A stretch of 64,000 nt of DNA from Bordetella genomosp. 4 (GTDB lineage: Bacteria > Pseudomonadota > Gammaproteobacteria > Burkholderiales > Burkholderiaceae_B). Below the pieces are notes generated by a model. It searched no databases. It saw nothing but the letters and a program-made list of their open reading frames with translations, and was not told where the DNA came from. The stretch is taken from assembly GCF_002261185.1 (NCBI RefSeq), contig NZ_NEVQ01000023.1, positions 1-64,000 of the forward strand. The letters are read 5' to 3'. Positions 1 through 64,000 of this stretch are shown one piece after another; within the stretch, counting starts at the first letter, position 1, and the number at the start of each line of letters is the position of its first letter. Made by a program: the position numbers and the translations under genes.

Positions 1-109
1 TTTGATCGCGCTTGAGCTGCTTACGCACCAATGGCTTACCGCGTTTGTCGGCACCGTGGATCTGAAAGACACTCTTTGCCAAATCGATCGCAACTGTCGT
101 AATCTCCAT
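1..109 (-). CDS. IS110-family transposase, N-terminal fragment (cut by window edge)
   Basis: On the minus strand an ATG at 109-107 opens a frame that runs off the window; 36 residues are visible, beginning MEITTVAIDLAK and followed by SVFQIHG. The xxAIDLAKxxFQ pattern is the first acidic motif of the DEDD (RuvC-like) domain of IS110-family transposases. An AAGGAG ribosome site lies about 8 nt upstream. The remaining catalytic residues and the C-terminal serine domain are outside the window, so it is not known whether the element is intact. The outer end of the IS should lie somewhere upstream of the start, probably within about 110-270, but I could not fix it. Confidence 0.85.
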   Translation of the reverse strand, partial: MEITTVAIDLAKSVFQIHGADKRGKPLVRKQLKRDQ

Positions 110-275
110 AGCGGACGCTCCTTCCGTTCAAGTGGTTGTACGCACTCCCACTTTGGCACATTGATGCCGTTTCAGGTAGGGGCGTCCATCCCATTGACAT
201 CCACTCGCTCGGCCACGAGGCGCGCCAACACGGTCACTGCCCCGCCTCGACTCGCAGAATCTCTGATTCCCTCGC

Positions 276-433
276 CGCTGGCACGACTGGTCTTCGTAGG
301 CTTCGTAGCACGGGCGTTTGCAAGGAGGAAGATCTTGCAGGGCTGCTATTCATGGCCGCCTACGGGCGCGGCCATGAATAGCGTTCGTGATTGGCATGCG
401 AAGGCTTTGGCATCGGGGATGAACAGAAGATCT
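276..433 (+). repeat. Hairpin repeat, copy 1
   Basis: A roughly 158-bp unit that recurs in inverted orientation at 506-660. It starts with CGCTGGCACG, has a conserved AAGATCTT (329-336), then a perfect 15-bp stem (345-359 with 368-382, 8-nt loop). The stem begins GCTATTC and ends GAATAGC, and GGCATGCG and AGAAGATCT follow. The outer seven stem bases and the flanks match copy 2, but the inner stem (ATGGCCGC here) is different in copy 2 and still paired. No convincing gene was found across it. Confidence 0.7.
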
Positions 434-505
434 CTCGAGCTACGATTTCGTTATACCCAGAGATGCGCTACGCATCATCGCCGCATGCATCAACTCTAGC
501 CAAGC

Positions 506-660
506 AGATCTTCCAAACTGGCACCACGCCACCCCGCCGCATGCCCGGACCGATCGCTATTCGCGCGTGTGCAGGGCACGCGCGAATAGCAGCACCGTAA
601 GATCTTTCTCTTTGCCAACAGGGCTACAAAAAAACGCCAAGCAAGACAGCCGTGCCAGCG
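506..660 (-). repeat. Hairpin repeat, copy 2 (inverted)
   Basis: Read on the minus strand this matches copy 1 in order: CGCTGGCACG (660-651), AAAGATCTT, GCTGCTATTC, then a perfect 14-bp stem (556-569 with 577-590, 7-nt loop), GAATAGCG, GGCATGCG and GGAAGATCT. The inner stem is GCGCGTG instead of ATGGCCGC. Chance translation of the conserved flanks gives similar peptides in both copies (RKIL..CYS), which I take as a by-product of the repeat rather than a gene. Confidence 0.7.
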
Positions 661-679
661 ATGTGATGAGCTTGAATTA

Positions 680-859
680 CTGCGAGTCGAGCCGAGGCAA
701 TCGGGCCGTGCGGGCGCCTCAAAGCCGAGTGGAGCGGACGTCGAAGGTAGGCCCGAACGGGCCGGACGAGACGAGCGAACACGATGTCCGGCGCCCGCGC
801 GCCGGACCGGCTTTGTGAAGCCCGCACGGCCCGATTGCCTCGGCTCGACGTCCAATAAG
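680..859 (+). repeat. Long-stem structured element 1 (D/E subtype)
   Basis: A 30-bp perfect inverted repeat (686-715 with 820-849) is bounded by CTGCGAGT at the 5' end and ACGTCCAATAAG at the 3' end. These match the ends of the other four elements in this window. Inside are GCGCCTC just after the left arm and GTGAAGC just before the right arm, both shared with the element at 43368. Between them are a 7-bp helix (AAAGCCG/CGGCTTT) and a perfect 9-bp hairpin (786-794 with 799-807). It lies 14 bp beyond the dld stop codon and is oriented against dld. It lacks the GCGNAGC apical motif seen in the other four. Confidence 0.75.
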
Positions 860-873
860 CACTCCAACCTCAC

Positions 874-2646
874 TTACAACCGCTCCTCATGAAAACCTCC
901 AGACGCCTCCGGCTCCCGATAATTCACATACTTGGACAGAAATCCAATACCGGGATTAAAGCAGTTGCAAGGATCCAGCTTCTTATAAAAAGCCTGCAAC
1001 TGCGGCTTGGCCTGATACAGATGGCCTACATTGTGCTCGGCGGGATATTCGGCGCCTCTGGCATCCAGCAGCTCCAGCATCTGGTGCTCGATCGCCATGC
1101 AATCGTGCCCTTTGCGGATGATGTAGTCCTGATGAAAGACATGGCACAGGAAATGACCGTAGTACAGCTTCATCTCGATCGCGTCATCGAACTTGGCCGG
1201 TAGACGCTCGAACCAATCGCGGTCGTCCCGTCGCAATGCAATGTCCAACGCGACAATGTCTTCTACCGTCGAACCATGCACGGCCCGATAGCGGACCGCC
1301 GCACTGGCGGCAGCAAAGCGATGCAGGAAAGCCTTTCTGCCTTCCTCCTCGGTGCACTCGAAATAGCCGCCTCTACCTTGCGCAAAATACTGGGATAAAA
1401 AAGCCTGTGCCTCGGCAACACCTTCGGCCGGGATCTTGAGCATCAAGTGATGCTCATACTCATTGCGATAAGCCAGCAGACGATCCGGTAGATGATTGGG
1501 TAGCAATCGGCTGAAAAATTGCATCAGACGGTCGCTGAGATTGGCAGGAAAAATGCCAAGCCGCTCAAAGAACGCATCACACCGATTCTTCAGATTGAAG
1601 AATGCCGGCAATCGATCCGTGCCGAAATGCTCGATGATCCAAAAGAGGTCTTTGCCATAACGCGCGGCCACATCAAAAGCATCGCGGTGCACGTATTCGC
1701 CAGCAATAGGCAGATGCTCGAATGTACCCAACGCATGACGGCGGATGTCGGTCAATACATTGGTGTCGTTCGTACCGATGTAGAACACCTTGGCGCCACG
1801 CGCCGCGGGAAAGGTATCGAGCCTGACGGCGAAGACCATGACCTTGCCCGCAGAGCCCGAGGCCTCGCGCAAACGCAGCGGGTCGGCGTTGTAGCGAGCA
1901 GGTGTGGGCGCATCGATGTCGCGGACATGCTTGGCGTAGCCATGATCCGAGGCAGCGCCAGCGTCACGTATCACGTCCTGATCCGAAAACCCGCGATTCT
2001 CCAGCTTGGCCAGGATCGCTTCCGGATCGGCCCCAAGCTCGATACCCAGATGATTGACTAGATGCAGTTTTCCGTCTGCGTCGACAGCCCCGTACAGCGC
2101 CATCTCAGTATAGGCCGGCCCGCGATTGACGAGGGAACCACCCGAGTTGTTGCACACGCCGCCAATGACCGAAGCGCCGATGCACGAGGAACCGATGACC
2201 GAGTGCGGCTCACGCCCCAACGGCTTGAGCAAGCGCTCTAATTGATCGAGCGTCGAGCCCGGCAGACACACCACCTGACGGCCGTCCTCGATCACGTGCA
2301 CTTTCTTGATGCGGCTGGTGCTGATGATGACGATATCGCGATCGTAGTCCTCGCCATGCGGCGTAGAGCCGCCCGTCAGGCCGGTATTCGAGGCCTGGGC
2401 GATGATGGCCACACCTGCCGCGACGCATTGCTGCAGGACTTTCCATTGTTCGACCAGCGAGCCTGGGCGCACGACCGCAAGGGCCTTGCCGCGGCCGAAA
2501 CGAAATCCGGTGCAATAGCGGCGCATCGCCCGATCATCAGTAAGCACCTGCGAGGCGCCCACAATAGTCGATAGGGACGACAGCAATCGTTGGCGCGCCT
2601 CAGGCGTTCGCGCCGCGGTGACCGCCGGCAAGATGACATCAGACAT
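874..2646 (-). CDS. dld: Quinone-dependent D-lactate dehydrogenase
   Basis: A 590-residue flavoprotein that oxidises D-lactate to pyruvate and passes electrons to the quinone pool at the inner membrane face. It is close in length to E. coli Dld (571 residues). The N-terminal FAD-binding fold shows ASNTGLTGGSTP at about residues 85-96 and VCNNSGGS near 163; the C-terminal half has the membrane-binding region typical of Dld and ends with CNCFNPGIGF. The ATG start (MSDVILP) has GAGAGG upstream. It is probably monocistronic, with the two-component genes 163 bp upstream on the same strand. A structured repeat sits directly past its stop codon. Confidence 0.93.
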   Translation of the reverse strand: MSDVILPAVTAARTPEARQRLLSSLSTIVGASQVLTDDRAMRRYCTGFRFGRGKALAVVRPGSLVEQWKVLQQCVAAGVAIIAQASNTGLTGGSTPHGEDYDRDIVIISTSRIKKVHVIEDGRQVVCLPGSTLDQLERLLKPLGREPHSVIGSSCIGASVIGGVCNNSGGSLVNRGPAYTEMALYGAVDADGKLHLVNHLGIELGADPEAILAKLENRGFSDQDVIRDAGAASDHGYAKHVRDIDAPTPARYNADPLRLREASGSAGKVMVFAVRLDTFPAARGAKVFYIGTNDTNVLTDIRRHALGTFEHLPIAGEYVHRDAFDVAARYGKDLFWIIEHFGTDRLPAFFNLKNRCDAFFERLGIFPANLSDRLMQFFSRLLPNHLPDRLLAYRNEYEHHLMLKIPAEGVAEAQAFLSQYFAQGRGGYFECTEEEGRKAFLHRFAAASAAVRYRAVHGSTVEDIVALDIALRRDDRDWFERLPAKFDDAIEMKLYYGHFLCHVFHQDYIIRKGHDCMAIEHQMLELLDARGAEYPAEHNVGHLYQAKPQLQAFYKKLDPCNCFNPGIGFLSKYVNYREPEASGGFHEERL

Positions 2647-2702
2647 GAATCCTCTCTACATTTGGCATGTCGTTCTTTTTATTGACTGGACCGAGCCAGT
2701 TT

Positions 2703-2730
2703 GGCGTTGAATCGCTCACGCGAGAACGCC
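2703..2730. other. Nested inverted repeat upstream of dld
   Basis: GGCGTT (2703-2708) pairs with AACGCC (2725-2730), and inside it TCGC pairs with GCGA. It lies between the histidine kinase stop codon and dld. It has no T-run, so it could be a weak terminator for the kinase operon or an operator for dld. Confidence 0.3.
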
Positions 2731-2809
2731 ATCTATTTGACACCAAATGATAGGGGCGGCGCCAACGTACCGCCTATCCGGGAAATTGAGGGGCTTTGAG
2801 GGGCTACGA

Positions 2810-4195
2810 TTAGGACTTATCCGCATAACGCGGACGAGACCAATGTACCGTCGCCTGCAATCCTCCTTCTGCCCGGTTGCTCAACGTTACGGTGGCGCCA
2901 TCGTTGGCAGCCAGCGTGCGCGCGATGGTCAGCCCTAGACCTACGCCCCCCGTCTCGCGAGAACGCGAGGTCTCCAGCCTGACAAAGGGCTGGAATACGG
3001 CCTCGAACATATCCGCAGGCATGCCCGGTCCAGCATCGCACACCTCGACAGCCACCCCATGCTCGTTCGCGTGGGCAGCGACTCGAACCTGATGCCCATA
3101 CTTCAAGGCATTGTCCACAAGATTCGAAAAAAGCCGCTGCATGGCCAAAGGCCGCAGCATCAACACTGCGCCGCAGCCCTGCTCAAAAACCGCGTCGTGG
3201 CCGGTCTCTGCCGCATCCTCAATGATGCTTTCCAGTAATGAGTCCAGATCCAGCGCCACGGGCGCTTCTGACGTGGTGGCGCTGCGAGCAAGATCCAGGC
3301 CCTCTCGGACCAGCGCCCGCATCGCCCCCAAATCGGCAATCAGGCGCTCGCGCAGCGCCTCGTCGGTTACGTCCTCGAAACGCAGGCGCAAACGTGTCAT
3401 GGGCGTTTGCAGATCGTGCGTGATAGCGGCCAACATATGCGTGCGTTCTTCCAGGTGCCGTTGCACACGGCGCTGCATGGCGTTGAACGCATCGGCTGCA
3501 CGGCGGACTTCCAGCGGACCGCGTAATACCAACGGTGGCCGCTCCAGATTCTGCCCCAGTTCATCGGCCGCATCCGCGAGCTGACGCAGAGGCCGGCTGG
3601 CCAGACGCGCCACGGTAAATGCCAGCAATCCGATACATAAGGTGAGCAACGAAATATAAACGGGGTCTGCCGCTAGCGCCTTGACATGCATGATGGGCGG
3701 GCCGCCCATGGCCAGAACTAGGGGCGTGCCGTCCTGCAGTTGGATGTGAACAATGCGGCACGTCGGCTCTGGCATGTCAGGATCGAAATTGTCATCGCCC
3801 TCGGACTGAGGCAAGAACTCACGCAGCCTGGGCCGGCATGCCGCCTCGTCGGCCGTCTGCACACGGGCCCGGGCAAAACGCGAGTACTGCGACGCCAATA
3901 CGTGGGCGAACGTCGTGTCCGATTCCTCGGCCCGGACATCGGAAGGCGCCCGATGGATACCGGGTCCGCCCAACTCGATCAACCGCTGCCGCAGTTCCGC
4001 CGGACTGTTGTCCAGCATGTTGACGTAACCATGCAAACGATCGGCTGCACGCACCATGTTCTGGTGCGCTTCGTCTTGTTGGCGGCGAGCTTCGGCCAGG
4101 ACGGTCGCCAGCAATGCTGCGGCCGACATCCCCAACAGCAAGATCAGAAACAGCCGGCCGGCCATCGTGCCGAAGAACCGGCGTAGGCGCTTCAT
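2810..4195 (-). CDS. Sensor histidine kinase, EnvZ-like
   Basis: A 461-residue membrane kinase. A first transmembrane segment lies at about residues 14-33. A periplasmic sensor region of about 140 residues follows, including a proline/acidic stretch near 130-145, then a second membrane segment at about 177-197 and a HAMP linker. The H-box is AAITHDLQTPMTRL with the phospho-accepting His at residue 260. N-box (NLVDNALKYG), G1 (CDAGPGMP) and G2 (GGVGLGLTIA) are all present, so it should be catalytically active. It overlaps the upstream response regulator by four bases (ATGA), which implies translational coupling. The signal sensed cannot be read from the sequence. Confidence 0.9.
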   Translation of the reverse strand: MKRLRRFFGTMAGRLFLILLLGMSAAALLATVLAEARRQQDEAHQNMVRAADRLHGYVNMLDNSPAELRQRLIELGGPGIHRAPSDVRAEESDTTFAHVLASQYSRFARARVQTADEAACRPRLREFLPQSEGDDNFDPDMPEPTCRIVHIQLQDGTPLVLAMGGPPIMHVKALAADPVYISLLTLCIGLLAFTVARLASRPLRQLADAADELGQNLERPPLVLRGPLEVRRAADAFNAMQRRVQRHLEERTHMLAAITHDLQTPMTRLRLRFEDVTDEALRERLIADLGAMRALVREGLDLARSATTSEAPVALDLDSLLESIIEDAAETGHDAVFEQGCGAVLMLRPLAMQRLFSNLVDNALKYGHQVRVAAHANEHGVAVEVCDAGPGMPADMFEAVFQPFVRLETSRSRETGGVGLGLTIARTLAANDGATVTLSNRAEGGLQATVHWSRPRYADKS

Positions 4196-4920
4196 TCCAA
4201 GGTGACCGCTGCGGCCAGGACGTAACCTTCGTTGCGCACAGTTTTGATCGGGCCGATACTGCCTCCCGCTGTGCCGAATTTATGGCGCAAGCGGCTGACC
4301 TGCAGATCGATGGCGCGCTCTTGACCCTCATATTCGCGGCGCGAGGTCAACGAGGCCAGTTGCTCGCGCGACAGGATCTTGTTGGCATGCCCCACAAATA
4401 CGCGTAGCAAACGGAATTCCGCCCCGGACAACATGATGACGCGTCCGCCCGGATCCACCAGATGGCGACGCTCCAGATCGAACATCCAGCCCAGAAAATG
4501 AGCTCGGCGGATCGCGAGCGGTTCGAGATTGACGGGCAGCGCCTCGGTGCGGCGCAACACATTACGGATGCGCGCCAGCAATTCACGCGGCTCGAAAGGT
4601 TTGGCCAGATAATCGTCGGCACCCATCTCCAGGCCCAGCACCCGGTCGATGGCCTCGCCCCGCGCTGTCAGCATGATGACGGGCGTTCTGGATTTGGCCC
4701 GCAGGTCCCGGCAGAGCGTCAAGCCGTCCTCGCCGGGCAAGTTCAGGTCCAACACAATCAGATCGATGTGTTCACGGTCCAGGACAGAGCGCATTTCAGT
4801 GCCCTGACTGGCGGTAACCACCCGATAGCCTGCGCGGCCTAGTTGTTCGGCCAGCAGGGTCCGGATGTCCACATCGTCATCGACGATGAGTAAGCGGTGC
4901 ACGCAATATTCCTCGTTCAT
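4192..4920 (-). CDS. OmpR/PhoB-family response regulator
   Basis: A 242-residue two-domain regulator. The receiver domain has the acidic pair D14/D15, phospho-acceptor D58 (IVLDLNLP), T85 and K107 (AKPFEP). The C-terminal winged helix (about 140-238) ends with the usual LRHKFG and KTVRNEGYVL motifs. It is first in a two-gene operon with the downstream EnvZ-like kinase. The target genes are unknown; the neighbouring dld is one possibility by position only. Confidence 0.92.
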   Translation of the reverse strand: MNEEYCVHRLLIVDDDVDIRTLLAEQLGRAGYRVVTASQGTEMRSVLDREHIDLIVLDLNLPGEDGLTLCRDLRAKSRTPVIMLTARGEAIDRVLGLEMGADDYLAKPFEPRELLARIRNVLRRTEALPVNLEPLAIRRAHFLGWMFDLERRHLVDPGGRVIMLSGAEFRLLRVFVGHANKILSREQLASLTSRREYEGQERAIDLQVSRLRHKFGTAGGSIGPIKTVRNEGYVLAAAVTLE

Positions 4921-5073
4921 GGATCGAGAGCATCCATTTTATTCACTTGGTTTGCACGCGATTTTTTTTGTCGAGGTATATCAGGCTCTCTATGCGGCTG
5001 ATATGTTACGACATAGCCCCGAGCTGCTTTGACAAAGAACGACACACTTCGAGAGTATCGCAGTTGTCGTCTC

Positions 5074-5107
5074 AAACAAAAAGGCAGCCGTAGCTGCCTT
5101 TTTGTTT
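5074..5107 (-). terminator. Bidirectional intrinsic terminator at end of atp operon
   Basis: A perfect 15-bp stem (5074-5088 with 5093-5107, loop CGTA) whose outer part is A-rich on one side and T-rich on the other (GGCAGC core). It lies 47 bp past the atpC stop codon and ends the atp transcript. The mirrored T-runs mean it can also work in the opposite direction. Confidence 0.9.
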
Positions 5108-5154
5108 GCTCGGAGAGATTGCCGCTGGCGTATGGTCGCGCCAGGGCCGTTCCC

Positions 5155-5580
5155 TCAGTGCGTACTGCGGGTCTGGCGCAATTTGCGTGCTGCCACAGCC
5201 TGGGCGGCCAACATGGCCAGCTCGGCTTCGACAACGGCGATATCGGCCTTGTCCTTGGCGTTGCGCAGGGCTTCTTCGGCCTTGGCACGTGCCTCGACGG
5301 CACGGGCTTCGTCCAGATCGGCGGCGCGGATGGCCGTATCGGCCAACACGGTCACCGAACCCGGCTGCACTTCCAAGATGCCCCCGGCGACGAAGATGTT
5401 TTCCTCGGCGCCATCGGGACGGACAATCTTGACCGTGCCAGGGCGTATGCGCGAAATCAGCGGGGTGTGGCCGGGCAAGATGCCCAGCTCACCCGCCTCG
5501 CCAGGCAGGGCCACGAACTTTGCCTCGCCGGCAAAGATCGCTTCTTCTGCGCTGACGACATCCACATGCAGGGTAGCCAT
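5155..5580 (-). CDS. atpC: ATP synthase F1 subunit epsilon
   Basis: A 141-residue epsilon subunit of the F1 central stalk, which couples rotation and can inhibit ATP hydrolysis. It shows the beta-sandwich N-terminus ([20 protein letters not shown]) with [17 protein letters not shown], and an alpha-helical C-terminal hairpin rich in Ala, Glu and Arg. It is the last gene of the atp operon, nine bases after atpD and followed by a strong terminator. Confidence 0.96.
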
Positions 5581-5589
5581 ATCAGATCC

Positions 5590-7939
<2,350 letters not shown>

Positions 7940-7971
7940 TGCGCTTTCCTGTTGTAACGGCTTGGCGGGAT

Positions 7972-8023
7972 GCGGCCGGGGCTCGTCCCCGCCCTACCGT
8001 AGGGCGGGGACGAGCCCCGCCGC
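7972..8023. repeat. Long perfect hairpin in the atpA-atpG gap
   Basis: A perfect 19-bp inverted repeat (7978-7996 with 8000-8018, loop CCG) with a core of GTCCCCGCCC. It is extended by a further five base pairs (GCGGC/GCCGC) past a single bulged C. It lies between two co-transcribed genes and has no T-run, so it is not a simple terminator. It could be a dispersed REP-like unit or a structure that stabilises or processes the mRNA. Confidence 0.7.
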
Positions 8024-8039
8024 TACGCCAGACATTGCC

Positions 8040-9581
8040 TTAAAAAGCACCGTGCTTCTTGAAATCCTGGATGGCGGCAGCCAATTCGGCTTCGTCGTCC
8101 TTGGACAGTTCCTTGGTGTCTTCGACACGCTGAATCAGGCCGGCATGCTTGGCCTTGAGTTGATCCTTGAGCGCTTTTTCGAAGGGCAGAACCTGTGCCA
8201 CGTCGACGTCATCCAGGTAACCGTTGTTGACGGTGTACAGCGTCACGGCCAATTCCCACACTTGCAGCGGCTGGTATTGCGGCTGCTTGAGCAGTTCGAC
8301 CACGCGCTTGCCGCGTTCGAGCTGACGGCGGGTCGCGTCGTCCAGGTCGGAAGCGAACTGCGCGAAGGCGGCCAGTTCACGATACTGTGCCAAGTCGGTA
8401 CGGATACCGCCGGACAGTTTCTTGACGACCTTGGTCTGAGCAGCACCACCCACACGCGACACCGAGATACCGGCGTTGATAGCGGGGCGGACACCAGCGT
8501 TGAACAGGTCGGTTTCCAGGAAGATCTGACCGTCGGTAATCGAGATCACGTTGGTCGGCACGAAAGCCGACACGTCGCCTGCCTGGGTTTCGATGATCGG
8601 CAGCGCGGTGAGCGAGCCGGTCTTGCCCTTGACGGCGCCGTTGGTGAATTTCTCGACGTACTCTTCGTTGACGCGAGCAGCACGCTCGAGCAGACGCGAG
8701 TGCAGGTAAAACACGTCACCCGGGTAGGCTTCACGGCCGGGAGGACGACGCAGCAGCAGCGAGACTTGGCGGTAGGCCCAGGCTTGCTTGGTCAGGTCGT
8801 CATAAATGATCAGGGCGTCTTCGCCGCGATCACGGAAGTATTCGCCCATCGTGCAGCCGGCGTAGGCAGCCAGGTACTGCATGGCAGCCGAGTCGGAGGC
8901 CGAAGCGGCCACGACGATGGTGTATTCCATGGCGCCGTGCTCTTCGAGCTTGCGCACCACGTTGTTGATGGTCGATGCCTTTTGGCCAATGGCGACGTAC
9001 ACGCAGGTGACGCCCTTGCCCTTTTGGCTGATGATGGTATCGACGGCAACAGCGGTCTTGCCGGTTTGACGGTCACCGATGATCAGTTCGCGCTGGCCGC
9101 GGCCGATAGGAACCATCGAGTCGATAGCCTTGATACCGGTTTGCAGCGGTTGCGACACCGAGCGGCGGGCGATCACGCCGGGAGCCACTTTTTCGATGAT
9201 GTCGGTTTCTTTGGTGTTGACCGGGCCTTTGCCGTCGATCGCGACGCCCAGCGTGTTGACCACACGGCCTTTCAGCTCGGGGCCCACGGGGACTTCGAGA
9301 ATGCGGCCGGTCGTCTTGACCTGGTCGCCTTCGGACACACCGGTGTAGTCGCCCAGAATCACGGCGCCGACGGAGTCGCGCTCGAGGTTGAGCGCCACGC
9401 CGAAGACGTTGTTGGGGAACTCGAGCATTTCGCCCTGCATCACGTCGGACAGACCATGAATGCGGGTAATACCGTCGGTCACGGACACGACGGTGCCCTG
9501 GGTGCGAATGTCAGCCGAAGCGCCCAGGCCCTCGATGCGGCTCTTGAGCAGTTCGCTGATCTCGGAGGGATTGAGTTGCAT
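8040..9581 (-). CDS. atpA: ATP synthase F1 subunit alpha
   Basis: A 513-residue non-catalytic nucleotide-binding subunit. The Walker A motif [10 protein letters not shown] is at about residue 169, [17 protein letters not shown] at about 263, and the signature [13 protein letters not shown] at about 363. It has the usual bacterial length. It pairs with beta in the F1 head. The gene is 39 bp downstream of atpH. Confidence 0.98.
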
Positions 9582-9620
9582 ATTGACTCCTGGAATCCTG
9601 TTTATCTGGCCGTGCGCGCG

Positions 9621-10160
9621 TCAAGCGGCCAGCGTATCCCGCAAGCGGGCCAATTGGGCTTGTACGGAAGTATCGAGCACCTGGTCGCCGACTGCCACCC
9701 GCACGCCGCCGATGAGCGACTTGTCGACGGTGACGCTGGGACTGAGCTTGAGACCGAATTTGGTTTCGAGCGCATCGACCAGTTCTTTGACCTGGGCATC
9801 GCTGAGTTCGAACGCGCTGGTGATTTCCGCCTGCGCCGTGCCTTCGTGGCGATTTTTCAACGCGACGAATTGCTTGGCGATGATGGGCAGCAACAGCAGA
9901 CGATCGTTCGCTACCAGCAGTTCGACAAAATTGCGAACCGCCTGAGGCAGCTGGGTTTTGATCAAGCCGGTAAACAGCTCGACGCGCTGCGCGTCTTCCA
10001 ATCGAGGATCGGACATTGCTTCGCGCACGTCGGCGTTCTCGGCCACTTGGGCCAGTTCGCCGATCAGATCGGCCCAGGCCGGCAAGCCAGCCTTGTCGTC
10101 GCGTGCTGCGCTGAATAGCGCTTCGGCGTACGGCCTGGCGACAGTGGAAAGTTCAGCCAT
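9621..10160 (-). CDS. atpH: ATP synthase F1 subunit delta
   Basis: A 179-residue delta subunit, which ties the F1 head to the peripheral b stalk. It starts [16 protein letters not shown]. The C-terminal signature [20 protein letters not shown] is followed by [11 protein letters not shown]. It is 12 bp downstream of atpF. Confidence 0.96.
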
Positions 10161-10172
10161 GGCGTTCCCGGA

Positions 10173-10643
10173 TTAAAGCTGCGCCTTGAGCTGGGTCAGC
10201 AGCTCGGCGTGAGCGCGGGCATCAACCTCGCGCTTGAGGATCTGTTCAGCACCTTTGACAGCCAGCGCGGCAACATCGTCGCGCAATGCATCACGAGCAC
10301 GCTGGACTTCCTGCGCGGCATCCTGCGCCGCTTGGGCGATAATGCGGGCGCGCTCAGCCTCGGCTTCGCGGCGAGCCTGTTCGATCAGCGCAGCAGCCTG
10401 CTTTTCAGCCTCGATGATGCGGGCATGGTTTTCGGATTTGGCAGAGGCCTCGATCAGACTGACGCGCGCTTGGGCTTGGGCCAGATCGGCCTTGCCCTTC
10501 TCGGCGGCGGCCAAGCCGTCGGCGATTTTTTGGCGGCGCTCGTCCATCGCCTTCGTCAGGGGGGGCCACACGAATTTCATCGTGAACCAACCCAGAACGA
10601 AGAACACGAGCATCTGGAAAAAGATCGTCGCGTTCAGATTCAC
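10173..10643 (-). CDS. atpF: ATP synthase Fo subunit b
   Basis: A 156-residue b subunit: one N-terminal membrane segment ([19 protein letters not shown]) followed by a long charged, Ala/Glu/Arg-rich coiled coil that forms the peripheral stalk. I chose the GTG at 10643 as start because AAAGGGA lies just upstream and the family begins with [10 protein letters not shown]; an ATG six codons earlier is possible. Confidence 0.94.
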
Positions 10644-10792
10644 GGTCGTTCCCTTTAACACCTTACGGCCCCGGGCGCACTAGTGGCGTCGCGGAGCACT
10701 CGATACTTTGCCGACCTGCAGCGGAGGATTCCGCGCACCGCCGGCGTCATGCCCGTCACCGCAGCGACGGGCGTTGCCATGAGCCGTTGGGC

Positions 10793-11062
<270 letters not shown>

Positions 11063-11112
11063 TCAAATTGTAAGAAAACGGATACTGCTTGGAATGCAAG
11101 AAAACCTTGCGC

Positions 11113-11142
11113 CCCGGCACGGACAAGGTTGCCCGTGCCGGG
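11113..11142 (-). promoter_or_regulatory. Hairpin in the atpB-atpE gap
   Basis: A perfect 10-bp stem (11113-11122 with 11133-11142, 10-nt loop) of sequence CCCGGCACGG lies between atpB and atpE. On the coding strand the T-run precedes the stem, so it is unlikely to terminate. It may protect or delimit the atpE mRNA, whose product is needed in the highest copy number of the complex. Confidence 0.55.
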
Positions 11143-11151
11143 AAAAAGGGG

Positions 11152-12033
11152 TCAATGCCCTTCGTGAGCCTGGCCGAGGTAAACCAGCGTCAGCATCATG
11201 AAGATAAAAGCCTGCAACAGCACGATCATGATGTGGAAGATGGCCCACACCGAACCGGCCAGCACATGGCCAATACCGAAACCAACGCTGGCAGCGTTCA
11301 GGCCCGTCCAGGCACCGCCCAAGAGAGCGATGAGCATGAACACGAGTTCGCCGGCGAACATGTTGCCGAACAACCGCATCCCCAACGACACCGATTTCGC
11401 GGCGTATTCGATCAGGTTGAGCAGGAGGTTGGCAGGCGCCAGCAGCAGCGCACCGATGCCATGAGCATGGAACGGCGCGGTGAAGAGTTCTTTGACGAAA
11501 CCGCCCGGGTGCTTGATCTTGATGCCGTAGTAGAACATCAGCAGCAGCACGCCCAGCGCCATGCCCATAGGCACGTTCAAGTCGGCGGTCGGGAGAATAC
11601 GGTGGTAGTAAATGGGATCGCCGTGATGCGCGCCCAGACCCGTCCAGCGCATGATGGAGGGCAGCAGGTCAACCGGGATCAAATCGAGCGCGTTCATCAG
11701 GACGATCCAGATGAAGACGGTCAGCGCCAACGGGGCGATGAACAAACGGCTCTTGGCGTTATGGACGATGCCCTTGGCCTGTTCGTCAACCATGTCGACG
11801 ATCATTTCGACAAAAGCCTGGAAGCGGCCTGGCACGCCAGAGGTCGCACGGCGGGCAGCCATCCAGAGGAATAGAACGGCACACAGCCCCATCAGCACAG
11901 ACCAGAATATCGAGTCGTAGTTGATGACGTCGAACTGGGCGATAACGGATTGTTTTTCGCCAATATTGTTCAGATGCACCAGATGGTGCTGTATATACGC
12001 GGACTGAGGCGATACGTCGCTGGCGGCTGCCAT
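11152..12033 (-). CDS. atpB: ATP synthase Fo subunit a
   Basis: A 293-residue polytopic membrane subunit that provides the proton half-channels. The essential arginine is in [14 protein letters not shown], with [10 protein letters not shown] just before it. I chose the ATG at 12033 ([13 protein letters not shown]) because GGGTAGGG lies upstream; an in-frame upstream extension of 15 codons would run into unrelated, non-conserved sequence. It follows atpI by 68 bp. Confidence 0.96.
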
Positions 12034-12101
12034 TTGAACCCTACCCTGTTTGCTGTGTGGCCGGCTCTCGCGAACCAACCGTTTGCATGATTTCTAAGCA
12101 A

Positions 12102-12533
12102 CTACGACAACTTGCGGAACATCAACAGCAGAAGATAGCCCTTGAGCGTGAAAGCCAGACCCAGCAGCACCGCCGGCCAGACCAGCCAGTCGTGCGCAAC
12201 TCGAGCCAGCAGCCACAACAGCAATGCCGTCATGAGCAGCTTGAGCATCTCACCGAGGAAAAAGGTAACAGGACTAGCCCGGCCCGATTTGAGCACGTTC
12301 ACGAGTAACCGCAACGCAAACAATGCGTTGGGTACAAAATACGCCCCTGCTCCCGCCAGCGCTGACCAACCAGCCGCCGTCCCCGCAATGATCCCCGCAA
12401 TTGCCGCTGCTGCGAGCCCCATGGCTCCCTGCGCCGCCAATACTCTCAAGAGCCCTCGGCAAGCCTGAGCATCAAGTGCCGCGCGATCGGCATCAGTAAG
12501 CACCGGATTTTGTTCTACCAGGCTTTGTTGCAT
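12102..12533 (-). CDS. atpI: ATP synthase accessory protein I
   Basis: A 143-residue protein with about four predicted membrane segments, including the GLAAAAIAGIIAGTAAG and FVPNALFALRLL stretches. It matches the AtpI/UncI family, which in other bacteria helps assemble the c-ring. It is the first gene of the atp operon here. The family is poorly conserved, so the call rests on topology and position. Confidence 0.85.
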   Translation of the reverse strand: MQQSLVEQNPVLTDADRAALDAQACRGLLRVLAAQGAMGLAAAAIAGIIAGTAAGWSALAGAGAYFVPNALFALRLLVNVLKSGRASPVTFFLGEMLKLLMTALLLWLLARVAHDWLVWPAVLLGLAFTLKGYLLLLMFRKLS

Positions 12534-12602
12534 CAGGATTCCCCGCTCTTGCGCTTAAAGACGTGCGCGGTGGTTCACCACACGTGTTATCCCGCAAGCG
12601 TC

Positions 12603-12642
12603 AAACCCGTAAAGTATAGCGGGTTTTTCCCTAGTCGGGCAA
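12603..12642 (-). promoter_or_regulatory. Candidate sigma-70 promoter of the atp operon
   Basis: On the minus strand a -35 TTGCCC (12642-12637) and a -10 TATACT (12618-12613) are separated by 18 bp, about 80 bp upstream of atpI. The -10 sits inside a small inverted repeat (12603-12609 with 12620-12626, AAACCCG/CGGGTTT). On the plus strand this would look like a short terminator, but no plus-strand gene ends here. Confidence 0.6.
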
Positions 12643-12713
12643 ATCAAAAGATCGCCGGCGGCCAGGGATTTTGTGTCGGACGCAACGATACAACACCGCT
12701 GCGTCCAGAACGC

Positions 12714-14282
12714 TCAATCGCGCTCTACAGGCGGAGGCGCCCAGTGGCCATCCAAGGCCAGAGCTTCAGGCCAATACAGACGCATACTGAGGCTGAAATG
12801 CCCCTGCGCCGGCGTCGGCAGCCAGTTCGCCGTCTTGCCCCGCCCCGGGTCATCTGGCGAAATGTAGATATCCAGGGACCCATCCGCGTTGTATTTCAAC
12901 GGATCCGTACTGCGTACCGTATATCGGCCCGCGCGATTGGGTGCCAGATTATTACTCTCGTTATATAAGGTCAGCGACCACGAAGCATTGACCGGCGGCA
13001 ATTGTCCCTTGTCAAAGTGGAGAATGTAATCATCGTCGCTGCGCAGCCGCCTGCCGTCGTCGTCGACGGCTGTGACCGGATACAGCGCCTCGTTCGGCGT
13101 AGTTGCGCCCAACCCGGCATAGGCAATGGCCGCGCGGCGGACATAGTCGGTGCCATACGTGCCGATACCCGACAACACGGTATTCCAGCCATTCAGGGGC
13201 GTGCCCAATCGGGTCACCGTATCGGCGATACGGCGGCCTGCTACGGTGCGGGCCTCCTCCAGCGCCTGCTTCACGGCGGGATCGAGCCGGTCGTAAGAAA
13301 AGGGCTGCGGCCCCACCAGGCCGATGCGTTGCATGCGGGTCAGAATGGCGTTGTCGTTATCGTGCGGCGGGTTCGTGCGCAACAACTCGGAAAACAGGGT
13401 GAAGAACGTGGCGGGAGACATCGACGCGACTTGCTGCCCGGCAGACCCCTGGGGCTCCCATGTCACATAGGACGTGGATGTCATGGAGGGCGACGCGGAA
13501 CCCGTCAAGGTGTGGCCCGTACCAGGGATTTGCTGCTGCGGCCAGGTCGCCGGCTTGGCAGCGCCGCGCCTGTACGGCGTCACCAGGTTCGGCGTGGGCG
13601 CCGCAGTCGCCACAGGCGTCGCTGTCATGCTCGCCTGAAACTGATTCACTGCCCCGTACTCAGCCGGACCACCGGTCTGGATGCGCGCAATCAGCCAGCC
13701 AGTGCCGGTAGGGCTGCGCACGACATCGGTGCCAAATGGCACGTGCCCCTGCCAGTTCGGACCCACGATCATGAAGGCCTGCTCGCCATTGCCGGTCACG
13801 CGGGTGCCCCGGGACGCATATTCATCCGACCACATGTCCAGCAGGGATAGCGCGTAGTAGCGGCCACCCGAGGCGGGCACTCGAATGAGCAGAGGCTGAT
13901 AGGTGACGTCGTACCACAGGTTGGAATACAACATATCGGCGCTCGGCCAACCGACATCGGTGGCGCCGGGCTCCGGGAAAGCGGTTCGATGGCCAAACCG
14001 GTTCATCGGCGCCCTGCCCGCCAGCGGATTCTGCACTTGCGTCGAGGCACGTCGGGTCGCCTCCATCAACACCATGGGATAGGCGTAGAGATAGGCGTCA
14101 ACGGCGATTTCATGCAGCTCTTGGGCCGACACGGCGGGACTGACAACCGGTGTTTGAGACACCATCCGCATCGAAGGCTGCGGCGACTGCGCCCATGCGG
14201 CGCATGCAAAACCGGCGCTCAGTGCAACGGTGAGTATGGCTTTGGACCGGCGAGTAGACCGGGAGGCACGGCAGTAAGGCAT
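12714..14282 (-). CDS. DUF1254/DUF1214 exported protein
   Basis: A 522-residue protein with a signal peptide (positively charged start, then AILTVALSAGFACAAWAQ). An N-terminal DUF1254-like region contains AYLYAYPMVLME and NRFGHRTAF. A C-terminal DUF1214-like region contains SWSLTLYNESNNL and NADGSLDIYI. The two domains commonly occur together, and their biochemical role is not established. I chose the ATG at 14282 because AAGGAG precedes it and the signal peptide then starts correctly. A low-complexity Pro/Thr/Ala stretch joins the domains near residues 220-270. Confidence 0.82.
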   Translation of the reverse strand: MPYCRASRSTRRSKAILTVALSAGFACAAWAQSPQPSMRMVSQTPVVSPAVSAQELHEIAVDAYLYAYPMVLMEATRRASTQVQNPLAGRAPMNRFGHRTAFPEPGATDVGWPSADMLYSNLWYDVTYQPLLIRVPASGGRYYALSLLDMWSDEYASRGTRVTGNGEQAFMIVGPNWQGHVPFGTDVVRSPTGTGWLIARIQTGGPAEYGAVNQFQASMTATPVATAAPTPNLVTPYRRGAAKPATWPQQQIPGTGHTLTGSASPSMTSTSYVTWEPQGSAGQQVASMSPATFFTLFSELLRTNPPHDNDNAILTRMQRIGLVGPQPFSYDRLDPAVKQALEEARTVAGRRIADTVTRLGTPLNGWNTVLSGIGTYGTDYVRRAAIAYAGLGATTPNEALYPVTAVDDDGRRLRSDDDYILHFDKGQLPPVNASWSLTLYNESNNLAPNRAGRYTVRSTDPLKYNADGSLDIYISPDDPGRGKTANWLPTPAQGHFSLSMRLYWPEALALDGHWAPPPVERD

Positions 14283-14430
14283 GGAGGGCTCCTTGTTCGT
14301 TATTGGAAAACGAGCCGGCCATCCCGTCTCCAGGATGGCCTCTTCGGCATCACGCGTTAACAGAATAGGCCCGGATAGGATCGCCCGGGGTAACACAAAG
14401 GTTACAGGCCGCAACTCCCGTGAGGTGCCA

Positions 14431-15207
14431 TCAGCGATGCTTGAAGACGGGCGGACGCTTTTCCACGAAGGCAGCCATGCCTTCTTTTTGGTCTTCGGTG
14501 CCGAACAGCGAATGGAACACGCGGCGCTCGAACAAAAGGCCCTCGTTCAGCGAGGATTCGAACGCGCGGTTGACGCATTCCTTGGCCATCATGACCGAGG
14601 GCAACGACATCGAGGCGATCACCGTCGCCGCCTCGATCGCCTCGTCCAGCAGTTTGTCCGCCGGCACAATGCGGGACACCAGCCCGGCGCGCTCGGCTTC
14701 CTCGGCGCCCATCATGCGGGCCGTCAGCGCCAGATCCATGGCCTTGGCCTTGCCCACGGCGCGCGGCAGGCGCTGCGTCCCGCCGGCCCCGGGAATGACA
14801 CCCAGCTTGATTTCCGGCTGGCCGAATTTGGCCGTGTCAGCGGCAATGAGGATGTCGCACATCATGGCCAGCTCGCAGCCGCCACCCAGGGCGTAGCCCG
14901 AGACTGCGGCGATGACGGGTTTGCGGATACGCTTGAGGGTTTCCCAATTGCGGGTAATGTATTCGCTGCCGTAGACATCCATGTACGACCAGTCTTTCAT
15001 GGCGCCGATATCCGCGCCGGCGGCAAACGCCTTTTCGCTGCCGGTGATGACGATCGCGCCTATGCCCTCGTCAGCCTCGAACGCCAGCAGGGCGGCGCCC
15101 AGCTCATTCATCAATTGGTCGTTGAGTGCGTTGAGCGCCTTGGGGCGGTTCAACGTCAACAAACCCACCCGGCCACGGGTCTCTACCAACACAAACGACT
15201 CGCTCAT
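14431..15207 (-). CDS. Enoyl-CoA hydratase (crotonase family)
   Basis: A 258-residue crotonase that should hydrate trans-2-enoyl-CoA in beta-oxidation. The oxyanion-hole and catalytic motifs are visible: [11 protein letters not shown], the first glutamate in [13 protein letters not shown] and the second in [13 protein letters not shown]. The ATG at 15207 has AGGAGA upstream. It is divergent from the M61 peptidase gene with only 37 bp between the two start codons, so both promoters overlap the neighbouring gene or share this short gap. The exact substrate is not given by sequence. Confidence 0.92.
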
Positions 15208-15244
15208 CAACTGTCTCCTGAATAAGTGCAAGTAAGATAATGCA

Positions 15245-17011
15245 ATGGACACACCCGTAATTTACCGCCTCGAGCCCCACGATCCCGCCGGCCATCGCTA
15301 TCGGATTACCCTGACGATACCGGAGCCCGATCCGGCCGGCCAGCGCCTGGCCCTGCCGGCCTGGATCCCGGGCAGCTATCTGATCCGCGATTTTTCACGC
15401 CAGATCGAAACCCTGCGCGCCCGCGCCGGCGGCCGGCCGATCGCTGTGACCAAATCGGACAACCATACTTGGCAAGTCGCTCCGTGTACGGGGCCGCTGC
15501 AAGTGGACTACATTGTCTATGCCTGGGACTTATCCGTGCGCGGCGCGCATCTGGATGAAAGCCACGGTTTTTTCAATGGGACCAGTGTTTTCCTGCGCGT
15601 AGAGGGCCAGGATCACAAACCGTGCTTGCTGGACCTGGCGCCGCCCCGCGGCATCGACGGCTGGAAGGTCTATACCAGCCTGCCCGAGGCGCGAGGCTAT
15701 CGCGGCGCGGCACGTCGGCACGGATTCGGCCTGTACCGCGCGCCCGATTACGATGCCCTGATTGACCATCCGGTGGAAATGGGCACACCCCAGGTTGCCC
15801 GCTTTACCGCCCACGGCGCCGAGCACGAATTGGTCTTTACGGGCGTGATCCCGAAACTGGACCTGGCCCGCATCACCGAAGACGCCCGCCGCATCTGCGA
15901 AACGCAGATCGCGTTTTTCGAACCTCGCACCAAACGTGCGCCATTCCTGGACAGCAGCGATCGCTATGTGTTCATGACCATGGTCGTCGGCGATGGCTAC
16001 GGCGGCCTGGAGCATCGCGCCAGCACGGCGTTGATGGCCTCGCGCAAGGATCTGCCTGTCATCGGCCAACAGGGCCAAGGCGAAGGCTATCGTACGTTTC
16101 TGGGCTTGGTCAGCCACGAGTATTTCCACACCTGGAATGTCAAACGGATCAAACCGGCCGCCTTTGTGCCCTACGGTCTGCAGCAACCGGACCTGACAAG
16201 GCTGTTGTGGGTGTTCGAAGGGTTCACCTCGTATTACGACGACCTGATGCTGTTGCGCTCGGGAACGATAGGCTTGCCCGACTATCTGCGTCTGCTGGGC
16301 AAGACCATCACCGGCGTGGCGCGCTCGCCAGGACGGCACAAACAATCCGTGGCGGAGAGCTCGTTCGACGCCTGGACCCGCTATTACAAGCAGGACGAGA
16401 ACTCGCCGAACGCGCTGGTCAGCTATTACACCAAGGGCTCATTGGTTGCTCTGGGCCTGGATCTGCTCATCCGCCGCGACAGCGCCGGGACGCACTCGTT
16501 GGACGATGTCATGCGGCTACTGTGGCAACGTTATGGCCGGGCCTTTTATCAAGGTCAGGCTCAAGGTCTGGGCGAGGATGACTTGCCTGCCCTGATCCGC
16601 GAAGCCACGGGCGTCGATACCCGCCGCTTTATCACGCGCTATGCCTACGGCACCGCCGACGTGCCGCTGGCCGAACTGCTCGAACCTCACGGCATCGCCA
16701 TGAACTGGAAAGCCGCGCTCAACATCCCATCGCTGGACGTGCGCACGCGCAAGCAAGGCGACACGTTGACGCTGGCAACGGTGCTGGAGGGCGGGGCTGG
16801 CCATAAAGGCGGCTTGTCCGCAGGCGATGTGCTGGTCGCTGTTGACGGCCTGCGTGTCGACGCGCCTGCGGGGCTGGATCAGTTGCTCGCCCAATACCGG
16901 CCCGGAGAACGCGTGACGGTTCACGTGTTCCGGCGCGACGAATTGCGCGCATTCCAGGTCAGGCTGGCCGCGCCCGAACCGCTGGATTGTGTATTGACGA
17001 CGGCGGCGTAA
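15245..17011 (+). CDS. M61-family glycyl aminopeptidase with PDZ domain
   Basis: A 588-residue zinc peptidase. The metal motif HEYFHTWN puts zinc ligands at H291 and H295 with catalytic E292. The third ligand is E325 in [10 protein letters not shown], and the family motif GGLEHR is near residue 254. A C-terminal PDZ domain (about residues 490-575) contains [15 protein letters not shown]. No signal peptide is apparent, so it is probably cytoplasmic. The M61 family removes N-terminal Gly or Ala from peptides; the physiological substrate here is unknown. Confidence 0.9.
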
Positions 17012-17052
17012 AGCCTCGCCAGAGGGCAATGGAAACAGGCGCCGTGCGAGAC

Positions 17053-17958
17053 TTAACCTGGGCTCGACACGGGGCGCTGCTCTTGCCCGATTTCTACGGC
17101 GGCACGTAAAAAGGGCGCCAGCGCCCGCCGCCCGCCTTGCCTATGGGTCACGGCATAGACCATGCCGTTGACCACATTGGCGGGCAAGGCACACGCCGCA
17201 ATACGATCGCCAAATTGCTGGCAGGCCGAACGCGGCACCAGGGCCACGCCCAGGCCCGCTTCAACCAGTGCCAATTGCGCCGGCACCTCGGCAACGGTCT
17301 GGGCCACCCGAAGCGCTACCCCTGCCTGTGCGCAAGCCTGCGCCAGCGCACGCGCGAACCCCGAGGTCTCCTGGCGCAACATCACAAACGTCTCATCGGC
17401 CAGATCCGCAAGCTTCAGGCGCCTACGGTTTGACAAGGCGTGCCCGCGTGGCAGTGCCGCCATCACCGGATCTGACCACAAGGGCATGGACTGCAACACA
17501 TCATCATCGACTTTGGTCCGAGAGATGCTGACGTCGATGCGATGCCCTCGCAAGGCCTCAAGCTGCGCGGCCGGATTCATCTCGTTCAGCAACACCGAAA
17601 CCTGAGGATGCCTCTGCGTGTAACGCGCAATCAACGCCGGCACCGGCCCCATGAAGTGGGAACCGGACAGGCCGATCTCGATGCGGCCGGCCATCCCCTG
17701 CTCCACATCGCGCGCCCGCAGCGTCGCATCGGCAAGACGGCCCAGCGTGAGACGCACATCATTCAGGAAGGCCGCGCCCGCCTCGGTCAAAGCCACCCGC
17801 CGGTTGTTCCGATCAAACAGACGCACATCCAGCTCTCGTTCCAGCTGCGCAATCTGCAGGCTCAACGGCGGCTGCGAAATATGCAACCGCGCGGCGGCAC
17901 GGGTGAAGTTCAGCTCTTCTGCCAATACGGCGAAGTAACGGAGTTGGCGTAGTTCCAT
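17053..17958 (-). CDS. LysR-family transcriptional regulator
   Basis: A 301-residue LysR regulator. The N-terminal winged HTH reads MELRQLRYFAVLAEELNFTR with AARLHISQPPLSLQIAQLE; the effector-binding domain follows from about residue 90. I chose the ATG at 17958, since the longer frame adds 18 non-conserved residues. It is divergent from a Bug receptor/maleate isomerase pair, so it probably regulates them in response to a dicarboxylate or aromatic-acid intermediate (inference from position). Confidence 0.92.
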   Translation of the reverse strand: MELRQLRYFAVLAEELNFTRAAARLHISQPPLSLQIAQLERELDVRLFDRNNRRVALTEAGAAFLNDVRLTLGRLADATLRARDVEQGMAGRIEIGLSGSHFMGPVPALIARYTQRHPQVSVLLNEMNPAAQLEALRGHRIDVSISRTKVDDDVLQSMPLWSDPVMAALPRGHALSNRRRLKLADLADETFVMLRQETSGFARALAQACAQAGVALRVAQTVAEVPAQLALVEAGLGVALVPRSACQQFGDRIAACALPANVVNGMVYAVTHRQGGRRALAPFLRAAVEIGQEQRPVSSPG

Positions 17959-17979
17959 GAGATGAACCGTCAAAGAGGT

Positions 17980-18064
17980 GATATCGAACAAGATCGCCGC
18001 GGAACGTCCCACGTGATCACGTCGAATAATTTGCCAAAGATATCAAATAAGACAAAAACGATAT
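17980..18064. promoter_or_regulatory. Candidate LysR operator region
   Basis: The 183-bp divergent gap holds a perfect 12-bp palindrome ACGTGATCACGT (18011-18022). It also has an inverted pair ATATC (18040-18044) and GATAT (18060-18064), plus another GATATC at 17980. LysR proteins usually bind imperfect dyads between the regulator and its divergent target, which fits this position. Which dyad is used cannot be decided here. Confidence 0.45.
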
Positions 18065-18141
18065 TGGAAACTATTGTTCTACAGGTTCAAAATGGACCCG
18101 ACCCCTCCCTGTAAGACGCAGAAAAACACTACGAGACGCCG

Positions 18142-19104
18142 ATGCAAAAGCTATTTGCAGCCACCCTCCTCGTTGCGATGACCCTCACAGCCCAGGCGGC
18201 GGACGATTTCCCTGCCCGCACGGTGACAATGGTCGTTCCCAACCCTCCCGGCGGGCTCGTCGATACCTCGGCACGCATCGTCGCCGAACCTCTGGGCACC
18301 GCGTTGGGTAAACCCGTGGTCGTGGAAAACAAGGACGGCGGCAGCGGCAATATCGCCTATCAAGCCGTGGCCAGATCCCAGCCCGATGGCTATACGCTGC
18401 TGGTCTCGTATTCCGCCTATCACGTGGGCAACCCCAATCTGAGCAACAATCTGCCTTGGGCGCCGAAAGACTTTGTGCCGGTGGGTCTCATTACGATTTC
18501 GAGCAACGTGATCGCGGTCAATCCTGCCAAAATCAAGGCCGCCACGCTGACAGACTTTATCAATGAGGTGAAACAGTCACCAGGCGCAATCAACTATGCC
18601 TCGCAGGGCGTAGGCTCGGTGTCTCACCTGGGAACCGAGGTCTTCAAGCAACAGACCGGGGCGAACATGACGCACGTTCCCTATCGCGGCTCTGGCGCCG
18701 CGATCAAGGACGTATTGGCGGGCAATGTCCAGGTTTTCATCACGACGCCCCCGTCTGTCATGGGCCATGTGCAAACCGGCAAACTGCGAGCGCTGGCCGT
18801 CACCAGCGACAAGCGCCACCCCATGTTGCCCGACGTACCGACAACCGCCGAAGCCGGCTTGCCCGGCTATCAGTTGGAGTCGTGGGTCGCATTGTTCGCG
18901 CCGGCCGGCACACCCCAGCCGGTCATCGACAAGCTGGCGGCCAGCGTCGAGGCCGCACTCAAACAAGCATCTACTCAGCAAAACGCGCAAGCGGCCGGTA
19001 TCGAGGCCCGTTTCGAAGGGCCAGCGACACTGCAAAAACGGGTCGATACCGAACTGGCTTATTGGAAACGTACCGTGGCAGAGGCTGGCATTACCGCTGA
19101 ATAA
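18142..19104 (+). CDS. Bug-family (TctC-like) tricarboxylate-type solute receptor
   Basis: A 320-residue periplasmic binding protein with signal peptide MQKLFAATLLVAMTLTAQA. The Bug-family hallmarks are PARTVTMVVPNPPGGLVDT, GKPVVVENKDGGSGNIAY, and the carboxylate-binding stretch near YASQGVGSVSHLGTE. Bug receptors feed tripartite tricarboxylate transporters. No membrane subunits lie beside it; a tctBA pair is found at 38 kb. It precedes a maleate isomerase and is divergent from a LysR gene, which suggests it binds a related organic acid. Confidence 0.92.
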   Translation: MQKLFAATLLVAMTLTAQAADDFPARTVTMVVPNPPGGLVDTSARIVAEPLGTALGKPVVVENKDGGSGNIAYQAVARSQPDGYTLLVSYSAYHVGNPNLSNNLPWAPKDFVPVGLITISSNVIAVNPAKIKAATLTDFINEVKQSPGAINYASQGVGSVSHLGTEVFKQQTGANMTHVPYRGSGAAIKDVLAGNVQVFITTPPSVMGHVQTGKLRALAVTSDKRHPMLPDVPTTAEAGLPGYQLESWVALFAPAGTPQPVIDKLAASVEAALKQASTQQNAQAAGIEARFEGPATLQKRVDTELAYWKRTVAEAGITAE

Positions 19105-19207
19105 CACGCTGGCGATCAGCCCCTTTCCACTGTTTTGACATCACGACTTCTATGTCCCGCCCTGCTGGGCGGCAGGGCGCCTTGCGCCTTTTTTCTGGAG
19201 ATTTCAT

Positions 19208-19969
19208 ATGACTTCATCGCCCCGTACCATTCGGATCGGCCAAATCGTTCCGAGCTCCAATACCACCATGGAAACGGAAATCCCGGCAATGCTGCGCCGA
19301 CGCGAAGCCTTTGCCCCCGAGCGCTATACCTTTCACTCCAGCCGTATGCGGATGAAGCAGGTCACGGCTGCCGAACTGGCCTCGATGGATAAAGAGTCCG
19401 ACCGCTGCGCACAAGAGCTGTCTGATGCGCGTGTCGATGTGCTGGGCTATGCCTGCCTGGTGGCCATCATGAGCCAAGGCCTGGGATATCACCGAGTCTC
19501 CCAGGAACGTTTGCATCAGGCAACCGTAGACAATGGCGGGCCTGCTCCGGTCATCTCCAGCGCAGGCGCGCTGGTCGAAGGCCTGCATGCCATCGGCGCG
19601 CGCAAGGTCGCGATTTTGACCCCCTACATGAAGCCCCTGACCAAGTTGGTCGTGGACTACATCGAAAATGAAGGCATCGAAGTGCACGACAGCGTATCGC
19701 TGGAAATCCCCGACAATCTGCAGGTCGGCGCACAAAACCCCTTGGCGCCAGCCGAGCACGTCAACCGCCTGAACACGCGTGGCGTGGACGCTGTCGTTCT
19801 TTCAGCCTGCGTACAGATGCCCTCGCTGGCCTCGATTCAGCCGGTGCAGGACCGGCTGGGCCTGCCGGTGATCACGGCCGCTGCTGCAACGGTCTATCGC
19901 ATGTTGCAGGTACTGCAGCTGGAGACGCGCGTTCCGGACGCGGGTGAACTGCTGACCGGCAAATACTGA
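19208..19969 (+). CDS. maiA: Maleate cis-trans isomerase
   Basis: A 253-residue member of the Asp/Glu racemase superfamily that converts maleate to fumarate, the last step of nicotinate (maleamate) breakdown and related pathways. The start QIVPSSNTTMETEIPAML and the two catalytic cysteines in YACLVAIM (about residue 82) and LSACVQMP (about residue 200) match MaiA/NicE. CTGGAG lies upstream of the ATG. It follows the Bug gene by 103 bp. No other nicotinate genes are in the window. Confidence 0.9.
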   Translation: MTSSPRTIRIGQIVPSSNTTMETEIPAMLRRREAFAPERYTFHSSRMRMKQVTAAELASMDKESDRCAQELSDARVDVLGYACLVAIMSQGLGYHRVSQERLHQATVDNGGPAPVISSAGALVEGLHAIGARKVAILTPYMKPLTKLVVDYIENEGIEVHDSVSLEIPDNLQVGAQNPLAPAEHVNRLNTRGVDAVVLSACVQMPSLASIQPVQDRLGLPVITAAAATVYRMLQVLQLETRVPDAGELLTGKY

Positions 19970-20034
19970 GGCGCGAGTTGGACAGCCCGGTGGGCAGGCG
20001 CATGGCGCCCGCCTACGTCTTCGCGCGATGAACG

Positions 20035-20056
20035 GGTAGACAGCCTCATCTACCCG
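20035..20056. terminator. Small hairpin between maleate isomerase and flavin reductase
   Basis: GGGTAGA pairs perfectly with TCTACCC in the convergent gap, with no T-run. A second GC-rich inverted repeat lies just upstream around 20000-20020. Possibly a weak bidirectional terminator. Confidence 0.35.
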
Positions 20057-20061
20057 CCTCA

Positions 20062-20961
20062 TCACTGTGTGCCGCGTTCCCAGCGGCGTTGAATTGCCTT
20101 GGCGGCGACCACGCCGTCGGCCATCGAGGTCACGACGCAGGGATGCATGCGGTTGGCGACTTCTCCGATGGCGTAGGCGTCGGGCACGGTGGTCTCGGCC
20201 GTAGCGCTGTGGGTCTGGATATAACCACGCTCGCCATACTGCAGACCCAGCCCTTCGGCGAACGCCGCCTGCGGCTCCCAGCCGTAAAAGACGAGGATAA
20301 GGTCATAGGCGCGCCCGTCAACGGTGCGTGCCACGGGGTCGACTTGATAGGGGCCGACGCGCACGCCGTCTTCGCCCGCTCGGGCGACCCACTGCTGCTG
20401 CGCGCGCACGCTGCGCGCATACAGATGTACGTCGCGCGCGCCCCGGTTGCGCACATAGACAAAGTTCTCGTAGGCGTTGTCGCCCCCGCCGAGCACAGCG
20501 ACGGACAGGCCCGTGTAGTCTTGCGCCACGATGGATGAGCCCGGACCGATAAATACGCCGGGCCAGGTAGCGCCGGCCGGATGTCCGGGCAAGCCACGCG
20601 CCCGCACGCCAGAGGCTATCACCAAAGACCGGCCGGACACGGTTTCCGTGCCACCGCCTGCCATACCAATGTCCACCTCGAAACCGCTCTCGACGCGGTG
20701 AGCTTGCTGCGCGCGAGCCGTCAACCGCACAGGCACCTGGGCTGCCCGCACGCTTTCGGCGATATTGGCCGCCGTCTGCTGGCCGGTCACCCCCGGCAAA
20801 ACCGCGATCCAATCGTCGGCAAAGGGGTTATCGTTACCCAATCCTCCCAGGCGTGAACTCGCCTCGATCAGCAAAGGGGACAAACCCAGGCGAGCCAGCC
20901 AAATCGCGCACGAGGCGCCGGCCGGACCGCCGCCCACGATGATCGCGTCATATTGCTGCAT
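20062..20961 (-). CDS. NAD(P)/FAD-dependent oxidoreductase, thioredoxin-reductase fold without CxxC
   Basis: A 299-residue two-dinucleotide-domain flavoprotein. The FAD motif is AIIVGGGPAGASCAIWLARLG, with its N-terminal glycines at residues 9-14; the NAD(P) motif is VAVLGGGDNAYEN. The C-terminal FAD signature is DAYAIGEVANR. The CxxC redox pair that thioredoxin reductase carries just before the second GxGxxG is absent (the stretch reads GPGSSIVAQDYTG), so it cannot be a classical TrxB. It resembles ferredoxin/flavodoxin-NADP reductases of the TrxR-like type. The ATG at 20961 was chosen over a longer frame with an unconserved N-terminus. Confidence 0.82.
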   Translation of the reverse strand: MQQYDAIIVGGGPAGASCAIWLARLGLSPLLIEASSRLGGLGNDNPFADDWIAVLPGVTGQQTAANIAESVRAAQVPVRLTARAQQAHRVESGFEVDIGMAGGGTETVSGRSLVIASGVRARGLPGHPAGATWPGVFIGPGSSIVAQDYTGLSVAVLGGGDNAYENFVYVRNRGARDVHLYARSVRAQQQWVARAGEDGVRVGPYQVDPVARTVDGRAYDLILVFYGWEPQAAFAEGLGLQYGERGYIQTHSATAETTVPDAYAIGEVANRMHPCVVTSMADGVVAAKAIQRRWERGTQ

Positions 20962-21086
20962 GGTTGTCGTATTCCGTGTGTCGATATCCCGCGCCCACCC
21001 GGCCAAACCGAGGGGCATATGGGCGGAATTGTAGCGATAGGCGCCGGTCGCCTTACAATTCCGGTTCTCTCTACCAGGTAGACATC

Positions 21087-21446
21087 ATGCCTACACGCCG
21101 CATTTTTCTTTCCGGGCTGGCCCTGGATGCCCGCATTGGCATTCTGGAACACGAACGCCGGGCCACACAGCCGCTGCACATCGATGCGGAATTCGACGTC
21201 GATATCACCCGTGACGTCGACGACCACGACATCCACAGCGTGCTGGATTACCGCCGCCTGCGCGAGGCCATCGTCGAAGAATGCACTCAGGCTCATGTGA
21301 ACCTGATCGAAACCCTGTCCGAACAAGTCGCCCGCCGGCTGCTGCGCGACTTTGCCGAGGTACGTGCCGTGAAACTGCGTATCAGCAAACCGATGGCGTT
21401 TTCGGACTGCGCCGCTGTCGGCGTAGAAATTCAGATCAATCGTTAA
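21087..21446 (+). CDS. folB: Dihydroneopterin aldolase
   Basis: A 119-residue enzyme of folate synthesis that cleaves dihydroneopterin to 6-hydroxymethyl-dihydropterin and glycolaldehyde. Family motifs are LDARIGILEHERR, HSVLDYRRLREAI and LIETLSEQVARRLL. The ATG follows CAGGTAG. It is 24 bp upstream of ttcA, an arrangement that suggests co-transcription. Confidence 0.92.
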   Translation: MPTRRIFLSGLALDARIGILEHERRATQPLHIDAEFDVDITRDVDDHDIHSVLDYRRLREAIVEECTQAHVNLIETLSEQVARRLLRDFAEVRAVKLRISKPMAFSDCAAVGVEIQINR

Positions 21447-21470
21447 GCCGCCTGTGACGGCGTAACTCTC

Positions 21471-22475
21471 ATGCAAGCTATCAGCGATACCCCGGCGGCC
21501 TTCCGCACACGTGCAGAAGAAAAAATCCGCCACGAAGGCAACAAACTCACCAAGCGCCTGGCGCGCGAAACGACGCGCGCACTCAGCGACTACAACATGA
21601 TCGAAGCGGGCGACCGCGTCATGGTGTGCCTGTCCGGCGGCAAAGACTCCTACGCACTGCTCGACATCCTGATCAGCCTGCGTAAACGCGCGCCGTTTCC
21701 GTTCGATATCGTCGCGGTCAATCTGGATCAGAAACAGCCGGGTTTTCCGCCCGACGTGCTGCCCACCTATTTGACCTCGCTCGGCGTGCCCTTTCATATC
21801 GAAACACAGGATACGTATTCGATCGTGACCCGGGTCATTCCCGAGGGCAAGACCATGTGTTCGCTGTGCTCGCGCCTGCGGCGCGGCATTCTGTATCGCG
21901 TGGCCGACGAACTGGGCGCAACCAAAATCGCGCTGGGCCACCATCGCGACGATATTCTCGCCACGTTCTTCCTGAATCTGTTCTACGGCGGCAAGACCAA
22001 GGCCATGCCGCCGAAACTCGTCTCGGACGACGGCCGCCATACCGTCATCCGGCCGTTGGCCTATGTGCCCGAAAGCGATTTGATCGCGTACGCGAAACTC
22101 AAGCAGTTCCCCATCATTCCTTGCAATCTCTGCGGCTCGCAGGAAAACCTGAAACGCCAGGAAGTCTCGCGCATGATCCGCGATTGGGATCGCCAACATC
22201 CGGGACGTTCATGGAACGTGTTCAGCGCGCTGTCCAGCGTCGTGCCGTCGCACTTGATGGATCGTGACTTGTTTGATTTCGTGGGACTGAAACCCACAGG
22301 CGTGCCGGACGTGAATGGCGACACCGCATTTGACACGGTAGACCCCGCGAATGATGCCGCATCAAACGCGGATCAGGGCTGTCATGACGATGGTGACGAT
22401 CGCAACACGACGCACAGCCACCGCTCCGCAGACGAGCCGATGGCCGAGCAAAAAATCGTATTTACGCGCAGATAA
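21471..22475 (+). CDS. ttcA: tRNA 2-thiocytidine(32) synthetase
   Basis: A 334-residue PP-loop enzyme that thiolates C32 of certain tRNAs using ATP and an iron-sulfur cluster. The PP-loop is [13 protein letters not shown] near residue 54. The two cysteine pairs are CSLC (about 129) and CNLC (about 220), as required for cluster binding. A low-complexity Asp/His-rich tail (about 290-330) is longer than in E. coli TtcA and probably disordered. Confidence 0.95.
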
Positions 22476-22664
22476 AAATGCTGGCAGGAAAAGGCGGGGC
22501 ACGAGCATCACGCTGGCACGTGCCCATGCTCTGCGGTCAATAAGACATCGACGGCATCCGGCGCGGCAGCGCGGGCCTAAGACCGTGGCGTCGCCGGGGC
22601 CTCGCCTTGGTCGGTCCCGCCGGATCCCACGACTGACCGATATCGAGCGCCGGCCTCGTCTCAC

Positions 22665-23636
22665 TCAAGCGTTCAACACGCGTACCGGCTTGCCTGCCAA
22701 CCACGCCTGCACCGACTCGACCGCACTGCGATAGAACGCAGTGAAATTTTCGGGGCTGACATATCCGAGGTGCGGCGTCAGGACGACGTTGTCCAACGCA
22801 CGCAATGCATCGGTGGGCGGCAGCGGTTCTTCTTCGAAGACGTCCAGCCCGGCTCCTGCAATACGCCCCTTGCGCAAAGCGTCCAGCAAAGCCTCCTGAT
22901 CCACCAGCCCCGCACGCGAGGTATTGACCAGGAATGCCGAGGGCTTCATTGCCGACAACGCGGCCGCGTCCACCACATGGCGCGTACGATCGCTCAGGAT
23001 CAGATGCAAACTGATCACGTCGGCTTCGGCAAACAAGGTCTGCTTGGACGCATACTCGACACCTGCCTGCTCCGCCCGTTCGGGCGTGAGATTGGGGCTC
23101 CAGGCTTGCACGCTCATGCCGAACGCTTTGCCCACCTGAGCCACTGCGGTACCGAGTTTGCCGAGGCCGACCACGCCGAGCCGCTTGCCCGCGATAGGCC
23201 GCGGCATCCCGGTTTGCCACAGGCCGCGGCGCATATTGGCGTCCTCGACGGTCAGGTTCTTGAACAAAGCGAGAATATGCGTCCACGCCAGTTCCGACGT
23301 CGCGGTGTTGGCATCCGGACTACCCGGTGCACCGCACACGACGATGCCGCGACGCGTGCAGGCGTCCAGATCGATCGCCAGATTACGCATGCCGGTGGTG
23401 ACCAAGAGGCGCAGCTTGGGCAAGGATTCGATCAACGCTGCCGGAAACGGCGTGCGCTCGCGCATCGCAACGATCACATCAAACGACTGCAACGCCGCGA
23501 TTCGATCCCCCTCGGGCAAATAATCGCGAAACGTCTGAACCCGCACATTCGGCCCTAACGTCGTCCAGTCGGCGTAACGCTCGGCCACGCCATGATAGTC
23601 ATCGAGTAACGCAATGCTGATCGTATCCGCACTCAC
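22665..23636 (-). CDS. D-2-hydroxyacid dehydrogenase, NAD-dependent
   Basis: A 323-residue member of the SerA-like 2-hydroxyacid dehydrogenase family. The Rossmann motif is GVVGLGKLGTAVA. Catalytic residues appear in NTSRAGLVD (Arg), DVFEEEPLP (Glu) and TPHLGYVS (His). Substrate specificity is not readable from sequence. The stop codon is preceded by a roughly 190-bp gap from ttcA, whose transcript converges on this gene; I see no gene in that gap. dsbC lies 13 bp upstream on the same strand. Confidence 0.9.
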   Translation of the reverse strand: MSADTISIALLDDYHGVAERYADWTTLGPNVRVQTFRDYLPEGDRIAALQSFDVIVAMRERTPFPAALIESLPKLRLLVTTGMRNLAIDLDACTRRGIVVCGAPGSPDANTATSELAWTHILALFKNLTVEDANMRRGLWQTGMPRPIAGKRLGVVGLGKLGTAVAQVGKAFGMSVQAWSPNLTPERAEQAGVEYASKQTLFAEADVISLHLILSDRTRHVVDAAALSAMKPSAFLVNTSRAGLVDQEALLDALRKGRIAGAGLDVFEEEPLPPTDALRALDNVVLTPHLGYVSPENFTAFYRSAVESVQAWLAGKPVRVLNA

Positions 23637-23649
23637 GGTAAGTCTCCGG

Positions 23650-24432
23650 TTATTTGCCCAAATGGCTCCGAACCATCTCTAACGGCGCGGCGCCATTAAG
23701 CCGGCTGCCGTCCTGGAAAAATATCGCGGGCGTGCCGCGCACCATCAGTTTTTGGCCCAAGGCCAGGACCTGCTGAATCGGGGCATCGCACTCGGCGGTC
23801 GGCGGCTTTTTGCCGTCGAGCATCCAATCCTGCCACGTTTTGGCAGGGTCTTTAGCGCACCACACATCACGCGACTTGATGGTCGAATCCGGCGCCAGAA
23901 TGGGATAGAGGAACGTATAAATCGTGACGTTGTCTTCGTCTTTCAGTGTCTTGTGCAGCTGCTTGCAGTAGCCGCAGTTAGGGTCCTCGAAAATCGCCAT
24001 TTTGCGGGTCCCATTGCCTCGCACCTGCTTGACGGCCAAGTCCAGCGGCAATTGATCGAACGACACAGAGCCCAGCTTTTCCAGGCTCTCTCGCGTCACG
24101 TCACGACGCGTAGCAGCGTCGATGAGCGGGCCTTCCATGACCCACGTGACCTTTTCGTCGGTGTAGATCAGGTCGCTACCGATCTGCACCTCGTAAATCC
24201 CGTACGGCGTACGGCGCGCCGCAGTGACCTCCAAGTCGGTAAACAACTCGCCAAAACGTTTGGCGACCGCCTGGGCGGCGGGATCCGACGCGGAGGTGTC
24301 GCTCTTGGCCGACTGTTCGGAGGCCGAGCCGGCCGGCGCCGATGATGCAGCCTGTGCCCAGGCGCCCACTGACCATACCAACCCGGCGGCACACAGGACC
24401 TTAGCCAGGCAAGACGAAAAACGGAAACTCAT
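23650..24432 (-). CDS. dsbC: Periplasmic disulfide isomerase
   Basis: A 260-residue DsbC-like protein with a signal peptide ending AGLVWSVGAWAQA and a low-complexity Ser/Ala spacer. An N-terminal dimerisation domain follows, then a thioredoxin fold with active site CGYC in FEDPNCGYCKQLH. The cis-proline lies in MVRGTPAIFF. It reshuffles wrong disulfides in the periplasm. It sits between the ubiH-like gene and the hydroxyacid dehydrogenase gene on the same strand. Confidence 0.93.
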   Translation of the reverse strand: MSFRFSSCLAKVLCAAGLVWSVGAWAQAASSAPAGSASEQSAKSDTSASDPAAQAVAKRFGELFTDLEVTAARRTPYGIYEVQIGSDLIYTDEKVTWVMEGPLIDAATRRDVTRESLEKLGSVSFDQLPLDLAVKQVRGNGTRKMAIFEDPNCGYCKQLHKTLKDEDNVTIYTFLYPILAPDSTIKSRDVWCAKDPAKTWQDWMLDGKKPPTAECDAPIQQVLALGQKLMVRGTPAIFFQDGSRLNGAAPLEMVRSHLGK

Positions 24433-24451
24433 TCATGCTCCTTCGGGCGTC

Positions 24452-25621
24452 TCAATTACGCGAGGCGCCATCGATCAAATAACGTTTCACCAGCGGCGCC
24501 GCATCCACCCAACGCATTCCCGCATTGCGCAACCATGCCAGCGGCGCATTGCGCGCACCAAACAAACGATGCAGGCCGTCAGTGGCCACACGCATCGCCA
24601 ATACCGATTCCGCACGGGCACGCTGATAACGGCGCAACACGCGCTCATCGCCTGCCTGGCGATAAGGCTCGCGCTCGGCCACGACACGAGCCAATGCCTC
24701 GACGTCGCCCAAGCCCAGATTCAGGCCTTGCCCGGCCAGCGGATGCACGCGATGCGCCGCGTCGCCCGCCAAGGCAATTCCGGGCGCCGTCATGCGCCCT
24801 TGATCCAACGTCAGCGGGAATCCGTGCAGTTTGCTGCGCACCTGCAACCGGCCCAGCCGGCCATGGGTCGCATGCAAGAGCATTTGCTCCAACTGAGCCG
24901 CCTGCGCATCCGGGCCCAAGGCCAGCAGGGTTTCTGCCTGCGCGTCATGCATGGACCACACCATCGATACCTGAGGTCCATCGGCCGTATCGGGCAAGGG
25001 CAGCAACGCCAACACACCGTCGTCGCGGAACCATTGAAATGCCGTGCCGAGATGCGGCCGCTCGGCATTCAGATGCACCACCAGGCCCGTGTCGTTATAC
25101 GGCACCGATGTGTGCGGCATGCCTGCGGCGGTACGCAGCGGCGACGAGGCGCCATCGGCGCCCACGAACAACTCGGCTTTGATCCAATCGCCGGCGCTGG
25201 TTTGCACAGCACCGTGGCGGTAATCGACGCAACGCTCGGTCAACCAGGGGATTCCGAACATGCGCACAGCCTGCAGCAACACCCGCTCGATTTCACCAGA
25301 CTCGACGATCCACGCCAACTGCGGCTGTGCCGCCTGCCAGGCGTTCAGTTCTACCCGTCCATCTGCGTCACCATGAATTTCCATCGCCTCTACCGGCGTG
25401 ATGCGCGAGGCAGGCATGGCGTCCCACACGCCAAGCTCGGCCAAAAAGCGCTGGCTGGCCGGAGAGATCGCATAGACCCGCGGATGATAGACATCGGGGC
25501 TGGCGGCCGGCACCGTTGCAGGCGGCGCCAACAACGTCACGCGCTGACCACGCCGTGCCAGCGCCAACGCGCTGGCCAGACCCACAATCCCTGCACCGCA
25601 AATCACAATCGGGCTGGTCAT
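24452..25621 (-). CDS. UbiH/UbiF-family FAD-dependent monooxygenase
   Basis: A 389-residue flavin hydroxylase with FAD motif IVICGAGIVGLASALALARR at the N-terminus and the second FAD motif GDAAHRVHPLAGQGLNLGLG. Such enzymes hydroxylate the ubiquinone ring; the exact position (C5, C6 or C1) cannot be assigned from sequence. The ATG at 25621 overlaps the mltA stop codon (ATGA), so translation is coupled to mltA. Confidence 0.88.
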   Translation of the reverse strand: MTSPIVICGAGIVGLASALALARRGQRVTLLAPPATVPAASPDVYHPRVYAISPASQRFLAELGVWDAMPASRITPVEAMEIHGDADGRVELNAWQAAQPQLAWIVESGEIERVLLQAVRMFGIPWLTERCVDYRHGAVQTSAGDWIKAELFVGADGASSPLRTAAGMPHTSVPYNDTGLVVHLNAERPHLGTAFQWFRDDGVLALLPLPDTADGPQVSMVWSMHDAQAETLLALGPDAQAAQLEQMLLHATHGRLGRLQVRSKLHGFPLTLDQGRMTAPGIALAGDAAHRVHPLAGQGLNLGLGDVEALARVVAEREPYRQAGDERVLRRYQRARAESVLAMRVATDGLHRLFGARNAPLAWLRNAGMRWVDAAPLVKRYLIDGASRN

Positions 25622-26916
25622 CGTGCTGAGGGCTCCCCGGCCTGCTTCGGCCACAATACCCACATCTGGCCGCGCTGTTTCATGCGGCCGGCCTGGGCGC
25701 CGGCCTCATCGCCGAATCCCCAGTAGAAGTCGGCACGCGCTGCGCCCTTGATCGCAGCCCCCGTGTCCTGGGCGAAGACCAGCCCCTGCAACGGACGATC
25801 GGACGCCGGCCAGGTGGTCGCGAGATACACCGGCGTACCCAGGGGCACGAAACTGGTGTCGACTGCAATGGAACGATGTGCCGCGAGCGCGATGCCATAA
25901 GCGCCCTTGGGTCCGAGTTCGGGGTCGACCACTGCCTCTTCGCGGAAAAACACCACGGCAGGATTGGCGTTCAGCATTTCCTGGACACGTGCGGGATTAC
26001 GCTGCGCCCAGGCGCGGATATTCTGCATCGACGCCTCGTTGGCGCGCAGTTCGCCCTTGTCGATCAGCCAGCGGCCAATCGACGCATACGGTTGACCGTT
26101 GTGATCCGCATACGCGACACGTATCGTCGTACCAGCGTCGGGGCCGTCTTTGAGCAAAACACGGCCGGAGCCCTGCACCTGCAAGAAGAAGTTATCGACC
26201 GGATCGTCCACCCAGACAATCACTGGCGGACGGGTGCCCGAAGACTCGATCGCCGCACGCGTGTCATAAGGCACAACGCGCTTGCCCACCAGTTTGCCGC
26301 GCACCCGTTTGCCGGCCAGATCGGGATACACCGCCCCCAGATCAATCGTCAGCAAATCGTCCGGCACCGCGTACAACGGCCATTGATACGGGCCACCTTG
26401 CGTGCGAGAGCCGGTCACGAGGGGCTCGTAGTATCCGGTCACCGTATTGGACGCAGGCCGGTTATCGGCGCCATTCAAGCGCCAAGGCTGCAACTGAGTC
26501 TGCAAGAACTGGCGCACCGTCGCCGCATCCGGGGCCGTGTTGCCGAGGTTGACGGCAGCCGCGCACACGGGCTGCCACGCACGCGGCGTCGCACGCGCCG
26601 GGGCAGCCAGATTGCCGGTCGTCTGCCGCATCAACCCCTGGCAATTACGCAAAAACAGCGGCCAGAAACGCGACAGATCATCATTGCTCCAGCCTGGCAG
26701 TTCGGCCCAGGCGGCGCGTTGAAAACGGCCGGCCAGCTTCCGCGCAGGCGTATCCCGCAAGGCGGTCAACGGCGGCACCACCAAGGGCCCCGTATCAGAC
26801 ACATTAACCGAGCCGGGCTGGCCAGGCTGGCCGCCTCCGGAAGGCGGTGGCGTGGTGCATGCAGCCAATGCCGCCAACAAGGGCGGCAGGCACAACAATT
26901 TCAGAAAACGATTCAT
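25618..26916 (-). CDS. mltA: Membrane-bound lytic murein transglycosylase A
   Basis: A 432-residue outer-membrane lipoprotein. The lipobox is LAAC with lipidated C20, then a Gly/Pro-rich linker. The MltA domain contains [11 protein letters not shown], and a 3D domain carries the catalytic aspartate in [12 protein letters not shown] followed by ADFYWG. It cleaves peptidoglycan glycan strands to 1,6-anhydro products. The start was set at the ATG at 26916; a TTG two codons earlier is possible. Confidence 0.93.
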
Positions 26917-26943
26917 GGGCAATCTAGTGGGACGGTCAATCCG

Positions 26944-27318
26944 TCAATGCAAGGTACGCGGCATGGCCAGCAGGAATTCGGCAATCGGCACCTCAAACGG
27001 GATGCCGTTTTCGCCCACGCAGTGGTAAGTCCCTCGCATGGTACCGACAGGCGTAGGCAGCGGACAGCCGCTGGTGTATTCAAACGTTTCGCCGGGAGCC
27101 AGCAAGGGCTGTTGGCCCACCACCCCCAGCCCGCGGACTTCTTCGACGTGCTGGTTGCCGTCGGTGATGATCCAGTGACGGCTGATGACCTGCGCGGGAT
27201 GCTCGCCGGTATTGGTGATGCGGATGGTATAGGCGAACACATACTGCTGTTCGGCGGGATCAGATTGCTCGGGCACAAATCGCGGAGCAACGGAGACGGT
27301 CAGGTCGTACGGTTTCAC
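26944..27318 (-). CDS. apaG: ApaG protein
   Basis: A 124-residue fibronectin-III-like domain protein. Motifs include [33 protein letters not shown] and the strongly conserved [19 protein letters not shown]. The molecular function is not settled. The GTG at 27318 was chosen because GGAAAAGG lies upstream and the family starts at the (M)KPYDLTV motif. It is divergent from rpe across 126 bp and followed by mltA. Confidence 0.92.
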
Positions 27319-27444
27319 GGGCCTTTTCCGAGGAGCACAAAGGCGGTTAGACAACGCGCCGAGCGACAAATTGCCCTGTCAGGCGACCGTCACGCGCGGC
27401 AAATTACAATAATGGCACATTATGCCCGTGGAAACCTGATCATC

Positions 27445-28152
27445 ATGCCCGCCTCATCCTCGGCCCTCACCCGTATCGCCCCCAGTATCCTGTCCGCAGA
27501 CTTCGCCCGCCTGGGCGAGGAAGTCCGCAACGTCGTTGCCGCTGGCGCCGACTGGATCCATTTCGACGTGATGGACAACCATTACGTGCCCAACCTGACC
27601 ATCGGCCCCATGGTGTGCGCCGCCATCCGGCCGCACGTCCAGGTGCCGATCGACGTGCACCTGATGGTCGAACCCGTGGACGAACTGATCCCTCAGTTCG
27701 CCAAGGCCGGCGCCAACATCATCACCTTTCACCCCGAAGCCTCGCGCCACGTGCACCGGACCCTGTCGTTGATCCGCGACCACGGCTGTCAGGCCGGCCT
27801 GGTATTCAACCCGGCCAGCTCGCTCGACGCCATGGATCACGTGATGGACTTGCTGGACGTCGTCCTGCTGATGTCGGTCAACCCTGGTTTTGGGGGACAG
27901 AGCTTCATCCCCTCCACGCTGGACAAACTGCGCGACGCCCGCCAGCGCATCGACCGCTGGGTCCAGGCCGGCGGCCAGCCCATCCTGCTGGAGGTGGACG
28001 GCGGCGTCAAAGTCGACAACATCGCGCAAATCCGCGCCGCTGGCGCGGACACCTTTGTCGCCGGCTCCGCCATTTTCGGCAAACCCGATTACACCAAAGT
28101 CATCCAGGACCTGCGCGATGAAATCGCCAAAGCCGGAACACTGACGGTTTAA
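27445..28152 (+). CDS. rpe: Ribulose-phosphate 3-epimerase
   Basis: A 235-residue TIM-barrel epimerase that interconverts ribulose-5-phosphate and xylulose-5-phosphate. Motifs: [29 protein letters not shown] with the catalytic aspartate, [21 protein letters not shown], and [10 protein letters not shown] near the phosphate site. The upstream gap holds an AT-rich stretch (TTACAATAATG) suitable for a promoter. gph follows after 415 bp that contain a structured element. Confidence 0.96.
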
Positions 28153-28231
28153 AACCCGTGCCTTTGCACCTCTCCGGGCGCAACAACAGCCGCCACGCCA
28201 CGCCTTCGGCGTGCCGCTCTCACCAGGGAAC

Positions 28232-28266
28232 CATTTTTGTTGAGACGATCCGGCAACAAAAAAATG
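28232..28266 (+). terminator. AT-rich inverted repeat after rpe
   Basis: CATTTTTGTTG (28232-28242) is complementary to CAACAAAAAAATG (28254-28266) apart from two extra A residues. It lies about 80 bp past rpe, after a small CACGCC/GGCGTG hairpin. It is weak as a terminator because the stem is AT-rich, but it marks the boundary before structured element 2. Confidence 0.35.
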
Positions 28267-28290
28267 CCACCCCATCAATGTGCCTCTGAC

Positions 28291-28513
28291 GTGAGTTTGT
28301 CCCAGCCGGTGAGCGGTGGTGGGTGGGCCTGTCGGAGGCTGCCGAGTCCGTGTTCCATCGGCGGGGGCAGTCCGGGGGCCATGTCTGAGCGAAGCGAGTT
28401 TGGCCCCCGGCCCGCCGATGGAACACGGACGAAGGCCGAGTCCCCGTTGAGGGGACGAGTCAGCCGACCAGGCCCGCCCGCCACCGCTCACCGGCTGGGA
28501 CAAACGCCTAAAG
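28291..28513 (+). repeat. Long-stem structured element 2 (A/B subtype)
   Basis: The outer stem is 37 bp (28295-28331 with 28469-28505), with 35 Watson-Crick pairs and two G-U wobbles on the plus strand. An inner 20-bp perfect stem (28346-28365 with 28411-28430) is followed on its left strand by an unpaired GGCAGT (28366-28371). Then comes a 10-bp stem (28372-28381 with 28401-28410) capped by a loop with TGTCTGA, GCGAAGC (28389-28395) and GAGTT. A side hairpin lies at 28440-28456. Ends: GTGAGT at 28291 and ACGCCTAAAGA ending at 28513. It lies between co-directional rpe and gph. Confidence 0.85.
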
Positions 28514-28567
28514 AACCCACCTGTGGCCCCTTCTAAAAGCCCAACCTTATTTACGACGGACCCTTTC

Positions 28568-29263
28568 ATGACCACCTTCCAAGCCGTCCTCCTAGACCTA
28601 GATGGCACCCTGCTAGACTCCATCCCCGATCTAGCCCACGCCGCCAACGCCATGCGCATCGAGCTGGGCATGCCCGCCTTGCACGAAGACATCGTGGCGA
28701 CCTTCGTAGGTAAAGGCGTAGACAACCTGGTACGCCGCGCCCTGGCCGGATCCTTGCACGCAGCCGACCCGGCACCCGCCGAGTTCGAGCGTGCCCGCGA
28801 ATCGTTCTACCGGCACTATCACCTGGTCAACGGCGACAAGGCCACCATTTTCAACGGCGTCATCGAGGGCCTGAAAGCCATGCGCGAGCAGGGCCTCAAG
28901 CTGGCCGTCGTCACCAACAAGCCCACCGAATTCACCATCCCGTTGTTGCAACGCACCGGCCTGGCGGGCTTCTTCCAGGAAATCGTCTGCGGCGACACCT
29001 GCGAGCGCCGCAAACCCGACCCCGACCAGATGTTCTACGCCTGCGAACGCCTGGGCGTCACCCCTGACCAAGCGCTCGCCATCGGCGACTCGGTCAACGA
29101 CGCCCAAGCCGGCCGCGCCGCCGGCATCCAGGTGCTGGCAGTACCGTATGGCTACAACGAAGGCCAGGACGTGCACGGATTGGATGTCGATGGTATAGTT
29201 GCCAGCATTGCTGAAGCGGCCGCGTGGATCGCCCGCAAAAACGCCGAGCAGCAACAGACTTGA
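28568..29263 (+). CDS. gph: Phosphoglycolate phosphatase
   Basis: A 231-residue HAD hydrolase that dephosphorylates 2-phosphoglycolate. HAD motif I is DLDGTLLDS, motif II is VVTNKP, the motif III lysine is in ERRKPDPDQ and motif IV is AIGDSVNDA. The rpe-gph-trpE order is common in betaproteobacteria and supports gph over other HAD phosphatases. The ATG at 28568 starts MTTFQAVLLDLDG. Confidence 0.92.
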   Translation: MTTFQAVLLDLDGTLLDSIPDLAHAANAMRIELGMPALHEDIVATFVGKGVDNLVRRALAGSLHAADPAPAEFERARESFYRHYHLVNGDKATIFNGVIEGLKAMREQGLKLAVVTNKPTEFTIPLLQRTGLAGFFQEIVCGDTCERRKPDPDQMFYACERLGVTPDQALAIGDSVNDAQAGRAAGIQVLAVPYGYNEGQDVHGLDVDGIVASIAEAAAWIARKNAEQQQT

Positions 29264-29285
29264 TTTTTACCTCGACCCGATTCAT

Positions 29286-29360
29286 ATGAACGCTCGCCTC
29301 TCGAACCAAATGCGCAACGCCTCGTGGCGTTGGTGGCGTTTGTCTTCCGGGTGGCGATAG
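29286..29360 (+). CDS. trpL: trp operon leader peptide
   Basis: A 24-codon reading frame, ATG at 29286 and TAG at 29358-29360, with tryptophan at residues 14, 16, 17 and 23 (local motif SWRWWR). Four Trp codons in 24, located upstream of trpE and followed by an intrinsic terminator, are the signature of ribosome-mediated attenuation: stalling at the Trp codons when charged tRNA-Trp is scarce prevents terminator folding. The ribosome-binding site is weak. Confidence 0.88.
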   Translation: MNARLSNQMRNASWRWWRLSSGWR

Positions 29361-29421
29361 TTCCTTCCCGGCCCTGGACGCGTCAGCATCCCAGCGCCGC
29401 AGCTGCATAAAAACAGCGCCA

Positions 29422-29455
29422 AAGCCCGGACCCACACACTGGACCGGGCTTTTTT
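29422..29455 (+). terminator. trp attenuator terminator
   Basis: AAGCCCGG (29422-29429) pairs with CCGGGCTT (29444-29451), followed by a T-run to 29455. It lies 62 nt past the leader-peptide stop codon and 34 nt before trpE. CCCGG and CAGCGC segments between the leader and the terminator could form the competing antiterminator; I did not compute the fold. Confidence 0.88.
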
Positions 29456-29489
29456 GTTGATGCGCCCGGTCACCAACGAGAAATCTGAA

Positions 29490-31010
29490 ATGACCGAAAT
29501 CGAATTCAAAGCTCTGGCGGCCCAGGGATACAACCGAATCCCTCTCATCTCGGAAACCTACGCCGACCTGGACACCCCGCTGGCGATTTACCTCAAACTC
29601 GCCCATAGCGGCCCGCAAAACGGCCACATGAGCTGCCTGATGGAATCCGTCGTAGGCGGCGAGCGTTTTGGGCGTTATTCATTCATCGGCCTGCCTGCTC
29701 ATACCGTGATCCGCGCCAGCGGCACCACCACCGAAGTCCTGCACAACGGCCAGATCGTCGAAACCCACGAGGGCGACCCGCTGGCGTTCATTGAACAGTA
29801 CCAGGCCCGCTTCAAAGTTGCCCTGCCCCCCGGCATGCCGCGTTTCTGCGGCGGCCTGGCCGGTTATTTCGGCTACGACACCGTCCGTCACATCGAGCCG
29901 CGCCTCGGACCCGCAGTCAAGCCGTTTCCCGACGGCATGGACGGCGGCACCCCCGACATCATGCTGATGCACGTCGACGAGCTAGTCATCGTCGACAACC
30001 TGGCGGGCCGCACCTATCTGATGGTGTACGCCGATCCACATCAGCCCGAAGCCTACAGCCGCGCCCAACGCCGCCTGCTCGATTTGCGCACCCGCCTGCG
30101 CCGCCCCGTCGACATTCCCTACAGCCACCCCAGCATGCTGACCGACGAGCAGCGTGACTTCAAAAAAGAAGACTATCTCGCCGCTGTCCATCGCGCCAAG
30201 GAATACATCGCGGCCGGCGACCTCATGCAAGTCCAGATCGGTCAGGTCATCTCCAAACCATTTCGCGACTCGCCACTCTCGCTCTATCGCGCCTTGCGTT
30301 CGCTGAACCCCTCGCCCTACATGTACTACTGGAATTTCGGCGACTTTCAAGTGGTCGGGTCATCTCCGGAAATCCTGGTGCGCCAAGAGCAGATCCAGGA
30401 CAACGGCGTCGCCAAATCCCAAGTCACCATCCGCCCGTTGGCAGGCACCCGCAAACGCGGCACAACGCCCGAGCAGGATCTGGCCCTCGCCGCTGAACTG
30501 CAGGCCGACCCCAAGGAAATCGCAGAACACGTCATGCTGATCGACCTGGCCCGCAATGACGTAGGCCGCGTCGCCGAAGTCGGCTCCGTCAAAGTCACCG
30601 ACACCATGACCATCGAACGCTACTCGCATGTGATGCATCTCGTGTCTAACGTGACCGGCAATCTGAATCCCGGCATGAGCAGCATGGATGTGCTGCGCGC
30701 AGCGTTCCCTGCGGGCACCTTGACCGGCGCCCCCAAAGTCCGCGCCATGGAAATCATCGACGAGCTCGAACCTGTGCGCCGCGGCATTTATGGCGGTGCA
30801 GCCGGCTACTTGAGCTACGGTGGTGAAATGGACGTGGCCATCGCCATCCGTACCGGCGTCATCAAAAACGGCATGCTGTACGTCCAGGCTGCCGCCGGCA
30901 TCGTCGCCGATTCCAACCCCGAGATGGAGTGGGCCGAAACCGAGGCCAAAGCGCGCGCGGTATTGCGTGCAGCTGAACAAGTGCAACACGGATTGGACGA
31001 GCCGATCTGA
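29490..31010 (+). CDS. trpE: Anthranilate synthase component I
   Basis: A 506-residue large subunit that makes anthranilate from chorismate with ammonia from TrpG. The tryptophan feedback site resembles [18 protein letters not shown] near the N-terminus. The catalytic domain shows [46 protein letters not shown] and [17 protein letters not shown]. The ATG at 29490 (MTEIEFKAL) follows an ACGAG ribosome site and leaves the attenuator outside the coding region. Confidence 0.96.
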
Positions 31011-31144
31011 GGCCAGCCACTATCGATATCGAACCAAATACGCCGCGGTCGAAGGTCATCTCTGAACCCTATATCTGAAGCCGCCTCTTAAAGAACAATG
31101 CACGGATTCCAAGCGACCGCGCCACTCATCCTCGCAGGTGCCCC

Positions 31145-31708
31145 ATGCTGTTGATGCTAGACAACTACGATTCCTTTACCTACAACCTCGTGCAGTACTT
31201 CGGCGAACTCGGCGAAGACGTACAGGTTGTCCGCAATGACCAGATCACGCTCGACGAAATCGCGGCCATGAAGCCCGATCGCATCTGCGTATCGCCGGGC
31301 CCTTGCTCACCAGCCGAAGCCGGCGTATCCGTCCCGCTCATCCAGCGCTTTGCCGGCCAAGTCCCGATTCTGGGCGTATGCCTGGGCCATCAGGCTATCG
31401 GCGCGGCCTACGGCGGCGATATTGTGCGTGCGCAGCAAATCATGCATGGCAAAACGATACAGGTCTCGCATACCGGCACCGATATATTCGCCGGTCTGCC
31501 GAGCCCGTATACCGTGATCCGCTACAACTCGCTGACCATCGACCCCAAGACCCTCCCAGACTGCCTGGAAGTCACGGCGACCGCCCCCGATGGCGACATC
31601 ATGGGCGTCCGCCACAAAACGCTGCCGCTGTACGGAGTACAGTTCCATCCTGAATCGGTATTGAGCGAGCACGGGCATGACATGCTGCGCAATTTTCTGA
31701 ACATCTAA
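31145..31708 (+). CDS. trpG: Anthranilate synthase component II (glutamine amidotransferase)
   Basis: A 187-residue class I amidotransferase. It starts [19 protein letters not shown]. The nucleophile cysteine is in [12 protein letters not shown] and the catalytic His/Glu are in [13 protein letters not shown]. It supplies ammonia to TrpE and may also serve PabB. It follows trpE after 134 bp in which I see no other feature, and precedes trpD by 19 bp. Confidence 0.96.
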
Positions 31709-31727
31709 TAACGAGGGGACAATCATC

Positions 31728-32759
31728 ATGACCATCACCTGCACCGAAGCACTGACCCGATGCATCGAACATCGTGAAATTTTCCACGACGAAATGCTGC
31801 ACCTGATGCGCATGTTGATGCGTGGCGACATGTCGCCGCAAATCGCCAGCGCACTCATCATGGGCCTGCGCGTCAAAAAAGAAACCGTAGGGGAAATCAC
31901 CGCAGCGGCGCAGGTCATGCGCGAATTCGCCACGCCGGTCGTCACCCCTAACCCCGAAGACCTGCTGGACATGTGCGGCACGGGCGGTGACGGCAGCCAC
32001 ACGTTCAACATCTCGACCACAGCCATGTTTGTCGCCGCTGCCGCTGGCGTGCCCATCGCCAAGCACGGCGGCCGCAGTGCTTCATCGTCATCGGGCAGCG
32101 CCGACGTGCTGGAGGCCTTGGGCGCCAATCTGGTCCTCAGCCCCGAACAGGTCGCCGAATGCCTGCAGGCGACCGGCATCGGTTTCATGTTCGCTCCCGC
32201 ACACCATAGCGCCATGAAAAACGTCGCCCCCATCCGCAAAGAGCTGGGCGTACGCACGATTTTCAACATCCTGGGACCGCTGACCAACCCCGCCGGCGCC
32301 GCCAACCAGCTGATGGGTGTGTTCCACCCCGATCTGGTCGGCATCCAGGTACGCGTCTTGCAGCGTCTGGGCTCACGGCATGTCCTGATCGTGCACGGCA
32401 GAGACGGCATGGACGAGGCCTCACTCGGCGGCGCCACCCTGGTCGGCGAACTCAAAGACGGGGAAGTCCGCGAATACGAGATCCATCCAGAAGACTATGG
32501 GCTGGCAATGGTGTCTAATCGAGGAATCAAAGTGACCAACCGCGAGGAGTCTCGCGAGCTTGTCATTCAGGCCCTAGACAATGTCGAAGGCGTTGCCCGC
32601 GACATCGTCGCCCTGAACGCAGGGTTGGCGATCTACGCCGGCAACAAAGCCGATACCATCGGCCAGGCACTATCGATGGCCTTTGAAACAATTGCGAACG
32701 GCTCGGCCCGCGCCAAGCTGGAAGAATTCTGCGCCTATACCCGGAAATTTCAAAAATGA
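31728..32759 (+). CDS. trpD: Anthranilate phosphoribosyltransferase
   Basis: A 343-residue enzyme that joins anthranilate to PRPP. Motifs: [18 protein letters not shown] (PRPP-binding glycine loop), [18 protein letters not shown] and HGRDGMDE. The stop codon overlaps the trpC start (ATGA at 32756-32759). Confidence 0.96.
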
Positions 32760-33544
32760 ACGACATTCTCGCGAAGATCCTGGCCGTCAAGGCTGAGGAG
32801 ATCGCCACGGCACGCCAGTTGCGCAGCGAAGCGGAGCTATTGCGCGAAGCGCAGGCTCGCCAGGACGTACGCGGCTTTGCCCAAGCCATCGAAGACAAGA
32901 TCGCCCAGGGCCATGCCGGCGTCATTGCCGAAGTGAAAAAGGCCTCGCCCTCCAAAGGCGTCTTGCGCGAAAACTTCGACCCCGCCGCGATCGCCGCCAC
33001 CTATGCGGTGCACGGTGCCGCCTGCCTGTCCGTACTGACAGATGTGCAATTTTTCCAGGGTTCGCACGACAACCTGCGCCGCGCCCGCGCGGCCTGCCCG
33101 CTGCCCGTGCTGCGCAAGGATTTCGTCATTGATCCCTATCAGGTCATCTCGGCCCGCGCCATGGGCGCCGACTGCGTCCTGCTGATCGTAGCCGCCCTGG
33201 CACCGAACCAGCTACGCGATCTGGAAACGTTGGCGATGGAGCTCGGCATGGACGTCCTGGTCGAGGTGCACGACGCCAAAGAACTCGACATCGCCCTCAG
33301 CCTTAAAACTACCTTGCTGGGCATCAACAATCGCAACCTGCGCACCTTCGAAACGAGCCTGCAAAACACCCTGGATCTGCTGCCGCACATCCCGGCCGGC
33401 AAGCGCGTCGTCACCGAGAGCGGCATCCTGACGCCCGACGACGTCAAACTCATGCGCAGCCACAAAGTTGACGCCTTCCTCGTAGGCGAAGCCTTCATGC
33501 GCGCCGAAGACCCTGGCGCCGAATTGGCGCGCCTGATGCGCTAA
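32756..33544 (+). CDS. trpC: Indole-3-glycerol phosphate synthase
   Basis: A 262-residue TIM-barrel enzyme that closes the indole ring. Motifs: [20 protein letters not shown] near the N-terminal catalytic lysine, [24 protein letters not shown] and [11 protein letters not shown]. It is a stand-alone TrpC without a fused TrpF domain. It is last in trpEGDC; trpF, trpB and trpA are not in the window. Confidence 0.96.
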
Positions 33545-33597
33545 CCCCCAGATTTGCGGTGGCAGACCCTGCGCACCGCAACTCCCGGAGACCCGCC

Positions 33598-33783
33598 ATG
33601 AAATCCTCTCGTGCAACCGTGCCAGCCCTGCGCACCACCTTCGCGCTGATCGCCCTCACCGCACTCCTCGCCGGTTGCGCACCGCTCAACGACCCAGGCC
33701 CGCCACACCCCGGCGCAGTCAACCCGTACAGCAACGGCGGCTTCCATGACGCCGGGCCCAATTACCCCAATACCGGCATCTGA
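33598..33783 (+). CDS. Small predicted lipoprotein
   Basis: A 61-residue protein with a lipoprotein signal (RTTFALIALTALLAGC) and a short mature part rich in Pro, Gly and Asn (PPHPGAVNPYSNGG). The CCGGAG ribosome site is upstream of the ATG. It starts 53 bp after trpC and may be read from the same transcript. No function can be assigned. Confidence 0.7.
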   Translation: MKSSRATVPALRTTFALIALTALLAGCAPLNDPGPPHPGAVNPYSNGGFHDAGPNYPNTGI

Positions 33784-33979
33784 ACGCCCGAATACGCAGC
33801 ATTGATCGGCTCTCGCGATGGAACGCCAAAGTATGCCATCCAATGGACATCTGATCACGGCGGCACAACACCTCGGCATCTGATCTTCCAATGCACGCAG
33901 CCGCACTCCGCACTGGCCGTGGCCACGAAGCACGCCGCAGCAGCCAAAACAAATCTGAACACTCCTCGGCATGCCACCA

Positions 33980-34213
33980 CTGTGAGTCCCTGCCGGGTGC
34001 GTGGGCGCCGTGCTGGCCCGTAGAGTTCGCCGAACCAGCCTTGTCAGGCGGGGGGCAGTCGGCTGGGCATGTTTGAACGGAGCGTAGCGGAGTGAGTTTG
34101 CCCAGCCGCCCCGCCTGGCGAGGCTGGTGAAGGGAAGTCTGGCCGCGCAGGCGGCCAGACCGAGCGATAGGGCCAGCACGGCGCCCACGCACCCGGCAGG
34201 GACGCCTAATGAG
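33980..34213 (+). repeat. Long-stem structured element 3 (A/B subtype)
   Basis: The outer stem is a perfect 34 bp (33986-34019 with 34170-34203). An inner 19-bp stem (34035-34053 with 34109-34127) pairs fully, with two G-U wobbles on the plus strand. Then come an unpaired GGCAGT (34054-34059), a perfect 10-bp stem (34060-34069 with 34099-34108), and a loop with TGTTTGA, GCGTAGC (34082-34088) and GAGTGAGTT. A side hairpin lies at 34137-34160. Ends are CTGTGAGT and ACGCCTAATGAG. Inner flank motifs GTAGAG and GCGATAGG recur in the minus-strand element at 43072. Confidence 0.85.
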
Positions 34214-34237
34214 CACATCCCTAATGAGCACATCCCT
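34208..34237 (+). repeat. Two tandem copies of a 15-bp unit
   Basis: AATGAGCACATCCCT occurs twice in a row, the first copy beginning inside the 3' end motif of structured element 3. A further ACGCCTAA appears at 34252-34259. The rest of the gap from 33784 to 34282 shows no gene. Confidence 0.8.
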
Positions 34238-34282
34238 GTGCCAGCAAACGAACGCCTAACCTAATAACTAACTAAACCGAGC

Positions 34283-35038
34283 CTATTTCCCCCCGGAAAC
34301 CTCGATAAACGACCCCGTCGTATACCCCGCCTCATCGGAAAAAAACCACATCACCGCCCCCGCAACCTCCTCAACGGTCCCGCCCCGCTGCAATGGAATC
34401 GCACTAGCCAATCGATCCACCCGCCCAGGCTCTCCGCCACTGGCGTGCATCTCGGTATAAATCGTTCCCGGCCGAACCGCATTCACGCGAATCTGATCAG
34501 CAGCCACCTCTTTAGACAGCCCGATCGTCAACGTATCGAGCGCCCCTTTTGACGCCGCGTAATCGATATATTCCCCGGGCGAACCCAAGCGAGACGCGAC
34601 CGAAGACACATTCACGATAGCGCCGCCCCGTCCACCATGACGCGGGCTCATGCGCCGCACCGCCTCGCGGCAGCACACCACCGCGCCGACAACATTCGTC
34701 ATCAGAATACGCGTCACACGGGCAGCATCCAGGTCCTCGAGCCGGCATTGCGTCTCGAGTATGCCGGCATTGTTGACCAGGGCGTCCACCCTGCCCAACT
34801 CCCGGTCCACGGTTTGAAACAGCCGCACGACCTGCGCCTCGTCGGCAACATCCGCACCGACGGCAATGGCTCGCCCGCCTTCGGTCAGGATCTCTCGCAC
34901 CACCGCATCGGCATCCTCGCGACGATGACGATAATTCACGCAAACGGCATACCCCCGGCGGGCAGCCAGACGCGCCACCGCGGCGCCGATTCCGCGGCCG
35001 CCGCCGGTGACCAACATGATTTTTTCAGATTGAGACAC
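34283..35038 (-). CDS. SDR-family oxidoreductase
   Basis: A 251-residue short-chain dehydrogenase/reductase. The cofactor loop is LVTGGGRGIGAAVA, NNAG is in DALVNNAGIL, the catalytic Ser is in VNVSSVASRLG and the YxxxK motif is YAASK. The substrate is unknown. The GTG at 35038 was chosen, with GAGGGAG six bases upstream; the only upstream in-frame alternative is a TTG overlapping that site. It lies 31 bp downstream of aqpZ on the same strand. Confidence 0.88.
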   Translation of the reverse strand: MSQSEKIMLVTGGGRGIGAAVARLAARRGYAVCVNYRHRREDADAVVREILTEGGRAIAVGADVADEAQVVRLFQTVDRELGRVDALVNNAGILETQCRLEDLDAARVTRILMTNVVGAVVCCREAVRRMSPRHGGRGGAIVNVSSVASRLGSPGEYIDYAASKGALDTLTIGLSKEVAADQIRVNAVRPGTIYTEMHASGGEPGRVDRLASAIPLQRGGTVEEVAGAVMWFFSDEAGYTTGSFIEVSGGK

Positions 35039-35069
35039 GTGTCGCTCCCTCAAATGGGGCGACGGTTTC

Positions 35070-35777
35070 TCATGAGTCTTGGCGCCCCGCTACGAAACGG
35101 TACACCAATGCGGCCAGAATCGCGCCCACAATCGGCGCCACCCAGAACAACCATAGTTGTTCCACCGCCCATCCTCCGACGAACAGCGCCGGGCCGGTAG
35201 AGCGCGCCGGGTTCACCGACGTATTCGTCACAGGAATACTGATCAAATGAATCAGCGTCAGAGCCAGGCCAATCGGGATCGGAGCAAAGCCGGCCGGCGC
35301 GCGCTTATCAGTCGCCCCCAAAATCACAAACAGAAAACCGAAGGTCAGAACGATTTCGCATGTCAGTGCAGCCCCCAAGGCATATTTGCCCGGAGAATGA
35401 TCGCCATAACCGTTCGCAGCAAAACCGCTCGCCACCAGATCAAAGCCCGGCTTGCCGCTCGCAATGCAATACAGCACGGCAGCCGCCAGTATTGCTCCAA
35501 TCACTTGCACCACCACGTAAGGCAGAATTTCGCGCATCGGGAACCGCCCCCCTACCGCGAGCCCCACGGTGACTGCCGGATTGAAATGCCCGCCCGAGAT
35601 ATGGCCTACCGCATAAGCCATGGTCAACACCGTCAATCCGAATGCCAGGGCGACCCCGGCAAAACCAATGCCCAGTTCGGGAAAACCTGCCGCCAGCACC
35701 GCGCTACCGCAACCGCCTAACACCAACCAAAAAGTACCGATCAACTCGGCCATGCAACGTTTGGATAATGATGACAT
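35070..35777 (-). CDS. aqpZ: Aquaporin Z
   Basis: A 235-residue six-helix water channel. Both NPA boxes are present: [12 protein letters not shown] near residue 65 and [16 protein letters not shown] near 185. The aromatic/arginine selectivity filter is consistent with a water channel (R after the second NPA, H in [11 protein letters not shown]) rather than a glycerol facilitator. It lies upstream of the SDR gene. Confidence 0.94.
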
Positions 35778-35901
35778 GATGGGCTTCTCCCAAGGATGGA
35801 GCTTGTGATCGTACCCCTATTTAATGGCAGCGTATCGTCAAGTTTTGCAAAAACAACAAGCCCAGCGATTACCATGGCATTTTTCACTCGCGCGGTCTGC
35901 C

Positions 35902-36411
35902 ATGCAAGAAACCAATCACCAACTGTCGATGACTATCCTGATGACGCCAGACATGGCGAATTTTGCAGGCAACGTCCACGGCGGCACGATTTTGAAGTAC
36001 CTGGATCAGGTCGCGTACGCCTGCGCCAGCCGTTATGCGGGCCACTACGTCGTCACGCTGTCCGTCGATCAGGTCGTGTTCCGGCAACCGATCCACGTCG
36101 GAGAACTGGTCACCTTTCTGGCGTCCGTGAACTACACGGGCCGGACCTCGATGGAAATCGGCATCAAGGTGATCACCGAAGACATCCGCAAACAAATCGT
36201 GCGCCACGCCAACAGCTGTTATTTCACGATGGTGGCGGTTGACGATAACGGTCAGCCGACGGCCGTCCCGCCGTTGGTCCTGCATACCCTGGAGCAGCGT
36301 CAACGCTACGAAGCGGCAAGCGAACGCCGCGCGTTGCGCCAAGAGATGGAAAGACACCACGAAGAAATCAAACAACGCGTGCAGGATCCAGCACCCGGCT
36401 CGGCGGATTAA
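35902..36411 (+). CDS. Acyl-CoA thioesterase, hotdog fold
   Basis: A 169-residue member of the YciA/BACH-like thioesterases. The conserved beginning is QLSMTILMTPDMANFAG followed by NVHGGTILKYLDQVAY. VTLSVDQVVFRQPIHVGELV follows in the core. A charged C-terminal helix (about 140-160) is likely a coiled extension. The start at 35902 is not supported by a good ribosome site, so a longer start in the same frame at 35824 is possible. It hydrolyses acyl-CoA; chain preference is unknown. Confidence 0.86.
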   Translation: MQETNHQLSMTILMTPDMANFAGNVHGGTILKYLDQVAYACASRYAGHYVVTLSVDQVVFRQPIHVGELVTFLASVNYTGRTSMEIGIKVITEDIRKQIVRHANSCYFTMVAVDDNGQPTAVPPLVLHTLEQRQRYEAASERRALRQEMERHHEEIKQRVQDPAPGSAD

Positions 36412-36571
36412 GGGATCGCTCTGCTTCTGGCTTGCACCGCGCCGTAGATTATGTTGCCACGCGAAAAATCTTTTAACAGTACCTGACGCATGGCAAACAC
36501 ACAGCCAAACCGTTGCACGAACGCAACGGATTGAGCCACAAAATCCCTAGGATTTTCCCTAATATGAGAAT

Positions 36572-37312
36572 TTAATCTCGGGGTTCTGCCGGTGCTACAG
36601 AGGCCCCTTGAATGCCATGACGTGCGAGCGCGTCAGCGACGAAACCGCTGGCTTTCATGTCCTCGACAAAGGCGCTGAGCAGCGCCGCTGCCCTGGCATC
36701 ACGTCCTTTGGGCAGGCCCATCGCCTGGCGAATCACCATGAAACGCCCGGGCAGCAAGCGCAGGCCACTCAGACGCTGCGCATCCGACTCCAGTTGCTGG
36801 CGTACGCCTGCAGCTACCTCCAGCCCCTGCTCAAGAAAAGTATCGACCACAGCTGGAGAACTCGGGGCTCGAACGATTTCGGCGTGCTTGAGCTCACGCG
36901 TCAGGTACAAATCGTAGGCGCTGCCTTTACCGACCGCGACGCGGTGCGCGGGCCGGTCCACCTCGTCGTTGGATTGCAGCGGCGAGTCGTCCTTGACGAG
37001 ATACGCACCCTCGATCAGCACATAGGGGGCCGTAAACGCAATACCGGCGCCTCGCACCGGATCCACGGCAAAAAAGCCGATATCGGCCTCTTCAGCCGTC
37101 ACAGCATCAACGGATTTACCGGCCGTATCAAACACCACCAATTCGAGCTCGACCCCTAGACGGCGGGCGAATTCGCGTGCCAGGTCGATCGATACGCCTG
37201 CAGGTTCACCGGCAGCATTGCGTCCGGCCAAGATGGGATTGCCCAGGTTGATCGACGCACGCAGGCGCCCAGCAGGGGTGAAAACAGCACGTAATTCAGG
37301 GGTAGTGTCCAT
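36572..37312 (-). CDS. Periplasmic-binding-type (SBP_bac_3) domain protein without signal peptide
   Basis: A 246-residue amino-acid-binding-protein fold: GRLRASINLGNPILAG, AAGEPAGVSIDLAREFARRL, DIGFFAVDPVRGAGIAFTAP, and the lobe-2 segment HRVAVGKGSAYDLYL. No signal peptide is present, and none can be gained by a longer start because an in-frame TGA, the stop codon of the upstream MarR gene, lies 15 nt before the ATG. The product should therefore be cytoplasmic and may be a ligand-binding partner rather than a transporter subunit. Confidence 0.78.
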   Translation of the reverse strand: MDTTPELRAVFTPAGRLRASINLGNPILAGRNAAGEPAGVSIDLAREFARRLGVELELVVFDTAGKSVDAVTAEEADIGFFAVDPVRGAGIAFTAPYVLIEGAYLVKDDSPLQSNDEVDRPAHRVAVGKGSAYDLYLTRELKHAEIVRAPSSPAVVDTFLEQGLEVAAGVRQQLESDAQRLSGLRLLPGRFMVIRQAMGLPKGRDARAAALLSAFVEDMKASGFVADALARHGIQGASVAPAEPRD

Positions 37313-37327
37313 CTGGTGGTCGTTTTT

Positions 37328-37780
37328 TCAGCGAGTTGAAGAACCGAATTGGTCCAATAATTTAATCAACAAAGGCCCGATGCGCCTCAGTTGTTCGAGA
37401 TGCACCGCCGACAGCGCCTGCAATTTTGCTTCGGCCAAGGCAGTCAACGTCACCCGCACACGCCGGCCATCATGGGGGTCGACCGAACGTGACACCATGC
37501 CCATGCGCACTAATCGGCTGATGAGTTCGACGGTGCTGTGGTGCTTTATACAGAGCTTGTTTGCGAGCTCGCCAATGGTCAGGGCTTGTGCCTCACTGCC
37601 CTTGATGGCCAGCAACGCTTGATGTTGCTGCGGGGACAGCCCCTGCTCATGCGCCTCGGCCTCACTGAAAATCGTGAAGCAACGCAAGGCATAACGAAAC
37701 TCGGCCAAGGTTGCAAAATCCGCCGGTTGCAATTCCTGCGTGTCGATCTTTGCCCCCTGAAAAGTTAGAGGATTCACCAA
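37328..37780 (-). CDS. MarR-family transcriptional regulator
   Basis: A 150-residue regulator with a winged HTH: LSPQQHQALLAIKGSE, LTIGELANKLCIKHHSTVEL and the wing DPHDGRRVRVTLT. It is first in a two-gene unit with the cytoplasmic binding-fold protein and divergent from tctBA, so it may control both. The gap of 15 nt to the next gene keeps the same reading frame. Confidence 0.9.
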   Translation of the reverse strand: MVNPLTFQGAKIDTQELQPADFATLAEFRYALRCFTIFSEAEAHEQGLSPQQHQALLAIKGSEAQALTIGELANKLCIKHHSTVELISRLVRMGMVSRSVDPHDGRRVRVTLTALAEAKLQALSAVHLEQLRRIGPLLIKLLDQFGSSTR

Positions 37781-37871
37781 CAGAATTCTAAACTACATCG
37801 TGATACGATCCGTTCGACTTGGACTTTGCGTGCTGGCGGTGCGCTTAGTGTCCGGACGCTTGGCAACCCTG

Positions 37872-37904
37872 ATATGGCTCGCGCCGCCGTGCCATATTTT
37901 TTTA
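37872..37904 (+). terminator. Leader terminator-like hairpin upstream of tctBA
   Basis: ATATGGC (37872-37878) pairs with GCCATAT (37891-37897) and is followed by an uninterrupted T-run to 37903. It lies about 100 bp before tctB. CGTGCCATA at 37888-37896 can instead pair with TATGGCACG at 37971-37979, so two exclusive folds exist. This suggests a conditional leader, or alternatively three half-sites for a regulator such as the divergent MarR protein. Confidence 0.55.
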
Positions 37905-37999
37905 TACGTTTTTTTGTCCAAGCTTCATGCGTCCTTAGACATTAGGTCTCCGCCACCCATGCTCGAGCAGTATGGCACGACACAATACGGAGACCTTTT

Positions 38000-38464
38000 A
38001 TGCAGCTAAGGAATAAGCAAGATTTCTGGTCGGGGGTGATGTTTACCCTAATCGGCCTGGGATTTGCGTATGGCGCCACGCAGTATTCCATGGGGACATC
38101 CGCCCGGATGGGCCCCGGTTATTTTCCTTTTTGGCTAGGGATATGCCTGGCCATTCTGGGAGCCGTGGTGGCATTGGGAGCGATGTCCCCCAAAGCCACG
38201 GAAACCAAAATCGACAAGTTCGATTTCAAAATCCTGTTCATCATCATCGGCTCCGTCGTTCTATTCGGCGTGCTGCTGCGTCCGCTGGGTCTCTATCTGT
38301 CGCTGTTCTTGCTCGTCGTGGGCAGCAGTATCGCCAGCCATGAATTTAGCTGGCGCGTCGCCTTGCTCAACGCCATCTTCCTTGTTGTGTTCTGCTGGCT
38401 GGCGTTCATCAAGGGTCTGGGATTGATTTTCCCGCTATGGCCGTCGTTTCTAGGCATGAACTAA
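38000..38464 (+). CDS. tctB: Tripartite tricarboxylate transporter, small membrane subunit
   Basis: A 154-residue TctB-family protein with four predicted membrane segments. The N-terminus FWSGVMFTLIGLGFAYGA precedes the family-typical MGPGYFPFWLGICLAILG. GGAGA lies upstream of the ATG. It pairs with TctA 18 bp downstream; no tctC receptor gene adjoins them. Confidence 0.9.
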   Translation: MQLRNKQDFWSGVMFTLIGLGFAYGATQYSMGTSARMGPGYFPFWLGICLAILGAVVALGAMSPKATETKIDKFDFKILFIIIGSVVLFGVLLRPLGLYLSLFLLVVGSSIASHEFSWRVALLNAIFLVVFCWLAFIKGLGLIFPLWPSFLGMN

Positions 38465-38482
38465 TAAGGGGAAGACACAATC

Positions 38483-39988
38483 ATGGAATTGATGGAACAC
38501 TTGGCGATCGGATTTTCGGTTGCGTTCACACCTGAAAACCTACTGTACGCCCTGCTAGGCTGCATCCTCGGCACATTGGTCGGCGTGCTTCCGGGTCTGG
38601 GCCCCGTACCCACGATCGCCATGTTGCTGCCGATCACATATGTGCTGCCCCCTGTTGCTGGCTTGATCATGCTGGCGGGCATCTACTACGGCACGCAATA
38701 TGGTGGGTCAACCACCGCAATTCTGGTTAACTTGCCGGGTGAGACTTCGGCAGTGGTGACCGTGCTGGACGGCCACCAAATGGCACGTAATGGGCGCGCG
38801 GGCGCGGCACTGTCGCTGGCAGCTATCGGGTCGTTCTTTGCTGGCTGCGTGGCAACGCTGTTGATCGCCGCTTTCGCGCCCCCATTGTCCGAAATCGCGT
38901 TCAAATTCGGTCCGGCCGAATACTTCTCGTTGATGACCCTGGGTCTGATCGGTGCAGTGGTGCTGGCTTCCGGCTCACTGCCTAAAGCCATCTGCATGAT
39001 CTTGTTGGGCCTGTTGCTGGGCATGGTGGGTACGGACGTCAACTCGGGTGTGGCCCGCTATGACTTCGGCATCCCCGAACTGCAAGACGGCATCGACTTT
39101 GCCATCGTGGCCATGGGTGTTTTCGGTTTTGCCGAAATCCTGTCCAACCTCGAGCAAAAAGAAAACCGCGTCGAACTCCAGGACAAGATCGGTTCGCTGT
39201 ACCCCAACAAACAGGAAATCCGCGAAGCAGCGCCCGCCATCATCCGTGGCACCGCTCTGGGTTCGATTCTGGGTATTTTGCCTGGCGGCGGTTCCGTGTT
39301 GTCGGCCTTCGCGTCCTACACCCTGGAGAAAAAACTCTCCAAAGAACCGGAGCGTTTCGGCAAAGGCCACCCTGCAGGCCTGGCTGGCCCCGAATCGGCC
39401 AACAACGCAGGTGCGCAAGCCTCGTTCATCCCGCTGCTGACCCTGGGTATCCCGGGTAACGCCGTGATGGCGCTGATGGTTGGCGCAATGACCATCCACA
39501 ACATTCAACCGGGCCCGCAGGTCATGACCAGCCACCCGGAATTGTTCTGGGGTCTGATCGCCTCGATGTGGATCGGAAACCTGATGCTGGTGGTGCTGAA
39601 CCTGCCGTTGATCGGCGTCTGGGTCAAGCTGCTGAAAGTGCCCTATCGCATTCTGTTCCCGGCGATCCTCGTGTTCTGCACGATCGGGGTGTATTCGTTG
39701 AACTACAACACGTTCGACATTTTCACCACGGCGATCTTCGGGGTCATCGGCTATTTCTGGTCGAAACTGAAGTGCGAAGGTGCCCCGCTGCTGCTGGGTC
39801 TGGTGCTGGGCCCCATGATGGAAGAAAACTTCCGTCGCGCCCTGCTGCTGTCGCGCGGTGACTTCTTCACCTTTATCGAGCGCCCCTTGTCGGCGTCCTT
39901 GCTGGCGGCGGCGTTGATTCTCGTGGTGTTGGTGGCGCTGCCCTCCATCCGCAAGAAACGCCAGGAAACCTTCGTCGAAGAGGATTGA
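38483..39988 (+). CDS. tctA: Tripartite tricarboxylate transporter, large membrane subunit
   Basis: A 501-residue polytopic TctA. The signature glycine-rich stretches are [20 protein letters not shown] and, in the second half, [20 protein letters not shown], the inverted-repeat halves of the family. [20 protein letters not shown] is also present. It carries the solute across the membrane with TctB using an ion gradient. The Bug receptors at 18.1 and 53.2 kb are possible partners by inference. Confidence 0.95.
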
Positions 39989-40033
39989 TTTCAGAGACGG
40001 TCCGTTAAATCGGATCGTCTGCTGTGCATCAAT

Positions 40034-40071
40034 AAAAAAGGCCTGAGATGATTTTCATCTCAGGCCTTTTT
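40034..40071 (+). terminator. Bidirectional terminator after tctA
   Basis: A near-perfect stem GGCCTGAGATG/CATCTCAGGCC around a short T-rich loop, with an A-run before and a T-run after. It lies about 45 bp past the tctA stop codon and can end transcription from both sides of the convergent gap. Confidence 0.9.
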
Positions 40072-40102
40072 GCCGTTCGGTGAGCCGCTTCGAAAATACA
40101 AA

Positions 40103-40162
40103 CGCCCCCGAGGGGGCGGTAAAGCGTCTCGTGAGACGTATGCAAAGGCGGCTGACGCCGCC
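40103..40162 (-). terminator. Terminator hairpins after the SecD-like lipoprotein gene
   Basis: On the minus strand two GC hairpins follow the stop codon: GGCGGC/GCCGCC (40147-40162) and CGCCCCC/GGGGGCG (40103-40118). The latter is followed by a T-rich tail (TTTGTATTTT). Confidence 0.7.
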
Positions 40163-40176
40163 CTCACTCGAATCGT

Positions 40177-40776
40177 TTAACGCGGAGCGGCCGGAGCCGG
40201 AGCGGCGGGAGCCGGCTTGGCGGGCGCGGCAGGTGCTGCGCCATTAGCCGGAGCGGCTTGCCCTTGATCGCCACGGATCTTGGCCGCAATGTCGGATGCA
40301 GCCTGGGCCGATGGCACGCCAAAGGCCAGCACGCCACGGTTCAGCGGCTCGGCAATACGCGGAGCGGCGACCAGCTCACGATCGATGACCAGCGCCAGCA
40401 TGTTGCCGATGTTCTGGCTGCTCACCTCGTTCAATTTACGGGCACCGGCCTCTGTAAAGCGCAGGCCGACGAAATTCTGTCCTTGACGATCAACCAGGGC
40501 GGCGGCTTCGCTCAGATCGGCACGCGTCAGCACAGGCTGACGCTGGATGAACAACGATCCATCGGGAATCTTGACTTCCGTCAGGCCGGGCGCCGTCGTC
40601 GCTTGAGCCACATAGAACTCAACTGCGGAAGCCGTCGCGGGCTGAGCCGGCGTCTGGGGCGCGGTGGTACCGCTGGCAGCACCGTCTGTCCCTTGCTTTG
40701 GCGGAGTTTGGCAGCCGGCCAGTGCAAGCGTGAGGACAGCCAGCGCGGGAGCCAGTTTGCGCATAGTGAGTTGCAT
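40177..40776 (-). CDS. Lipoprotein with a stand-alone SecDF P1-head-like domain
   Basis: A 199-residue protein with lipobox LALAGC (C at about residue 22) and a Pro/Ala/Thr linker. One domain follows with FVGLRFTEAGARKLNEVS, NIGNMLALVIDRELVAAPRI and NRGVLAFGV. These resemble the head subdomain of the first periplasmic domain of SecD (NFTL..EGA..F.E.T..N.G..LAIVLD in that family). It ends in an Ala/Pro-rich tail. The ATG at 40776 follows AAAGGA. Nothing else of SecDF is nearby. Its role is unknown. Confidence 0.75.
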   Translation of the reverse strand: MQLTMRKLAPALAVLTLALAGCQTPPKQGTDGAASGTTAPQTPAQPATASAVEFYVAQATTAPGLTEVKIPDGSLFIQRQPVLTRADLSEAAALVDRQGQNFVGLRFTEAGARKLNEVSSQNIGNMLALVIDRELVAAPRIAEPLNRGVLAFGVPSAQAASDIAAKIRGDQGQAAPANGAAPAAPAKPAPAAPAPAAPR

Positions 40777-40899
40777 GATGGTTATTCCTTTTTCAATGAC
40801 TGAGGGAGCTGCATGCCGGGTCATTGACCGCCACCCAGCTTACAAAAAGTGTACAGGGCCGTTGCGTGTCCCGATAGCCCCAACCGTATGCAGATGTAA

Positions 40900-43044
<2,145 letters not shown>

Positions 43045-43071
43045 TCGTTTGTTTGATTGCATCGGGCGTCT

Positions 43072-43223
43072 CTATTTAGACGTCCGTGCCGCGAGCCAGG
43101 AGTGTCATGCGGGGCCTATCGCACGGACTCGCCCCATGAGCAGGGGGCTCGGTCCGCTGCGCGGACTGAATCCGTGCTCTACGGCCCCGCATGACACTCC
43201 TGGCTCGCGACACGGACTCACAG
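43072..43223 (-). repeat. Long-stem structured element 4 (minus orientation)
   Basis: The outer arms are 35 nt (43183-43217 with 43082-43116), complementary except for one position that is a G-U wobble on the minus strand and an A-C mismatch on the plus strand. On the minus strand the ends are CTGTGAGT (43223-43216) and ACGTCTAAATAG (43083-43072). Inside are GTAGAG, a GCACGGA/TCCGTGC stem, a hairpin with GCGCAGC (plus-strand 43156-43162), and GCGATAGG before the 3' arm. GTAGAG and GCGATAGG are shared with element 3. Confidence 0.8.
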
Positions 43224-43367
43224 TAGAGGCTGGCCGCCGATGCCGGGAATGCGAACGTCAGGGCTTTAAACGATCGATGTCGTTGCGGGACGGGTTAACG
43301 TCCACAGTGCCAACACCTGCCGATACTGCTGACAAAAAATGGATAACGATGCAGCAGGCTTGAGATG

Positions 43368-43533
43368 CTGTGAGTCGTGGCGGGGCGGTAAGCGTGTGGG
43401 GGCGCCTCGTGGTCGAGCGAGGGAAACCGAAGGAGCGCAGCGACGAGGTTGACGAAGCGGTGTCGGACGCGAAGGCGTCCGACCGACCACGCGAAGCCCC
43501 CACACGCTTACCGCCCCGCCACGACGCCAAAAG
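43368..43533 (+). repeat. Long-stem structured element 5 (D/E subtype)
   Basis: A perfect 30-bp outer stem (43374-43403 with 43496-43525) has ends CTGTGAGT and ACGCCAAAAG. Inside are GCGCCTC, a stem CGTGGTCG/CGACCACG (43408-43415 with 43484-43491), GCGCAGC (43435-43441) and a perfect 9-bp hairpin (43462-43470 with 43475-43483). GCGAAGC follows before the right arm. GCGCCTC and G(C/T)GAAGC match element 1, where the intervening stem has different but paired bases. The 144 bp between elements 4 and 5, and the 91 bp after, show no gene. Confidence 0.8.
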
Positions 43534-43624
43534 AACTCCAGCCTCTCGACAGCCACATCCAGCGCTCAACAAAGACGACCCACGAAACACCGTCAATTCC
43601 GCACGACCCGCACCCAAATCGGGT

Positions 43625-45037
43625 CTACAGCAACTTCCCAGGATTCAAAATCCCCGCCGGATCAAAAATCCGCTTGATATCCCTCATCAACCGCAGCTCC
43701 AGCGGATCCTTGCTATGCAGGAAATGATCCCGCTTGAGCTGACCGATACCATGTTCGGCACTGATGCTGCCCCCGTACCGGTTCACTTCGTCCAGCACGA
43801 TATCCGTCACGGCATCGCCCTGTTGAGCCGCCCATTCGCGCGGCGCACCTGCCGGACGCGAGAGGTTGTAGTGCAGATTGCCGTCTCCGAAATGCCCGAA
43901 GATAAACGGCCGAATATCCGGATAAGCCGCACGCACACGCTGCTCGGCAGACTGCATGAATGCCGGAATCTGTTCGATAGGCAATGAAATATCGTGTTTG
44001 AGATGCGGCCCGTCGGCACGCTGGGCCTCGGAGATTTCCTCGCGCAATTTCCAGAGCGCCTGCAACTGCGCCAACGACGTCGAGACAGCAGCATCCAGGC
44101 ACAACTCGCGCTCCAACGCGGCACCCATCACGTTTTCCAACAGTGCATTCAGCGCATCCTCATCGGCCGTGTCAGCCAGCTCCATCAACACATAGCCGGG
44201 ATAACGCTGCGCAAAAGGCTCTTGCACGCCTTGTGCATGCGTCAACACCAAGTCCACGCAATCGCCCGTGAAAAACTCGTAGGCCTGCAGACGCGGACCA
44301 CATTGCTCGTTCACCAACTCGGCCAATTGCAAGGCCTGCTCAGGAGACTGCACCGCCGCCAACACCACGGAACGCACACTATTGCGCGGAAACAAACGTA
44401 ATGCCACAGCGGTGATCACGCCGAGCGTGCCCTCGGCGCCGATCAACAATTGCTTGAGGTCATAACCCGTATTGTCTTTACGCAGCGTACGCAGGCCATG
44501 AAAAATCTCCCCTGTCGGCAACACCGCCTCAATGCCCAGCACCAGCTCGCGCGTCATGCCATAGCGCACGACGTTGACGCCACCCGCGTTGGTCGAAACA
44601 TTGCCGCCGATCTGGCAAGAGTCTTCCGCAGCCAAACTGAGAGGCAGCATGCGATTCGCATCCTCGGCAGCGCGGCGCAGATTACCCAGAATGCATCCCG
44701 CCTCGGCCACCATGGTATTGGCAATCGTATCGATCGACCGCACGGCATTCATGCGATCCAGCGAGAGCACCACATTGGCTGGCGCCTGATCCGGCGTGGC
44801 GCCTCCGCACAACCCGGTATTACCACCGCGCGGCACAACGGGTACACCGGCTTCTTGGCACAACGCGAGGCACCGCGCGACCTCTTCAGTGGTACGTGGA
44901 CGTACGACAGCTTGGGCCTGCCCGTTATAAAGGCCACGCCAGTCTGACAACCACGGCGCAATGTCATCGGCTGCAGTCAATACCGTATCGGGGCCCAGGG
45001 CTTGGACCAGGCGCTGCGCAAAATCGGAAGTAGTCAT
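43625..45037 (-). CDS. FAD-binding oxidase, GlcD / D-2-hydroxyglutarate dehydrogenase-like
   Basis: A 470-residue flavoprotein of the 4-phenol-oxidase (GlcD) family. The FAD-binding PCMH half shows VVPRGGNTGLCGGATPD, CQIGGNVSTNAGG and GYDLKQLLIGAEGTLGV. The C-terminal metal-binding half shows FIFGHFGDGNLHYNLSRP and SAEHGIGQLKRD. It oxidises a D-2-hydroxy acid; specificity is unresolved between glycolate, lactate and 2-hydroxyglutarate. It is 46 bp downstream of a FadR-type regulator gene that may control it. Confidence 0.9.
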   Translation of the reverse strand: MTTSDFAQRLVQALGPDTVLTAADDIAPWLSDWRGLYNGQAQAVVRPRTTEEVARCLALCQEAGVPVVPRGGNTGLCGGATPDQAPANVVLSLDRMNAVRSIDTIANTMVAEAGCILGNLRRAAEDANRMLPLSLAAEDSCQIGGNVSTNAGGVNVVRYGMTRELVLGIEAVLPTGEIFHGLRTLRKDNTGYDLKQLLIGAEGTLGVITAVALRLFPRNSVRSVVLAAVQSPEQALQLAELVNEQCGPRLQAYEFFTGDCVDLVLTHAQGVQEPFAQRYPGYVLMELADTADEDALNALLENVMGAALERELCLDAAVSTSLAQLQALWKLREEISEAQRADGPHLKHDISLPIEQIPAFMQSAEQRVRAAYPDIRPFIFGHFGDGNLHYNLSRPAGAPREWAAQQGDAVTDIVLDEVNRYGGSISAEHGIGQLKRDHFLHSKDPLELRLMRDIKRIFDPAGILNPGKLL

Positions 45038-45083
45038 AGGTGTTCAGACAGAAGGAGCAAAGATCGAGGAATCGGAGAATGGG

Positions 45084-45863
45084 CTAGGTAGCCCGTGCAG
45101 ATTTCGTAGTGCGCGCGACCAGCTCGGCAGGTGCAGTGGCCATCGGCGCTGATGCGTCATCAATGGTCAAAAAATCCAACTGCAAACGCGCAGCCGCGCG
45201 TTGCAAATGCCGCACGGCTGCCTGTCGGGCAGCAACAGCATCCCGGGCCGCAATAGCTTCATATACGTCGACGTGTTCTTGATGCACATCGACAATCCGT
45301 TCGGATTGATACTGCAGTGTGTTATCGCGTGCCATGCGTACCGCCTCGCGCACTTGCAGATTCAGATACTGCAGCAGTTGCTGGTAATAGGCGTTATGCG
45401 TGGCCACGGCAATCGCCGCGTGAAAAGCAATGTCTTGCTCTACAGCCAGCTCGGGATGATGCAGATGGTTTTGCAGGTGCTCCAGACAACGCGACATCTC
45501 TGCCAGATCGTCGTCCGTGCGCCGCATCGCGGCCAAGGCCGCAGCGCCGCCTTCGAGCTCCATACGCAGTTCGTAGACACTGGCCAACTCGTCGCGGCTG
45601 AGCGATGAGCGGCCGGGCACCTGAAACCCCCGGCTGACTGTGCGCGATATCACCGTACAGCCCGCGCCCTGGCGGCTTTCGACCAACCCCTGCGCCCGCA
45701 ACCGCTCGGTCGCCTCGCGAATCACTGCAGCACTGACCCCGTACAGCTGTGCGAGCGCCTTTCCCGTCGGCAGCTTGGCCCCTACGGGGTAAACGCCCGC
45801 GGCAATATCGGCCGACAATTGGCCGGCGACTTGCTCTGTGAGGGTGGTGGACTTGGTCAGCAT
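45084..45863 (-). CDS. GntR-family regulator, FadR subfamily
   Basis: A 259-residue regulator with an N-terminal winged HTH: LPTGKALAQLYGVSAAVIRE and TERLRAQGLVESRQGAG. An all-helical FCD effector domain follows, with metal-ligand-like residues in DIAFHAAIAVATHN and HQEHVDVYEAI. FCD regulators usually respond to small organic acids. It lies just upstream of an FAD-dependent 2-hydroxyacid oxidase on the same strand, which suggests a lactate/glycolate-type response. Confidence 0.9.
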   Translation of the reverse strand: MLTKSTTLTEQVAGQLSADIAAGVYPVGAKLPTGKALAQLYGVSAAVIREATERLRAQGLVESRQGAGCTVISRTVSRGFQVPGRSSLSRDELASVYELRMELEGGAAALAAMRRTDDDLAEMSRCLEHLQNHLHHPELAVEQDIAFHAAIAVATHNAYYQQLLQYLNLQVREAVRMARDNTLQYQSERIVDVHQEHVDVYEAIAARDAVAARQAAVRHLQRAAARLQLDFLTIDDASAPMATAPAELVARTTKSARAT

Positions 45864-45866
45864 GTG

Positions 45867-45881
45867 ATCATTGTAGATGAT
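45867..45881. promoter_or_regulatory. Inverted repeat at the GntR gene start
   Basis: ATCAT-TGTAG-ATGAT lies just upstream of the regulator's start codon (three bases from it). The size and position fit an autoregulatory operator of a dimeric GntR protein. It is short and could be chance. Confidence 0.35.
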
Positions 45882-45966
45882 TTATCAGGTTATATGAAAA
45901 CTTTTAAGGGATTCACACCTGCACCAGAAGGCTGCCGAGCAGCCTCAGGAAGTCAGGGAATGACGA

Positions 45967-46740
45967 TCAAGCGGCGTGTTTGGCCTGATGATCACGATGG
46001 CCGCAGACCGCGCACTCGGGATCACGATGCACATTGACACTGCGCCACTGCATAGTGCGCACATCCAGCCAAAGCAATCGGCCCGAGAGGCTCTCGCCGA
46101 TGCCGGCCAGGAGCTTCAGGGCTTCGGCCGCCTGCATGGCGCCTATGATGCCAACCAGCGGGGCGAAAACTCCTGTGGTTGCGCAATTCACGGCCTCGAC
46201 ATCATCGGCCTCGGGAAACAGGCAGTGATAGCACGGCGCATCGTCGCGGCGCAGATCGTACACGCTGACCTGACCGTCGAAACGGATCGCCGCCCCAGAG
46301 ACCAGCGGCTTGCGATGATGCACACAGGCGCGATTGATCGCGTGCCGTGTGCTGAAATTGTCGGTGCAGTCCAGCACCAGATCCACAGCCGCGACGGCCT
46401 CGTCCAGGGCCAGTCCATCCAGCCGCTCGACGCGCGCGGTCACGTGCGTCTCGGGATTGAAGGCCGCCAGCGTATCGCGGCCCGATTCGGCTTTGGGCCG
46501 GCCGACGCTCGCCTCGCCGTGCAGGATCTGGCGTTGCAGATTGCTCAGCTCGACGATGTCGTCGTCAGCCAGCGTAATGTCGCCCACCCCGGCCGTCGTC
46601 AAATACAACGCCGCAGGAGAGCCGAGCCCTCCCGCGCCCACCACCAGCACTCGAGCCGCCAGGAATTTTTCCTGGCCCTCGATGCCCAGCTCATCTAGCA
46701 AGATATGCCGGGCGTAACGCAATAACTGCTGGTCGTTCAT
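45967..46740 (-). CDS. moeB: HesA/MoeB/ThiF-family adenylyltransferase
   Basis: A 257-residue E1-like enzyme that adenylates the C-terminal Gly-Gly of MoaD or ThiS. The nucleotide loop is VVGAGGLGSPAALYL with LSNLQRQILH, the aspartate is in DCTDNFSTRH, the zinc cysteines are CYHC and CAVC, and NCATTGVFAPLVG carries the conserved cysteine. Neither moaD nor thiS is adjacent, so MoeB versus ThiF cannot be separated. The ATG overlaps the ctpA stop codon by ATGA. Confidence 0.87.
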   Translation of the reverse strand: MNDQQLLRYARHILLDELGIEGQEKFLAARVLVVGAGGLGSPAALYLTTAGVGDITLADDDIVELSNLQRQILHGEASVGRPKAESGRDTLAAFNPETHVTARVERLDGLALDEAVAAVDLVLDCTDNFSTRHAINRACVHHRKPLVSGAAIRFDGQVSVYDLRRDDAPCYHCLFPEADDVEAVNCATTGVFAPLVGIIGAMQAAEALKLLAGIGESLSGRLLWLDVRTMQWRSVNVHRDPECAVCGHRDHQAKHAA

Positions 46741-48182
46741 TTGTTTTTGGCGGGTTGCACTCCAGACGGCGTGATCGTCAGGCGTTCCGTTTCGCCATTG
46801 ACGGTCGGCTTGGCGTTGGCTTGCGCTTGCGCGCGGGCCGAGCCTTTTTGTACGGGCTTGCCTGCCAATACATTTTGCGCCTGTTGCAGCTGGAAGTCGT
46901 CTTTGCCGCCGAACTCGAACACCTTGCCGACCGGCGTAGACTCGTCGGCGCCAGGCAGCGATTTGATTTCGTCGCTCTGGTTGTTCGACAGATGGCGCTG
47001 CAGATCGGCCTCGCGCGGCAGGCGGAACAGATCACCGTCGGCCGTATCGGCCACGACGTAATCAGGCTCGATACCGGTTGCCTGGATGGAGCGTCCCTTG
47101 GGCGTGAAATAACGCGAGGTCGTGAGTTTGACGCCTGTGTCCTGGCTGAGCGGCAGAATGATCTGCACCGAGCCCTTGCCGAACGTACGATTGCCCAATA
47201 CCTTCGCACGCTTGTAGTCTTGCAGCGCGCCCGCCACGATTTCCGACGCCGAGGCCGAGCCTACGTTTACCAGCACGACCATAGGAACGGTCTTGACCCA
47301 GCCGGGCAGATCGGCCAGATAGTTGCCCTCGCCACGCGCGTACTCTGCCGGCGTCGCCAGATATTTATGCTTGGAATCCGGCGTGCGGCCGTCGGTGGAT
47401 ACCACGAGCACATCGGGCGGCAGGAACGCAGCCGCCACGCCAATCGCGCTGGTCAGCAGTCCGCCCGGATCGTTACGCAGATCCAGCACCAAGCCCTTGG
47501 GTGCGCCTTTCGCGCCCAGGTCTTTCAGATGACGCGCGAGATCGGCGCCGGTTTTTTCCTGGAACTGAGCGATACGGACGTAGCCCACACCGCCGTCGAG
47601 CATCTTGCTGCGCACGCTGCGCACCTTGATGATGTCGCGAATGATCTTCACCACGATGGGCTGTGGATTGTCAGCCCGCACCAAAGTCAGCGTGATAGGC
47701 GTTTTCGGCGCACCGCGCATGAGCTTGACCGCGTCGTTCAAGGTCATGCCTTTGGTAGGCGTATCATCGATCTTGATAATCAGGTCGCCAGCCATCACAC
47801 CGGCACGCGCGGCGGGAGTGTCTTCGATGGGCGAGATGACTTTGACGAAACCGTCTTCCGCCCCGACCTCGATGCCGAGACCGCCAAACTCGCCTTGCGT
47901 GGTGCTCTGCATTTCTTTAAATGCATCCGCATCCAGATAGGCAGAATGAGGGTCCAGATTGGACACCATGCCCGATATGGCGTTATCAATCAGCGTCTTG
48001 TCGTCGACCGCCTCGACGTAGTTGTTTTTGATGGCGGCAAACACATTGCTGAGCTGGCGGAGCTCGTCCAGCGGCAGGGGGCTGCCTCGCTGCGCCAGTG
48101 CTGTCACACCTACGCTGAGCAAAACGCCCGCCACCACACCGGTAGCCATCAAACCTAAACCGCGAAACTTGCGAGTGCCCAT
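46737..48182 (-). CDS. ctpA: Carboxy-terminal processing protease (S41)
   Basis: A 481-residue periplasmic protease with an N-terminal membrane anchor (LGLMATGVVAGVLLSVGVTAL). A PDZ domain at about 85-165 contains GLGIEVGAEDGFVKV and AGVMAGDLIIKIDD. The S41 catalytic part has the serine in VGSASASEIVAGAL and the lysine in FGKGSVQ. A Gln/Ala-rich tail follows. The ATG at 48182 has AGGAAG upstream. Its grouping with envC fits a role in peptidoglycan-hydrolase control. Confidence 0.93.
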   Translation of the reverse strand: MGTRKFRGLGLMATGVVAGVLLSVGVTALAQRGSPLPLDELRQLSNVFAAIKNNYVEAVDDKTLIDNAISGMVSNLDPHSAYLDADAFKEMQSTTQGEFGGLGIEVGAEDGFVKVISPIEDTPAARAGVMAGDLIIKIDDTPTKGMTLNDAVKLMRGAPKTPITLTLVRADNPQPIVVKIIRDIIKVRSVRSKMLDGGVGYVRIAQFQEKTGADLARHLKDLGAKGAPKGLVLDLRNDPGGLLTSAIGVAAAFLPPDVLVVSTDGRTPDSKHKYLATPAEYARGEGNYLADLPGWVKTVPMVVLVNVGSASASEIVAGALQDYKRAKVLGNRTFGKGSVQIILPLSQDTGVKLTTSRYFTPKGRSIQATGIEPDYVVADTADGDLFRLPREADLQRHLSNNQSDEIKSLPGADESTPVGKVFEFGGKDDFQLQQAQNVLAGKPVQKGSARAQAQANAKPTVNGETERLTITPSGVQPAKNK

Positions 48183-48209
48183 GCACACTTCCTGATTTTG
48201 AGCCGGAGG

Positions 48210-49868
48210 TTATAAGGCCAACCACTGGGCCGGGTCCACCGGGGTGCCTCGATATCGAATCTCAAAGTATAGGCCCGATTCCACCTGCCCGCCGGTGGAA
48301 CCTACCGTAGCGATGGCCTCGCCCGCCGCCACGGTGTCTCCGACCTGCTTGAGCAGACTCTGGTTGTAGGCATATACCGTCATATATTGCTTGCCGTGAT
48401 CAACAATGATCAAGTTACCGAAACCCCGTAGCCAGCTGGCGTAAACCACCGTGCCGGGGGCGACGACCTTGACCGGAGTCCCTGCGGCCGTACGCAGCAC
48501 AATACCCCGCCAGACGCCGCCATCGGGGCGATCCACCCCGAAACGCCCCTGTACCGTACCACGGACAGGCGCAGTCAACCCGTGACGCAAGCCATTGCCC
48601 GTGCTGGGCGGCGGTGGTGCGGCGCGACGGGCAGTCTGTTGCGCGGGCGCCTCATCATTGTCGGCCTCATCCTGCCCCTGACGATTCGAAGGCGGTGATG
48701 CAGGGGCCGCTGCACGTGCCGGCGATTCCGCTGGCCGTACAGATTGTGGTTGGCTCACCCGCACGTCCCCTTGGTTTAAGGGGCTCAACGCATCCCAATC
48801 ACCCAATGCGACCGTGCCGCGTTGACGTTCGTTGGCCGCACGTTCGCGTTCGCGAGCGGCCTCGACTTGCTCACGCGCCCGCGCTGCGTCACGCGCTGCT
48901 TCATCGCGTTTGGCTTGAGCAGCGGCCCGTGCCTGTTCCGTTTTGGCGGCTTGTTCGGCTTTTGCGGCTTCGGCTGCGCGCGCCATGGCAGCTTGACGTT
49001 CGGCCTCGGCCTTGGCGCGTGCGGCTTCGGCTTTGACCCGTGCTTCCTCGGCCAGACGCGCCTCTTGCGCGCGACGAACGGCTTCGGCTCGCAAGCGAGC
49101 CTCTTCGGCACGACGCGCGGCCTCGGCCTGCTCGGCGATCGCTTTTTCCAGGTCGACAATCAGCGTTGACAAGCGGCTGTCGTCGCGCCCTAATTTGCGC
49201 GCCTCAGCGCGCTGCGCAGCGATCTGCCCTTCCAACTGAGCCAACAACGTCGCTCGCTCAGATTGCTGTTTGACCAATTCGGCCTTTTGCTCGGTCGTTT
49301 CGGCGACCGTGCGCTGGATCTCTGCGCGGCGCGCATCGGCCTGGCCTTGCAGTTCTGCCAAACGGTCCAGATCACGCCGCAACGCCTGTACCGCCTCGGC
49401 CCGGTCGCGCGACACATAACCCAAATAACCGAGATTACGGCCCAGTTGCTGCGGGTCATCGCCCGATAGCAACGCCGTCCACGGAGATAGGCCGCTGGTG
49501 TACTGAGTGCGCAATTGATCGGCCAGCTCGGTGCGTTTTTTCTGCAGCATCTGCTGTTGCGCAGCGATCTGTTTTTCCAGGCTGGCCAGATCGGCTTCGG
49601 CCCGGTCATTGTCTGCCGCCAAGTCGCGCAGCCGGCGGTTGATGCGCGAGATCGCCGATTCCGACGCCTTTAGCGCGTCGGCGGCTTCGCTGCGTGCGGC
49701 TTCTCGATCCTCGAGCGATTTCTGCAAGGAATCGATACGCTCACGCAGCTCGGCTTGCTGCCGCTCGGCATCGGACTGGCGGTCTGCCAGATCCGACGAC
49801 GCCGCAACGCCGGGCCATGGCGTCGCCGCCACAGCCACCGTCAACAGCAAACCTGCCACAAACCGCAT
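48210..49868 (-). CDS. envC: EnvC-like murein hydrolase activator
   Basis: A 552-residue exported protein: signal peptide ending PWPGVAA, then a long coiled coil (about 28-350) whose second half is a run of Ala/Glu/Arg heptads. A Pro/Ala linker follows, then a C-terminal LytM (M23) domain from about 430. The M23 metal ligands are missing: the HxxxD site reads WRGIVLR and the HxH site reads VYAYN. This is as in E. coli EnvC, which activates amidases instead of cutting peptidoglycan. It starts 3 bp after gpmA. Confidence 0.9.
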   Translation of the reverse strand: MRFVAGLLLTVAVAATPWPGVAASSDLADRQSDAERQQAELRERIDSLQKSLEDREAARSEAADALKASESAISRINRRLRDLAADNDRAEADLASLEKQIAAQQQMLQKKRTELADQLRTQYTSGLSPWTALLSGDDPQQLGRNLGYLGYVSRDRAEAVQALRRDLDRLAELQGQADARRAEIQRTVAETTEQKAELVKQQSERATLLAQLEGQIAAQRAEARKLGRDDSRLSTLIVDLEKAIAEQAEAARRAEEARLRAEAVRRAQEARLAEEARVKAEAARAKAEAERQAAMARAAEAAKAEQAAKTEQARAAAQAKRDEAARDAARAREQVEAARERERAANERQRGTVALGDWDALSPLNQGDVRVSQPQSVRPAESPARAAAPASPPSNRQGQDEADNDEAPAQQTARRAAPPPPSTGNGLRHGLTAPVRGTVQGRFGVDRPDGGVWRGIVLRTAAGTPVKVVAPGTVVYASWLRGFGNLIIVDHGKQYMTVYAYNQSLLKQVGDTVAAGEAIATVGSTGGQVESGLYFEIRYRGTPVDPAQWLAL

Positions 49869-49871
49869 GAA

Positions 49872-50624
49872 TCAGTCCTTTTTCGCCTTGCCTTGGGCGG
49901 CAACCGCGGCCATCGCGGCTTCGATTTCCGCTGCATCGCCCAGATAATAATGGCGGATCGGGCGCAGGTCTGCATCCAACTCGTAAACGAGAGGCTGACC
50001 CGTCGGAATATTCAGGCTCACGATGTCGTCATCAGAGATATTATCCAGGTGCTTGATCAAGGCACGCAGGCTGTTGCCGTGGGCCGCCACCAGCACTCGG
50101 CGGCCGGCGCGGATCGCCGGTGCGATGGAATCATTCCAGAAAGGCAGCACGCGGGCGACGGTGTCTTGCAGGCATTCGGTCGCGGGCAATTGATCAGCCG
50201 GGATTTTGGCATAACGATCGTCGAAACGAGGATGACGCTTGTCGTCCAGCGCCAGGGGCTCGGGAGCGATCGCGTAGGCACGGCGCCAGATCAGGACTTG
50301 CTCATCGCCGTATTTGGCGGCGGTTTCGGCCTTGTTCAAGCCTTGCAGGTTGCCGTAGTGGCGTTCGTTCAGGCGCCAGCTGATTCCCACCGGGGTGTAC
50401 ATCGCGTCCATGGCGTCCAGTGCAATCCAGAGCGTGCGGATTGCGCGCTTGAGCACCGAGGTGTACGCCAGATCAAATTCGTAGCCCTCTTTTTTGAGCA
50501 GCTCGCCTGCCTTGCGGGCCTGTTCGCGGCCGGTGTCGGTCAGGTCGACATCGGTCCATCCTGTGAAGCGGTTTTCCAGATTCCATTGGCTTTCGCCGTG
50601 ACGCATCAGAACGAGTTTGTACAT
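49872..50624 (-). CDS. gpmA: 2,3-bisphosphoglycerate-dependent phosphoglycerate mutase
   Basis: A 250-residue glycolytic enzyme that interconverts 3- and 2-phosphoglycerate. The phospho-histidine motif is [12 protein letters not shown] at the N-terminus, with [15 protein letters not shown] and the second catalytic histidine in [15 protein letters not shown]. It heads the gpmA-envC-ctpA-moeB unit on the minus strand and is divergent from the rhodanese gene. Confidence 0.96.
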
Positions 50625-50851
50625 GGTTTTTGGCCGCCCGAGGGCTGGCTTGAAGTTGACGAATGCGCTCATTTTATAATTGAGCGATTTTGCTCCTGGT
50701 TTTTCCCGGCAACTCTGGGTTTCTTACCGTAAGCGGCGGGCATTTCGACCCGACCGCAGGCTAACCCAGTATGATGCGGGTCCGAATCAGGCCGCCGTGT
50801 CCAGACGAGCGATGCGTATTGTGCAGGCTTGTCCCCCTTTCAGGAACCTCT

Positions 50852-51274
50852 GTGGATCTTCTGCAATTCTTGGTAGCTAAAGAAAACATCTTCATCGTCG
50901 CCGTGGTGGTGGTGTCGGGCATCATGCTCGCCGTCCCGGCGCTGCGCAAGGGCCGAGGCGGCAAAGGCCTCAGCACCGCCGAAGCCATCCAACTGATCAA
51001 CCAGCGCCAAGGCGTCTGGGTGGATGTTCGCCCGACCGAACAGTTCCGTGCGGGCCACATCGCCCAGGCACGCAGCTTGCCGGCCGCCGAAGTCGAGCAA
51101 AAAGCCAGCGCGCTGCCCAAAAACAAGCCGCTGTTGCTGGTTTGCGAGACCGGCCGCGACTCCAATCGCATCGCCGCACGCCTGCGCACGCAGGGCTTTG
51201 CCGAAGTCTCCGTGCTCGAAGGCGGCATGCGTGCCTGGTCCTCGGCTGGCCTGCCCATCACTCAGAAACCCTGA
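50852..51274 (+). CDS. Membrane-anchored rhodanese-like protein
   Basis: A 140-residue protein with one N-terminal membrane segment (NIFIVAVVVVSGIMLAV) and a single rhodanese domain. The catalytic cysteine is in LLLVCETGRDSNR. It probably moves sulfane sulfur at the membrane. The GTG at 50852 was chosen because CAGGAA precedes it and the next residues match the usual short N-terminus before the membrane segment. It is 13 bp upstream of grxC, the usual betaproteobacterial order. Confidence 0.88.
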   Translation: MDLLQFLVAKENIFIVAVVVVSGIMLAVPALRKGRGGKGLSTAEAIQLINQRQGVWVDVRPTEQFRAGHIAQARSLPAAEVEQKASALPKNKPLLLVCETGRDSNRIAARLRTQGFAEVSVLEGGMRAWSSAGLPITQKP

Positions 51275-51287
51275 TCTGGAGCCCGGC

Positions 51288-51545
51288 ATGAATAAAGTTG
51301 TCATGTACTCAAAGGATTATTGTCCCTATTGCGCGCGCGCAAAGGCGCTGTTGACCGAGCGTGGCGTGACTGATCTGGACATCATCCGCATCGATCAAGA
51401 TCCGGCCCAGCGCGACGTCATGATTGAACGCACCGGCCGTCGCACCGTGCCGCAGATCTTTATCGGCGACAAACACGTTGGCGGCTGCGACGACCTGATC
51501 GCGCTGGATCGTTCAGGCGGCTTGTTGCCGCTGCTCAACGGCTGA
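51288..51545 (+). CDS. grxC: Glutaredoxin 3
   Basis: An 85-residue glutaredoxin with active site YCPYCARAK, cis-proline TVPQIFIG and the glutathione-binding GGCDDL. It reduces disulfides with glutathione. The GGAGCCCGGC segment before the ATG holds the ribosome site. It sits between the rhodanese and secB genes. Confidence 0.96.
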
Positions 51546-51600
51546 CGGTGCGCGCGCCGCCCGCTTTTTATTTTTGCCCACCTACAACCCGGAAATTCTC

Positions 51601-52128
51601 ATGGCTGAACAGGATCAAAACAACCAGCAGGCAGGCGGCGAATCGCCTGCGTTCAATCTGCAACGCGTCTACCTGAAAGACCTGTCGCTGGAAATGCCCA
51701 ATGCGCCTCACGTGTTCCTGGAACAAGAGCAGCCGCAAGTCGAAGTCAGCATCAACGTCGGCGGCCAGCGCCTGGCCGAATCGATTTTCGAATCCACCGT
51801 GACGGCCACCGTGACGACCCGCGTCAACGACAAGGTCCTGTATCTGGTCGAAGGCACGCAAGCCGGCATTTTCGAACTGGCCAACATTCCCGCTGAACAA
51901 ATGGACCCGCTGTTGGGCATCGTCTGCCCCACGATGCTGTATCCGTACCTGCGCGCCAACATCGCCGATGCGATCACGCGCACTTCGCTGCCGGCGCTGC
52001 ATTTGGCCGAAGTCAACTTCCAGGCGCTGTACGAACAACGCCTGGCCGAGCTGGCCCAGCAGCAGGAAGGCAACGCCAACGGCGCAGACTCGGGCATCAT
52101 CCTGCCGCCCGGCGCGACTCGCCAGTAA
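51601..52128 (+). CDS. secB: Export chaperone SecB
   Basis: A 175-residue homotetrameric chaperone that holds preproteins unfolded for SecA. Motifs: [48 protein letters not shown] and [15 protein letters not shown]. It is 55 bp after grxC and 18 bp before gpsA, a widespread order in proteobacteria. Confidence 0.97.
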
Positions 52129-52146
52129 TCGACTGCGTTCGCACGT

Positions 52147-53187
52147 ATGACCCGAGCGCCCGCACCTTTGAACATTGCCGTTCTCGGCGCGGGCAGCTGG
52201 GGCACGGCGCTGGCCGCCGCGGCCAGCCGCCGCCATCGCACAATGCTGTGGGCACGAGATGCCGCCCAGGCCGCTGCGATGGCAAAATCCCACGAGAACA
52301 CACGCTATCTGCCAGACATCGCATTGCCCAATACCCTGGGCATCACCAGTGATCTGGCAGAGGCTCTTGCGCCTTTGGCCGCTGCGCCGTCGCAGACCTT
52401 GATCATTCTGGGCGTGCCTGTCGCGGGCCTGGATGCGATTTGCCGCGATTTGGCCACCCGCCTGCCCGCATTGGGCTTGGCGCACACCCCCGTCGTCTGG
52501 ACTTGTAAAGGCTTTGAAGCCGACACGGCTCGCCTGCCGCATGAGATCGTGGCCGAAGCCTTGAACGGTACGACCATCCCCGGTGGCGTCCTGTCCGGCC
52601 CGTCGTTCGCGCGCGAAGTCGCGCAAGGTCTGCCGGTTGCCCTCACCATCGCCAGCAAATACGAGAGTGTGCGTACCGCCACGACCACCGCCCTGCATGG
52701 CGGCGCCGTACGCGTCTACGCCAGCACCGACGTTGCAGGCGTGGAGGTCGGCGGCGCCTTGAAGAATGTGATCGCGGTCGCCTGCGGTATTTCCGATGGC
52801 CTGGCCCTGGGCACCAATGCCCGTGCGGCGCTGATCACGCGCGGCCTGGCGGAAATGAGCCGTTTTGGTGTTGCGCTGGGCGCTCAGGCCGAAACCTTTG
52901 CCGGCCTAACCGGACTGGGAGACTTGGTCCTGACCGCCACCGGCGAGCTATCGCGTAACCGCCGTGTCGGCCTGGAAATTGGCGCAGGGCGTAAATTGGC
53001 CGATATCCTGGCCAGCGGCGTCACCGCAGAGGGCGTACGCTGTGCGCGCGCAGCGTTGCAACGCGCTCGCACACTGGGTGTGGAATTGCCTATTACCGAG
53101 GCGGTCTGCGCCGTACTGTTCGAAGGTGTCGCTCCGGTGACCGCGGTTTCTGCCCTCCTGGCTCGCGAGGCGCGACTGGAAATCTAG
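52147..53187 (+). CDS. gpsA: Glycerol-3-phosphate dehydrogenase [NAD(P)+]
   Basis: A 346-residue enzyme that reduces dihydroxyacetone phosphate to sn-glycerol-3-phosphate for phospholipid synthesis. The dinucleotide motif is [13 protein letters not shown]. The catalytic lysine is in [20 protein letters not shown], with [20 protein letters not shown] downstream. It follows secB closely. Confidence 0.96.
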
Positions 53188-53247
53188 CCCCCTCACAATA
53201 CGCTCCACAAAACCATATCAACATCGAGACAAGCCAACGAGTTCACC

Positions 53248-54243
53248 ATGTCATTTGCCCGCCCATTTCGCGCAGGCGCTCTGCTGCGCTGCCTGCCCCT
53301 GCTATTGACTGCCGCCCTGCTGCCCGCAACTGCCATGGCCGATTGGCCTGAGCGGCCCATTCATATGGTGGTGCCCTTTCCGCCGGGCTCGTCGCCGGAC
53401 CTGCTGGCGCGGACCATTTCCGAACCGCTGTCGCAAGCACTGGGCCAGCCCGTCGTCATCGACAACAAACCCGGCGCAGGCGGCAACATCGGTACCCGCA
53501 TGGTCGCCAAGGCCACGCCCGATGGCTATACCTTGGTCTACACCATCAACGGCCCGATGGTCACCGCCCCCGAGCTGTACAAGAAAACCCTGGGCTACGA
53601 CCCGCTCAAAGACCTGCAGCCCATTACATTGGTCGCCACCAGCCCCAATGTGCTGACGGTTCCGGCGGCGTTACCCGTCGAAAACGTCGAGGATTTCGTC
53701 AAACTCGCGCGCGAACGCAAGGGCGCGCTGAATTACGGTTCCGTCGGCCCCGGCAGCTCTGCGCATCTGGCCATGGAAATGTTCAAAAGCGAGGCAAACA
53801 TCGACCTCGTGCAGATTCCGTATTCGGGCTTTCCGCAGGTCATCAGCGCCATCATCGCCGGCGATGTCCAAGCTGGATTCATGGTGCCTGCCATCACGAT
53901 GCCGCAAGTCCAAAGCGGCAAAGTCAAAGCCCTGGCCATCACCAGCCTGCAGCCCAGCGAGTCCCTGGCGGGTATCCCCACCATGGACAAACAAGGCTAT
54001 CCGGGCTTTGAAGCCATCTCCTGGAATGCTATCTTCGCTCCGGCGGGCACGCCGGCTCCGATTGTGGATCGCCTGAACAAGGAATTGGCGCAGATCATCA
54101 ACAGCGACGCCGTGCGCAAACAACTGGCGCAGCAATATTTCACGCCCGCTCCATCCACCCCGGCGGAATTGACCGATCGCATTCAAAAAGACCAGACGCG
54201 CTGGAATGCGGTGATCAAACGGCTGGGACTATCGCTGGATTGA
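53248..54243 (+). CDS. Bug-family (TctC-like) solute receptor
   Basis: A 331-residue periplasmic receptor with a signal peptide (LPLLLTAALLPATAMA). Bug motifs: PERPIHMVVPFPPGSSPDLL, GQPVVIDNKPGAGGNIGT and NYGSVGPGSSAHLAMEMF. It lies 60 bp after gpsA, and no transporter membrane genes adjoin it. The ligand is unknown. Confidence 0.92.
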   Translation: MSFARPFRAGALLRCLPLLLTAALLPATAMADWPERPIHMVVPFPPGSSPDLLARTISEPLSQALGQPVVIDNKPGAGGNIGTRMVAKATPDGYTLVYTINGPMVTAPELYKKTLGYDPLKDLQPITLVATSPNVLTVPAALPVENVEDFVKLARERKGALNYGSVGPGSSAHLAMEMFKSEANIDLVQIPYSGFPQVISAIIAGDVQAGFMVPAITMPQVQSGKVKALAITSLQPSESLAGIPTMDKQGYPGFEAISWNAIFAPAGTPAPIVDRLNKELAQIINSDAVRKQLAQQYFTPAPSTPAELTDRIQKDQTRWNAVIKRLGLSLD

Positions 54244-54284
54244 CAGACAAGCCGCGAAGGCGAGTCGCGACGAAACACGGCACA

Positions 54285-54312
54285 TGGCGGCACCCCCTCA
54301 TGCCGCCAACCC
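54285..54312. terminator. Hairpin after the second Bug receptor gene
   Basis: GGCGGCA pairs with TGCCGCC around a 7-nt C-rich loop in the convergent gap between the Bug gene and trmL, with no clear T-run. It may act as a weak or Rho-aided terminator. Confidence 0.4.
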
Positions 54313-54360
54313 TGGCAGGCATCGCTCAATGCCGAAAGACTATACGGCATCGCGTGGGCA

Positions 54361-54831
54361 CTATGATCCGCCAGCGTAGCCGTTCTGCCGCCATGCCTCG
54401 AACACCGTAATCGCCACCGAGTTGGACAGATTCAAGCTGCGCTGCCCCTCGCGCATGGGCAAGCGGATCTGCTGCGATGGCGCAAACATGGCCATGTGCT
54501 CGGCCGACAACCCTGCCGTCTCGCGCCCAAACACAAACACATCGCCCGGCACGAACGCCACCTCTGACACCTTGCGCGTCGCACGCGTGGTCATGGCATA
54601 ACAATGGTCGGGCGGAGCGCCCGTAGCAGCCAGCGCCTGCGCCAAGGTGTCGTGGACCTGCACGGGCTGCCACTCGTGATAATCCAGCCCCGCGCGCCGC
54701 AGACGCGTGTCGTCCAGCTCAAATCCCAGCGGCCGCACCAAGTGCAGTTGCGCCCCGGTATTGGCGCACAACCGAATGACGTTACCGGTATTGGGAGGAA
54801 TCTCAGGGCAAACGAGTACGACGTGAAACAT
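54361..54831 (-). CDS. trmL: tRNA (cytidine(34)-2'-O)-methyltransferase
   Basis: A 156-residue SPOUT methyltransferase that modifies the wobble base of tRNA-Leu. Motifs: [32 protein letters not shown], and the trefoil-knot segment [20 protein letters not shown]. The ATG at 54831 starts [10 protein letters not shown]. Confidence 0.94.
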
Positions 54832-54936
54832 GAATATCATCCTGGCGCACCCGCACACGCGGCACGCGAAGACGCTATTTTGCCAGGGAGCTCATCCACC
54901 CTGCGAAAAATGCGGAAAACCAGCCGCCTCAAAGCA

Positions 54937-55755
54937 CTAGCCGTGGCGATCCCGCACCGGCGTGCGCGCCGCCACCAGCACCGTGACGTCCGCGGCCCCG
55001 GCGTGTAGCAGCGCATGTGCTGCAGCGTTGACAGTACTGCCCGTCGTCATCACGTCATCGACCAGACCGATAGACAGGCCATGAACTGGCGCGATGCAGG
55101 CGAACAAGCCTTGAGCCCCTCGCTGGCGCGCCAGACGGCCGCTGTATGCCTGGCGCGGCCCCTCGCGCAGCCGGCGCAACACCCCGCGCCGCACCGGTAA
55201 TTGCAGATAATCGCCCAAGCTGGCAGCCAACTCGGCGGCGGGATTGAAGCCTCGCCGACGCAATGAGGCGCCGCTGGAGGGAATCGGGATCAGGACCGTA
55301 CTCGCCTTTAGTGCGTACGACCCGCTGCCTTCCCTCTGCTCTGGCTGACAAGGCGCCGATCCCGGCCCAGTCTGCGCTATGCCACCTGCGCGTGCAACAG
55401 CCTCGGCCAGCAGTTGCGCCAGGGTCGTACTCAACCCAAAACGATGCTCTGCCTTGTAACGGCCGATCAAGCTGTCGAACGGCGGCTCATAATCGAACGC
55501 AGCGATGGCCTGTGTAAAAGCCGGGCGCATATCGGGGCAGCCCCGACATGCCTGCCCGCCGAACGTCATGCGCTGTGCACAGCGCGTGCAACGGGATGCT
55601 TTGTTTCGCATCGTATGCGTAATGTCATCGCGACAACCGAGGCATAGGCCGCCTCCGGCCGCCCGGCCCTCGCATAGAGGACAATCCGTCGCCACCAGGG
55701 AGAACATCCGCCGGGCAACACCCCGCAGACGGAAGAGAAAACGCGAATCGGCCAT
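54937..55755 (-). CDS. comF: ComF-family protein (phosphoribosyltransferase-like)
   Basis: A 272-residue protein with an N-terminal zinc-finger-like part (CPLCEGRAAGGGLCLGC, later CTRC and CRGCP) and a C-terminal phosphoribosyltransferase fold with LVDDVMTTGSTVNAAAHAL. ComF proteins act in DNA uptake in competent species. A stretch at about residues 127-150 (GPGSAPCQPEQREGSG) looks like an insertion before VLIPIPSS, which normally follows closely after the preceding helix. Confidence 0.86.
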   Translation of the reverse strand: MADSRFLFRLRGVARRMFSLVATDCPLCEGRAAGGGLCLGCRDDITHTMRNKASRCTRCAQRMTFGGQACRGCPDMRPAFTQAIAAFDYEPPFDSLIGRYKAEHRFGLSTTLAQLLAEAVARAGGIAQTGPGSAPCQPEQREGSGSYALKASTVLIPIPSSGASLRRRGFNPAAELAASLGDYLQLPVRRGVLRRLREGPRQAYSGRLARQRGAQGLFACIAPVHGLSIGLVDDVMTTGSTVNAAAHALLHAGAADVTVLVAARTPVRDRHG

Positions 55756-55842
55756 AATGGATAGCATTCGGGCTCATGCAAGTCGCAAGAGCCGCTATCA
55801 CACCATGCTTTTCCTGCGCTGCCACGCAGCAGCGCGACATTC

Positions 55843-56775
55843 ATGTCACACCCCACATCCGCCGCCCCTCCGAGCTTGCCGCTGAACCCCGCGCACGTCG
55901 CACGACAGTTTTCACGCCGCGGCGACCTGGCCGACGCACAATTTCTCTATGGCGAAGTCGCCCGCCGCATGCTTGGCCGCTTGCAATACATTCGCCTGCA
56001 ACCCGAGGCCCTGCTCGATGCCGGCTGCGGTGCCGGGGACAATTTGCCTCTGCTGCGGGAACGCTATCCCGATGCCGCGTACCAGGGCCTCGACATCAGC
56101 GAAACACTGCTCACCCATGCGCGTGAGCGCTATGCCGCGGCAGGCGTGGGCCATTGGCTCGGGAAACTGCTCGGCCGTGGTCAGAACGGGCCGCGATTTC
56201 TGAGCGCCGATCTTGCCGACACCGCCTTGCCCCCGGAATCATTGGATTTAGTCTGGTCCAATCTGGCCATGCACTGGCACCCGGCGCCGCACGCCGTGCT
56301 CGCCGAATGGCGCCGCATACTCAAGGTCGGGGGCTTGGCGATGTTTTCCTGTCTGGGCCCTGCGACCCTGCGCGAACTGCGCCAGGCGCTGGACGATGCC
56401 GGCCTGCGCACCGCAACGCCCGCGTTTGTCGACATGCATGACTTCGGCGACCTATTGGTGGAAAACGGTTTTTCCGACCCCGTGATGGATCAGGAAACCC
56501 TGACGCTCACTTATCGCACTCCCGAACGCCTGCTGCAAGATGTGCGGGCGTTGGGCGGTAACCCGGCGAACGGCCGTCGCGGAGGGCTGGTGGGCCGCGA
56601 CTGGCTGGCTCGCCTGCGCGCTGCCCTGGAAACGCAGCGCAACGCGGAAGGCGTCATCCCGCTGACGATTGAAGTGTCCTATGGCCACGCCTGGCGCGCG
56701 GCCGCTCGCCGCACTGCGCCGGGCGAAACCCGCCTGTCGATCAGCGCCATCGGCGGTCGCCGCGCGGGCAGCTGA
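55843..56775 (+). CDS. SAM-dependent methyltransferase, BioC-like
   Basis: A 310-residue class I methyltransferase. SAM motif I is LLDAGCGAGDNLPLL, followed by YQGLDISETLLTHAR and LDLVWSNLAMHWHPAP. The N-terminal NPAHVARQFSRRGDLADAQF resembles BioC, which methylates malonyl-ACP at the start of biotin synthesis. No other biotin genes are in the window, so BioC is likely but unproved. It is divergent from comF. Confidence 0.82.
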   Translation: MSHPTSAAPPSLPLNPAHVARQFSRRGDLADAQFLYGEVARRMLGRLQYIRLQPEALLDAGCGAGDNLPLLRERYPDAAYQGLDISETLLTHARERYAAAGVGHWLGKLLGRGQNGPRFLSADLADTALPPESLDLVWSNLAMHWHPAPHAVLAEWRRILKVGGLAMFSCLGPATLRELRQALDDAGLRTATPAFVDMHDFGDLLVENGFSDPVMDQETLTLTYRTPERLLQDVRALGGNPANGRRGGLVGRDWLARLRAALETQRNAEGVIPLTIEVSYGHAWRAAARRTAPGETRLSISAIGGRRAGS

Positions 56776-56803
56776 GGGGGCCACGAGACATCCCGGATGG
56801 CCC
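56776..56803. terminator. Hairpin after the BioC-like gene
   Basis: GGGGCCA pairs with TGGCCCC immediately after the stop codon, without a T-run. A second small hairpin (CAGGGCT/AGCCCTG, 56829-56847) lies between the convergent genes. Confidence 0.4.
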
Positions 56804-56884
56804 CTCATAACCGGGTTTTCGCCGCATCAGGGCTTGTACAGCCCTGCTGAACGGCTCAGTTCCGGAATGGCTTTGCTGGATCGC

Positions 56885-58135
56885 TCAATGGAGACGATCC
56901 GAGCCCCAGCCTGAGGTCCGACCTGCCTCAGGCGTCGCCAGCGCCTGAACACCGCCGTGCATGGGCTCAGAGGTGGCTCGAATGCGGCGGCGCGGAGCCG
57001 GCTCGGCGACCACGGCCGCATCACGCTCGCCGCGCCACACCCGGGTCATCGATTCCACCACGGCCGGCAAATCACGCACGCGATGGAACTGCCCGCGCAG
57101 CCAACGCGCGTCATTGCCGTTGCGTACGGCCTCTTCTTGCAGCATGGCCAGCATGTCGCGCGTTCCCAGCTCGTCTGCAATTGGCATCAGCCGCTGGAAC
57201 AACGCCCGCAAATGATCGATCAAGCGCAGCCGCTGCCCATCCGGCGTGACGTAACTGCCCTGCAGGCCAAAACGGCAGGCTTGGAAATGGTTGCTGCGAT
57301 AGGCCAGCCAGGCCGTCGAGGGCGGCTGCGGTTCGCGCGAGACCAACACTGCCAGCGCCTGAGCGAAAGCCGCCAATTGGCACGCGCGCTCGACCGTCAG
57401 CGGGGTATCGCACACGCGGATTTCGACCGTACCGAACTCCGGCTTGGGCCGGATATCCCAGTACAGATCCTTGATGCTCTCGGCCAGGCCGCTCTGACGC
57501 AGCTGCGCCATATGCGCCTCGAATTGATACCAGTCCATGACTTCCGCCGGTAAATGACCGGCCAGCGGAAAGCTGTTGACCGCATTGAGGCGGCAGCATG
57601 AAAACAGTGTGTCCACCCCTTCGTAGTAGGGAGAGGACGCCGACAGCGCAATGAAATGCGGAATATAGGGCGACAGACTGTGCACCATCCGCACCGCCGC
57701 ATCGCCCGACGGCACGCCCAGATGAATATGCTGGCCAAAGACCGTAAATTGGCGGGCCAGGTACCCGTACATCTCAGCCAGATACTGAAAACGAGGCGAA
57801 TCGGAAATCGCGCGCTCTTGCCAGCGCATGAAGGGGTGGGCGCCGCCACCTGCCACCGACACACCCACGGCATCAGCTGCTTCGCAAAGGGCATCGCGCA
57901 TTTCGCGCATCTCGGCTAACAAGCCTACGGGATGTTCATGTACCGAAGAATTCAGCTCAATCATCGAGCGCGTAATTTCGGGTTTGACCCGATCCGCAAT
58001 CGGATGATTGGCCATCTGAACCAACAACTCGTCAGCCGCTGCTGCCAGATCAAAATTGCGTGGATTGATCAGCTGCAACTCCAACTCAATGCCGAGCGTG
58101 TTTGGGGCGGACGAGACGAACGGGATCTGTTCCAT
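56885..58135 (-). CDS. YbdK-family carboxylate-amine ligase (GCS2)
   Basis: A 416-residue member of the glutamate-cysteine ligase type 2 superfamily. Motifs: [62 protein letters not shown] and [19 protein letters not shown]. YbdK proteins have weak gamma-glutamylcysteine ligase activity in vitro, and the true substrate is unclear. An Arg/Pro-rich C-terminal tail of about 40 residues ([13 protein letters not shown]) is not part of the fold. Confidence 0.88.
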
Positions 58136-58498
58136 CTCCGACTCCTTTATGAACGTTGGTAGGGATGCACCATTCGACCTTGAAGCCCGGTGACTTCCCG
58201 GGGGGCACTAGACGGTGTCTTATGTCCTCATGATAGCCGCAACTTTGTGCCAAGAAGAATCAAAATCGTGACATTTACGCGCAACTTCAGGAATCAATGC
58301 GTTTTTGTCTGTGACAGAGAAGTGAGTAAATGCTCACAGACTAGGAATGGCGCGGGTGTCAGCGTGATGCATCCCGTGAGGTCGCTAAAAATGGGGCTGT
58401 CGAACAGGCCCGGGATAACCCTAATCCGGGTTTGTCCTAATATTCTGAGGGTAATAGCTGACCAGATTGTGACAAGCCAGGCGAGACAGACGCAACGA
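58136..58498. other. Gene-free stretch between ybdK-like gene and trkH
   Basis: No gene was found in 363 bp. It contains a nested dyad (GTCTGTGA at 58307-58314 with TCACAGAC at 58334-58341, and inside it GTGAG with CTCAC). It also contains a GGATAACCCTAATCC inverted repeat near 58413-58427. The first resembles a CRP-like half-site pair but with the wrong spacing. These may be regulatory sites for the YbdK gene, whose start lies about 170 bp to the left. Confidence 0.45.
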
Positions 58499-59968
58499 TT
58501 ATTTGCGCCAGAACATTGAGGTGAACAGCACCACCACGGTCAATAACTCCAGACGGCCGATCAACATCGCAAACGTGCAGACCCAGGTCTGAAAATCGGT
58601 CAGGACTGCGAAGTTGCCCATGGGCCCCACCGGGCCCAAACCCGGGCCAGTATTGTTGATCGTGGCAAGCACCGCGGAAAAAGCCGTGATGGGCTCCAGG
58701 CCCGACACCAGCAGCAGACTGGTAAACACGCCAATCGACAAGCCATAGACCATCATGAAAGCCAGCACCGAGGCCATCACGCGCTGATTCACCAGGCGTC
58801 CGCCCATACGAATCGGACTGACTGCATTAGGATGCAGCATGACCACCAATTCATTGCGTGCCTGCTTGGCCAGCAACACAGCACGAATCATCTTGATTCC
58901 CCCGCCCGTCGAGCCGGCAGAGGTCACAAACCCCGACAACAACAGCATCGTCAGCGGCGCAACCAGGGGCCACACGGCATAGTCCACCGTGGCATAACCT
59001 GTCGTGGTAGCCACCGAAATGGTGTGGAACATGCCATAGCGCAAGGCCTGCAATGGGTCATGGTAGACCCCGCGGAAATACAAATACGCCGAAATCACCA
59101 GCCCCGCGCCCAGCATGATGACCAGATACGGCACTGTTTGCGGACAGGCACGATAGGCACGCAAACTGCCCTGCCGCAAGGCATTGAAATGGGTCGCGAA
59201 GTTGATCCCTGCCAGGGTCATGAAAATCATCGACACGATCTCCAGCGGCACCGAGTCGAAATAAGCGAAGCCGGCGTCTTTGGTCGAGAATCCCCCCAGC
59301 CCCATCGTGGTGGCCGTGTGGCACCACGCCTCGAACCACGACAAGCCGACACCGCGATAGGCTATCAGGCACAACACGGACAGCCCGAAATAGACCGCGT
59401 AGAGCGCTTTTGCCGTGCTGGCGATACGAGGCGTCAACCGCTCGTCTTTCATGGGTCCCGGCGTTTCGGCCCGCACCACCTGATGCCCCCCGACGCCGAG
59501 CAACGGCAAAATCGCCACGGCCAGCACCAGGATGCCTAATCCGCCAATCCAGACCAAGGTGGCGCGCCAGAGATTGATCGAGGCCGGCAGATGGTCCAGC
59601 CCGGTCAGCACCGTCGCTCCCGTGGTGGTCAAGCCCGACATCGCCTCAAAATACGCGTCGGTGAACGACAGCGGTATCCCGGCCCGGTCGAAATAGATCA
59701 AAAATGGAATCGCCGCCAGCAGCGGCAGACTGACCCACACCACCGATACCAGCAAAAACCCGTCGCGGGCATTCAGTTCGCTACGCCCGCGCCGCGTGAC
59801 GAGCCAGACGGCGGCCCCGCCACCGAACGCCAGTAAAAACCCATCCAGAAACGCCGTGAATCCGGCATCGTCGCCCACATATGCCACCACCAACGGCAGC
59901 AGCATGGTCAGCGCAAAGACACCCATGGTCAGGCCAGCGACGTAGAAGGTAGCCAGCAAGCGCTTCAT
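58499..59968 (-). CDS. trkH: Trk potassium uptake protein, membrane subunit
   Basis: A 489-residue potassium channel-like transporter with four membrane-pore-membrane repeats. Selectivity-filter-like loops are visible at SGLTTTGATVLTG, TTMGLGGFST, ISVATTTGYATVDY and ATINNTGPGLGP. TSAGSTGGGIKMIR is the intramembrane loop of the family. It is 59 bp downstream of trkA, with which it works. The ATG at 59968 was chosen over a TTG four codons earlier. Confidence 0.95.
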   Translation of the reverse strand: MKRLLATFYVAGLTMGVFALTMLLPLVVAYVGDDAGFTAFLDGFLLAFGGGAAVWLVTRRGRSELNARDGFLLVSVVWVSLPLLAAIPFLIYFDRAGIPLSFTDAYFEAMSGLTTTGATVLTGLDHLPASINLWRATLVWIGGLGILVLAVAILPLLGVGGHQVVRAETPGPMKDERLTPRIASTAKALYAVYFGLSVLCLIAYRGVGLSWFEAWCHTATTMGLGGFSTKDAGFAYFDSVPLEIVSMIFMTLAGINFATHFNALRQGSLRAYRACPQTVPYLVIMLGAGLVISAYLYFRGVYHDPLQALRYGMFHTISVATTTGYATVDYAVWPLVAPLTMLLLSGFVTSAGSTGGGIKMIRAVLLAKQARNELVVMLHPNAVSPIRMGGRLVNQRVMASVLAFMMVYGLSIGVFTSLLLVSGLEPITAFSAVLATINNTGPGLGPVGPMGNFAVLTDFQTWVCTFAMLIGRLELLTVVVLFTSMFWRK

Positions 59969-60027
59969 AGACAACCGCAATCGCTAATGTGAACGGCCGT
60001 ATGGCGCATGGGTAACGGTATCCGAGA

Positions 60028-61407
60028 TCAGAAGAAAGACGCCGAAACCTGGAACAGTTTTTCAACGCGCGGCATCATCTGGCGCGACGGCACAAAGACA
60101 ATGACATGGTCGTCCGTCTCGATGACCGTATCGTCGTCCGGCATCAAGATCTCGTCCCCGCGCGCCAGGGCGCCTATGCTGGCCCCTTTGGGCAAACGGA
60201 TACTTCCCACGGCGCGCCCCACGACCTTCGAACTGCTGCGGTCGCCATGAGCGATGACCTCGATCGCCTCAGCCACCCCCTGACGCAACCGGTGGGCGAC
60301 CACAATATCGCCGCGGCGTACGTGCCGCAGCAGCTCGCTCATGGTGGCTTGCGCGGGCGATACCGCGATATCGATATGACTGCCCTGCATCAGCTCGCCA
60401 TAGGCGGGCCGGTTGATCAGCGCGATCACCTTGCGCGCGCCCAGCCGCTTGGCGAGCAGCGACGACATGATGTTGTCTTCGTCGTCGCTGGTCAGCGCCA
60501 GCCAGGTGTCCATATCGCCGATGTTTTCCTGCTCGAGGAGTTCCTCGTCGGTGCCGCTGCCATGCAGCACCAGGACACTGCTTGGCAACTCGGCAACCAG
60601 GTATTCACAGCGCTTTTCATCGCGCTCGATGATGCGCACGCTGTAATTCTCCTCGGCCAGCTGACGCGCCAGCCGCAGACCGATATTGCCTCCGCCTGCG
60701 ATCATCACGCGGCGCACGGACTTTTCCGCCTCGCGCAGTTGGCGCACAGCACGGCGGGCATGCCGCGAATCCACGACCAGCACCACCTCGTCGCCCGGCG
60801 CGATGACGGTCCCGCGGTCAGCTTGCAGGGGCCGGCCATCGCGCACCACATCCACCACACGAGCCGACACATCCGGCCATACCTCGCGTAGCTGCGCAAT
60901 CGGATGATGCGCCATCGGGCTGCCGTGCCCGACACGCACCGTCACAACGCTGATGCGCCCGTCCGCAAACTCGACGACCTGCAGGGCCTCGGGAAACTCG
61001 ATCAAGCTATGCAAATACGCAGTGACGCTGCGTTCGGGGCTGATCAGCGCGTCGATACAGAAGCCCTCGTCACCCATGAGCTCGGGCTGATCCTCGAAAT
61101 CCGGCATGCGGATGCGGGCAATGCGGCGCGGTACGTTGAACAGCTGTCGTGTGATCTTGCAGCCCACCATATTGGCTGCGTCGGAAGCGGAACAGGCCAC
61201 AAACAGATCGGCATCCGCAGCACCCGCGGCCTCCAGCACCGCCACCTGCGTTCCATCACCATGCACCACTCGCAGGTCGAAGCGATCCTGCAGATAGCGC
61301 AGCTGATCGACGTTCGTGTCGATCACCGTGATGTCGTTCTGCTCGGACACCAGATTTTCGGCCACGCTGGTCCCGACGCGGCCTGCCCCCATGATGAGGA
61401 TCTTCAT
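60028..61407 (-). CDS. trkA: Trk potassium uptake protein, NAD-binding regulator
   Basis: A 459-residue cytoplasmic gating protein with two RCK halves. The first NAD motif is MKILIMGAGRVGTSVAENL and the second is RRVMIAGGGNIGLRLARQLA; each is followed by a TrkA-C domain. It controls TrkH. The start overlaps the stop codon of the NtrX-like gene by four bases (ATGA at 61404-61407). Confidence 0.96.
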   Translation of the reverse strand: MKILIMGAGRVGTSVAENLVSEQNDITVIDTNVDQLRYLQDRFDLRVVHGDGTQVAVLEAAGAADADLFVACSASDAANMVGCKITRQLFNVPRRIARIRMPDFEDQPELMGDEGFCIDALISPERSVTAYLHSLIEFPEALQVVEFADGRISVVTVRVGHGSPMAHHPIAQLREVWPDVSARVVDVVRDGRPLQADRGTVIAPGDEVVLVVDSRHARRAVRQLREAEKSVRRVMIAGGGNIGLRLARQLAEENYSVRIIERDEKRCEYLVAELPSSVLVLHGSGTDEELLEQENIGDMDTWLALTSDDEDNIMSSLLAKRLGARKVIALINRPAYGELMQGSHIDIAVSPAQATMSELLRHVRRGDIVVAHRLRQGVAEAIEVIAHGDRSSSKVVGRAVGSIRLPKGASIGALARGDEILMPDDDTVIETDDHVIVFVPSRQMMPRVEKLFQVSASFF

Positions 61408-62111
61408 GTGCCGCGTTTACGTGCCGACTCGATGCCCAATTGCTTGAGCTTGCGATATAAGTGGGTGCGCTCGAGCCCGGTACGCTCGGACACGCGCGTC
61501 ATGCTGTGATTTTCACGAACCAGATGATATTCAAAATAAATGCGCTCGAACTCATCGCGCGCCTCGCGCAACGGCTGATCCAATGCAATGCTGCCCAGTT
61601 TGCCGCTGGAGGCGGGGGGCGCCTCGGTCAAGGGCGGCAGACTGGCCACCGACGTCAGCGCCGAGGGCGGATCCAGCTCGTCCTCGAGCGGCACTACCGG
61701 CGCCACCGCGCTCAACGGCGTCGTCACGGCGGAGGGGTGCGAGGTACGGCCGCGCGCCAAGCCTGCAGCGATCGTTTTGAGCAAACGCTGCAGCGTGATG
61801 GGCTTTTCGAGAAAATCCATCGCGCCGATACGCGTTGCCTCGACGGCGGTATCGATCGTGGCGTGGCCGCTCATCATAATGACGGGCATGTCCAACAGCC
61901 CTTGGGAGCCCCACTCCTTGAGCAGGCTCACGCCGTCGGTATCCGGCATCCAGATGTCCAACAGCACCAGATCCGGACGCATGCGCAGCCGTGCGGCACG
62001 CGCCTGCGCCGCATTTTCGGCTAATTCGACCGTGTGCCCTTCGTCGTAAAGAATCTCGGACAAAAGTTCACGAATGCCAACTTCGTCGTCAACCACCAGA
62101 ATTCTGGCCAT
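61404..62111 (-). CDS. NtrX-like response regulator lacking the AAA+ domain
   Basis: A 235-residue regulator. The receiver domain (about 1-117) has D8/D9, phospho-acceptor D52 in LLDIWMPDTDG, and K in FLEKPITL. A Pro/Ser/Ala-rich linker (about 118-175) follows, then a Fis-type HTH with TRVSERTGLERTHLYRKLKQ at the C-terminus. The sigma-54-interacting AAA+ domain of classical NtrX is absent, so it should not activate sigma-54 directly. It is downstream of an NtrY-like kinase and upstream of trkA, whose expression it may affect. Confidence 0.9.
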   Translation of the reverse strand: MARILVVDDEVGIRELLSEILYDEGHTVELAENAAQARAARLRMRPDLVLLDIWMPDTDGVSLLKEWGSQGLLDMPVIMMSGHATIDTAVEATRIGAMDFLEKPITLQRLLKTIAAGLARGRTSHPSAVTTPLSAVAPVVPLEDELDPPSALTSVASLPPLTEAPPASSGKLGSIALDQPLREARDEFERIYFEYHLVRENHSMTRVSERTGLERTHLYRKLKQLGIESARKRGT

Positions 62112-62122
62112 AAACCTTCCAC

Positions 62123-64000
62123 CTATTGCGTAGCCGCATTATCCTGTTCTTGCGCAGCCGCGTCCATAGCCGCGGCCTTGGAGGCTAGTCGGGTCAATAA
62201 TATCGAAACCCGCGCGCCACCTTCCTTGCGGTTGCCCAGATCGATCTTCCCACCATGCTCTTCCACGATCTTGCGCACAATTGCCAATCCTAACCCAGTC
62301 CCGTGGGCCTTGGTGGTGACATACGGTTCAAAAGCCCGTTGCATGACTTTATGTGAAAACCCCTGACCGGTATCGGCGACCGTAAAACGCACCGCAGCTT
62401 GCGTGGCGCCATTGGATTCTCCCATCAGTTGCGTCGTCACCTGCACACGGCCCTCCGCGCCCTGTTCGGCAATCGCATCCCGCGCATTCGACAGCAAATT
62501 ATGGATGACTTGACGCAATTGGGTCGGATCCCCCTCGATGTGCGGCAAGCCAGGCTCCAGCGAGACGTCCAGATTCAACGCCGGCGCCAGCGCGCGCCCG
62601 GGGGTCAAATGCTTCTCGCCCGGCTCCCAACCATACAACGCCAGCACATCCGCCACCAAGGCGTTGAAGTCGATAGTTTGCATCACCGCAGGAGGCGTGC
62701 GGGCATATTCGCGGAAATCATCGACCATCTGCTTGAGCGAGCCCACTTGATTCACAATGGTATTCGTAGATCGCTCGAGCATCTGCCGATCCGCCGGCTG
62801 CAAGCGGTCGGCGAGTTTCATGGCCAGGCGTTCGGCCGACAATTGAATCGGGGTCAGTGGATTTTTGATTTCGTGTGCCAGACGGCGTGCGACCTCGCCC
62901 CACGCCACCGTACGGTTGGCCGAGATCACCTCGGTGATGTCATCAAACACCACCAGATAGCCATTGCCGCGCCCATCCACCCGTAAATGCGTGCCCCGCG
63001 CCAGCAAGGTCAATATTTGCGCAGATTCTGTCGACTCTGCCGACGGCGCCAAGGAAATCTCGAACTGCTGTTGCCAGTGCAGCCGCTCGGACCCTACCGC
63101 AGCGTGCTGGGCAAAGGCCTGGCGTACGATCTTGATGAACTCCAGCATGCCATCGACCGTTTCCAGCGGCCGCCCGATGACCGAACGCAAATCGGCCTGC
63201 AAGATGGATTGCGCGCCCTGATTCACGGTCGTGACACGAAAACTCTCGTCAAATACCAGCACTCCCGACGACAGATTCGACAACACGCTTTCCAGATAGA
63301 CGTTCGAACGCTCCAATTGTCGGCGATTGCTTTCTACCATATGGCGCGCCTCGTCCAACTGACGGGTCATCGCATTGAAAGAACGCGTCAATTGCCCCAC
63401 CTCGTCGCGCTCTGGCGGCTCTGGCAGAGGCCGATAGTCGCCCACCCCTACCGCCTGCGTTCCTGCTGCCAAGCGCAGCAGCGGCCGCACCAGCCGCTTG
63501 GACAGCGACAACGCGACGGCGATCGCAGCGAACACGGCCAGCAACAATGCCAAGGTCAGCGTGATGCCATAAAGCTTGCGCAATCCCAGCCGCGACAACG
63601 CGAGCTCTTGATAGTCGCGGAACCCTTGCTGCACTCGGTTGGCGTTATCCGCGATCTGTTCGGGCACGGGTTGCAACAGTTGCAACCAGCGCGGCTCGGA
63701 AGGCGGTGACATCAAGGTGTCGAAACGCTGAGGCGTCGTCAGCGGGATGACCACGCGCAATGTCAGGCTGTCTTTGCCGCCAGCCAGGCTCGCCTCATCT
63801 GCCTCTGCGGCGGAATACCCTCGCCCCAGCCGCAGCTGGTTCAACACCGACGCAGGCGGTATTTCCGGCAGCAGCTGGCCGTATTGATCGGTGGAAAACG
63901 CCACTAGCCGGCCGCCCCCGGTAAACACCATCACATCCTGCACCCCACTGGACTCGCGCAAGCGTGTCAGCGCCAGGGGAATATCGCGATCCGGCGTATT
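62123..64000 (-). CDS. NtrY-like sensor histidine kinase (start outside window)
   Basis: About 625 C-terminal residues are visible; the frame stays open to the window edge, so the 5' end is missing. Visible parts in order: the end of a periplasmic sensor region, a membrane segment (LYGITLTLALLLAVFAAIAVAL) and HAMP. Then come a PAS domain with VLVFDESFRVTTVNQGAQSI, the H-box in RRLAHEIKNPLTPIQLSAER, and the N and G boxes (LLSNARDAI, GQGFS, GTGLGLAIV). It is paired with the NtrX-like regulator 11 bp downstream. The signal is unknown; NtrYX systems are linked to nitrogen or redox control in other bacteria. Confidence 0.92.
   Translation of the reverse strand, partial: NTPDRDIPLALTRLRESSGVQDVMVFTGGGRLVAFSTDQYGQLLPEIPPASVLNQLRLGRGYSAAEADEASLAGGKDSLTLRVVIPLTTPQRFDTLMSPPSEPRWLQLLQPVPEQIADNANRVQQGFRDYQELALSRLGLRKLYGITLTLALLLAVFAAIAVALSLSKRLVRPLLRLAAGTQAVGVGDYRPLPEPPERDEVGQLTRSFNAMTRQLDEARHMVESNRRQLERSNVYLESVLSNLSSGVLVFDESFRVTTVNQGAQSILQADLRSVIGRPLETVDGMLEFIKIVRQAFAQHAAVGSERLHWQQQFEISLAPSAESTESAQILTLLARGTHLRVDGRGNGYLVVFDDITEVISANRTVAWGEVARRLAHEIKNPLTPIQLSAERLAMKLADRLQPADRQMLERSTNTIVNQVGSLKQMVDDFREYARTPPAVMQTIDFNALVADVLALYGWEPGEKHLTPGRALAPALNLDVSLEPGLPHIEGDPTQLRQVIHNLLSNARDAIAEQGAEGRVQVTTQLMGESNGATQAAVRFTVADTGQGFSHKVMQRAFEPYVTTKAHGTGLGLAIVRKIVEEHGGKIDLGNRKEGGARVSILLTRLASKAAAMDAAAQEQDNAATQ

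Follow-up and report, generated by a model that had tools for sequence, protein, structure and literature searches.

Dispersed long-hairpin repeats downstream of genes in the Bordetella/Achromobacter group keep their fold on one strand

Element 2, at 28291-28513 on the plus strand of the window (the whole stretch of 64,000 nucleotides analysed here), belongs to a family of dispersed long-hairpin repeats. The family is spread in the Bordetella/Achromobacter group, where its members sit 3' of genes, and two different hairpins frequently form an inverted pair. The form that is maintained is the fold of a single strand, namely the one chosen in an earlier sequence-only reading of this DNA (the "reader's strand"), with a helix mostly of 34 bp, a conserved internal loop, and a branched cap. 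We tentatively propose, at somewhat less than an even chance, that element 2 is a copy of this family that acts within read-through RNA as a one-way 3' boundary.

The sequence-only reading had described five such elements, and all five are present in the window. We scanned for inverted repeats with a 12-base seed, allowing seeds up to 450 apart and requiring arms of 24 bp or more; this gave five long hairpins in the window, and none in each of 30 dinucleotide-preserving shuffles. Element 1 (680-859, plus strand) is a class B1 hairpin with an outer stem at 686-849 (42 bp, 3 mismatches). The outer stem of element 2 spans 28295-28505 (37 bp, with 2 mispairs, both G.T), and the predicted fold agrees with the 37-bp outer stem and the inner stems of 20 and 10 bp that had been proposed for it; the 20-bp inner stem is 28346-28430, and the element also has a side hairpin. 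Element 3 (33980-34213, plus strand) has a type I stem at 33986-34203 (34 bp, 0 mismatches) and a large apical module, element 4 (43072-43223, minus strand) has a type I stem at 43082-43217 (35 bp, 1 mismatch) and a small apical module, and element 5 (43368-43533, plus strand) has a class B2 stem at 43374-43525 (42 bp, 3 mismatches) and a short apical module. A laxer scan adds an inverted repeat at 316-619 (36 bp, 6 mismatches), which was rejected as a sixth element, being the class-B core described below.

Elements 4 and 5 are the left and right halves of an inverted pair around a spacer at 43224-43367; the stem of element 4 lies 38 nt past the stop of the ThiC gene, and that of element 5 lies 99 nt from the stop of a FAD-oxidase gene (43625-45037, minus strand). 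The stem of element 1 ends 24 nt from the stop of a D-lactate dehydrogenase-like gene (874-2646, minus strand), and element 3 has as neighbours an indole-glycerol-phosphate synthase gene (32756-33544, plus strand) and a gene at 34283-35038 (minus strand). Element 2 is an unusual member of the family: its context is tandem, the stem lying 143 nt after the end of a ribulose-phosphate 3-epimerase gene (27412-28152, plus strand) and 62 nt ahead of the start of a HAD-family gene (28568-29263, plus strand), and it is the sole element assigned to its own reference type.

The genome containing the window (5.53 Mb in 23 contigs; G000) holds about 108 copies of the family, a lower bound made up of 51 + 17 + 40. 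Scoring of 150 out of 3,211 first-look candidates with a covariance model (R1), built from 21 small-class copies of this genome, gave at least 51 small-class places that reach 96 bits. A BLAST search with element 3 gave at least 17 large-class places over at least 117 nt, query included (40 of 94 candidates scored), and the large apical module of this element recurs at 16 other places with 79-92% identity. BLAST with element 1 gave at least 40 class-B places of at least 126 nt, query included (40 of 97 candidates scored), 2 of them clipped by contig ends. The stem is intact in 17/17 large-class loci and in 30/30 class-B loci fetched from the 40 places. Across classes, stem lengths range from 25 to 43 bp and are mostly 34 bp, and the internal loop and branched cap are conserved across copies. 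The one decayed copy, L031, has no hairpin: it keeps its 5' flank, a portion of one arm, and a piece resembling the 3' flank. At this scar (L031 1497-1560), the 5' flank with roughly 20 nt of a left arm of type I directly joins sequence like the 3' flank, which looks like a deletion of the hairpin.

The stems had been described as unrelated between copies. Rather, they fall into classes, the four main ones being type I (GTCCCTG..), type II (GCCGGGG..), B1 (GTCGAGCCGAGG..), and B2 (GTCGAGGCGGGG..), and what holds of the description is that, within a class, letters vary with pairing kept. A search with a DNA pattern describing the short apical module of class B proved overly strict: it matched 1/200 genomes and missed this genome's own copies. 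Class-B elements lie within ~800 bp of many contig ends of this genome (C1, C2, C3, C4, C9, C10, C14, C15, and C21), with the 5' side outward, which therefore places assembly breaks in or beyond these units.

The gene context was surveyed without bias over 864 kb (24 long inverted repeats, gaps of at least 60 nt, genes by a simple caller), where elements occupy 9/67 convergent, 7/249 tandem, and 0/104 divergent gaps, which shows a preference for convergent gaps. For 101 elements of this genome, the flanking genes present their stops on both sides in 65 cases and their starts on both sides in 2; for 28 elements of relatives, the corresponding counts are 9 and 1 (9 merged-pair rows were dropped from this recount, and the remaining elements are those with a called gene missing on one side). 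When these 101 and 28 rows are taken together, the reader's strand in tandem gaps is co-directional with the genes in 26 cases and opposite in 15, a weak bias. A strict orientation toward stop codons, considered on the first 23 rows, was reduced to facing pairs plus a preference for 3' gaps.

Pairing is highly regular in this genome. Inverted arrangement with 5' ends inward is found in 28/29 pairs, and the 29th (L019), although scored "++" by the flank scorer, has a first member that is "-" by class alignment and is thus also inverted. All 29 pairs are heterotypic, joining different stem classes as judged by the first 22 nt. Among 10 pair rows from relatives, 2 of which (L120) involve another repeat, 7 are inverted likewise, 2 are "--" (L116, L127), and 1 is "++".

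A class-B core, which is a block repeated between B1 and B2 hairpins and carrying its own inverted repeats, occupies 204-679 of the window; it is matched over at least 400 nt at 80-97% by 13/30 class-B loci, and its left end contains an arm of a truncated partner hairpin. The spacers of class-B pairs (window 204-679; C6 304930-305417; C6 288534-288882) are themselves repeated: they form a palindromic block that has AGATCTTGC motifs as well as inverted repeats of 32-39 bp and in which no gene has yet been recognised. The end of contig C10 (L163) has a second occurrence of window positions 71-679, at 96.7%. The contig-end segment 1-203 is a probable insertion-sequence fragment that cuts a class-B hairpin near its apex; its minus-strand reading frame, which by eye starts MEITTVAIDLAKSVFQIHG, is one we take to be IS110-like, and a Pfam search with 36 aa of it gave no match.

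To identify the maintained strand, we counted outer-stem mispairs on the reader's strand over the first 25-34 stem pairs, a range chosen because one fixed class-B internal-loop position gave an A.C excess. Across 129 classified elements, 3,733 pairs are Watson-Crick, 56 are G.T, 6 are A.C, and 9 are other; before the 9 merged-pair rows were dropped (138 elements), the counts were 4,002, 60, 8, and 27, respectively. The 14/152 inverted repeats that have no class, some of them real members (C16 390845, L141, L185, L304), were left out. Counted as distinct states, G.T exceeds A.C by 38 to 6, and the 56:6 ratio gives p = 3e-11 in a calculation that treats the copies as independent, which they are not. 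At 16 loci of genus g4, which we take to be Achromobacter, the counts are 385 Watson-Crick, 26 G.T, 0 A.C, and 2 other. These loci were found by BLAST (17/20 fetched, three weak g6 loci left out), and 16/17 show the stem at the first scan, with L347 (32 bp, 5 mismatches) appearing at laxer settings. In addition, RNA energy is predicted to be lower for the reader's strand than for its complement in 101/103 copies. The original choice of strand is borne out by the excess of G.T over A.C, and this asymmetry implies that maintenance acts on the reader's single strand, be it RNA or single-stranded DNA. Few stem pairs of this genome are wobbles (44/2,953), and g4 has relatively more (26/413); those of this genome are fewer than we would expect for helices kept by selection alone.

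It had also been proposed that a covariance model be searched against relatives, and such searches found many intergenic copies in the genus, in four other genera, and in Achromobacter. Model R1 matches 10/61 genomes, comprising 9/9 of the genus and 1 other. A second model, with up to 15 candidates per genome scored, matches 15/200 family genomes (9 of the genus, 3 of g60, and 1 each of g7, g11, and g29). An Achromobacter anxifer copy matches 6/151 family genomes, 5 of g4 and, weakly, 1 of g6; in each g4 genome, 3-5 of 5 scored candidates match this query. One site compared is the region 3' of the FAD-oxidase gene; named orthologues of the oxidase include Achromobacter and Bordetella. Here the window has its hairpin pair ahead of thiC, and A. 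anxifer likewise has one ahead of thiC, though its stems differ; the pair found 3' of the oxidase gene in one g4 genome (L304) has yet other stems. A. piechaudii has a gap of ~90 bp with an ordinary hairpin from FAD-oxidase to thiC, and no long hairpin was found in the 1,500 nt downstream of the FAD-oxidase gene in six other genus genomes. Conversely, two copies of relatives are missing from the corresponding gaps of this genome.

Presence and absence of elements between species, seen at three sites, would be expected of non-autonomous mobile DNA, in which a transposase or recombinase binds the hairpin strand, as RAYTs bind REPs, and the 3' location reflects host tolerance. The dispersed copies at up to 96% and about 90% identity, the inverted doublets as in REP dimers (PMC3733652), and an orientation tied weakly to transcription also speak for this explanation. 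However, the transposase search, which covered the Y1_Tnp family (PF01797), found no match in this genome, whereas 5/14 control genomes match; an IS200/605-type origin was rejected on the same ground. In 6 other genomes of the genus, RAYT-like genes adjoin short GGTGTC/GGTGCC-type palindromes rather than long hairpins. Pairing is kept both where sites are shared and in the copies fetched, one decayed copy excepted, and idle insertions would have no need of it. Furthermore, in G002, a genome of one contig, 20 listed places have the reader's strand on plus in 6/11 cases in the first half and 4/9 in the second, so that there is no replication-strand bias if the origin is near coordinate 1. With respect to MITE-type features, the stem ends vary by class, and inspection by eye showed no convincing target duplication or terminal direct repeat, at empty sites too diverged for a clear reading; blastn of element 2 against plasmids gave no match. 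Altogether, we regard mobile DNA as a possible but rather doubtful account.

The way in which stems change bears on how they are maintained. In alignment A1 (21 copies of this genome), the covariation score is 0.555, compared with 0.166 in shuffled and at most 0.083 in slid versions; in alignment A3 (39 copies from 8 genus genomes and G014), it is 0.675, compared with 0.181 and at most 0.124. The copies of both were partly chosen by pairing, which favours covariation, and alignment A2 was left out since it mixed both strands. A3 lies above its shuffles on 5/5 measures and A1 on 4/5, the exception being further pair types (163 of 500). The sequence-only reading had taken pairing kept despite sequence change as the mark of selected structure. 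The covariation on which this relied does exceed slid versions and mostly shuffles, but alone it is no proof of a selected RNA, because whole-element and arm-to-arm copying also carry both sides.

Sites shared between species show 8-15 two-sided and 1-2 one-sided changes per 34 pairs. G000 and G007 have site S1 in common, and its flanks are homologous on either side. Of the two hairpins there, one has 8 two-sided and 2 one-sided changes and the other 9 and 1; each G007 hairpin has its G000 counterpart as the nearest stem (one tied), and the apical module has been exchanged with the outer stem type kept, being large in G000 (L013 1481-1698) and small in G007 (L109 1513-1648). At site S2, shared by G000, G001, and G002 (both flanks match for G002, one for G001), there are 11-15 two-sided and 1-2 one-sided changes, and the stem nearest to the G000 copy is another G000 copy.

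Within classes, 137 variant states are two-sided and 29 one-sided (14 and 2 in class B), and the B1 stem deviates by 0.039 per base compared with 0.123 in the 5' flank. Both observations favour a self-maintaining palindrome without a selected role, kept by arm-to-arm copying at replication (quasi-palindrome correction) or by hairpin-templated re-synthesis. Moreover, 86 of the 137 two-sided states are transversions (51 are transitions), which cannot pass through G.U, and this hints at arm-to-arm copying beside selection. As a complete explanation, a self-maintaining palindrome nevertheless seems unlikely, since it predicts equal G.T and A.C where 56:6 and 26:0 were observed, and it leaves the narrow stem length, the conserved internal loop, and the gene context unexplained. 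We conclude that the stems are likely shaped by single-strand selection together with copying between arms or copies, and they are probably also rewritten arm from arm at the DNA level. The explanation proposed here for element 2 is weakened by the rarity of wobbles in this genome, the excess of transversions over transitions, and the decay of L031, as well as by the G000 origin of the stem nearest to the G000 copy at S2 and the one null measure of A1.

Returning to the one-way 3' boundary, transcription running on from the gene at the 5' side would make the reader's strand as RNA, and the hairpin would form at once in the read-through transcript, where it could serve as a boundary by blocking or by RNase III-type processing. 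In a convergent pair, each hairpin would protect the gene beyond its 3' end against antisense read-through. Terminator-like sites occur at 0/18 stops in convergent gaps with elements, compared with 25/116 in those without (p = 0.024). The boundary model is weakened because the orientation bias in tandem gaps is weak and because terminator-like sites in tandem gaps do not differ (1/7 stops with elements and 36/242 without), with none at the window pair. A further point against the model is that, in a convergent pair, the near gene first reads through the strand that is not maintained. An extended form of the proposal, which we consider doubtful, is that the repeat is recognised by its fold alone (length, loop, and single-strand pairing), so that stems are rewritten freely on both arms, pair mates are kept different against cross-pairing, and the hairpins serve as one-way 3' boundaries of convergent genes.

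The maintained strands of the pair point outward from a common spacer, as they would if the elements were independent small RNAs with their own promoter there and the pair comprised two divergent sRNAs. We consider this quite improbable, given that a scan of 43030-43640, using the sigma-70 consensus only and covering this one pair, found no promoter-like site, and that A-class 5' flanks look poorly conserved upstream of about -28. Ordinary intrinsic terminators, which would likewise be GC-rich hairpins 3' of genes and would suit convergent gaps that have elements and no other terminator-like sites, are very improbable in view of the very long stems, the branched caps, and the lack of a terminator-like site on either strand of 43030-43640.

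Finally, we compared the family with known repeat systems. That it is unrecognised, as first supposed, holds for Rfam, in which 0 families reach their gathering score in the window (the only threshold applied), and a literature search over titles and opening abstracts of open-access papers found no description of it; it is less secure with regard to Bor-1 (117 nt) and Bor-2 (167 nt), which the accessible part of PMC2267715 lists in 2008 for B. bronchiseptica, with 17 copies of Bor-2, and with which our comparison is by description only. On that basis, the long-hairpin family resembles the Bor repeats in being intergenic, structured, and found in Bordetella (PMC1590033, PMC2267715), and part of it may already have been catalogued as Bor-1/Bor-2; in contrast, the Bor repeats covered in the accessible part of PMC1590033 are 26-30 bp. 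ERIC, also compared by description only, is similar in having one long stem-loop of similar size that is dispersed (PMC2267715, in part), whereas the long-hairpin stem diverges in sequence with pairing kept. The RAYT-linked GGTGTC palindromes of Bordetella relatives share the genus; they are short, differ in sequence and size, and are separate from the long-hairpin family. In 6/9 genus genomes, a single Y1_Tnp (RAYT-like) match (L325-L330) lies beside palindromes of the GGTGTC/GGTGCC type, and the RAYT-like frame of G005 contains a stop.

By organisation, the closest known kind is the REP heterodimer. As described in the available portions of PMC3733652 and PMC2817692, REP/BIME heterodimers and REPINs are likewise numerous, dispersed, GC-rich palindromes in tandem and convergent gaps. 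They also come as inverted dimers, which in many cases combine two different stems, and they have structured spacers and a possible RNA role. The differences lie in the tag and stem length: the long-hairpin stem of 25-43 bp, about three times longer than REP stems (5-13 bp in GTAG and 8-9 bp in CGTC REPs according to PMC3733652), bears a branched cap, there is no unpaired GT(A/G)G or CGTC tag (the 5' foot is, by eye, mostly GTGA/GCGA), and, unlike in the REPIN/RAYT system, the PF01797 search found no RAYT gene in this genome. The available text of PMC3733652 mentions untagged REP-like sequences in Bordetellae and sees no obvious explanation for the heterodimer preference of REPs. The long-hairpin family follows this heterodimer rule with far longer stems and with enough letter change to test it, and its strand asymmetry makes it possible to tell selection on a single strand from palindrome repair at the DNA level, a distinction usually left open for bacterial palindromic repeats.
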